In this document: one piece after another, positions 1-37,265 of the stretch
Layout: each line of letters starts with the position of its first letter
How positions within the stretch are numbered: position 1 is the stretch's first letter
Assembly (NCBI GenBank): GCA_947167345.1
Contig: CAMVHR010000030.1
Span: forward strand, 1-37,265
Length of the DNA stretch: 37,265 nucleotides
Origin: an uncultured Treponema sp.
GTDB taxonomy: Bacteria > Spirochaetota > Spirochaetia > Treponematales > Treponemataceae
Direction of reading: 5' to 3'
Notes under the pieces: generated by a model
Databases searched by the model: none
What the model saw: the letters and a program-made list of their open reading frames with translations, nothing else
What the model was told of the DNA's origin: nothing
Position numbers and translations under genes: made by a program

Positions 1-59
1 TCTTTTTCTATATTAGGCTATATTAGCCAATCCACAACTTTTGATTATAACTCAACTCA

Positions 60-88
60 ATTATAACATCAAGTTATAAATTTTGCAA
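60..88 (-). promoter_or_regulatory. Probable sigma70 promoter firing out of the left edge
   Basis: On the minus strand TTGCAA (88 to 83) is followed after 17 nt by TATAAT (65 to 60), a near-consensus promoter with transcription start near 53. It points toward a gene left of the window. The 7-bp arms at 61-67 and 73-79 (TTATAAC/GTTATAA) lie inside the spacer and -10 region. The rest of 1-123 is AT-rich, and I see no clear terminator for the chemoreceptor gene that ends at 124. Confidence 0.45.
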
Positions 89-123
89 ATTTTGAGTTTT
101 TGGAATTATTTAAATTATTGAAA

Positions 124-2214
124 CTAAACCTTAAACTCGTCGATTTCCTTGCCAATCTTTCCTATAGATTCTTCCATTTTCTCAGAAACGTCCCTTAGAG
201 CAGCTCCTGTTTCATTTATCTTTCTTGCACCAGTAAGCATTTCATCCATACTTGACTTCATAGCTATTGTAACATCCTGAAGTTGCTGAACTTCAGACAG
301 AATAAGCTTGTTGCCTTCCCTCATTTCACCAGAGGCAACTTTTACTTCCTGCGTACTGTCGTTCATCATCTTAAGGGCTTCTACAATCTGCTTAGAACCT
401 TCATTCTGCTCTTCCATTGCAGTACGAATCTGCATGACAAGATGATCTGTTCCAGAAAGCTTATTTGAAACCTGAGAGAATGTCTGGCTTGCATCACCAG
501 AAGCATGAACGACATCTGCAATTGAAGTCATAATCTGGTTAAGCTGATTGCTTATCTGTGTAGACTGCTGGCTTGAAGTTTCAGAAAGTTTACGAATTTC
601 GTCAGCAACAACAGCAAATCCCTTTCCAGCTTCACCCGCATGGGCAGCTTCAATTGCGGCATTCATTGCAAGCAGGTTTGTCTGTTCGGCAATGTTAGAA
701 ATGGCAGCATTTGCGTCTTTCAGAGTTACACTCTGACTTTCTATAGCAGCAACCTTCTGGCTTACAGCTTCAAGCTTAACAAATCCTTCCTGAGAGTTTG
801 ACTGAAGGTCTGCAAACGCATCCTTCATTTTTTCTACGGAATTCGTTACAGAATTTATGTTGCCAATCATCTGCTCAACGGCAGAACTTGCCTGAGAAAC
901 ACCAGAAGACTGGTTTTCAATCATCTGGTTAAGAGAATCTATATTGGCCGAAATCTCATCAACAGCACCAGCTGTCTGGTCAACACTCTTTTTCTGATTA
1001 GTAATCTGATGCCCAAAACTGTCAATATTTGCTATAATCTGCGTAATTGCACTTGCAGTGTCTTGGGCAGAGGCAGCCATGTCCTCGCCAGCAATACCAA
1101 GTTCGTTCTTGGACTCCTTTACCCTGCTTATGATGGTCTGAAGCTTTTCCGCAAACATGTTGAATCCACTGACAACCTGCCCGATTTCGTTGTTTGATTT
1201 TACCGTAATGCGCTTTGTAAGATCCGCGTTTCCGCTGGCAATGCCATTGATAGTGTCTCTTACGATTGTAAGAGGCTTAAGTGAAATAATAAGGGCAAGA
1301 CCTCCACCAACAAGAATTGCCACCAATGCACCTATACCAAAACTCAAGGATGCAAGTGCAATTTGGTTTCCCAAAGCATCAATAACTCCTACGTCAACAG
1401 TGAAACCGAATGCCCATGGAGTACCGGTTATGCCACTGTATACAAGAAGATCCTTTTTTGAATTTGAAAAAGAGTTTATCCATGCATGACCAGATTCTCC
1501 GTTGACCATCTTGCGGGCATATTCACTAAAGTCTTCATGCCCCTCTCCAGCATTCGTAATAAAGTTTGCCTCACCGTCTATTGCCGGGTGGTATATTACG
1601 TTGCCATTATGATCAACCATGAACACCAATACACCTTCAGGCACATCAAGATTCTTTACAGGCTTTACGAGCACATCAATCTTTATTACGCCAGAAACAA
1701 TACCAAAAGTCTTTCCATTTGCATCCTTAAGGGCCGTAGTTACATGAATTACAGTGTCACCAGTAGTTTTTGAAGTTACAGGGTTGTCTACAAAACGAGC
1801 TTCACCCTTATTCATTACAGCCTGAAAGTAATCACGTTCAAGGATGTTTGTCCTTTTGCCTAAATCTGTATAGGCAAGACCATCAGGTCCCGCAATAAGA
1901 ATATAGTCAAACTCCGCAGCCCTGATATTTGAATGCTGCTGAATCCACTTGCCAACAGCTTCTATGTCGCCAGTTTTCATAATATCTGCACCAACATAAA
2001 CACCAAGGTCTTTGTAATAGCCTTCAATAGTATTTTCCAAAGCAAGATCCAAAGCAGAGGAAAGACGAGTGTAGCTAGAAACGTGATCTTCTCTTGAATT
2101 GGCACGGGCTATGCTTGAAAGTGCCAGTACCTGTATAGCAGTTAAAGCACCAAAACCGATACCAATCATACAGATAAGGGTTACGACAAGACTTGAACTT
2201 TTACTTTTCTCCAT
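124..2214 (-). CDS. Methyl-accepting chemotaxis protein (double-Cache, HAMP, MCP signal domain)
   Basis: This 696-residue inner-membrane chemoreceptor should sense a small ligand outside the membrane and control CheA through CheW. A first membrane helix (about 9-31) precedes an extracytoplasmic Cache-type sensor (about 45-280, with the typical [18 protein letters not shown] and RDYFQAV segments). A second helix (about 285-311), a HAMP region (about 312-365) and a long coiled-coil signalling domain follow. The conserved hairpin tip is clear at about 511-545 ([20 protein letters not shown]). I chose the ATG at 2214 because AGGAG lies 7-9 nt upstream and the membrane helix then starts at residue 9; the open frame continues upstream to 2382, but that extension would overlap the divergent gene. 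There is no C-terminal CheR-tether pentapeptide. The family call is secure; the ligand is unknown. Confidence 0.95.
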
Positions 2215-2242
2215 AAAAATAACATCTCCTTTATAGAATTCC

Positions 2243-2270
2243 AGTATAACACGGCTTCTTGCAAATGCAA
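2243..2270 (-). promoter_or_regulatory. Promoter of the chemoreceptor gene
   Basis: TTGCAT (2270 to 2265), a 16-nt spacer and TATACT (2248 to 2243) on the minus strand predict a start near 2236. That gives a leader of about 22 nt carrying the AGGAG ribosome site. It is divergent from the promoter at 2310-2338. Confidence 0.5.
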
Positions 2271-2309
2271 TAAAAACATACAGAGGTAACAGATGTATAG
2301 CACACCGTC

Positions 2310-2338
2310 TTGAAAACAGAGATTCTGAATAATATAAT
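2310..2338 (+). promoter_or_regulatory. Strong sigma70 promoter abutting the start codon (leaderless)
   Basis: TTGAAA (2310-2315), a 17-nt spacer and a perfect TATAAT (2333-2338). Only 6 nt separate the -10 box from the ATG at 2345, so the predicted +1 falls on the start codon itself. No Shine-Dalgarno sequence is present. Confidence 0.65.
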
Positions 2339-2344
2339 GTATTC

Positions 2345-3961
2345 ATGATTGCAGACATTACCATTACAATATCGCCCGACAAAGAAAAGGACGAACACTT
2401 TATCCGTCAGGAAATTTCAAGAGAACTTACATCAAAGGGCATAAAAACAAAGGCTGACACCTCTGTCATGACCTACATCCTTTCAAAAAAATCTGTTGAT
2501 GCCAGACGAAGAATGGTAAAACTCGTGCTGCGTTACAAAGTTTACATAGGTGAAAAGCCAGAAGACTCACAAAACAGTGTTCCTCAATGGAAGCACGCAG
2601 ACGGAACAAAAAAAGTAATAATAATAGGTTCAGGACCAGCTGGCCTTTTTGGAGCATTTACGCTTTTGGAGCATGGCATTCAGCCAATCATTATTGAACG
2701 CGGCAGTGCTACAGGACAAAGAAGAAAGGACATTGCAGCCATCAGCATTAAAGGTACGGTAGATAAAGATTCCAACTACTGCTTTGGAGAAGGTGGTGCT
2801 GGTACATTCAGTGACGGCAAGCTTTACACAAGAAGCAACAAACGCGGAGACATTTCTTCAATATTAAGAATATTCGCACACTTTGGGGCAGACAAAAAAA
2901 TCCTTACAGACGCACACCCTCACATTGGCACAGACAAACTGCCAGCAATCATAAATGCAATGAACACAAAGTTGACGGAACTTGGTGCAGAACTTTACTT
3001 TGACACACGCTGTACAGATTTTATAACAGATGTCGCTTGCAGCACTGCAAGCATTCCAGTAAAGGGGGTTAAAACAAAAAACACAAAGACTGGCGAAGAA
3101 AAAGAATTCATGGCGGATGCAGTTCTTTTGGCAACAGGACATTCTGCTACAGACATTTACGAAATGATTGCAAGAATAGCACCAGCAGCTTTAGAGGCAA
3201 AGACCTTTGCCGTAGGAGTTCGAGTAGAACATTCTCGCAACATTATAGATGAAATTCAGTATCACGGAAAAAGAGGCGAGCATCTCGGAGCGGCAGAATA
3301 CCGCCTTACAAGCCAACAGAATGGTCGCGGAGTGTACAGCTTCTGCATGTGTCCAGGCGGTTTTGTAGTGCCAAGTGCAACAGGACCTGAAGAAATCGTG
3401 GTAAACGGCATGTCTGCGGCAGGACGTAACAGTCAGTGGAGCAATGCAGCCTTTGTTGTAGAAACACGTCCAGAAGACATACCGGCCGAATTCACAAGCC
3501 CCATAACACCAGCACTCAATGGTCTTGTGTGGCGTACTTATATAGAAAGAAACACGTTCAAATGCGGTAACGGTCAGCAAGCCCCAGCACAAAGAATGCA
3601 GGACTTTATTGAAGAAAAAATCAGCGAAACTCTTCCAAAGACAAGCTACACGCCCGGCATTGTAAGCAGGGATTTACGTGAGTGCCTTCCACCACAAATA
3701 ACTGAAAGACTTGCTTCCGCCTTCAATTATTTTAACAGAAGCATGAAAGGCTTTTTGTGTCCAGAAGCACTGCTCATTGCAAGCGAAACACGTACAAGCA
3801 CCCCTGTAAGGATATTACGCAACAAAGACACAGGAGAATGTACGGCAATCAGAAACCTATACCCTGCAGGAGAAGGTTCAGGCTATGCAGGTGGCATTGT
3901 AAGCAGTGCCATGGACGGCGTAAATGAATGTAAAATGATTATAAGCAATCTCGGCCTGTAA
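2345..3961 (+). CDS. FAD-dependent oxidoreductase, COG2509-type
   Basis: A 538-residue soluble flavoprotein. An N-terminal region of about 85 residues, rich in charged residues, precedes the dinucleotide-binding motif GSGPAG (95-100, in [15 protein letters not shown]) followed by an acidic IIIERG strand end. A second flavoprotein signature is [16 protein letters not shown]. Near the C-terminus, [21 protein letters not shown] is the usual FAD-contacting end of this family. These proteins are annotated as NAD(FAD)-utilising dehydrogenases of uncertain substrate. The ATG at 2345 has no ribosome site but sits on the predicted transcription start of a near-consensus promoter. The next Met (residue 42) would remove much of the N-terminal region. 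The gene is convergent with the MATE gene, 29 bp away. Confidence 0.88.
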
Positions 3962-3990
3962 ATCAGCCAATCATTGCATTCCTCATCTAG

Positions 3991-5403
3991 TCATATAACC
4001 TGCTTCTGCTTCCACTTGCCACGTGCAAAACGAGTTACAAAGAATGCAGAGCGTACAATCCAGTCCAAAATCATTGAGATCCATACGCATAAAGAGCCGA
4101 AAGACTTTGGAAGCCCCAGCAAAGACACAAGGCCAAATATCCCCGTAGCCTTAAGCACAAAGCTCATGCCTACGCGCACAGTCCACATGCTAACCATGGA
4201 GACTATCATCGTAAATGCAGAATCTCCTGCAGCACGCAGAGCATTAGGCAGGGTAAAGGACAGTGACCAGATGAATATTCCACAGATACCGTGAATGAGC
4301 GTCATGTACCAGCCAAGACGGGAAGTTTCTTCTGACATTCCGTAAAACAATATTATCCTGTATGAAAAGATCAACAGAGGAACATTCAATATTATAAAAC
4401 CAAAATATGCCGCAGCCATCATCTTTTTTGTATAGCGCACAGCCTGCCCATATTCCTTTGCACCCATACACTGCCCTACAACTGTAAGCATGGCAATGCC
4501 AATAGCATTACCGGGAAGAACTTCAAACGTGGCAAGGGTATTTGCAGCAGCATTGGCAGCAATGGCAGAAGTTCCGAAGGAAGCAATGAGGGACAATACA
4601 AGAATCTTTCCTATCTGAAAGGCAGAACCTTCAAGGCCATTTGGAATTCCGATGCGCATGATTTTCCCTATAAGGTGAAAATCTAAATGCACATGAAAAA
4701 TACCTTTTATGCAGACATCTTTATTTCTGTAAAGGCACACGAAAAGAACCGTTGCAGCCGCCGTCCTAGAAACAAGAGTAGGAACAGCAACACCCTCAAC
4801 CCCCCAGTGCAAACCGTAAATCAAGACGGCATTACCACCAATATTGACAACATTTACAAGAACCGCAATCAACATGCTTATGCGAGAATTTCCCTGAGAG
4901 CGGAATATAGCGGCGGCGGCATTATAAATTGCTATAGCAGGCAGGGCTAAAAGAGTTATAAGGAAATACCTGCAGCTTGCAGACATTACGTCATGCTCAA
5001 CATTACCAAAAATTCCAGAAAGCACCTCCCTATGAAATACCGTACCGATTACGACAAGAAATACAGCTATGGCGGTCGTAGCATACAAAAGCTGCATTGC
5101 AGTCTTCTGAGCCATGGAGGAGCTCTTTCCTCCTATGTATTGGGAACATACTACAGCTCCACCGGTAGCAAGAGCCGCAAATATCTGAAAGATAAGAATG
5201 TTCAGCTGGTCAACAAGAGAAACTCCGCTTACACTAGCCTCTCCCAAAGACGACACCATAATAATGTCCGCCATGCCGAGCGTAATCTGCAAAAGCTGCT
5301 CAACAAGAAGCGGCCATATCAGATGCCACAAGTCACGATTTGAGAACAAAGGAGGGGTAACTTCTATTCCAGTATTATTTGAGCAACCTGTTAAGGGTGA
5401 CAT
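3991..5403 (-). CDS. MATE family multidrug/Na+ (or H+) antiporter
   Basis: A 470-residue polytopic membrane protein with about 12 predicted helices. The N-terminal repeat reads WHLIWPLLVEQLLQITLGMADIIMVS, and the conserved FRSQGNSRISM and LRAAGDSAFTM segments occupy matching places in the two halves, as in MATE (DinF/NorM) exporters. I place the start at the ATG at 5403 because GGAGG (5415 to 5411) lies 7 nt upstream; the longer reading to 5427 would need a TTG. This start lies 29 nt inside the 3' end of era, so the two genes are translationally linked. Substrate unknown. Confidence 0.92.
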   Translation of the reverse strand: MSPLTGCSNNTGIEVTPPLFSNRDLWHLIWPLLVEQLLQITLGMADIIMVSSLGEASVSGVSLVDQLNILIFQIFAALATGGAVVCSQYIGGKSSSMAQKTAMQLLYATTAIAVFLVVIGTVFHREVLSGIFGNVEHDVMSASCRYFLITLLALPAIAIYNAAAAIFRSQGNSRISMLIAVLVNVVNIGGNAVLIYGLHWGVEGVAVPTLVSRTAAATVLFVCLYRNKDVCIKGIFHVHLDFHLIGKIMRIGIPNGLEGSAFQIGKILVLSLIASFGTSAIAANAAANTLATFEVLPGNAIGIAMLTVVGQCMGAKEYGQAVRYTKKMMAAAYFGFIILNVPLLIFSYRIILFYGMSEETSRLGWYMTLIHGICGIFIWSLSFTLPNALRAAGDSAFTMIVSMVSMWTVRVGMSFVLKATGIFGLVSLLGLPKSFGSLCVWISMILDWIVRSAFFVTRFARGKWKQKQVI

Positions 5404-6319
5404 CTTTCTGCCTCCAGTTCTTATCAACCTTTACCTGAAGGTCTATGTCTACGCGATACGGAAAGATTTTCCTGCATTCCTTTATGGACTCCACACGTAT
5501 AGTCTTTATCATGGAAGCTCCCTTTCCGATTACAATACCTTTCTGGCTTTCGCGCTCAACGCAAAGGCTTGCACGAACTTTTAAGAGATTGGACTTTTCC
5601 ATCTTCATATCTTCTACACGCACATAGATTGCATGCGGCAGTTCCTGTTCCAAACGATTTATTGCCTGTCCACGAATAATTTCAGCAATGCGGAAGTCTA
5701 CTTCCTGATCCGTATAAAATTCTTCCGGGTACAAGTGAGGGGCTTCAGGTGCAAGCTCATACAGGGCTTTTAGAACGTCATTTACATTTACGTCATCCTT
5801 TGCACTCATTTCAACAATCCGTGAAGCCGGAAAATTTGCAAAGGCAGTCTGAACAAACTCACGTGCCAAAGACGGATTTGCACGAGGATCTTCCGTCTTG
5901 TTTATGGCTATGACAAGCTTGTCTATATAAGGTTTTGTCATTGAAGCTATCATTTCTTCTTCAGAACCATGGTCACGAGTTGCGTCTATTATATAAAGGA
6001 TTGCATCGCTGTCTTTCATCTGGTCGGCAGCAATCTGCGTAAGCCTGATGTTCAGTTTTTTGTCGCTTTCGTGCAGTCCGGGCGTATCCACAAAGACAAG
6101 CTGTCCTAAAGATGTGTTTACAATACCGCGGATTGCATTGCGAGTGGTCTGTGGCACAGAGGAAACTATGCTTATTTTTTCTCCGCTTGCCGTATTCAAG
6201 AATGTAGACTTGCCCACAGAAGGACGACCTATGACAGAAACCATTGCAGTTTTAGGTCCTACCGGAGGCAGTTCTTCTTCGGGCAAAAGCTCGTCAGGCG
6301 ATTGTATGTTCATATTCAT
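5375..6319 (-). CDS. era: GTPase Era
   Basis: Essential GTPase that binds the 3' end of 16S rRNA during 30S assembly. With the ATG at 6319 the protein has 314 residues. It shows the P-loop GRPSVGKS (about 31-38), switch I PQTTR, DTPGLH (G3), NKTE (G4, where Era proteins more often have NKxD) and SAKD (G5). A C-terminal KH domain follows with the VIGKGASMIKTI RNA-binding loop. About 20 extra acidic residues (DELLPEEELPP) precede the G domain. A TATAAT box (6332 to 6327) ends 7 nt before this ATG and no ribosome site is present, so translation is probably leaderless. An upstream in-frame ATG at 6328 overlaps the -10 box and is unlikely. Confidence 0.95.
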   Translation of the reverse strand: MNMNIQSPDELLPEEELPPVGPKTAMVSVIGRPSVGKSTFLNTASGEKISIVSSVPQTTRNAIRGIVNTSLGQLVFVDTPGLHESDKKLNIRLTQIAADQMKDSDAILYIIDATRDHGSEEEMIASMTKPYIDKLVIAINKTEDPRANPSLAREFVQTAFANFPASRIVEMSAKDDVNVNDVLKALYELAPEAPHLYPEEFYTDQEVDFRIAEIIRGQAINRLEQELPHAIYVRVEDMKMEKSNLLKVRASLCVERESQKGIVIGKGASMIKTIRVESIKECRKIFPYRVDIDLQVKVDKNWRQKDVTLNRLLK

Positions 6320-6326
6320 GCATACC

Positions 6327-6356
6327 ATTATAGAACACAACCGCCACCCCATGCAA
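6327..6356 (-). promoter_or_regulatory. era promoter, leaderless arrangement
   Basis: TTGCAT (6356 to 6351), an 18-nt spacer and TATAAT (6332 to 6327) on the minus strand. The predicted +1 is at about 6320, one base before the ATG at 6319. It would make era transcription independent of the nitrogenase-like operon upstream. Confidence 0.55.
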
Positions 6357-6392
6357 CATGAAATGTCAACGTACTACGACAGGATAGAATTG

Positions 6393-6776
6393 TCAAAACA
6401 CATGAGATTCCCTTTTTTTATGTCTGACAAAATATTGATTGAGTTTTGTCATTGCCTCATCCAACGAAAAGGGAGCCTCAATACAGTTGACATTGTTTTC
6501 CTGAAGCATTCTGTGGGGCTTTGGTCCGATTTTTGCCACAAGAAAATACGTGCAGTCACTTACAGCCTGCCCTACTTTCACAGCAAAATCGCTACCGCAG
6601 GAACACCCACTTTCACAGGCTTCTTTTTCAGGCTCCCTAAGAATATTGCGATTTTCAATAAAACTGAAACTCCCGTCTGTTTCGTTCACTTCGTAAACCG
6701 AAAGGCTCTCAATTTCACCAAAGTGAAGGTCTATGTTTTTTCCATCGGATGTAGCGGCTGCGATTCTGTATGCCAT
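6393..6776 (-). CDS. NifX/NifB-C-type dinitrogenase iron-molybdenum cofactor-binding protein
   Basis: A 127-residue single-domain protein of the family that carries nitrogenase cofactor precursors (NifX, NafY core, C-terminal domain of NifB; PF02579). The diagnostic start is present: MAYRIAAATSDGKNIDLHFG with His18, followed by SLSVYEV. The second signature, VAKIGPKPHRML (80-91), matches the NifB/NifX 'IGPKP' region. A cysteine cluster C54-x3-C58-x-C60 lies between the two signatures and could hold metal. It is the last gene of the operon, 24 nt after the NifK-like gene, with AAGGAG 6 nt before its ATG. Its presence is the best sign that a complex FeS or heterometal cofactor is handled here. 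Family call strong; the exact cofactor is unknown. Confidence 0.88.
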   Translation of the reverse strand: MAYRIAAATSDGKNIDLHFGEIESLSVYEVNETDGSFSFIENRNILREPEKEACESGCSCGSDFAVKVGQAVSDCTYFLVAKIGPKPHRMLQENNVNCIEAPFSLDEAMTKLNQYFVRHKKRESHVF

Positions 6777-6800
6777 AAATTCTCCTTGTCAAACGTTCAC

Positions 6801-8156
6801 CTAAAGAACCTGAACGTTCTTGTCGATTGTTCCGTGCTTGAAGATTCCTGAATAAATTTCTTCCGTAAGCTTAAGTCCTCCTGTATAACCTGCAAAAGTC
6901 TTATTCAGAATGACATCGTTTACAATAGGCATGCTCAAATGAATGAGCATGTTGTTGTTTCTTTTAGCAACGATTTTTTCCCAGGTACTTCCGAAAATCA
7001 CGGCACGCTTTGAAGAACCTATAAGTTCAATCATCTGCTGCTGGATTTTTCCGCCATCACTTTCAAAATAAACCACGTCCTTGATTTCTTTTCCAAGAGT
7101 TTCAATTGTCGAAAGGATTTTTTCCTTTATTGCATCCGTTGGCGGCTCATCTGTGATAAAAATGCCCTTCGGCTGCAAGCCCAGCTCGTTCACAAGGTAA
7201 TCCGTAACTCCGATTGCATATTCAGAATCCGCCACGAGATACAAATCGTTCGGAATGTTGCTTCGGAAATCAGACATAAAGTCAGCAAGCCCTACGATAT
7301 AGCTGTAGAACATGTCTTCTTCGCGCTTGATTACGGCAGAGACATTTTCAAGGTCAAGGTCTGCAAACGCTGCAAGTTTTTTCAGGAACAGGCTTGTAGC
7401 CTTGCCGCCAACAGGAAGGTATGGAAAATGAAAGAATGGAGTTCCATACTTTTTCTTTAAAAGCTCCACAGTAGTTAGACCCACCCATGGGGAAAGCAGT
7501 ATGTTGAACTCTGCATGAGGAATATTTTTCCATTCAAAGACACCAGCACTTTCATAGCCAAAAAGAATATTCACCTTAAGCCCGATGGCAGTCAAAATTC
7601 TCTTGATTTCTCCAAGATCACCACGCCAGAAAGGATTCTGATTTGGAACAACAGCAAACACATTGACAAGCCCTTTACAAACCTTTGGAGTAACATTGCC
7701 CACAAACTGCTCGATAATTGCATTTACAATGACTTCATGACCGTGATAGTTGTTTCCAACAAAGCCTGAGGTCTCTGCTCCAACAACGGGCTTTCCCTCT
7801 TCACGAAATTCATTGGCAACAGAAACAATGTCGTCACCGATGATTCCAGATGTACAACCAGAAAGAAGAACGAATAAATCTGCATCCAAAACCTTAAAGG
7901 CATTTTCCGTCAGGGTGCGCAGCTTGTTTTCTCCGCCGAATACGACTTCCTTAGTGCCTGTGTTGGTACTTGAAATCTGTCCGCCGCCACCATATCCCTC
8001 CCCCTGGTTTCCTGCACACTGGGAAAGAGTCAGAAATGTTTTTGATGCACAGCCAGGTCCAGCATGAACGATTGGCAATGCTCTTGGAATTGCCAACACT
8101 GTTGTCTGTGCTGCAAGTGCACATGAAAATCTTGGTTGTTCAATCAATTTACTCAT
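6801..8156 (-). CDS. Nitrogenase component 1-like protein, NifK/NifN-like subunit
   Basis: A 451-residue member of the oxidoreductase/nitrogenase component 1 family (PF00148). Three cysteines sit where P-cluster ligands are expected: C12, C36 (HAGPGC) and C101 (LSGCTSGIIGDDI). The first two are 24 apart (25 in NifK). The stretch STNTGTKEVVFGGENKLRTL is the family's conserved region before the third cysteine, and there is no long N-terminal extension as in true NifK. Glycine-rich QGEGYGGGGQIS (51-62) is unusual. The ATG overlaps the stop of the NifD-like gene as ATGA, so the two should be made together as a heterodimer or heterotetramer. It may be a reductase subunit or a NifN-like scaffold subunit; sequence alone does not decide. 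Confidence 0.9.
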   Translation of the reverse strand: MSKLIEQPRFSCALAAQTTVLAIPRALPIVHAGPGCASKTFLTLSQCAGNQGEGYGGGGQISSTNTGTKEVVFGGENKLRTLTENAFKVLDADLFVLLSGCTSGIIGDDIVSVANEFREEGKPVVGAETSGFVGNNYHGHEVIVNAIIEQFVGNVTPKVCKGLVNVFAVVPNQNPFWRGDLGEIKRILTAIGLKVNILFGYESAGVFEWKNIPHAEFNILLSPWVGLTTVELLKKKYGTPFFHFPYLPVGGKATSLFLKKLAAFADLDLENVSAVIKREEDMFYSYIVGLADFMSDFRSNIPNDLYLVADSEYAIGVTDYLVNELGLQPKGIFITDEPPTDAIKEKILSTIETLGKEIKDVVYFESDGGKIQQQMIELIGSSKRAVIFGSTWEKIVAKRNNNMLIHLSMPIVNDVILNKTFAGYTGGLKLTEEIYSGIFKHGTIDKNVQVL

Positions 8157-9625
8157 TTTACTTCCGCCTTTTTGTCAAAATAGAATGGATCCTTCTGGTT
8201 AATCCACCATGAACTGTAAGGGAACTTTACATGCTCAGAAATCGTCTTGAAAAATTTGTTTGAATTCAGTGCATCTATAATTCTAGCACCAAGGTTTACA
8301 GAGCCTTCATAGCAACTCAAGACATTTATGTCATTCGCTCTGATTGAAGGAATTCCAAGCTTAGTTCCGATTGTAGCGATTGAATCGTGCCGAGTGATAA
8401 GAATGTCAGGTTTGAGTTCGCTAAAGATTTTGTACATGATGAAAGGCTGCTTGTTGCAGACCGAAAATTTTTCCACGTCACCCGTGTACTTTATCATTTC
8501 GTTAAGTGTGTCAAGCTCGGGACTTTTGTTGTCCGTAGTCTGGTCGTGGTGAAGAGTTGTAACTCCGACAACTTCCATTCCGTATTCCCTAACCATGTTC
8601 GTAAGATAGTGGGCAAACGAGTCGCCGGAATAGACATAGGCTCTCTTGCCTGCAAGAACTTTTTTGTAACCATCGATGATTGGCTTGATTCGTTCGTTTT
8701 CCTCTTTGATAAGCTTTTCGGCAAGCTCTTCTCTGTGCGTAATTTTTGCAAGCTCGCGAAACCAGCGGTCTGTCCATTCGATTCCGTATGGAGAAGACAC
8801 TTTCAACTGAGGAACTCCATAATTCTGTTCAAGGGCTGCCGCTCCGTATGTTCCAAGAGATTCACAGATTGAAATCGTACATGCGGCTTCTGACATTATC
8901 GACAGCTGCTCAACACTTGAATTCGGAACAATGAGATTTGGACGAAGATTGATTCTCTTGAACAAAGCCGTATAGGAATCCTGACCTGCAAAGTTTATGA
9001 TATTAACCAAATCTTCCTGCTTTTTCTGAGGCTTCTTTACAAGTTTCCTAAGGACTCCATGGAAAACGGCATCGAAACCCGAAGTCCATGTTTTTGATTT
9101 AAAGCCCTCGCAGTATATTGGCACCAGAGGGATTCCGAGTGCTTCTTCAAGTTCATCAACAACGCTTTCAATGTCATCGCCAATGATTCCTGCCGCACAT
9201 GAAGAATGAATCAGAATTGCCTTTGGGTTAAAGCGCCTATGAGCCTCAAGAATTGCCTCACGAAGAATTTTCACCCCTCCGTAAACAGTTGAGTCCATTC
9301 CCATGTTGGTAGAAATTACCTGAATTTTCGGAGCTTCAATTCCACGAACCTTGCTAGAAGCCTCGACTCGTTCGTAAATAGAAACCGGTGAAAGACAACC
9401 CAAAGGCGAATGAACAACTATTGCTGCATCCCGAATCATGTAGGAAAGGACTTCTGCACAGCCCTGGGAACAATCACTACACTGCGAGTAGATTCGCTCG
9501 TCATCCTTTACAGCTCTTTTGCTCGAATCTTTTTGCAATGTACTAGCCTTTCCATGAAAAGCAAGCACTGCACCAAGACGGTTGTCACGAGTTTCCACTT
9601 CTGATTTTTTGATATCTATAGCCAC
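8153..9625 (-). CDS. Nitrogenase component 1-like protein, NifD/NifE-like subunit
   Basis: I place the start at a GTG at 9625 because AAGGAG (9638 to 9633) lies 7 nt upstream; this gives 490 residues. Family PF00148. P-cluster-type cysteines are C56 (SQGC, with extra C49 and C52), C77 (HSPLGC) and C143 (HSSCAAGIIGDDIESV). The spacing of 66 between the last two equals NifD Cys88-Cys154. CEGFK (172-176) matches the NifD/NifE motif CEGF. C254 (ISICESLGTYG, before the LEQNYGVP motif) aligns with the FeMo-cofactor ligand Cys275. In the segment after KLGIP, ungapped alignment to the GIPFREMHSW segment of NifD puts N431 at the His442 position. These are eye alignments. It follows the binding-protein gene by 38 nt and overlaps the next gene. 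No nifH is nearby. Confidence 0.9.
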   Translation of the reverse strand: MAIDIKKSEVETRDNRLGAVLAFHGKASTLQKDSSKRAVKDDERIYSQCSDCSQGCAEVLSYMIRDAAIVVHSPLGCLSPVSIYERVEASSKVRGIEAPKIQVISTNMGMDSTVYGGVKILREAILEAHRRFNPKAILIHSSCAAGIIGDDIESVVDELEEALGIPLVPIYCEGFKSKTWTSGFDAVFHGVLRKLVKKPQKKQEDLVNIINFAGQDSYTALFKRINLRPNLIVPNSSVEQLSIMSEAACTISICESLGTYGAAALEQNYGVPQLKVSSPYGIEWTDRWFRELAKITHREELAEKLIKEENERIKPIIDGYKKVLAGKRAYVYSGDSFAHYLTNMVREYGMEVVGVTTLHHDQTTDNKSPELDTLNEMIKYTGDVEKFSVCNKQPFIMYKIFSELKPDILITRHDSIATIGTKLGIPSIRANDINVLSCYEGSVNLGARIIDALNSNKFFKTISEHVKFPYSSWWINQKDPFYFDKKAEVK

Positions 9626-9663
9626 TTTAGATCTCCTTATCTTTTGATTCACACCTAATCAGA

Positions 9664-10758
9664 TTAAATTTTCTCGTAATTGAATCCAGGAAACTTATTG
9701 TCGTTGGCAAGGAAATATGCCCACATGTCTTTGTAAAACGACTCACTAGGGAATTCTTTTATTATCTCACTCAAAGCTTCTGCATAAACATCAATATTGA
9801 AGAATTCATGCAGCTGTGCATGAGACTCTATGTAGTTCCAGCCAGTAAGGATTTCATAAATCGAAAGAACACCATTGTAATTCGGATCAGGATTGTAAGA
9901 ACGGTCTCCGTTTGATTCCTTTTCATAAATGTAGCGCTTAATGTAACCAGTATCTTCTCCAGTAAGGCGTGCAAGGCTTTCAATTGCCTCAGCAGGATTC
10001 GTCACATAATCTTTGTAAGCCCTAATCTGGCCTTTGAGGTATGCTTTGTACGCATCCTTGTTCTTGTCAAAAGAAGGACTGTATGCATACTGTCTGCAGC
10101 AAACATAATCTTTCTGGAGCTGGGTAAGGTGGAACAAGTGTTCAAGCCCTATCGAACGAGCTGCATCAAGATACTCAGAAGAAATGAGTCCAATATCCAG
10201 AGTGCCCTTTGCTACTGCTGCAGAAATCGAAGGATAGCCATCGATAATCCTATAATTTATATCTTCGCCAACCTTATAGCCGTAATAATTGCCAAGAGAA
10301 GCTTTGGAAACCATTTCTGCCGTCGAAAGATGGATGACACCGATTGTCTTGCCTTTCCAGTTTTTGGGATCACGCAGAAATTCCGCATCCTCTTTTCTTG
10401 CCACAACCTCCATTCCACCAGAAAGAGTTCCAGCAAAAATCGTAACATTTGCACCCTGTGCCCCGTAACTGATTGGCGGTATAATCTGCTCATAGGCGGC
10501 ATCAAGCTTTCCGGCTGTCAGAGCCTCGGGAGTACCTATCATTTCCAGCGTTATGTAGTTTGGCTTGAATTTATATGCTTCAAAATACCCTTTTTCCTGA
10601 GCAATCTGTATGAGTGGATTGACCACCTTGTTTGGCGTAACAGCAATGTTGAATGAAAGATATTCATCCTGATTTTTTTTACCGCCGCAAGACGTAAAAA
10701 GAGTTCCCAACAGCAAAAGGGTACCTGTTGCCAAAGCAAAAGATTTTTTAACATTCAT
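9664..10758 (-). CDS. ABC transporter substrate-binding lipoprotein, NitT/TauT (NMT1/SsuA-like) type
   Basis: A 364-residue lipoprotein: MNVKKSF, a hydrophobic stretch and the lipobox LFTSC with the acylated Cys at residue 24. The mature part begins with IAVTPNKVVNPLIQIAQEKGYFEAY, the usual start of nitrate/sulfonate/taurine or thiamine-precursor binding proteins. GTPEALTAGKLDAAY and GVIHLSTAEMVSKASL follow in the order expected for this fold. It should capture a small anionic or heteroatom-containing organic solute outside the membrane. The ATG at 10758 is chosen because AAGGAG is 9 nt upstream and the signal peptide then begins correctly. It lies between the permease and the NifD-like gene, so the importer and reductase-like genes are one transcription unit. 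Substrate unknown. Confidence 0.9.
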   Translation of the reverse strand: MNVKKSFALATGTLLLLGTLFTSCGGKKNQDEYLSFNIAVTPNKVVNPLIQIAQEKGYFEAYKFKPNYITLEMIGTPEALTAGKLDAAYEQIIPPISYGAQGANVTIFAGTLSGGMEVVARKEDAEFLRDPKNWKGKTIGVIHLSTAEMVSKASLGNYYGYKVGEDINYRIIDGYPSISAAVAKGTLDIGLISSEYLDAARSIGLEHLFHLTQLQKDYVCCRQYAYSPSFDKNKDAYKAYLKGQIRAYKDYVTNPAEAIESLARLTGEDTGYIKRYIYEKESNGDRSYNPDPNYNGVLSIYEILTGWNYIESHAQLHEFFNIDVYAEALSEIIKEFPSESFYKDMWAYFLANDNKFPGFNYEKI

Positions 10759-10802
10759 AGTAATTAACTCCTTACACATTTAGATGGCAAACCGAAGTTG
10801 CC

Positions 10803-11744
10803 TTAGTATTTCCATTTTATAAGTTTCTTTTTAGCCGTATTTATGACTCCGTTTAAGATTGTGACAACAAAGCCAATGAAGAATATTCCTGCAATAGCCT
10901 TCGTGTAGTTTGCATAGTTGAGCGACATGCGCACATAAAATCCCATTCCGCTGTCAGCACCAAGCATTTCAGCAGCAGTAAGCGTCATAAGGGCAGAAGC
11001 AAGCTGAATTGGAAGTCCGTTGATAATTCGAGGCAAATTGAACGGAATAATAATCCTGAACAAAATGACTGGTGTTGAAAGATTGAGTACTTTCGCAGAA
11101 TTCACGATTTTTCCTTCGACAAAGGCAGTATTGTTGATTGAGCCCATGAAGGAACTCCAAAAGTTCGTAAGAAAAATCACGAAAATTGATGCCATTCGGA
11201 ATGTTGGCATTATCAGAACCACATAAGGCGTGTAAATAAGCGGAGGTACTGTTGAAACAGCCTTTGCAATCGGATACACAGCCTTCGTAAGACGGGAATT
11301 CCATCCAACGAGGGTTCCGAGAATAACAGCACTCGCTATTGCACTGGTCATGCCGACAATCAAAAGATACATTGAGCTGAAAAAACCTGTGACTATAAGT
11401 TTCCAGTCCTGCACGAACACATGGAATACATTTTCAAGAGCCGGAACGAACACAAACGGAAAAAGATTCAGCCTGGACACAAGAAATTCCCATATAAAGG
11501 CAACAAAAAAGACGAAACCCGCAATGTCCCTTGCAGACCGCCATTTTTTTTCGTTCCGTGACTGAAACAAGAAGAACAGTTCCGAGGCACAAAGGACAAC
11601 TGAAAAAACAAACGGACTTTTCAAGCCAATTCGCATTTCTGCAGCATACTTACTTGGCAGCAAAAAACAGGCAAATGTGAGTACGAAAAACAAATTCGCG
11701 GCATTAAAAACTACATCACGCAAAACCTTTCTTTTTTCAATCAT
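10803..11744 (-). CDS. ABC transporter permease, NitT/TauT type
   Basis: A 313-residue inner-membrane permease with about 6-7 helices. The binding-protein-dependent transport motif is near the C-terminus ([20 protein letters not shown], then [14 protein letters not shown]), close to the EAA-loop pattern of SsuC/TauC permeases. [17 protein letters not shown] is the conserved segment of the core domain. The ATG overlaps the ATPase stop (ATGA), and GGAGGTGA lies 8 nt upstream. The binding-protein gene starts 44 nt downstream. Together with the ATPase and lipoprotein it forms a complete importer. Confidence 0.92.
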
Positions 11745-12556
11745 ATAGATTCACCTCCAGGCTGAACGACATTATGGTCTCCTTCGTAGAACAGGTTTTT
11801 CAGCTTGTCGTTTATCTCGCTGTATTCCTTGCACATGTAGACATCTTTTCGTGTCCTTGGACGGGGTATTTTCACATCAATAACTTCGTGAATTTCCTTA
11901 GGCAGCATGAACACGATTCTGTCAGCAAGGAAAATTGCCTCACTCAAATCATGAGTGACAAATATGACGGTCTTTTTCTTTTCATCAGTCCGCCACAGTT
12001 TCAAAAGAAGTTCCTGCAAGTTCTCGCGGATTTTTGCATCAAGAGCACCAAAAGGTTCGTCCATCAGCAGGATTTTCGGATTGCAGGCAAGTGCGCGTGC
12101 AATTGCAACTCGCTGCTGCATTCCTCCTGAGAGCAGTCCAGGAAGCTTGTTCTCAAAGCCTTTTAAATCAACTTTTTCCAAAAATTCCTGAGCTATTTCA
12201 AGAGATTCCTTTTTGCTCAATTTGCGTGTTTTTTTGTTCGTTTCATATACAGCAAATGCAATGTTCTGCTTTGCCGTCATCCACGGAAAAAGAGAATAGT
12301 GCTGAAAAACTACGGCACGTTCTGTCCCTGGACCAGTCACTTGCTTTCCGTTTATGAGTACTTCACCCGACGAAGCCTTGTTCAGCCCTTCAAGCACACT
12401 GAGCAAAGTTGATTTTCCACAACCAGAAGAACCGACAATACAAATGAATTCCCCTTCGTTTATGGAAAGATTTATATCTTTGAGAGCTGTATATGAAATC
12501 TCATCGTTTTCATAAGTCAAGTTAAGGTTTTTGATTTCGATTATCGACTCACTCAT
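11741..12556 (-). CDS. ABC transporter ATP-binding protein, NitT/TauT type
   Basis: A 271-residue ATPase with all motifs: Walker [10 protein letters not shown] (about 42-50), Q-loop [11 protein letters not shown], signature [15 protein letters not shown], Walker [13 protein letters not shown] and H-loop [10 protein letters not shown]. The Q-loop 'FPWMT' and the [18 protein letters not shown] tail are typical of SsuB/TauB/NrtD ATPases. It is the first gene of the six-gene operon. The start at 12556 is chosen over the upstream in-frame codon at 12580 because GGGAGGAG lies directly upstream. It energises import by the permease encoded next. Confidence 0.94.
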
Positions 12557-12662
12557 GTTCTCCTCCCAGCACACATTCATATATATATATTTTTTCTAAA
12601 ACTTTGCCTAATACAATTTTCCTTTATGGGGAATAGCTTTTTCTTATAGCTCTGAGTAAGTG
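12557..12662 (-). promoter_or_regulatory. Leader/promoter region of the nitrogenase-like operon
   Basis: This stretch lies between the terminator of the flavin reductase gene and the first operon gene and must hold the operon's control elements. It contains an AT dinucleotide run (about 12577-12590) and an inverted TTCC/GGAA pair with a 7-nt spacer (12619-12633). I find no convincing -35/-10 pair and no GG-N10-GC sigma54 site. That is compatible with an activator-dependent promoter, but this is inference. Confidence 0.3.
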
Positions 12663-12702
12663 AAAAAAAAAGTGCCGCAAGCACTGCTCATGCTTACGGC
12701 AC
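12663..12702 (-). terminator. Rho-independent terminator of the flavin reductase gene
   Basis: The arms GTGCCGCAAGCA (12672-12683) and TGCTTACGGCAC (12691-12702) pair over 12 positions with one C/A mismatch around a 7-nt loop. A-runs flank both sides, so on the minus strand the hairpin is followed by nine T. It could also work on the plus strand. It separates the flavin reductase transcript from the nitrogenase-like operon. Confidence 0.85.
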
Positions 12703-12725
12703 AAAAAAAATTCTACAAAGTCTTC

Positions 12726-13286
12726 TTATTTTTTTAGGGCAAGCCCATCTTTAAATGCTGTTCCAACAGCCTGTCCTAGTTTCAGATACTTGTGGCTTAC
12801 AGGATCATAAGTTATCGGCTCCACCTTTGCGGCATCAATCTTACCGTCAGTAAGCACGCTTTCTTCAGCACTTACGTTTACAATGTCACCAACCATGTAA
12901 CCAGACTTTTCATCGTAGCTTACAAGGGTACATTCAAGGCACATAGGCAACTCATTAATTACAGGTGCATCTACAACAGCACTCTTTGTTACAGTCCATC
13001 CGGCAGTCTCAATCTTATTACTTACATTGTTTCCAGAAACAACACCCACATAATCACAAGGAACAACATTTTTTGCATCTGCCATGCTTACTGTAAATGC
13101 TTTTTTAGCAAGAATATTCTTTACAGTCTTGTGTTCAGGGCTAAGGCAAATTCCAATCTGATTCGTATCATGAATTCCACCCCATGCAGCATTCATGGCA
13201 TCAGGAGTGCCGTTCTCGTCATAAGTAGCAATAATAAGAACCGGCATAGGGAACATATAAGTCTGCTTTCCAAAATCTTTCTTCAT
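12726..13286 (-). CDS. Flavin reductase-like (flavoredoxin family) FMN-binding protein
   Basis: A 186-residue protein of the split-barrel flavin reductase fold. The N-terminal PMPVLIIATYDENGTPDAMNAAWGG is the typical FMN-binding start, followed by ICLSPEHKTVKNILAKKAFTVSMA, the segment that contacts flavin phosphate and ring. These proteins transfer electrons via FMN, or reduce flavins. The ATG follows a GAGG site by 9 nt and there is a good promoter upstream. A strong terminator downstream makes it a single-gene unit, so any link with the nitrogenase-like operon is only proximity. Confidence 0.88.
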   Translation of the reverse strand: MKKDFGKQTYMFPMPVLIIATYDENGTPDAMNAAWGGIHDTNQIGICLSPEHKTVKNILAKKAFTVSMADAKNVVPCDYVGVVSGNNVSNKIETAGWTVTKSAVVDAPVINELPMCLECTLVSYDEKSGYMVGDIVNVSAEESVLTDGKIDAAKVEPITYDPVSHKYLKLGQAVGTAFKDGLALKK

Positions 13287-13306
13287 ATTATATACCTCTT
13301 TTTGTC

Positions 13307-13335
13307 AGAATATTATTTCTACAGACACAAGTCAA
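13307..13335 (-). promoter_or_regulatory. Promoter of the flavin reductase gene
   Basis: TTGACT (13335 to 13330), a 17-nt spacer and TATTCT (13312 to 13307) on the minus strand. Predicted start near 13300 gives a short leader with the GAGG site. Confidence 0.5.
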
Positions 13336-13354
13336 GACATGAATGAAGCTACTT

Positions 13355-13381
13355 TTGCAAACACTCCTTTCATGCTACACT
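13355..13381 (+). promoter_or_regulatory. Promoter abutting the ABC-F start codon
   Basis: TTGCAA (13355-13360) and TACACT (13376-13381) with a short 15-nt spacer. The -10 box ends 7 nt before the ATG at 13389, with no Shine-Dalgarno sequence in between. Weaker than the others in this class because of the spacer. Confidence 0.4.
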
Positions 13382-13388
13382 AAGTGGC

Positions 13389-15308
13389 ATGAATCTGTTA
13401 TCTGTAAACAATTTGACAAAAATAGGTAGGGAACAGCCACTTTTTACCGGCGTAACATTCGGCATTGACGAAGGCAACAAGGTTGCACTCATAGGACGTA
13501 ACGGAACCGGAAAATCAACCCTTCTAAACACAATAGCAGGAGTCCTGCAGCCGGATGACGGAACGGTAGTCATAAACAAAGCCTCTGGAGTTTCATACCT
13601 CCCGCAAAATCCGCAGTACAACAAAAACGATACCATAAAGGCACACATATTCAAATCAAAATCTCCAAAGCTGGAAATAATCCGTCAATATGAAGAAATC
13701 TGCTCACAAATGGAACAGGGCATGACCGACGGGCTTCAAAAACAGTTCGACGACCTTACGCTTAAAATGGAAAACGGTAATTTATGGAACTACGAGGCAC
13801 AGGTAAAATCAATTCTTTCAGTACTGGGCATAAACGACATGAACCGCTCCATGGGGGAACTTTCAGGCGGCATGATAAAAAAAGTGGCACTTGCACAGGT
13901 TCTTGTCGAAGACACAAAACTGCTGCTGCTTGACGAACCTACAAACCATCTGGACATTACCACAATCAGCTGGTTGCAGGACTATCTTGCAGAAACAAAG
14001 AGAGCAGTCCTCATGGTCACTCATGACCGCTATTTTCTTGATGCCGTGTGCAATCACATATACGAGCTTGCACGCAACAAAATCAAGCTCTACATAGGAA
14101 ACTATTCCCTTTATCTTGAAAAAAAGGAAACCGAAGCAGAAATAGAAGCAAACACAGAACGAAGGATAGAATCAGTCCTGCGTGTAGAACGAGACTGGCT
14201 TATGAGGGGACCTTGTGCGCGAGGAACAAAGGCAAAGGCGCGAATCCAACATGACATGGCACTTATAAACAGGGAAAAATTTCAGGCTGACAAGGGCTTT
14301 ACCTTTGAAGTGGCAGGCAGGCGGCTTGGTGGAAAAATCCTTGAACTGCATGGCATTACAAAAAACTATCAGAAAGGCTTTGCAGAACAAAATGAAGGCA
14401 AAACATTCCCAGTTCTAAAGAACTTCAGCTATAGCTTTAACAAAGGCGAAAAAATAGGAATTTTCGGAGATAACGGAAGCGGCAAATCGACTTTACTCAA
14501 TATAATCACACAGTCCATACAGCCAGACGAAGGATATATCGTAATGGGACAGAATACTTCAATCGCCTATTATCAGCAAAATCCTACATTCAAGAATCTT
14601 GACCAGACAGTTCTTGAATATGTAAAGGAAGCCGCCGAAGTAATGCAGATGAATGACGGAACAACGCTCAGTGCAACTCTGTTTCTTGAACAATTTGGTT
14701 TTGAAGGCAAGATTCAGTATTCTCCAGTAAGTTCACTCAGCGGAGGCGAACGCAAAAGGTTGTTTTTAGTGCGGTTACTTTTAAGCAATCCGAATTTTCT
14801 GATTCTTGACGAACCTACAAACGACTTTGACATCTTTACAATGAATATCCTTGAACAATTTCTTATGGGCTTTAAGGGATGTCTTTTAATTGTAAGTCAT
14901 GACCGGTATTTTATGGATAAAGTTGCAGACACACTTTTTATTCTTGAAGAAGACGGAAGCGTTTCAGGTTATGTAGGCAAATGTTCAGAATACATTGAGT
15001 ACAGAAAGATGAAAATGGCAGAAGCAGCAGAAAATGAAGCAAAGAAACACACAGAAGCCAGAACCGCAACTGTCACTCAGAACAAAGACAGCAACAAACC
15101 TAGAAAGAGGACATTCAAAGAACAAAAAGAATTTGAAAGTCTTGAAGCTGAAATTGCAGAGCTAGAAGAAAAAAAATCTGCCCTTGAAACGGAGATGAGC
15201 AGCCCTGACTACGAAAAGGCCACAGCAGCAGGTGAAGAATACAAAACTGTCAGCCAACAGCTTGAAAATGACTACGAAAGATGGGAAACACTTGCTGAAT
15301 TGTCATGA
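13389..15308 (+). CDS. ABC-F family ATPase, Uup-like
   Basis: A 639-residue soluble protein with two ABC domains and no membrane segments. Domain 1 has GRNGTGKST, LSGGMIKKVALAQ and LLLLDEPTNHLD; domain 2 has GDNGSGKST, LSGGERKRLFLVR and FLILDEPTNDFD. The interdomain linker (about 240-310) is charged, and the last 70 residues are a predicted coiled coil (KEQKEFESLEAEIAELEEKK), the C-terminal extension of Uup-type proteins. ABC-F proteins act on ribosomes or on branched DNA intermediates (Uup). The translation start is probably leaderless. The following gene begins 52 nt downstream and may be co-transcribed. Confidence 0.92.
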   Translation: MNLLSVNNLTKIGREQPLFTGVTFGIDEGNKVALIGRNGTGKSTLLNTIAGVLQPDDGTVVINKASGVSYLPQNPQYNKNDTIKAHIFKSKSPKLEIIRQYEEICSQMEQGMTDGLQKQFDDLTLKMENGNLWNYEAQVKSILSVLGINDMNRSMGELSGGMIKKVALAQVLVEDTKLLLLDEPTNHLDITTISWLQDYLAETKRAVLMVTHDRYFLDAVCNHIYELARNKIKLYIGNYSLYLEKKETEAEIEANTERRIESVLRVERDWLMRGPCARGTKAKARIQHDMALINREKFQADKGFTFEVAGRRLGGKILELHGITKNYQKGFAEQNEGKTFPVLKNFSYSFNKGEKIGIFGDNGSGKSTLLNIITQSIQPDEGYIVMGQNTSIAYYQQNPTFKNLDQTVLEYVKEAAEVMQMNDGTTLSATLFLEQFGFEGKIQYSPVSSLSGGERKRLFLVRLLLSNPNFLILDEPTNDFDIFTMNILEQFLMGFKGCLLIVSHDRYFMDKVADTLFILEEDGSVSGYVGKCSEYIEYRKMKMAEAAENEAKKHTEARTATVTQNKDSNKPRKRTFKEQKEFESLEAEIAELEEKKSALETEMSSPDYEKATAAGEEYKTVSQQLENDYERWETLAELS

Positions 15309-15360
15309 CAGGCTGTATATTAGGAATAACAAGAATTTAAATGGGAGACTCTGAGCACAA

Positions 15361-17016
15361 ATGAAAAGAAAGCTTGTATTTTCAAAAAACGGTAATATTT
15401 ATCTGGATACATACATGACGCAGAGTGCCTTTTCAAAAGCCAGACTTTCCTTGCGTCTTACCGAGAACGGTTTTATTGCCACTAAAAACGATGACGGATG
15501 GAGTTTTTCAAACTGGTTCTTTTCGGGAACAAAGCTAGAGGAAGGCTCCGAATCAACACCAGAAGCCGTTCTGCTGGAAGGAGCAGGATTCAGCGGATTA
15601 ACGCTTAAAGATTTTTTTGACACACAAGACAATACCCGCCAGTATTTTGCAAGCACATTGGTATGCAGTGCAATTGAAAGTGCAATAAAGCAGAATGTTC
15701 CACTTAATGCCATAGGCGCGGGTGGCATCGTAATTTCATCAGAATTTGAACGCATAATATTTGTTCCGTTTGATTTATATGAAATGGCATCCCAATGTGC
15801 AGGAACAGAAACATACGCATTATCAGAAGGGCTGTACATCAACAAAGCCCTCAAAAAAAATGCGGCATTAAGGTTTACACAGGCTGCCATTACATACAAA
15901 GTGCTTACAGGCAACTTGCCGTTTACACAGATGAACGAAGAACTTAGGGAAGAAGATTACAAAGACCACAATTACATTCCAGTATCACAGAAAGTTTGGT
16001 CACTGAATCAAAACATTGCACAAGCTGTTGACAACGGTCTGCAGGCGACTTCTCATGAGTCTGCTTCTGAAAACTACACTCCGTTTCCGATTGAAGACTT
16101 ATACAGGGAACTTGGCATAACACCCGATGGACAGCCGGCACCAGTCATTCGCAAAACAAACATTTCAAATGAAAAATTTGAAGAAGAGGTTCAGAAAAAA
16201 CAAAAAAGATTTCAGCAGCAGCTTAAGGTAAAACGCTGGTTCCGCCATAACAAAACAGGTATAGGCATTGCAAGCATTGCAATGGTTGCAATGCTTGCAG
16301 TAGCAGGAACACTCATAAACGGCATAATGCAACAGCCGACAACAAGAGGGCTTACATCATTTGAAACCGTACAGATGTTTTACAGTGCCGTAAACAATAC
16401 TGACACGGCAAGTGCAAAATCCAGCTCAAACTGCAAGAGCGCAAACACTCTCATAGACATGCTAAGCACAATATACGTTGCCTCAAAAACAAGAAGTGCC
16501 TATAATTTTAAAGACAAGACAGTTTCACCGGCAGAATGGTTTCAGTTCAATTATGACGGAAGCTATTCAATATATGGTCTGACACAGTTCTTTATTGAAA
16601 GTAAAAAAGGCAACCTGTTTTATACTGCCCCAGCACGAAACACATTCCCCAAACCTATTTCAGAAGAATTTCCCGACATAAAAAATAAAGACAAGGAAGA
16701 AGTCACTGTCACCTACTATCTTGTTTACAATGAAGGAGACGGCTCTCTTTTTGCAGAAGAAAAAGAAGACAAACTAATCCTTACCTTTACAGGCAACAGG
16801 TGGGTAATTACAGGCATTCAGCAGAATACCGGTAAAGTAACAAAAATTGACTACAAGGCATTCGTTCAAGAATATAACGAAGTTCTTAAGCAGGAAGGCA
16901 ACGACATCCTTAAGACAGCAAAACACCTAAACAAGTCTTATGCGTGGATTCCTACTAATTCTGAACTGCTGGAAGCTTCCAATAAAATAAAAACACAGAA
17001 CGGAAGTTTTAACTGA
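15361..17016 (+). CDS. Membrane protein with degenerate protein-kinase-like cytoplasmic region
   Basis: I do not recognise a named family. The 551 residues divide into a cytoplasmic part (1-298), one membrane helix (about 299-321, TGIGIASIAMVAMLAVAGTL) and an extracytoplasmic C-terminal domain (about 330-551). In the first part, ERIIFVPFDLYEM (130-142) and LRFTQAAITYKVLTGNLPF (170-188) resemble the C-lobe of Ser/Thr kinases, where 'ALGVLLYELLTGxxPF' is common. No HRD, DFG or VAIK-like catalytic motifs are visible, so if related it is a pseudokinase. A basic segment (KKQKRFQQQLKVKRWFRHNK) precedes the helix, consistent with inside orientation. The only GGAG is 13 nt before the ATG, so initiation is weak or coupled to the ABC-F gene. 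Confidence 0.7.
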   Translation: MKRKLVFSKNGNIYLDTYMTQSAFSKARLSLRLTENGFIATKNDDGWSFSNWFFSGTKLEEGSESTPEAVLLEGAGFSGLTLKDFFDTQDNTRQYFASTLVCSAIESAIKQNVPLNAIGAGGIVISSEFERIIFVPFDLYEMASQCAGTETYALSEGLYINKALKKNAALRFTQAAITYKVLTGNLPFTQMNEELREEDYKDHNYIPVSQKVWSLNQNIAQAVDNGLQATSHESASENYTPFPIEDLYRELGITPDGQPAPVIRKTNISNEKFEEEVQKKQKRFQQQLKVKRWFRHNKTGIGIASIAMVAMLAVAGTLINGIMQQPTTRGLTSFETVQMFYSAVNNTDTASAKSSSNCKSANTLIDMLSTIYVASKTRSAYNFKDKTVSPAEWFQFNYDGSYSIYGLTQFFIESKKGNLFYTAPARNTFPKPISEEFPDIKNKDKEEVTVTYYLVYNEGDGSLFAEEKEDKLILTFTGNRWVITGIQQNTGKVTKIDYKAFVQEYNEVLKQEGNDILKTAKHLNKSYAWIPTNSELLEASNKIKTQNGSFN

Positions 17017-17038
17017 CAAATATACAAATTTTGTCATA

Positions 17039-17067
17039 TTGACTATAAAAGCGAATGTTGCTACAAT
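17039..17067 (+). promoter_or_regulatory. Promoter abutting the carboxyltransferase start codon
   Basis: TTGACT (17039-17044), a 17-nt spacer and TACAAT (17062-17067). The -10 ends 9 nt before the ATG at 17077, so the leader would be 0-3 nt. No ribosome-binding site is present. Confidence 0.6.
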
Positions 17068-17076
17068 CCAAGTTAT

Positions 17077-18576
17077 ATGGCAAAGTACACATACAATCTT
17101 GAAAAACAACATGCAAAGGGCAAACTTCACGCCATTGAGCGCATAAACGCCCTCTGCGATAAAGAGAGTTTTTACGAAATATACTCTGCAGCACACCATC
17201 AGTGCACAAGTTTTGGAATGGACGCAAAGGAAATTCCTTATGACGGAGTTATTACCGGATTTGGCAAAATAAACGGCAAGAAAGTTGCTGTCTATGCACA
17301 AGATTTTACAGTTCAGGGTGGAAGCCTTGGAAAAGTACATGGTCAGAAGATTGCCGAATTGATGGAAAAAGCCATAGAATCACGCTGTCCTATCATTGGA
17401 ATAAACGATTCAGGCGGAGCACGCATTCAAGAAGGTGTTGACGCCCTGTGCGGTTACGGAGAGCTCTTTTATCAGAATGTCCGTGCCAGCGGAACTGTAC
17501 CACAAATCAGTATTATTGCAGGTCCTTGTGCCGGAGGTGCCGTATATTCCCCAGGAATTACAGATTTCATCTTTGCTGTAGACAAAATAAGCCAGCTGTT
17601 CATTACAGGTCCTAAAGTCGTAAAGAGCGTACTTTCCCTTGACATTACAGCAGAAGATTTAGGCGGAGCTTCAATTCATTCACAAAAAAGCGGAGTCGCC
17701 CATTTCAGAAGCGAGACTGAAAAAGAGTGTTACGAAAATGTACGCAAGCTGCTCGATTACATTCCGCATTATTACGGAGAAGAAATTGTTGCAGCTGCAA
17801 AATATAAGTTCGATGCACATAAAAAGGCAAAGAAGATTGCTTCCGTTTTGCCAGAAGAAAGCAAAAAGGGCTATGATATAAGGGAAGTAATAGACTGTGT
17901 TGCAGATGATAATTCTTTCTTTGAAGTAATGAAGGAATTTGCAGAAATGGCAGTCGTAGGATTTGCTAAAATAGAAGGAAAGTCTGTTGGTATAGTAGCA
18001 AACAATCCTGCCGTATGGGGAGGGTTGCTCAACTGCGACTCATCAGATAAAATTGCACGCTTTGTCCGCTATTGCGACAGCTACAACATTCCTCTAGTTA
18101 CATTTGTAGATGTTCCAGGCTTTCTTCCAGGTCCAGATGAAGAGCAGAAGGGCATTATCCGACACGGTGCAAAAGTTATCTATGCATACAGTGAGGCAAC
18201 TGTACCAAAAGTAACAGTCATTACACGAAAAGCTTATGGTGGAGCCTATATTGCAATGTGTTCAAAGCATCTTGGAGCAGACTTTGTATACGCATGGCCA
18301 AAGGCTGAAATTGCAGTTATGGGTGCAGAAGGTGCGCTTGAAATTCTTTACGCAAAGGAAATGAAAGATCCTGCACAGGCAGCATTCGTTGCAATGAAGT
18401 CAAAGGAATATCATGAAACAATCATGACTCCTGAAATTGCCGCAAAGCGCGATTACATAAGCGAAATCATTAATCCGGAAGAAACTCGCGAAAGAGTTGC
18501 AAGAAGCCTTGAATTCCTTGAAAACAAGGTACAGAATGCAGCTCCTGCAAAAAAACACGGAAACATTCCTCTGTAA
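17077..18576 (+). CDS. Biotin-dependent acyl-CoA carboxyltransferase subunit (PccB/MmdA-like)
   Basis: A 499-residue carboxyltransferase with two crotonase-like halves. Oxyanion-hole and CoA-binding glycine motifs are intact: NDSGGARIQEG and GPCAGGAVYSPG in the N-half, KAYGGAYIAM and WPKAEIAVMGAEGA in the C-half. It moves CO2 between carboxybiotin and an acyl-CoA. That could be propionyl-CoA carboxylase, or the alpha subunit of a Na+-pumping methylmalonyl-CoA decarboxylase; sequence by eye cannot separate these. The usual partners (biotin carrier, biotin carboxylase or membrane decarboxylase) are not adjacent. The gene has its own promoter and terminator, so it is expressed alone. Confidence 0.9.
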   Translation: MAKYTYNLEKQHAKGKLHAIERINALCDKESFYEIYSAAHHQCTSFGMDAKEIPYDGVITGFGKINGKKVAVYAQDFTVQGGSLGKVHGQKIAELMEKAIESRCPIIGINDSGGARIQEGVDALCGYGELFYQNVRASGTVPQISIIAGPCAGGAVYSPGITDFIFAVDKISQLFITGPKVVKSVLSLDITAEDLGGASIHSQKSGVAHFRSETEKECYENVRKLLDYIPHYYGEEIVAAAKYKFDAHKKAKKIASVLPEESKKGYDIREVIDCVADDNSFFEVMKEFAEMAVVGFAKIEGKSVGIVANNPAVWGGLLNCDSSDKIARFVRYCDSYNIPLVTFVDVPGFLPGPDEEQKGIIRHGAKVIYAYSEATVPKVTVITRKAYGGAYIAMCSKHLGADFVYAWPKAEIAVMGAEGALEILYAKEMKDPAQAAFVAMKSKEYHETIMTPEIAAKRDYISEIINPEETRERVARSLEFLENKVQNAAPAKKHGNIPL

Positions 18577-18590
18577 TATAAATACAGATA

Positions 18591-18642
18591 AAAAAGGGCT
18601 GTCCTAGAAGTATGCAAACTTCGGCAAAGGGCAGCCCTTTTT
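18591..18642 (+). terminator. Rho-independent terminator of the carboxyltransferase gene
   Basis: AAAAAGGGCTG (18591-18601) pairs with CAGCCCTTTTT (18632-18642). Inside, GAAGT and ACTTC form a second short stem. The T-run follows the right arm; the mirrored A-run would let it act on the other strand too. Confidence 0.88.
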
Positions 18643-18723
18643 ATTTGCCACTTGCAGTTATAGGGCATTTACAATAAAATATTTCTATCTAAAACAGCTC
18701 AAAAAGAATGCAGGAGGCTATTA

Positions 18724-19872
18724 ATGCTTGCACAAAGATTAAATAATCTACATCCGTATGTTCCTGGCGAACAACCTACCGACAGGGAATACATAAAATT
18801 GAATGCAAATGAAAATCCATATCCACCACACATAAGCGTTGCAGAAGCTGTAAAAACAGCAGCAGAAAATCATATTGAAAAACTTGGATTGTATCCAGAT
18901 CCAGATGTAACAGATTTAAGACAGGCTATTGCAGACATGTTGAATTCTACCGGCGGTGTTTTTGCAAACGCAAATATAAACGGAAACTCCTGTACTCCAT
19001 CAGAAAAAAACAAAATACCATTCGAAATTACAAAGGATATGATTTTCTGTGGAAACGGTAGCGATGAAGTTTTAAGCTTTGTATTCTACACCTTCTTTGA
19101 CAGCGACCGTCCTCTTGTACTGCCAGAGTTTACTTACAGCTTTTATCCTGTATACTGCGAATACTACAACATTCCAATGAATCCTATTCCTTTAAAACAG
19201 GACTGGACTTTTAATGTGCAGAAAATGCTTGAAGAAGCAAATAAAACAAACAGTAGCCTGATATTTGCAAATCCGAATGCCCCTACGGGTATCGCATTAA
19301 CCAGAGCACAGATTGCAGATATTCTAAGACAGGCTCCAAAAGACAGAATTGTTGTTGTTGATGAAGCTTATGCAGATTTCGGAACAGAAAGCTGCATTCC
19401 ACTCTTGTCAGAATTCAATAATCTTGTAATTGTACGTACATTCAGTAAGAGTCTGTCATTAGCAGGAATGAGACTTGGTTTTATAATTTCTTCGCCAGAA
19501 CTTATAAAGGCAGTATTCACTGTAAAGGATTCTTTTAACCACTTCCCTGTTGATTTTCTTGCAAAGACTGCAGCCATCGCATCTTGCAAATCTGCCTGGT
19601 ATAATGTGGAAAACGCAAAGAAAATAGTTGAAGAGCGTGACAGCTTTACTAAATTCCTGAAAGAAAAGGGATGGTTTGTAATTGACAGCTCTACTAATTT
19701 CGTCTTTACAAAAAAGGATGGAGTAAGTGGAACTGATATATACAAAGCTGTAAAAAAAGCAGGCATCCTTATCCGCCATTTTAATACACCTGGCATAGAA
19801 GATTTTGTACGCATTACAATTGGTACTCACGAGCAGATGAATGCTCTTAAAAATATTCTGGAGGCAATATAA
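18724..19872 (+). CDS. hisC: Histidinol-phosphate aminotransferase
   Basis: A 382-residue fold-type I PLP enzyme that converts imidazole-acetol phosphate to histidinol phosphate using glutamate. LNANENPYPPH near the N-terminus is the family's substrate-binding start. GNGSDEVL (110-117), NPNAPTG (183-189) and DEAYADF (213-219) are conserved cofactor-site motifs. The PLP lysine is K242 in TFSKSLSLAGMRLGF. An unusual insert of about 25 residues (roughly 75-100, Asn-rich) interrupts the segment before GNGSDE. GGAGG lies just upstream of the ATG. Other his genes are absent, so it may also serve aromatic amino acids. Its TAA overlaps the next ATG by one base. Confidence 0.92.
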   Translation: MLAQRLNNLHPYVPGEQPTDREYIKLNANENPYPPHISVAEAVKTAAENHIEKLGLYPDPDVTDLRQAIADMLNSTGGVFANANINGNSCTPSEKNKIPFEITKDMIFCGNGSDEVLSFVFYTFFDSDRPLVLPEFTYSFYPVYCEYYNIPMNPIPLKQDWTFNVQKMLEEANKTNSSLIFANPNAPTGIALTRAQIADILRQAPKDRIVVVDEAYADFGTESCIPLLSEFNNLVIVRTFSKSLSLAGMRLGFIISSPELIKAVFTVKDSFNHFPVDFLAKTAAIASCKSAWYNVENAKKIVEERDSFTKFLKEKGWFVIDSSTNFVFTKKDGVSGTDIYKAVKKAGILIRHFNTPGIEDFVRITIGTHEQMNALKNILEAI

Positions 19873-20549
19873 TGCACTTTTTAGTACTAAGCGACATACA
19901 CGGAAATCTTGAAGGACTTGACAAACTTGACGACTGCTTTAAGCAGGCAGATGCGGTTTTATTTGCAGGAGACTTTGCACGCTTTGAGCATGAAGAGACA
20001 GGACTTCCTGTACTCGAAAAGTTATGTTCAAAACACGATACAATTTTTTCTGTCCTTGGCAACTGTGACAATCCAGAGTTTATTACAGAAATTGAAAAAA
20101 AAGACATTTCGGTACAGAAAAGCCTTGCAAACTACGAAGGCCTTTCATTCATAGGAAGTGGTGGCGGAAGCAAGTTTACAGGAACAACACCATTTGAACG
20201 AACAGACGAAGAACTTGACTCTGACCTTGAACTCATAAAGGAACAGGGCGATCAGGAATGGAACAACTTGATTGTACTCATGCACAATCCGCCTAAAGAT
20301 ACAAAATGTGATGCTATCGCAAACGGAATGCATGTAGGAAGTCCTCTTTTGAGGGAATTCATTGAAAAATACAAGCCTCTTGCAGTCATTACAGGTCATA
20401 TTCACGAAAGCGCAGGAATAGACACGATTGGAAATACAACAGTCATAAATCCTGGTGCACTTCTTGAAAACAATTATGCATGGCTCGATGTAGAAAAACA
20501 GGAAGATTCATTTAAGGTAACAAAGGCAACTTTGGAGCATTTAAACTAA
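19872..20549 (+). CDS. Calcineurin-like metallophosphoesterase
   Basis: A 225-residue cytosolic metallophosphatase of the YfcE/MJ0936-like type. The metal-binding motifs appear in order: LSDIHGN (DxH), FAGDFA (GD), LGNCDNP (GNxD), LMHNPP and TGHIHESAG (GHxH), ending with NPGAL. The expected substrate is a phosphodiester or phosphomonoester. GGAGG 8 nt upstream lies within the end of hisC, and the start and stop codons overlap, so translation is coupled to hisC. Its stop codon directly abuts the convergent corA stop codon with no bases between. Substrate unknown. Confidence 0.9.
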   Translation: MHFLVLSDIHGNLEGLDKLDDCFKQADAVLFAGDFARFEHEETGLPVLEKLCSKHDTIFSVLGNCDNPEFITEIEKKDISVQKSLANYEGLSFIGSGGGSKFTGTTPFERTDEELDSDLELIKEQGDQEWNNLIVLMHNPPKDTKCDAIANGMHVGSPLLREFIEKYKPLAVITGHIHESAGIDTIGNTTVINPGALLENNYAWLDVEKQEDSFKVTKATLEHLN

Positions 20550-21581
20550 TTATTTTCTACGCTTTCTTCTAGCCTGCTTCTTATTGGGGCGGGCTTTTCT
20601 TTTTCTCAACGTCACAATAGGATCTGCATACTTTGACGTCTTCATAATGACAAACCAACCAAGAAGGGCAAGGATAACACACATTACGGAAATAGCACTC
20701 ATTCCTACCCATCCAGAATTCATCCATGGCAAAGGAATATTCATGCCAAAAAAACTGGTTATGAACGTCGGAATGGTTATTACAATGGAAATGATTGTCA
20801 TGCGCTTCATGACTATGCTCAAATTATTAGATATAAGGGAGGCGCATGCATCGTTCATCTGCGCCATAATATTTGTATACGTATCCGCCATTTCCATAGC
20901 CTGACGGTTATCAATGTCAACGTCATCAAGCCAATCCTGATCTTCCTCATCAAGTTTCAAGATTCTTGTCTTGCGAAGCTTTTCCAAAAGAAGCTGATTG
21001 CTCTTGAGAGAGGTTTCAAAGTATACAAGAGACTTCTGTATATTCAGAAGCTGCAAAAATTCCTGATTTTCAACAGAACGGAACATTTCATTCTGTATCG
21101 TAACAGCACGACGATTAAGCTCCTTAAGATACCGCAAAAAAGTTATGTCTGCACGAGAAAAAAATCGAATGGTAAATGCCGTAAAATCATTAAGCGACAG
21201 CTCTTTTATTCTGTTCGCCGCAAAGTCTTTTAAAACTTCACAGTCAGTCCAACATATTGTAATAAAGAATTTTCCTGTCGTTATAATACCTAAAGGAGTA
21301 CAAAAATAACTTATATCATCACTTGGAGAAAATACAGGAAGCCTCAGAATTGTAAGAATGTAGCTGAAATCATCCCCTTCATTCTTTTCAATACGCGAAA
21401 GTTCATCAGGGTCAAGAATATCAAGAATATTCTCCGGATCAATATGATACTTGGTCTGCAACTCGTCAACATCATCACTTGTTACACAGCGTGCATCAAC
21501 CCAAGTATTAAGATCAGGATTCAGCTCATCCTCATATTTCTCTACTAATCTGCCGCGTTCCTGCTGCCAGAATGTTATCAT
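20550..21581 (-). CDS. corA: CorA family Mg2+/divalent cation transporter
   Basis: A 343-residue protein with a large N-terminal cytoplasmic domain (about 1-275) and two C-terminal membrane helices. The GMN signature that lines the pore entrance is present (FFGMNIPLPWMNSGW), followed by the second helix and a basic tail (RKRKARPNKKQARRKRRK). It forms a pentameric channel for Mg2+ and related cations. The start is 2 nt after the stop of the upstream 644-residue gene and has no clear ribosome site, so it probably depends on translational coupling to that gene. Confidence 0.93.
   Translation of the reverse strand: MITFWQQERGRLVEKYEDELNPDLNTWVDARCVTSDDVDELQTKYHIDPENILDILDPDELSRIEKNEGDDFSYILTILRLPVFSPSDDISYFCTPLGIITTGKFFITICWTDCEVLKDFAANRIKELSLNDFTAFTIRFFSRADITFLRYLKELNRRAVTIQNEMFRSVENQEFLQLLNIQKSLVYFETSLKSNQLLLEKLRKTRILKLDEEDQDWLDDVDIDNRQAMEMADTYTNIMAQMNDACASLISNNLSIVMKRMTIISIVITIPTFITSFFGMNIPLPWMNSGWVGMSAISVMCVILALLGWFVIMKTSKYADPIVTLRKRKARPNKKQARRKRRK
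20571..20605 (+). terminator. Probable terminator of hisC-phosphoesterase, inside the corA 3' end
   Basis: AGCCTGC (20571-20577) pairs with GCGGGCT (20589-20595), including one G-U pair, followed by TTTTCTTTTTC. It lies within the coding sequence for the basic tail of CorA on the other strand, so one stretch may serve both. Confidence 0.55.
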
Positions 21582-21583
21582 AA

Positions 21584-23518
21584 TCAGGAAGGTGGAAGGT
21601 TTTTCAAAAGCTTAATCATGTACAACTGGATGTAACGCCTTAATGCAGGATGGTTCTTTATCTTCATCAGGCTAGGACTTTCTTCCAGTGACTGGGCAAG
21701 ACTTTCAATTCTGTCTTCTGACATGTTTTCTGTCTTCAAAGACTTCAAGACCTTCCTCAAATAATCCCTAATAAGGTTATTAACATCCATTGTCAAGTTA
21801 TCATACGAAGAACTATCAAGGCGGTCATTCCACTCGGTCAGATAAGCCTTTAGCTCACGATCCAAAGTACTATTTTCAGGAACAAGTTTCTGTTCTGCGG
21901 CAGCAGCTATATTGCGGAAGGCCTTTGAACGGGAACGAGGTCCCTTATCCTTTGCTTCAAGCTTTTTAACGCGATCTTCAGCCTCAGCCTTTTCCAAATT
22001 GATTGTTGCCTCTGTCGCAGTCTGATAAGTCTTTTTAGCCCTCTTTTTCTTAGGCTTTTTAATAAAGAGAGAAACAAGCCAAGAAACCACCGGAATTGAA
22101 TACCAGACAGGGAGTTTCATTTTTGCATTCAAGTAAATTTCTTGACGGCTTACAAGAAGCAGTTCGCTGTAAGGCACAAGAAGTCCGTTACGATACAAAG
22201 TCATGCGTCCAGGTGTATTATCTTCAAAAGCAACAACAGGCAGGAATGAAGCATGCAATAAAGAATACAGAATAGGTTGTGCGGCATGAAGCTCTCGTTC
22301 AAGACACTTTTCAAAAGGAACAGATTCCTTCATTTCCGGCAATGTCTCAAATTCAAGCAGGGACTTAAACCATGCACGACTCAAGCTGTCACGAATAACA
22401 GATGAAGCTTCATTACAAAGACGTATAATAAGAGGCATGATTTTATCTTTCATAATAAAATACCCCTCTTTTTCATCAACCCTAAAAATAAGGAGTTGAG
22501 GCAGGCTGTTGCCAATCGTTTCTGAATGCATTGCATTCAGACGGTCATTCAAAGCTTCCTTTGAATACTGCCCAAGCAGCGACTTTCCGTGGGAATCCTT
22601 AAATTTCTCAATATCAGTTTTTGTAAAATAATAAGGAGGAGAAGCAATAAGACGGTCAAATTCCTTAAAGGCATTTTCGGTCTGACTGCGCTCTGCGGCA
22701 CGTGACTTATAAAATGCTGTTGCAATTTCAAGGATAGAAATGCACTGAAGGGTATTTATTTCATCAAGAGTATAATCTTTGCGCTTGTTATAATCCTGAC
22801 GGACAAAATAACACAACTGTGACCAGTAATAAAAGTTGTCACCGTTAGTCCTTACAGCATCAAAAGCTTCTTCAGGACGGGCAACCAGCAGAGTAAAGAA
22901 ATTCTTCATTGAAAGCTCTTTACCAGGGTTTGAAATTGTAAGCTTTTTAAGGAAGTAATCATGATATTCTTCCTTTCTGAGCATATCCTGAACTTTTTTC
23001 AGAGTAAGTTTTATAAGAAGTGATACAGGAAGTGATGACGGAAACAGTAATCCAGGAAAAGTCTTGTCAAATTCAAGGCAATACAGCACATGAGTATCAA
23101 CAGGCTCTTTATCAAGGCGTTCATAAAGAAAATCTGTAGCCTGAACCTTTGTAACAATATCAGTAGGAACATTCTTTGGCAAATCATTGATATTAGGGAA
23201 AGGAACACCAATATTCAGCTCTATTTCCTTATATTTTTCAGAATAAGCCTCTATAAAAGACGGAACTACAAATATAAGCTGCTTCCCCTGAGAAACATTC
23301 GTAATAACAATCTGTCTGGCAGAAGCAAGCTTCCTGAGTTCATCCTGCAAAGTATCATCGGTAGTACCAAGGAATGCGCCAAGCCAGCCTTTTTCATTTA
23401 CATGATGCTGTGCATAATGACGGATATAATCAGCAAATTCTCCAAATTCAATGCTGACAATCCTTTGCTTCAAAGAATAACTCTTTAATAGTTCAAGAAC
23501 ATTTGATGTCACTTCCAT
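21584..23518 (-). CDS. Conserved-looking hypothetical protein of 644 residues
   Basis: No family recognised. The start is set at the ATG at 23518 (MEVTSNVLELLKSYSLKQRIV); the frame extends slightly upstream only with a TTG. The protein is mostly predicted helical and has no signal peptide or clear membrane helix, although LPVWYSIPVVSWLVSLFI (about 475-493) is hydrophobic. That stretch is followed by a highly basic then charged low-complexity linker (KKPKKKRAKKTYQTATE to KDKGPRSRSK) and a compact C-terminal helical segment. A TATAAT box ends 8 nt before the ATG, with no ribosome site, so this is another likely leaderless gene. It is co-transcribed with corA. Confidence 0.75.
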   Translation of the reverse strand: MEVTSNVLELLKSYSLKQRIVSIEFGEFADYIRHYAQHHVNEKGWLGAFLGTTDDTLQDELRKLASARQIVITNVSQGKQLIFVVPSFIEAYSEKYKEIELNIGVPFPNINDLPKNVPTDIVTKVQATDFLYERLDKEPVDTHVLYCLEFDKTFPGLLFPSSLPVSLLIKLTLKKVQDMLRKEEYHDYFLKKLTISNPGKELSMKNFFTLLVARPEEAFDAVRTNGDNFYYWSQLCYFVRQDYNKRKDYTLDEINTLQCISILEIATAFYKSRAAERSQTENAFKEFDRLIASPPYYFTKTDIEKFKDSHGKSLLGQYSKEALNDRLNAMHSETIGNSLPQLLIFRVDEKEGYFIMKDKIMPLIIRLCNEASSVIRDSLSRAWFKSLLEFETLPEMKESVPFEKCLERELHAAQPILYSLLHASFLPVVAFEDNTPGRMTLYRNGLLVPYSELLLVSRQEIYLNAKMKLPVWYSIPVVSWLVSLFIKKPKKKRAKKTYQTATEATINLEKAEAEDRVKKLEAKDKGPRSRSKAFRNIAAAAEQKLVPENSTLDRELKAYLTEWNDRLDSSSYDNLTMDVNNLIRDYLRKVLKSLKTENMSEDRIESLAQSLEESPSLMKIKNHPALRRYIQLYMIKLLKNLPPS

Positions 23519-23526
23519 AAGAAACA

Positions 23527-23555
23527 ATTATATACAAACTGTTACATGAAAACAA
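23527..23555 (-). promoter_or_regulatory. Promoter abutting the 644-residue gene start
   Basis: TTGTTT (23555 to 23550), a 17-nt spacer and TATAAT (23532 to 23527) on the minus strand. The predicted +1 is about two bases before the ATG at 23518. Confidence 0.5.
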
Positions 23556-23659
23556 GTGCAAAATAAAATATAAGTAAAATATTAATTTTTTTATTTTTTT
23601 TTCAAAAATACGTACAAAAAATGCATATCAGGGAAACTATATATATAGAAGGATTTTTT

Positions 23660-23681
23660 TTAGAAATTTTCTTCTAAGGAG
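23660..23681 (+). promoter_or_regulatory. Small inverted repeat against the ssb ribosome-binding site
   Basis: TTAGAA (23660-23665) and TTCTAA (23672-23677) form a weak 6-bp hairpin with a 6-nt loop, directly abutting GGAG (23678-23681), 6 nt before the ssb ATG. It could modulate initiation. The stem is AT-rich and its stability is doubtful. The rest of 23556-23659 is AT-rich without a clear promoter. Confidence 0.3.
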
Positions 23682-23687
23682 ATTATT

Positions 23688-24110
23688 ATGAATGCATTAA
23701 ATCAAATTATTCTTGAAGGGAATGTCGTAAGGACACCCGTACAAAAAGTCACCCCAAACGGAAAAACAGTCTGCACAGTGCCTATTGCCGTCAATTCCAA
23801 ATACAAGAATTCTGAAGGCTCAACAATAGAAGAAGTATCATACTTTGATGTAGACACATTCGGAAAACTGGCAGAACGATGCTGCGAATGGTGTCCGACA
23901 GGAAGAGAAATCAGAGTTGTCGGAAGGATAAAGCAGAACAGATGGAAAGATGAAGAAGGAAAATCTCACAGCAAAGTACTTATCATTGCAGAACATGTAG
24001 AATTCTTAAAGTTACCGAAAAGACTTGCAGACAAAGCCATCAGCACTGCCATAAAAGCTGCCAATCAGGCAGCCTCAGGGCAGTATGAAGACCAAGATCC
24101 TGTATTCTAA
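23688..24110 (+). CDS. ssb: Single-stranded DNA-binding protein
   Basis: A 140-residue OB-fold protein. It begins MNALNQIILEGNVVRTP and includes the conserved VSYFDVDTFGKLAERC and VVGRIKQNRWKDEEGKSHSKV strands. The C-terminal tail is short and ends EDQDPVF, a variant of the acidic DDDIPF tip that recruits repair and replication proteins. It coats ssDNA in replication and repair. AAGGAG precedes the ATG by 7 nt. It stands alone without rpsF or rpsR neighbours. Its stop codon overlaps the stop codon of the convergent U32 gene. Confidence 0.93.
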   Translation: MNALNQIILEGNVVRTPVQKVTPNGKTVCTVPIAVNSKYKNSEGSTIEEVSYFDVDTFGKLAERCCEWCPTGREIRVVGRIKQNRWKDEEGKSHSKVLIIAEHVEFLKLPKRLADKAISTAIKAANQAASGQYEDQDPVF

Positions 24111-26371
24111 CGCTTAGCCTTTTTCTTTTTAGCGTTGCCGGCAGTGTCCCGTCGAGCTTGTGCCGCACGGGCATTGCTTGCTTGGTATGCTTGCATTTTT
24201 TCAGGATCATAAAATCCGTCTTTCCAGTTAAATTTTGACGAACCTTCAATATGCAGTCGTCTGTTCATAATGGAAAGCAGATCTTTTAAGTCTGCCTTGG
24301 AAGTTTTTGTCTTGGAAAAATCTATCAGTAAATGTTTCCACCCCTTAGACTTTAACGATTCCATCTTTTCAATAATACTGAACGGAGCTTCAGGCATTAC
24401 AAAAGAACCGTCTGCTGTAGAATTTACCTTAAAACTCATGCCTTCCTTGTCAGTAAAGAATGTAAAGTCATAATCTTTAGGCAGTTTAAAGCGCATTCTG
24501 AACAATGCAGGATATGCAAACACAGGAACAAGTACGCGGGAACGTTCTGTAGCATTCTCAAAAGTCTCAGACAGATTCTTTTCACTGTTCTCAAACGGCA
24601 TCTGAACAGCCATTATATTCTGGTTTTCAAGGAAACTTACAGCCCACCTGTTGAAAGTATACAGATAAGGACCTGCCACAAGATGAACATCTTTCTGATT
24701 TCGGAGCATCGTTATTTGGGCAAGATTATTTACCACGTAATTTTTATAACCGTGTTCAAGAAGAACATCGAGAGTCTTCTTAAATTCATCAGCAGTACCT
24801 TCTGCCAGGAACGGATCAAGGGCAATAAATATCATCTTTTTGCTGTATGGCAAAAGAGGCTTTTCTGGCATGTCCTTATGCATGAAATCGTAAACAGTCT
24901 CATTGTTCAACTCTATTATTACACGGACAGGATGCAGCATCTGCACGGTATGAGCATCTGCAATCGTTGAAACTTCAACATAGGTTCCTTCAGGGAACCA
25001 GTCAAGCTCTTTCTTTGCAAGGGGAGTAAGATCAAGAACCGGAAGTTTTTCAGGTCCCGGCTGCTTTCTGTATCGTGACAAATCAGGAGGAAGCACCCTC
25101 TTATATCTTTTTGACATTGCCTTAGTCTGCAAAAGATAAACTGAATCTTCCTGTTTAAAGGATTTAGGAATATCAATCCAGCGACGTTCTTTTTCATCGG
25201 GTTTTACAAGACGAACCTTGTGGCTTTCCCGTCCTGAATCATCTTTTCTATGAAGACGTATGCTGTCTCCTGGATCAGGGTCATAAGAACCGCCTTCCAG
25301 CAAAGCCATCTGAATGGCAACATCTTTTATGCCATCCGCATCTTCAGAAAGATTCTTTACTATGGAAGAATATTCTTTTTTTTCAGCAGAAGTTGCATCC
25401 CTGACAGACTTTATTTTACCAAGATAAATTCCTGTTCCACCAGCCTGATTCGGATTTAAAATCTTCTGTCCGGCACAATCTACACCTTCAGGAATTTCTT
25501 TAAAGCCGTACCAGTAATCAGTCTTTGTACGAGCAAAATCTGTACTAAGGATACGGTGCCCTTCAGCAAGAGACCCTTTTCGGTCAGTTTCCCAATGATC
25601 CATGACATAACGGTATGCTGCGGTAACCGCGCCAACATATTCCGCACTCTTCATGCGGCCTTCAATCTTAAAGCTATTAACGCCAAGCTTCATCAGTTCA
25701 GGCACATGATCAATAAGCTGCAAGTCACATGGAGAAAAATAATAGCCGTGTTTTTCAGCCCCGTACATGTCAGTATTGTAAATACGGCGGCAGGCCTGCG
25801 TGCACATGCCCCTGTTTGCAGATTTTCCACCCAAAAAACTGGAAAACTGACACAAACCGCTTTCACTTACACACAAGGCTCCATGCACAAACATTTCTAT
25901 TTCTGCATTTGTATTCTGCTTGATTTTTTCAATTTCCTGCAAGCCAAGCTCTCGTGCAACAACAACACGTTTTAGTCCCTGTGCAGAAAGAAGGTTTGCA
26001 GCATCAGCACTTTCGACATTCATCTGTGTAGAAGCATGAAGTTCAAGATTTGGAAAAAATTCCTGACACATGCGTACAACGCCAAAATCCTGTACAATAA
26101 GTCCATCAGGTCCGATTTTATTCAAATATCCAAGAAAGCGGTACAGGCGTTCTGTTTCGCATTCCTCTGTAACAGTATTTACAGTTACATATATCTTTCT
26201 TCCCATTTTATGAAGGCTTTCTACAGCAGCTTCAAATTCCCTCCATGCAAAATTCGAAGAGCGGAGGCGTGCATTAAAAGTTTTTAATCCAAGATATACG
26301 GCATCTGCCCCTTCACCAATGGCAGCATCCAGAGCCTCAACGTTACCAGCCGGTGCTAATAATTCTGTCAT
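24107..26371 (-). CDS. U32 family peptidase-like protein, RlhA-like RNA hydroxylation factor
   Basis: A 754-residue protein. The N-terminal barrel starts ELLAPAGNVEALDAAIGEGADAVYLG. The U32 signature is clear (EMFVHGALCVSESGLCQFSS), with further cysteines in NRGMCTQACR and SPCDL that complete an FeS-type cysteine set. FKIEGRMKSAEYV is also conserved. The long C-terminal region makes it resemble RlhA (23S rRNA C2501 hydroxylation) rather than the short TrhP/YegQ proteins, but that assignment is by length and layout. The C-terminus is basic (RRDTAGNAKKKKAKR). GGAGG lies upstream of the ATG. It starts 65 nt after the sugar-binding protein gene with no terminator evident, so some readthrough is likely. 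Confidence 0.88.
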   Translation of the reverse strand: MTELLAPAGNVEALDAAIGEGADAVYLGLKTFNARLRSSNFAWREFEAAVESLHKMGRKIYVTVNTVTEECETERLYRFLGYLNKIGPDGLIVQDFGVVRMCQEFFPNLELHASTQMNVESADAANLLSAQGLKRVVVARELGLQEIEKIKQNTNAEIEMFVHGALCVSESGLCQFSSFLGGKSANRGMCTQACRRIYNTDMYGAEKHGYYFSPCDLQLIDHVPELMKLGVNSFKIEGRMKSAEYVGAVTAAYRYVMDHWETDRKGSLAEGHRILSTDFARTKTDYWYGFKEIPEGVDCAGQKILNPNQAGGTGIYLGKIKSVRDATSAEKKEYSSIVKNLSEDADGIKDVAIQMALLEGGSYDPDPGDSIRLHRKDDSGRESHKVRLVKPDEKERRWIDIPKSFKQEDSVYLLQTKAMSKRYKRVLPPDLSRYRKQPGPEKLPVLDLTPLAKKELDWFPEGTYVEVSTIADAHTVQMLHPVRVIIELNNETVYDFMHKDMPEKPLLPYSKKMIFIALDPFLAEGTADEFKKTLDVLLEHGYKNYVVNNLAQITMLRNQKDVHLVAGPYLYTFNRWAVSFLENQNIMAVQMPFENSEKNLSETFENATERSRVLVPVFAYPALFRMRFKLPKDYDFTFFTDKEGMSFKVNSTADGSFVMPEAPFSIIEKMESLKSKGWKHLLIDFSKTKTSKADLKDLLSIMNRRLHIEGSSKFNWKDGFYDPEKMQAYQASNARAAQARRDTAGNAKKKKAKR

Positions 26372-26436
26372 ATTACAAAAACCTCCAGTATATTTTTACC
26401 ATGTACCGGAGAATTTTGCAAGAAACAACCGTAATT

Positions 26437-27537
26437 TCAGCGTGTTACAGGAACAAAAGGAACTGGATAACACTGATCAAGAATGGACTTGTCTGTAATA
26501 GGAGGTTCCTGAGAAACTTCCGTTGCGGCACGAATTCCATTTTTGGTGACAAGGCCTTCTGCAGTTCCGTCTTTAGCACAAGCCACAACAAGTTCCAAAG
26601 CCGTTGCAGCCTGAGTCTTTACATCCTGCCAAACCGTTGCATAAAGTTTTTTTTCTGTCATTGACTGAGAACCTTTTGCAGTTGCGTCAATACCAACAAC
26701 AGGAACTCTCAAAACAGTACCATCCCCGTCCACATCGTTAGTAGGAGAGCGAGGATCATCTACATAACCATTATCAAATAAAGACGAGACAGCACCAAGA
26801 GCCATTTCGTCATTCTGACATACAACAACATTAAATTCATTTTTTGAATAAAGCAGCCTGTCATTTAAAAGCCAGTTATCCATAATCTGTCGGGCAGTCT
26901 CATAGCTCCAGTTTGCAGTATCTTCCCTAACCATGTTTACCGTATAGCCTTTAGCGGCAAGACCATCTAATAGCCCCTTACGGCGGTAAATCTGCCCCTG
27001 ATGCCCATATTCGCCATCAATATATAAAATCTTCAGAACTTTTCCTGGAGCTTTATCTGGATGTCGTGTAAAATATTCATCCAAGATCTGCGACTGATAT
27101 TCACCTGCCAGCGTTTCAGGAGATGAAGCATAGAAAATTTTCTTACTGACTTTTAATGCTTCCAAAGAAGGTATGATATTAGAAAATGCCGCAGCTCCAT
27201 CACAAGAAGCTATGAGTTTTGCAAGCTGCTCTGTCAAACTTGTATCAACAGGAAAAAAGACGAAGTATCTTATCCCCTGTGAAAGCAAGCCTTTCAACTG
27301 ATCCATCTGGATCGCACCATCATAATTGCTTGTATAGACGACAAGTTCCACATTCATATTTTCAGCTTCTTCGATTAATGCATCCAGATAAGCCTGATCA
27401 AAGGTTCCTTTGGAATCATTTCTCATAAGGGCTGCTACCGTAATTTTTTTATCCGACTCTTTTTTACCGCAAGATGTAAAGCAAAAATTTATTGCAAGAA
27501 CTGCAATAAATAAAATAAAAGATTTATTCAGTTTCAT
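26437..27537 (-). CDS. Sugar-binding lipoprotein, galactose/ribose (MglB-like) periplasmic-binding family
   Basis: A 366-residue lipoprotein with lipobox FTSC (Cys23). The mature fold is type I periplasmic binding: ITVAALMRNDSKGTFDQAYLDALIEEA at the start, VVVCQNDEMALGAVSSLFDNG in the second lobe and VPVVGIDATAKGSQSMTEKKLYATVWQD at the hinge end, the last being strongly MglB-like. It binds a hexose or similar sugar outside the membrane. The ATG at 27537 is chosen because AAAGGGA is 6 nt upstream and the signal peptide is then standard. It starts 13 nt after the stop of a chemoreceptor gene, and no ABC ATPase or permease accompanies it, suggesting a sensing rather than (or besides) transport role. 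Confidence 0.9.
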   Translation of the reverse strand: MKLNKSFILFIAVLAINFCFTSCGKKESDKKITVAALMRNDSKGTFDQAYLDALIEEAENMNVELVVYTSNYDGAIQMDQLKGLLSQGIRYFVFFPVDTSLTEQLAKLIASCDGAAAFSNIIPSLEALKVSKKIFYASSPETLAGEYQSQILDEYFTRHPDKAPGKVLKILYIDGEYGHQGQIYRRKGLLDGLAAKGYTVNMVREDTANWSYETARQIMDNWLLNDRLLYSKNEFNVVVCQNDEMALGAVSSLFDNGYVDDPRSPTNDVDGDGTVLRVPVVGIDATAKGSQSMTEKKLYATVWQDVKTQAATALELVVACAKDGTAEGLVTKNGIRAATEVSQEPPITDKSILDQCYPVPFVPVTR

Positions 27538-27550
27538 GTTCATTCCCTTT

Positions 27551-29641
27551 TCAAACCTTAAACTGGTCAATTTGACTTCCAATGCCGTTGATGGAGACAT
27601 CTATTTTTTTAGTAATGTCAGTAAGAGAAACTCCTGTTTCCTTTATCTTTTCTGCACCAATACTCATTTCTTCCATGCTGTTCCTCATACTCATTGTTGC
27701 TTCCTGCAAGTTTTTGACTTCATCAAGAATTGCCTGATTTCCGGCAGACATTTCTGTAGATGCAGTCCTTACTTCCATTGTACTGTCATTCATAGACTTA
27801 AGGGCTTCATTTATCTGCTTAGAGCCAGCTTCCTGTTCAGACATTGCGGCACGAACCTGCTGAACAAGCTCATCTGTACTACGAATGCCATCTGCTACAG
27901 ATGTAAACGCCTTGCTTGATGCAACAGACGCATCTACAACACTACTAATTGAAGACTGAATGTTTTTAAGCTGAACACCAATCGTTTTTGACTGCTGGCT
28001 GGATGTTTCCGAAAGCTTTCTGATTTCATCAGCAACAACACTAAAGCCTTGTCCGGCTTCTCCTGCATGAGCAGCTTCAATAGCGGCATTCATTGCAAGA
28101 AGATTGGTCTGACTGGCAATAGATGCAATGGAAGCATTTGCCTGACGAAGAATTTGAGACTCAGCTTCGATGACTGTAATTTTATCATTTACATCTTTTT
28201 GTTTTTCAGCACCATCCGCAACATTCCGTTCAAGAGTCATGAACGAAGAAGCCATCTGTTCCATGGAACGGTTTACCATACGTATGTTACCTATCATTTC
28301 TTCAACCGCAGCAGAAGCTTCTGTAACGCCAGCCGCCTGTGTTTCGATCATACGTTCAAGAGACTGAATGTTACTTGCAATTTCATTTACAGCACTTGCA
28401 GTATCATTTACATTATTTGCCTGAGAACTAATCCTATGGCTCATGCTTTCTATATTCGCAATGATTTGGGTAATCGAAGCTGCTGTATCTTCAGAGCTAT
28501 TCTTTAAGTCTCCGCCAGCTTCAGACAGCTGATTTTTGGAATCTTTCAATTCCTTCATTATATTGTGGAGTTTTTCCGTAAACTGATTAAAGCCTTCTAC
28601 AACAGAACCTATTTCATTATTAGCCTGTATGGTTATGCGGCGTGTCAAATCCGCACTTCCAGATGCAATTTCTTTTATTGAATCTTCAACTACACGCAAA
28701 GGCTTTAAAGTCATGCCAGTCGCAATGCTACATGCAAGAATAAGAAGAGCGCCAATCACCATTGTAAAGATTGCCATAGATATGCGAATATCATTTCCTG
28801 ATTTATAAATTTGCTTAGAAGAAACTGAAAAGGCAAATATCCAGGGAGTATTTGCTATTGGGGTATATGCAAAAAAATCTTTTCCCTTTCCAGAAACACT
28901 TGAAGCCCATCCCTTGCCAATACCCCCCTGAACCATTTTTTCTGCAAGAGAAGTCATTGAAGAATCAACATTGCCAGAAGCCTTCAGCAAATTCAACTTC
29001 ATGAGATATGAACTATCATGATGAGCAATAACAGTTCCATCATCAGCTATTACCCATGCATATCCTGTTTCTCCAAGACGAATATAACTAACCATATTCT
29101 GAATGGTTTCAATAGGAACAACAGCTGCAAACACGCCAATGGCTTTACCTCGTAATTTCGCAGCACGAGCAATGTGAATTACAGTTTTTCCTGTAGCAGG
29201 ATCTGTAGAAGGATTATCAATATATTGATTGTACCCACTGTAAATAACTTTCTGAAAAAAATCCATGTTACTGACATTCTGTTGCGAACCTACATCACTA
29301 ACAGCTTTTCCATCAGAAGAGGCATACAATACATACGAAAAATAAGAACGACGTGAACCAGAGTGCTCCTGAAGCCAAGTAATAATTTCATTATCACTTC
29401 CTGACTGTACAACCTCAGCCTCGCTGTAAAAAAGCATTTGGTTCAAATACTCATTCAGCTTGTTTGCTATTGCAAGTGAATATGCGCTTGTAATCTGTTC
29501 ACATTGACTTGCATACTCTTTGGCAACAGAACTCTTTGTTGTCTCGCATAAATAAACACTTTGAAATCCATTTAAAACAAAAATCAAAATTCCAACACAC
29601 AGGCTCAAAATGACTGCAATTCTTGTTTTTTTAGACGTCAT
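27551..29641 (-). CDS. Methyl-accepting chemotaxis protein (double-Cache, HAMP, MCP signal domain)
   Basis: A 696-residue chemoreceptor, the same length and layout as the one at 124-2214 and clearly a paralogue, including the shared C-terminal end (IDQFKV versus IDEFKV). A first membrane helix (about 7-29) leads to a Cache sensor ([36 protein letters not shown]), then a second helix, HAMP and the signalling hairpin [20 protein letters not shown]. The ATG at 29641 follows AAGGAG by 7 nt; the frame extends upstream of it without support. The sugar-binding lipoprotein gene follows 13 nt later, so receptor and binding protein are co-expressed and may form an indirect sugar-sensing pair. Confidence 0.95.
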
Positions 29642-29664
29642 TAAAAACTCCTTATTTCGCAAGG

Positions 29665-29693
29665 ATTATATTGCTCAAGACCATACTGTTCAA
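29665..29693 (-). promoter_or_regulatory. Promoter of the chemoreceptor/sugar-binding operon
   Basis: TTGAAC (29693 to 29688), a 17-nt spacer and TATAAT (29670 to 29665) on the minus strand; transcription start near 29658. Its -35 box lies 3 bp from the -35 box of the divergent symporter promoter. Confidence 0.65.
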
Positions 29694-29696
29694 GTA

Positions 29697-29725
29697 TTGA
29701 AACAGCTAGTCTTATTATATATAAT
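29697..29725 (+). promoter_or_regulatory. Promoter of the AGCS symporter gene
   Basis: TTGAAA (29697-29702), a 17-nt spacer and TATAAT (29720-29725). Predicted start near 29732, giving a leader of about 32 nt that includes the GAGGTGA ribosome site. Confidence 0.7.
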
Positions 29726-29763
29726 AGCGAAAATATATTCCATATTCTATTCGAGGTGAACTG

Positions 29764-31254
29764 ATGTTCGCAAAAATCAATTCAATTTTAGGAGTCATTG
29801 ACGACTTCGTTTGGGGATTACCTCTCATAATTCTGATTTTGGCAACAGGTGTATTCCTGACCATAAAACTCAGAGGTGTCCAGTTTGTACAGCTCAAGTA
29901 CGCACTGAAGTCAATCTTCCGCAAGAGCGAAGATGTCGCAGACGGTGAACTTTCAAGCTTCAAGGCTCTTTGTACGGCACTTTCCGCAACAGTCGGAACA
30001 GGAAACATTGTCGGCGTAGCAACAGCCATTGCACTTGGAGGTCCGGGAGCACTTTTCTGGATGTGGCTCGCAGCATTACTTGGAATGGCAACGAAATATG
30101 CAGAATGTTTGCTTGCAATCCACTACCGTGAAGAAAAGTCAGACGGACACATTTTGGGAGGTCCGTTCTATACATGTGAAAAAGGTGTTGGAGCGAAATA
30201 CCCTACTCTCGGAAAACTTCTTGCAGTACTGTTCGCAATATTCGGAACCATGGTAGGTCTCTTTGGAATCGGTACATTCAGTCAGGTAAACTCAATAACA
30301 AATGGAATACAGACATTTGCACGCACGGCAGCAGGAACCGCACTTTCATCAGTTACAATACCTGGAATAGGAAGCTATTCGCTTGTCGTCATAGTATCTT
30401 CATTTATTCTTGCAATTCTCGTTGCCCTGGTTGTAATCGGAGGATTAAAGCGCATTTCAAGTGTTGCAGGAATAATAGTTCCGTTCATGGCAATCATCTA
30501 TGTAGTATTCGCAATCACAGCTCTTTTGTGCAACATCTCGTACCTGTTCAAGGCTTTTGAGGCAATATTTCAGGGTGCATTCGGCTTTAATGCAGCCATT
30601 GGAGGTGCTGTCGGAGCAATGATAGTAGCCATGCAGAAAGGTATTGCACGAGGCATATTCTCTAATGAAGCAGGTCTTGGTTCTGCTCCAATTGCTGCAT
30701 CCGCAGCAAAAGTAGAACACGCCGTACAGCAGGGCATAATTTCCATGACAGGAACATTCTTTGACACAATCGTAATCTGCTCAATGACAGGTCTTACAAT
30801 CGTAATCGGTCTTCTTATAAATCCAAAAATTGCAGACCTTACAGGCTTTGACATGACAAACGCAGCATTCCAGACACTGCTTCCTCGCATTCCACCTGTA
30901 GTCATTTCGTTTGTGCTCATGGTCTGTCTCGTTCTTTTCGCATTCACTACGATTTTGGGATGGGATTACTATTCAGAGCGCTGCATCGAATACCTTTCAA
31001 AAGGCAACATGACACCTGTAAAAATATACCGCTATCTTTACATCATTGCAGTATTCATTGGCCCATACATGACAGTAAGTGCAGTATGGACAATCGCAGA
31101 CATCACAAACGGTCTCATGGCAATTCCTAACATCATATCACTGCTCATGCTTTCAGGCGTAATCGTAAAGCTTACAACCGACTACTTCTCAGGAAAGAGA
31201 ATATATACAATCGGCTATGACTTTGCAAACAAGCCTATAAAAGCAGAAGAATAA
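29764..31254 (+). CDS. Sodium:alanine/glycine symporter, AGCS family
   Basis: A 496-residue polytopic inner-membrane transporter with about 11 helices. Family landmarks: LCTALSATVGTGNIVGVATAI near the start (Na+/substrate region), FWMWLAALLGMATKYAE, and ARGIFSNEAGLGSAPIAAS in the middle. FAFTTILGWDYYSERC near the end is also typical. It imports alanine, glycine or related amino acids with Na+. GAGGTGA upstream of the ATG is a good ribosome site. It is transcribed divergently from the chemoreceptor operon and ends at a terminator shared with the hybrid kinase gene. Confidence 0.94.
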   Translation: MFAKINSILGVIDDFVWGLPLIILILATGVFLTIKLRGVQFVQLKYALKSIFRKSEDVADGELSSFKALCTALSATVGTGNIVGVATAIALGGPGALFWMWLAALLGMATKYAECLLAIHYREEKSDGHILGGPFYTCEKGVGAKYPTLGKLLAVLFAIFGTMVGLFGIGTFSQVNSITNGIQTFARTAAGTALSSVTIPGIGSYSLVVIVSSFILAILVALVVIGGLKRISSVAGIIVPFMAIIYVVFAITALLCNISYLFKAFEAIFQGAFGFNAAIGGAVGAMIVAMQKGIARGIFSNEAGLGSAPIAASAAKVEHAVQQGIISMTGTFFDTIVICSMTGLTIVIGLLINPKIADLTGFDMTNAAFQTLLPRIPPVVISFVLMVCLVLFAFTTILGWDYYSERCIEYLSKGNMTPVKIYRYLYIIAVFIGPYMTVSAVWTIADITNGLMAIPNIISLLMLSGVIVKLTTDYFSGKRIYTIGYDFANKPIKAEE

Positions 31255-31260
31255 AAAATC

Positions 31261-31284
31261 AGGGCTGCCTTCTCTGGCAGCCCT
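31261..31284. terminator. Bidirectional terminator between AGCS and hybrid kinase genes
   Basis: A perfect 9-bp stem, AGGGCTGCC (31261-31269) and GGCAGCCCT (31276-31284), with a 6-nt loop. On the minus strand it is followed by GATTTTTT, a good T-run for the kinase gene. On the plus strand the T-run is poor, so termination of the symporter transcript may be less complete. Confidence 0.8.
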
Positions 31285-31290
31285 TAAACC

Positions 31291-33714
31291 TTACTTACCG
31301 CAAATCAGATTTTCAAGAGTTTTAAAAAGACTTTCTGGCTCTACCGGCTTTGAAAGATGGGCGTCAAGTCCAGACTGAAGGCTGCGCTGAACATCTTCAT
31401 AAAAAGCATTTGCCGTAAGAGCAATGATCGGCACCGTTTTTGCATCTTCCCTAGCCATTTCGCGAATTGCCCGCGTAGCTTCAAGGCCATCCATCTCAGG
31501 CATTCTCATATCCATGAGAATGGCATCGTAATATCCAGGAGTGCTGAAAGCAAATTCTTCCACAGCAATCTTTCCGTTTTCGGCAATTACAGTTTCAACA
31601 CCACGAACGTCAAGAATCATCTTTATTATTTCCGCATTTATCTCTACATCCTCCGCAACAAGTATGTGTCTGCCCCGCAAATCAGCAACAGCGGCATTTT
31701 TAACAGTCTGTTCGTCAGTCTGTTCGTCAGACTGTTCACATTCAGTACAATCGTCAAGTGTAAGCGTAACGGTAAATGTAGTTCCTACATTCTTTTCACT
31801 CTCAACCTTTATGTCACCATTCATCATGTCTACAAGATTTTTCGTTATTGACATGCCAAGCCCAGTGCTTCCGTACTTTGTCTTTGTAGAAAAGTCTTCC
31901 AGACTGAACGGATCAAACAGCTTTGGCAGGTACTCCCTGCTCATTCCGATGCCGGTATCCTTTATTGTAAAAACAAAGACAGTCTTGCTCTCGTAATGCC
32001 TTATTACATCTATTGTAAACAACACCTTACCGCCGTCAGGAGTAAATTTTACAGCATTACTAAGTATATTTATCAGCACTTCCTTAAGCTTCATGTCGTC
32101 GCCAATGTAGAACTCTTTTGCACTGCCACTCAAATGCCATTCCCATTCAAGATTCTTGTTCTTACACTGACTTTCTACCATTACATTAATCTGCTCCAAA
32201 AGCTTTGTCATTGAAAAAGCTTCCTGCAGCAAAATCATCTTGCCAGATTCAATGCGGCTCATGTCCAGAATTTCATTAATGACATTTAAAAGATGTTCTG
32301 CAGAAGTTCCAATTTTTTTAAGGTAGTCACGAGTTGTATCAGACAAGTCCCTCTCATTCAAAGCAAGCCTGTACAGTCCTATTATTGCATTCATAGGAGT
32401 ACGGATTTCATGGCTCATGTTTGAAAGGAATGTCGTCTTTGCCTTGTTTGCACTTTCAGCAGATTTGAGTGCGTCATTCAAAGTCTTGGTCTGTTGTAAT
32501 GCCCTGCGGGTGTCTTCATCAACATCAGAAAAGCCCATGCACACTTCATGATTGTTCATAGTAGCCAGGCGTACCATCTCATAAATCTCCTGTCCGTTAC
32601 GGTTTATCGTATACAGATATGTGGAAATCTTTTCCTTTTCAAGCTTTTGCCTGATTGCTTCCGGAGTCATGAAATTAATGAAATCTTTCCTGTATTTTTC
32701 GGTAACATAAGTATTTGCATAAGACATCATTGATTTTGTATATGTAAAATGCTCGTCCTGCTTGTGCCCGTGTGACAGACGAGAATTTGACATATAACAG
32801 ACTCCCTCATTTTCATCAAGGTTTATGCTGTACACTCCGTAAAAGTCAGAGGAAAGGGCGGCAATCATTGTGTTTGCCTTGGAATGAAGGTTTTCCGTAT
32901 ATTTTTTTAGGCCTTGCTTTATTCTGTGAATGCGCTCACCCAAAACAAGAATATCATCCGTGGCAGTATTAAAGAAATCCTTGTACACAGTGCCTACATT
33001 CAGTTCTTTTGCAAGCTCATCAACATTGCCAGCAAGCTCAGAAATTTCAAGAGTCATGTCATTGAGATGATTCTTCATTCTCCATGAAGTCAAGAGTAAA
33101 AACGTAATTCCCAAAATGATTGAAACGGCAATGCCAGAAAGAATTAAATAAACCTGCATTGCAATTTTTGAATCATACCAGTCAGCGGAAAAATCTGTTG
33201 CAACAATGCCGGCAACCTTTCCGTTTGAGTTGAACACGGGACTGTATGCAGAGTAAAACCGCCCCCATGCATCTGTATAGGCAACTTCATCAACAGAAGG
33301 AATGCCCAAACTTGCCTTATAAAGAGCCTCCGTATATACAACAGGAGCTCCAAATTCACCAGGATCATCTGGAGCCGGATCTACGGAAAATGAAAAGTTT
33401 CCGTTGCCGTCATCCATTATGCAATAAACATATTCCAGTTCTATGTTGTCATAAAAAACTTTCAGTGTATCATAGATTTTCTGATACCCAGGAGTTCCAA
33501 CGTCTTGAGCTGTAAGTTTTTCAAGAATGTTACCATCTATCATGTCAGCAGCAGAATTCGATATATTGAGCATGTTTGTGTGCATGAGAACCTTGAGAGC
33601 CTCTTTGGATCTGTTCATAAGAACAACTCCAACGCATACATTTATCGTTATAAGCAGCAAAGTCATTATTATTGAAAATTCTGTCGTAAATCTGTGAGTT
33701 CGTCTTGCCCTCAT
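31291..33714 (-). CDS. Hybrid sensor histidine kinase with C-terminal receiver domain
   Basis: An 807-residue membrane-bound hybrid kinase from the ATG at 33714. A first helix (about 10-32) and second helix (about 185-210) enclose a Cache-like sensor. A cytoplasmic PAS-like region (about 280-400) follows, then the H-box SHEIRTPMNAIIG with His436. The N-box NAVKFTPDGG, DTGIGM (G1) and GSTGLGMSI (G2) complete the kinase. A linker with the repeated SDEQ/TDEQ unit leads to a receiver domain with Asp735 (ILMDMRMPEMDG) and the conserved LTANAF and SKP motifs. No HPt domain or output regulator is encoded nearby, so phosphate must pass to a partner elsewhere. A TATAAT box ends 7 nt before the ATG with no ribosome site: a leaderless arrangement. 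Confidence 0.94.
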   Translation of the reverse strand: MRARRTHRFTTEFSIIMTLLLITINVCVGVVLMNRSKEALKVLMHTNMLNISNSAADMIDGNILEKLTAQDVGTPGYQKIYDTLKVFYDNIELEYVYCIMDDGNGNFSFSVDPAPDDPGEFGAPVVYTEALYKASLGIPSVDEVAYTDAWGRFYSAYSPVFNSNGKVAGIVATDFSADWYDSKIAMQVYLILSGIAVSIILGITFLLLTSWRMKNHLNDMTLEISELAGNVDELAKELNVGTVYKDFFNTATDDILVLGERIHRIKQGLKKYTENLHSKANTMIAALSSDFYGVYSINLDENEGVCYMSNSRLSHGHKQDEHFTYTKSMMSYANTYVTEKYRKDFINFMTPEAIRQKLEKEKISTYLYTINRNGQEIYEMVRLATMNNHEVCMGFSDVDEDTRRALQQTKTLNDALKSAESANKAKTTFLSNMSHEIRTPMNAIIGLYRLALNERDLSDTTRDYLKKIGTSAEHLLNVINEILDMSRIESGKMILLQEAFSMTKLLEQINVMVESQCKNKNLEWEWHLSGSAKEFYIGDDMKLKEVLINILSNAVKFTPDGGKVLFTIDVIRHYESKTVFVFTIKDTGIGMSREYLPKLFDPFSLEDFSTKTKYGSTGLGMSITKNLVDMMNGDIKVESEKNVGTTFTVTLTLDDCTECEQSDEQTDEQTVKNAAVADLRGRHILVAEDVEINAEIIKMILDVRGVETVIAENGKIAVEEFAFSTPGYYDAILMDMRMPEMDGLEATRAIREMAREDAKTVPIIALTANAFYEDVQRSLQSGLDAHLSKPVEPESLFKTLENLICGK

Positions 33715-33721
33715 GATTTCT

Positions 33722-33727
33722 ATTATA
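33722..33727 (-). promoter_or_regulatory. -10 box of the hybrid kinase gene, leaderless arrangement
   Basis: A perfect TATAAT (33727 to 33722) on the minus strand ends 7 nt before the ATG at 33714. The -35 is weak (TTTACA or TTACAC at an 18-19 nt spacer), suggesting help from an activator. The tandem repeat array at 33786-33895 lies just upstream. Confidence 0.45.
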
Positions 33728-33785
33728 ATCCCATAATTACATTTTGTGTAAATAATAAATAGAGGCAATCTCTAAAATGTAACGT

Positions 33786-33900
33786 ATTTGACATGCATAC
33801 CGTCCGTATCTGACTAATAAATCGTCCGCATTTAACATGCGCATCGGTCGAATCTGACTAATACATCGTCCGTATTTAACATGCGCACCGGCCGAATTTG
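33786..33900. repeat. Five tandem 22-bp repeats of two alternating subtypes
   Basis: Units start at 33786, 33808, 33830, 33852 and 33874, each exactly 22 bp, with the first bases of a sixth at 33896. Odd units begin ATTTRACATGC and contain CGKYCG near the end; even units begin ATCTGACTAATA and end ATCGTCCG plus one base. Units 2 and 4, and units 3 and 5, match at 20 of 22 positions; odd and even units share about 14 of 22. The array fills the interval between the hybrid kinase and LacI-family genes. The period is two helical turns and not a multiple of three, so a protein-binding array fits better than coding sequence. It also resembles iterons or a dispersed intergenic element; none is proven. 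Confidence 0.8.
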
Positions 33901-33975
33901 TTTTCAAACAGTACCGTAATTGCAATAAGACAATATGCCTTTTGAAAAAAATTGCAGAAAACTTAAAAAAAAATG

Positions 33976-34003
33976 TTGACAGCAAAGAACTTCAGTGTAT
34001 AAT
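33976..34003 (+). promoter_or_regulatory. Promoter of the LacI-family regulator operon
   Basis: A consensus TTGACA (33976-33981), 16-nt spacer and TATAAT (33998-34003); predicted start near 34010. Among the strongest promoters in the window. It is followed immediately by an operator-like palindrome. Confidence 0.75.
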
Positions 34004-34011
34004 GTAATTAG

Positions 34012-34030
34012 TTTCATGAAAGCGGTTTCA
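34012..34030 (+). promoter_or_regulatory. LacI/CcpA-type operator overlapping the transcription start
   Basis: TGAAAGCGGTTTCA (34017-34030) fits the cre-like LacI-family pattern TGWAANCGNTNWCA with a central CG. It overlaps a perfect 10-bp palindrome, TTTCATGAAA (34012-34021). It lies at about +8 to +21 of the predicted transcript, where bound repressor would block initiation or elongation. Autoregulation by the LacI-type protein encoded next is the simplest reading. Confidence 0.65.
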
Positions 34031-34050
34031 TAAAAAGGAGGCAAGATACT

Positions 34051-35052
34051 ATGACAAAAACAAGTACAATCTACGACGTAGCAAATCTTGCCGGAGTAAG
34101 TGCGGCAACAGTCTCTAGGGTACTTAACGAACCTGACAAGGTTGGTGAAGACAAGCGTAAAAAAGTTCTTGATGCAATAAAGGAGCTGAACTTTATACCG
34201 AAAGCTGATGCCGTAGCAAATGCAAGGAAAGGCTACCACAAAATAGGAGTTATCGCACCTTTCTTTACACAGCCTTCATTCATGGAGCGCCTGAGGGGTG
34301 TCGCACAGGCACTTGCCCCTCAGCATTACGAGCTTGTCATCTATTCCATAGATTCTACAGAAGACTTAAACAACTACCTGAGTACAATCATAACGACTGC
34401 CCGCGTGGATGGACTCATTCTTTTATGCATGGAGCTTGAAAAAAACATGCTCGACATGCTTAAGGGAGCGAAATTCCCAGTATGCTTTGTAGAAAGCGAT
34501 CAGCAAGAGTTTGACTGCGTAAACATTCACAACCTGCTCGGAGGGCAAAAGGCCGCCGAATATCTTTATTCCCTGGGATGTCGTCGCCCTGGCTTTATAG
34601 GCGAAAAATCAGGTTTGACCTATGCAGTAAGTGCAACAGAAGATCGCTTCAGGGGATTCAATTTTTACTTTGCAAATCAAGGAATCATCATTCCGCCAGA
34701 GCATGTATGGATAGGCGATTTTTCATACAACCAGCTTGATAAGGGCATAAAAGGTTTTCTTTCATCGGGAAACCTGCCGGACTGCATATTCTGTTCCAGT
34801 GACCTGATTGCAGCCCGCTTCCTAAACATAGCAAGAAGCATGGGAATTGATGTTCCCAAAGACATAAAGCTGCTAGGGTTTGATAACATTGACATTTCTG
34901 CATATATCGGGCTAAGCACCGTAAGTCAAAATTTGGACATGTCAGGAAAAAGTGCTACAGAACTGATTATTGAAAGAATAAGGAATCCTGACAGACCTAT
35001 AGTAAACATGAATGTCCCTCTAGACATCATAGAACGAGAAACAACCAGATAA
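34051..35052 (+). CDS. LacI-family transcriptional regulator
   Basis: A 333-residue repressor. The N-terminal helix-turn-helix is classical (STIYDVANLAGVSAATVSRVLNEPDKV), followed by the hinge region FIPKADAVANARKG and a periplasmic-binding-type effector domain (KIGVIAPFFTQPSFMERLRGVAQ through LGFDNIDISAYIGLSTVSQ). It should bind a sugar and control the importer genes that follow. AAGGAGG precedes the ATG. An operator-like site sits on its own promoter, and the binding-protein gene starts 49 nt after its stop, so regulator and importer probably share a transcript. Confidence 0.93.
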   Translation: MTKTSTIYDVANLAGVSAATVSRVLNEPDKVGEDKRKKVLDAIKELNFIPKADAVANARKGYHKIGVIAPFFTQPSFMERLRGVAQALAPQHYELVIYSIDSTEDLNNYLSTIITTARVDGLILLCMELEKNMLDMLKGAKFPVCFVESDQQEFDCVNIHNLLGGQKAAEYLYSLGCRRPGFIGEKSGLTYAVSATEDRFRGFNFYFANQGIIIPPEHVWIGDFSYNQLDKGIKGFLSSGNLPDCIFCSSDLIAARFLNIARSMGIDVPKDIKLLGFDNIDISAYIGLSTVSQNLDMSGKSATELIIERIRNPDRPIVNMNVPLDIIERETTR

Positions 35053-35101
35053 ATATGGTTTTTTAATAAATTGTCCGTACACAAAAAACAGGAGGTTTCG
35101 G

Positions 35102-36409
35102 ATGAAAAAGTTTACAATCGTAAAGGCAATGGCAGCAGCATCTGTAGCTGCATTGACAGCATTATCAATGGGATGCAGCAAAAATGATGCACCAGCAGCA
35201 GGTTCTTCAGGCAAGGCAGAGGACAAGACAATCCGCATTGAGGGTGCATTCAGAGGAGAAGAGGAAGCACGTTTTCAGGAAATCGTAAAGATTTTCAACG
35301 AAAAGACTGGTTACAATGTAGTTTACACAGGAAGTCCAGACTTTGAAGTTCAGATTCAGGTAGAAACACAGGCTGGAACTCCACCAGATATTGCAGCTCT
35401 TCCTCAGCCAGGAACAATGAAACGTTTTGCAGAAGCAGGATACCTTAAGCCTCTTCCTTCAGAAGTTGTAGCTGCAATTGATGCAAACTATGCCTCTGTA
35501 TGGAAAGACCTTGGATCTTACAAAGGAAACGTATACGGCATTTTCCACCGTGTAAATGCAAAGAGCTTTGTATGGTACAACAAGAAAGAATGGGCAAAAC
35601 GCGGCTATACAATTCCTACAACATGGGACGAGCTTAAAAAGCTTGAAGACAAAATGGTTGCTGACGGCATTGCGCCATGGTCAGTAGGATTTGAATCAGC
35701 AGCAGCAACAGGATGGGTTGGAACAGACTGGCTTGAAGACCTGATGCTCCGTACTGCAGGACCAGATGTATACGACAAATGGGTTAACCACGAAATTGCA
35801 TTCAATGATCCGGCTGTAGTAAAAGCCCTCAACTACTGTGGCGAAGTTTTCCTTAACAAAAAGTATACCCTTGGCGGTCCAAATAACATTATTGCTCAGA
35901 ACTATGGCGACAGTGTAAAGCCATTGTTTACGAATCCTCCAACAGCAATGATGAACCGTCAGGGTAACTTTATTACAGGATTCATGCAGGATGAAATTCA
36001 GGCAAACCTTGAAGAGAACGTAGGTGTATTCGCTCTTCCTGCTGTAGATCCAAAATGGGGAACACCTGTTCTCGGTGGTGGTGACCAGTTTGTTGCATTT
36101 ACAGACAAACCAGGAGTAAAAGAATTCATGACATTCCTTACAACATGGGAAGCATGTGCTCCTTGGGCTAGAATCGGTGGTGCATTGTTCCCACACAAGA
36201 CTCAGAACTTCAACGACTACGGAAACAGCCTTGAGCGTGACATTGCAAAGATCCTTGTAAATGCTACAGTATTCCGCTTTGATGCATCAGACCTTATGCC
36301 TACAGAAGTTGGTTCAGGTTCATTCTGGACTGGCATGGTAAACTATGTAAGCGGTGCAGAAAATGCAGAACAGTGCCTTAAGACAATTGATGAGACATGG
36401 CCTCGTTAA
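35102..36409 (+). CDS. ABC transporter sugar-binding lipoprotein, alpha-glucoside (AglE-like) type
   Basis: A 435-residue lipoprotein: MKKFTIVKAM, a hydrophobic stretch and lipobox LSMGC with Cys25, then a Ser/Gly/Ala-rich linker. The mature domain is a family 1 carbohydrate-binding protein (FQEIVKIFNEKTGYNVVYTGSPDFEVQIQ; PDIAALPQPGTMKRFAEAGYLKPL; KSFVWYNKKEWAKRGYTIPTTWDEL). The overall style, with LYP/FFPHK-like GGALFPHKTQNF late in the protein, is like alpha-glucoside binding proteins. It captures an oligosaccharide for the permease encoded downstream. AGGAGG lies 6 nt before the ATG. A strong hairpin between it and the permease gene would let it be made in excess. Confidence 0.92.
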   Translation: MKKFTIVKAMAAASVAALTALSMGCSKNDAPAAGSSGKAEDKTIRIEGAFRGEEEARFQEIVKIFNEKTGYNVVYTGSPDFEVQIQVETQAGTPPDIAALPQPGTMKRFAEAGYLKPLPSEVVAAIDANYASVWKDLGSYKGNVYGIFHRVNAKSFVWYNKKEWAKRGYTIPTTWDELKKLEDKMVADGIAPWSVGFESAAATGWVGTDWLEDLMLRTAGPDVYDKWVNHEIAFNDPAVVKALNYCGEVFLNKKYTLGGPNNIIAQNYGDSVKPLFTNPPTAMMNRQGNFITGFMQDEIQANLEENVGVFALPAVDPKWGTPVLGGGDQFVAFTDKPGVKEFMTFLTTWEACAPWARIGGALFPHKTQNFNDYGNSLERDIAKILVNATVFRFDASDLMPTEVGSGSFWTGMVNYVSGAENAEQCLKTIDETWPR

Positions 36410-36440
36410 TTCTGATAAAGACAGCTTGCTAATCTAAATA

Positions 36441-36475
36441 AAAACCTGAAGCCTTAGTTTAAGGCTTTAGGTTTT
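36441..36475 (+). terminator. Intercistronic hairpin (partial terminator) after the binding-protein gene
   Basis: A continuous 16-bp stem with one G-U pair: AAAACCTGAAGCCTTA (36441-36456) pairs with 36460-36475, loop GTT. The right arm ends in a T-run. It lies inside the apparent operon, 27 bp before the permease ATG, so it probably attenuates or stabilises rather than fully ends transcription. Confidence 0.8.
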
Positions 36476-36502
36476 TGCATTAATTTTCAAAAAGGAGGAT
36501 AT

Positions 36503-37265
36503 ATGTCTGAGACAAAAGCTTTAAAACAATCAGTCTCAGCCCCCGATCTGGCAAAAACATTTTGTACAGTCCTTATTACAGTACTGGTTGCCGTTGGAGG
36601 CTTTCTTTTACTGCGGAACGATAACTTTCCGCAAATAGTTACAACCATCGTTGCAATCGCATGGGGTGTAAGCAGCGTCGCACTTATTTTTTATTCATTA
36701 AATCTTCTTGCTCAGGCATTTCCTACCAAAACATATAATAAAATAGTGCCTTACATTTTCGTAGGTCCAGCCGTAATAATTCTGGCATGGTACCTTCTTA
36801 TTCCTACAGTACGCTCCCTTGTGTTCAGCTTTATGAACAGGGATTCAACCAAATTTGTAGGATTGGAAAACTACAAATATCTTTTTACAGACCGTTCTAT
36901 GGTCATATCCATCCGCAATACGCTTATATGGCTTGTATGCGGAACGGCTTTCAGCGTAGTATTCGGACTTATAGCAGCAATTCTTGCAGAACGCAGCTAT
37001 ATAGAAAAAGTCGGCAAAACTTTTATCTTCCTGCCTATGTCAATCTCTTTGGTTGGTGCAGGCGTTATTTTCAAATTCATGTATTCCGCAAAATTTGGTG
37101 GAGCAGAACAAACAGGTTTACTAAATGCACTCGTTGTAGCATGCGGTGGCGAACCTAATAACTGGTTGCAAAATGCACCTTGGAACAATTTTTTCCTTAT
37201 TGCAATATTCGTATGGCTCCAGACCGGATTTGCATTAGTAGTCCTGTCTGCCGCATTAAAGGCAG
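36503..37265 (+). CDS. ABC transporter permease, alpha-glucoside type (AglF-like), 3' end beyond window
   Basis: Open from the ATG at 36503 to the right edge (254 codons), with AGGAGG (36493-36498) just upstream. The translation begins MSETKALKQSVSAPDLAKTF. Two N-terminal membrane segments (about 20-37 and 45-70) precede a canonical MalF-type core that starts at PYIFVGPAVIILAWYLLIPT. The conserved FVGLENYKYLFTD follows, then IRNTLIWLVCGTAFSVVFGLIAAILAER and IFLPMSISLVGAGVIFKFMY. The two additional N-terminal helices are a trait of AglF-like permeases. It should pair with a second permease (AglG-like) to the right of the window. Confidence 0.9.
   Translation, partial: MSETKALKQSVSAPDLAKTFCTVLITVLVAVGGFLLLRNDNFPQIVTTIVAIAWGVSSVALIFYSLNLLAQAFPTKTYNKIVPYIFVGPAVIILAWYLLIPTVRSLVFSFMNRDSTKFVGLENYKYLFTDRSMVISIRNTLIWLVCGTAFSVVFGLIAAILAERSYIEKVGKTFIFLPMSISLVGAGVIFKFMYSAKFGGAEQTGLLNALVVACGGEPNNWLQNAPWNNFFLIAIFVWLQTGFALVVLSAALKA

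Follow-up and report, generated by a model that had tools for sequence, protein, structure and literature searches.

A Treponema operon that links a predicted importer to a Mar-like enzyme of the nitrogenase family

The six-gene operon and its genome

The window is the whole 37,265-nt contig CAMVHR010000030.1 (forward strand, 1-37,265) from an uncultured Treponema sp., assembly GCA_947167345.1. The host is a rumen-type Treponema. A single operon on the minus strand carries six genes in the order ATPase, permease, binding lipoprotein, D, K and NifX-like. The ATPase of the NitT/TauT-type ABC importer (11741-12556; PF00005) has ntrCD and SaoA as its best NCBIfam matches, below cut-off. Its reading frame opens at 12580, and we place the start at 12556 because a Shine-Dalgarno sequence, GGGAGGAG, precedes the ATG there. 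The permease (10803-11744; PF00528) matches ntrB at 84 bits and TauC at 63 bits, both below the NCBIfam cut-offs. An NMT1-type substrate-binding lipoprotein follows (9664-10779; PF09084), and these three genes, all in one operon, belong by family to the NitT/TauT importers. Next come the D subunit, which we take as Mar-like and catalytic (8153-9652), the Mar-like K subunit (6801-8156), both PF00148, and a NifX-like cluster-carrier protein (6393-6776). Overlaps of 4 nt join ATPase to permease and D to K; the remaining gaps are 11-24 nt. An intrinsic terminator of the upstream flavin-reductase-like gene (12672-12702, minus strand; 13-pair stem, 5-nt loop, T9 tail) is strong and sets the operon apart from that gene. 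The earlier note had described just such a minus-strand operon behind a terminator, and its coordinates and gene families were right.

The total count of terminator-like sites across the region is at chance level. Past the other end of the operon, era begins 40 nt beyond the NifX-like gene, a point absent from the earlier note, and no terminator was found between the two. The immediate neighbours (MATE, era, flavin reductase and ABC-F genes) are unrelated to the operon, and H, B and sulfur genes are all missing from the operon.

The NifX-like protein scores 46 bits against PF02579 (cut-off 26.3; E 7e-12). The NifX and NifB C-terminal models also match it, below cut-off, and the NifX equivalog cut-off is not reached. 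NifH and NifB-like genes are absent from the window as a whole. A close pair lies on another contig of the same genome, C15, where one stretch holds MarB-like, MarH-like and NifX genes, a second DK pair, a NitT importer, three CysK-like genes, a MetB-type gene and PatB. Contig C17 carries one more DK pair, accompanied by a binding protein of its own, which brings the Mar-like DK pairs of the genome to three, against a single MarB. Since it encodes neither H nor B, the operon would depend on genes elsewhere. In this genome, which is 96% complete, we found no sulfite reductase, no ATP sulfurylase, no NifV above cut-off, and neither NifEN nor a canonical nif set; what we did find is confined to the Mar-like pairs and a single, more distant HDK set.

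The D and K subunits

The closest solved relatives of D and K are the MarDK subunits of R. rubrum. In phmmer searches D matches R. rubrum MarD with E about 1e-125 (about 43% identity) and K matches MarK with E 3e-121, while nitrogenases give 1e-35 or worse for both. The curated models tell the same story: D scores 128.7 bits against a nifD cut-off of 653.55 and 168 bits against a NifE cut-off of 505, and K scores 75.8 bits against a nifK cut-off of 427.3. In well supported trees MarD and MarK group with D and K, apart from NifD/E/K and VnfD/E/N. Within that group the D tree places the window D in a 22-row clade (100/100) and R. rubrum MarD in a separate 4-row clade (100/100), both nested in a 35-row clade (100/98), and the K tree has a similar topology. 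By these sequence trees D and K form a separate clade, outside that of the characterised Mar enzymes. The earlier note listed methylthio-alkane reductase among its examples of related enzymes, and this placement sharpens the comparison. With dN/dS of about 0.02-0.04 against their nearest relatives, both subunits are under strong purifying selection.

The residues agree with the trees. All six P-cluster cysteines of D and K are kept, and the three in K are invariant. D has equivalents of MarD Cys270, Trp195, Phe199, His375, Arg428 and His429. The last two, Arg421-His422 in the window D (codons at 8387-8392, minus strand), align with the Arg428-His429 pair that serves as cluster ligand in MarD (PMC12552129) and is a hallmark of Mar. 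Every other row of the 41-row clade in the tree also has the equivalents of Cys270 and Arg428-His429. At three pocket positions that face the cluster the window D departs from R. rubrum MarD, with Val for Cys73, Leu for Gln74 and Thr for His194, and its chemistry may therefore be different too. Compared with R. rubrum MarBHDK (PDB 9fmg, 9d9u), the locus shares the subunit architecture and a tie to anaerobic sulfur salvage; it differs in lacking H and B and in having a dedicated importer and an attached NifX-like gene.

Mo-nitrogenase NifDK and the scaffold NifEN share the PF00148 fold and the P-cluster cysteines with D and K. However, in the window D the ligand histidine lies in the Mar loop and not in the NifD loop, and Trp and Phe stand, just as in MarD, where NifD has Gln191 and His195. 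Model scores, ligands and gene content together rule out a canonical nitrogenase or a NifEN scaffold. The phylogeny of both subunits that the earlier note called for thus puts them outside NifDK and NifEN, and no full nif cluster was found elsewhere in the genome.

Importer, gene neighbourhoods and a candidate operator

The AlphaFold2 model of the binding lipoprotein (pLDDT 89) matches structures of CmpA (Z 26), SsuA (Z 24), NrtA, TauA and Thi5. These matches and PF09084 bear out the earlier assignment to the SsuA/NMT1 class. They also agree with the earlier view that a metal oxyanion is the less likely cargo, which we likewise do not favour, although a match of fold does not fix the ligand; by the same structures the family spans sulfonates, taurine, nitrate, bicarbonate and pyrimidines. 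SsuABC, TauABC and NrtABCD resemble the window importer in binding-protein fold and in permease and ATPase families, but the window protein has a vicinal pair, Cys227-Cys228 (codons 10096-10101, minus strand), at the start of strand 226-233, and its partner is a nitrogenase-like enzyme and not an oxygenase. Of 62 related binding proteins encoded near Mar-like loci, 61 have the pair and the other is truncated; none of 24 background NMT1 proteins has it at the aligned position. As a mark of every Mar-linked binding protein it had to be rejected, since termite-gut Treponema and some Clostridium have, near Mar-like genes, another binding-protein family that lacks it.

The same six-gene order recurs in nine other Treponema genomes, and it is identical at 75-95% D identity with synonymous sites saturated. 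The importer therefore stays linked in relatives, as the neighbourhood survey proposed in the earlier note was to establish. The survey of related D genes covered 66 non-redundant loci with sufficient flanking sequence: at 51 of them a sulfur amino-acid gene lies no more than 10 kb away, and at 35 an importer lies no more than 5 kb away. The importer type varies by lineage, NitT in Treponema and an amino-acid type in Bacillota. A close MarH-like NifH was found in 51 of 52 family genomes that have a Mar-like D. Sulfur amino-acid genes (MetY, CysK) are likewise the context of the group IV-A / MarHDK-like genes near type I mlp clusters, which PMC10418091 places with corrinoid methyltransferase clusters. 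In the passages covered we found no description of a dedicated importer, a feature of the window, and we liken the clades without equating them.

Relatives that carry Mar show genome-wide enrichment of a 17-bp dyad, CCTAnTnnnnnAnTAGG. It sits upstream of DK, MarH, MarB, CysK, MetY, PatB, MetQ and importer genes, and in six relatives it stands 10-45 bp upstream of an operon of the window type. We regard it as a candidate operator common to Mar-like and sulfur genes. A LysR protein is encoded next to the genes of the C15 type. A weight-matrix search did not find it in the window.

Proposed function and its rivals

We think it likely that the operon serves to scavenge sulfur from one organic sulfur compound, which a dedicated importer passes to a Mar-like C-S bond reductase. 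The lipoprotein would bind the compound, and the permease and ATPase would bring it into the cell. A D2K2 enzyme with a P-cluster and an [Fe8S9C]-type cluster would then cleave its C-S bond. Contig C15 would supply the electron donor, a NifH/MarH-type reductase, and the NifB/MarB-type radical SAM enzyme that provides the cluster, which the NifX-like protein probably delivers to D. The thiol or sulfide set free would pass to cysteine or methionine via CysK, OAH sulfhydrylase and related enzymes. We infer the clusters, the sharing of H and B, the direction of transport, the cleavage and the substrate class from sequence comparison, and gene order suggests that import and reduction are coupled. 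The earlier prediction of a reductase for an imported organic solute, and not for N2, is supported by sequence, trees, ligand residues, neighbourhood and the shared operator. Organic sulfur use is most likely, not nitrogen fixation. Counted against our reading are an operon with no H, B, sulfur gene or operator copy, unrelated neighbours and the altered pocket.

The strongest rival keeps import and reduction and changes the bond: the substrate would be a sulfonate, sulfoxide, disulfide, C-Se, C-N or aromatic compound and not a thioether. The breadth of the importer family and the pocket residues unlike those of MarD speak for this, but the sulfur context and the operator across relatives speak against it, and we consider it unlikely. 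We favour a non-volatile compound of thioether type over a sulfonate in particular, because cleaving a sulfonate would set sulfite free, and our search of the genome turned up no sulfite reductase.

Far less probable is the idea that D, K and the NifX-like protein are a NifENX-like cofactor scaffold or maturase that serves the genome's two other DK enzymes. In its favour, the NifX-like gene adjoins DK as it does in nifENX, and the genome holds one MarB for three DK pairs. Importer linkage in nine relatives speaks against this idea, however, and D retains the buried-site ligands Arg428-His429 and Cys270 like catalytic MarD and falls far below the NifE cut-off. Active enzyme was also obtained from R. 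rubrum marBHDK alone in a heterologous host (PMC12552129).

We give marginally less credit still to a nitrogenase that dispenses with NifEN. The group IV-A NfaDK of Endomicrobium proavitum has been proposed to be such an enzyme; this organism, with group IV-A as its only nif-like genes, is reported to incorporate 15N2 (as cited in PMC9147875). The genome here has neither NifEN nor NifV above cut-off, the NifD Gln191 and His195 equivalents are those of MarD, and MarDK, which shares these ligands, fails to reduce N2 (PMC12552129). Two Endomicrobium D homologues that we recovered, neither identified as E. proavitum, carry the Mar hallmark and adjoin CysK, PatB or MetY-type genes. That importer and reductase are merely adjacent is hardly credible: importer type does vary by lineage, but the 4-nt overlaps and 11-24 nt gaps, the order held despite saturated synonymous sites and the importer found at 35 of the 66 loci surveyed all argue otherwise.

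More tentatively than for the operon itself, we suggest a distinct lineage of nitrogenase-family C-S reductases with importer-fed, non-volatile substrates, separate from characterised Mar, in which several DK enzymes that differ in substrate would share one MarH, one MarB and one sulfur operator and the vicinal cysteines would help the binding proteins to recognise the substrate. R. rubrum Mar is the only enzyme outside the nitrogenases with a P-cluster and [Fe8S9C] that is characterised in the open-access literature we covered, and the operon suggests that a second, broad lineage exists among anaerobes of the rumen and gut. We found no report of a Mar-like enzyme with a dedicated importer in that open-access literature. 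The importer, the binding protein, the altered pocket and the operator are all handles on the substrate. If our reading is true, it explains how gut bacteria with no sulfite reductase may use organic compounds as a sulfur source, perhaps with small hydrocarbons as by-products. It would also provide a related set of enzymes for probing how the protein around one and the same cluster sets its chemistry.

Riboswitch control by S-adenosylmethionine or a T-box was rejected, since 277 kb of these loci gave no Rfam match to either at the gathering cut-off. The single Rfam match in that sequence is a cobalamin riboswitch, which lies about 6 kb away from the C15 cluster.

The operon and its enzyme

The six-gene minus-strand operon described by the earlier note (6393-12556) holds up, with every gene at its place, and so does the terminator claimed upstream of it, a 13-pair stem with nine T that stands between the operon and a flavin-reductase-like gene. 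The ATPase gene most likely begins at the ATG at 12556, as read from the sequence, since GGGAGGAG stands before it. Against the closest relatives, dN/dS is about 0.02-0.04 for D and K and 0.05-0.12 for the remaining genes where it could be calculated, low values, so selection maintains the operon. The gene era (within 5375-6392) starts 40 nt past the NifX-like gene; no terminator was detected in the stretch between them, and era may be co-transcribed with the operon.

The top PDB matches of both subunits are chains of the R. rubrum methylthio-alkane reductase, Mar (phmmer, E 1e-125 for D and 3e-121 for K); the best nitrogenase chain reaches 1e-35 and 2e-21. Curated models for NifD, NifE and NifK score far below cut-off, and we reject those identities. 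With residues numbered as in the paper on the Mar structure (PMC12552129), the window D retains three P-cluster cysteines together with residues equivalent to Cys270, Trp195, Phe199, His375, Arg428 and His429, the last two having been proposed as the hallmark that tells Mar from nitrogenase (PMC12552129). The three P-cluster cysteines of K are invariant across 58 sequences. The D-K architecture and its ligands are established at the level of sequence.

The phylogeny proposed in the earlier note places D and K with Mar-type rows. The depth of the root in the D tree is unsure, the nitrogenase outgroup being long-branched; the separation of window-type from R. rubrum-type D is independent of it. 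The window D groups with rows from Treponema, Lachnospiraceae and other gut bacteria in a clade of 22 rows (support 100/100), a 35-row clade (100/98) contains both this clade and that of R. rubrum MarD, and a 41-row clade (100/100) adds the D type found on contig C15 of the same genome. The K tree concurs in separating window-type and Mar clades. Every row of the 41-row clade has Arg428-His429, and among these rows position 194 is His solely in the R. rubrum clade. The likeness predicts that the operon enzyme works as Mar does. However, the window D lies outside the strict R. rubrum clade, its pocket is altered (Val, Leu and Thr at the equivalents of Cys73, Gln74 and His194), and genes for the reductase MarH and the cluster-building MarB are absent from the operon. 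For these reasons we file it as a Mar variant and not as Mar. A further DK lineage occurs inside or near sulfur islands (L056 1159-3929, with similar pairs in L061, L065 and L074); its D, in two tree representatives (L056, L074), keeps the P-cluster cysteines and Cys270 and lacks Arg428-His429.

Sulfur genes around the enzyme

Nine other Treponema-type genomes, those of T. ruminis and T. saccharophilum among them, share the exact six-gene order, which bears out the linkage of importer and enzyme. In T. saccharophilum JCM 32279 it sits on plasmid pTS2, less than 20 kb from genes for OAH sulfhydrylase, CysK, NifB-like, NifX and NifH proteins and a second DK pair. The whole cluster (L169 4257-23253) lies on this 382-kb plasmid, so the cluster may be transferred horizontally. 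In the relative G090 the order lies within a 48-kb island with MetE, MetF, PatB, CysK, MetNIQ, an M20 hydrolase and two more DK pairs. Related pairs in Bacillota are usually accompanied by CysK, MetY and PatB and by an importer of the amino-acid type. Across 66 D genes (redundancy removed at 90% identity, flank at least 12 kb, neighbours labelled by best BLAST match to a labelled set), a sulfur gene lies within 10 kb at 51 and a same-strand importer within 5 kb at 35, counts that are non-independent because the loci share ancestry. For scale, strong CysK-type genes number about four, and strong MetB/MetY-type genes two, in the window's own 3.2-Mb genome. Group IV-A MarHDK-like genes have already been linked to sulfur genes in published work (PMC10418091), and heliobacteria are reported to have several NflDK copies, one interpreted as Mar (PMC9147875). 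In the open-access literature we found no report of a dedicated importer with a Mar-like enzyme.

Two genes of the same genome (~96% complete) are NifH-like and eight belong to PF00148: the window pair, one pair each on contigs C15 and C17, and another, more distant one on C59. The C15 order is CysK, NifB-like radical SAM, NifH, NifX, K, D, NitT permease, binding protein, DUF4418, FtsX, ABC ATPase, CysK, NitT ATPase, an unassigned gene, then CysK/CBS-type and MetB/cystathionine-lyase-type genes, and PatB C-S lyase. C17 carries LysR, D, K, a binding protein sharing 42% identity with the window's, and FMN reductase, and C57 an O-acetylhomoserine sulfhydrylase scoring above its cut-off. A C15-like NifH is present in 51 of the 52 genomes with a Mar-like D among 195 genomes of the family, from two tables compared by hand; the one exception is 76% complete. 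A cobalamin riboswitch (L015 1931-2132) precedes the C15 cluster by about 6 kb. The C59 set (L017 4807-12211), NifHDK-like, adjoins a FecCD permease, an ABC ATPase and two Peripla_BP_2 genes, and is another nitrogenase-like enzyme beside an importer.

The proposed route and its substrate

The most likely route runs from import through reductive C-S cleavage to assimilation. The binding protein, permease and ATPase would import a compound in a step coupled to its reduction; D2K2, carrying its clusters, would cleave the C-S bond. A MarH-type protein would give the electrons and a MarB-type protein the cluster, both presumably shared, with the NifX-like protein perhaps as cluster carrier. The thiol or sulfide released would then be assimilated. 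A thioether is favoured as the substrate because cleavage of a sulfonate would yield sulfite, and no sulfite reductase was found in the ~96% complete genome, an argument that is weak if the missing 4% holds such a gene. ATP sulfurylase was likewise not found there.

The AlphaFold2 model of the binding protein (pLDDT 89) matches structures of CmpA, NrtA, SsuA, TauA and Thi5, so the ligand class is unreadable from the fold. A vicinal pair, Cys227-Cys228 (10096-10101), opens strand 226-233, which from the topology would run along the ligand cleft. Of 62 related binding proteins near Mar-like loci, 61 have the pair, some of them less than 20% identical to the window's protein; none of 24 background NMT1 proteins from the same bacterial family has it at the aligned position.

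A candidate sulfur operator

Upstream regions read side by side have in common a 17-bp dyad, CCTAnTnnnnnAnTAGG, a candidate sulfur operator. When up to three mismatches to CCTATTGATTAAGTAGG are allowed, 896 kb of these loci, some duplicating one another, contain 59 copies, versus 3 in shuffled sequence; most sites lie no more than 130 bp from a start codon, and copies often come in pairs spaced by 36-45 bp. Counts of the exact pattern over whole genomes are 10-16 in five relatives carrying Mar-like genes, 3 in G000 and G084, and 0-1 in two genomes without Mar-like D; the reversed control gives 0-2. In Treponema, sites were recorded in L055-L061, L074-L092 and L169, and in the window's genome at C15:29701, C15:42124, C17:8746 and C62:5202, upstream of Mar-like, CysK, MetY, PatB, MarB/H, MetQ and importer genes. 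Outside the islands too they stand before MetY, CysK, PatB, MarB, MarH, MetQ and importer genes, and some precede genes without evident link. A LysR gene is often near. We found no report of this operator in the open-access literature.

A search of the window itself found no site, so its operon may be differently regulated or may have lost this control. In G090, G099, G100, G186 and RGIG756, and, with mismatches, in T. saccharophilum, the dyad precedes the first gene of the window-type operon by 10-45 bp, as computed from coordinates. On C62 a dyad precedes a gene (L226 1148-2158) that adjoins an amino-acid-type binding protein; the start of this gene seems to resemble uroporphyrinogen-decarboxylase-type methyltransferases.
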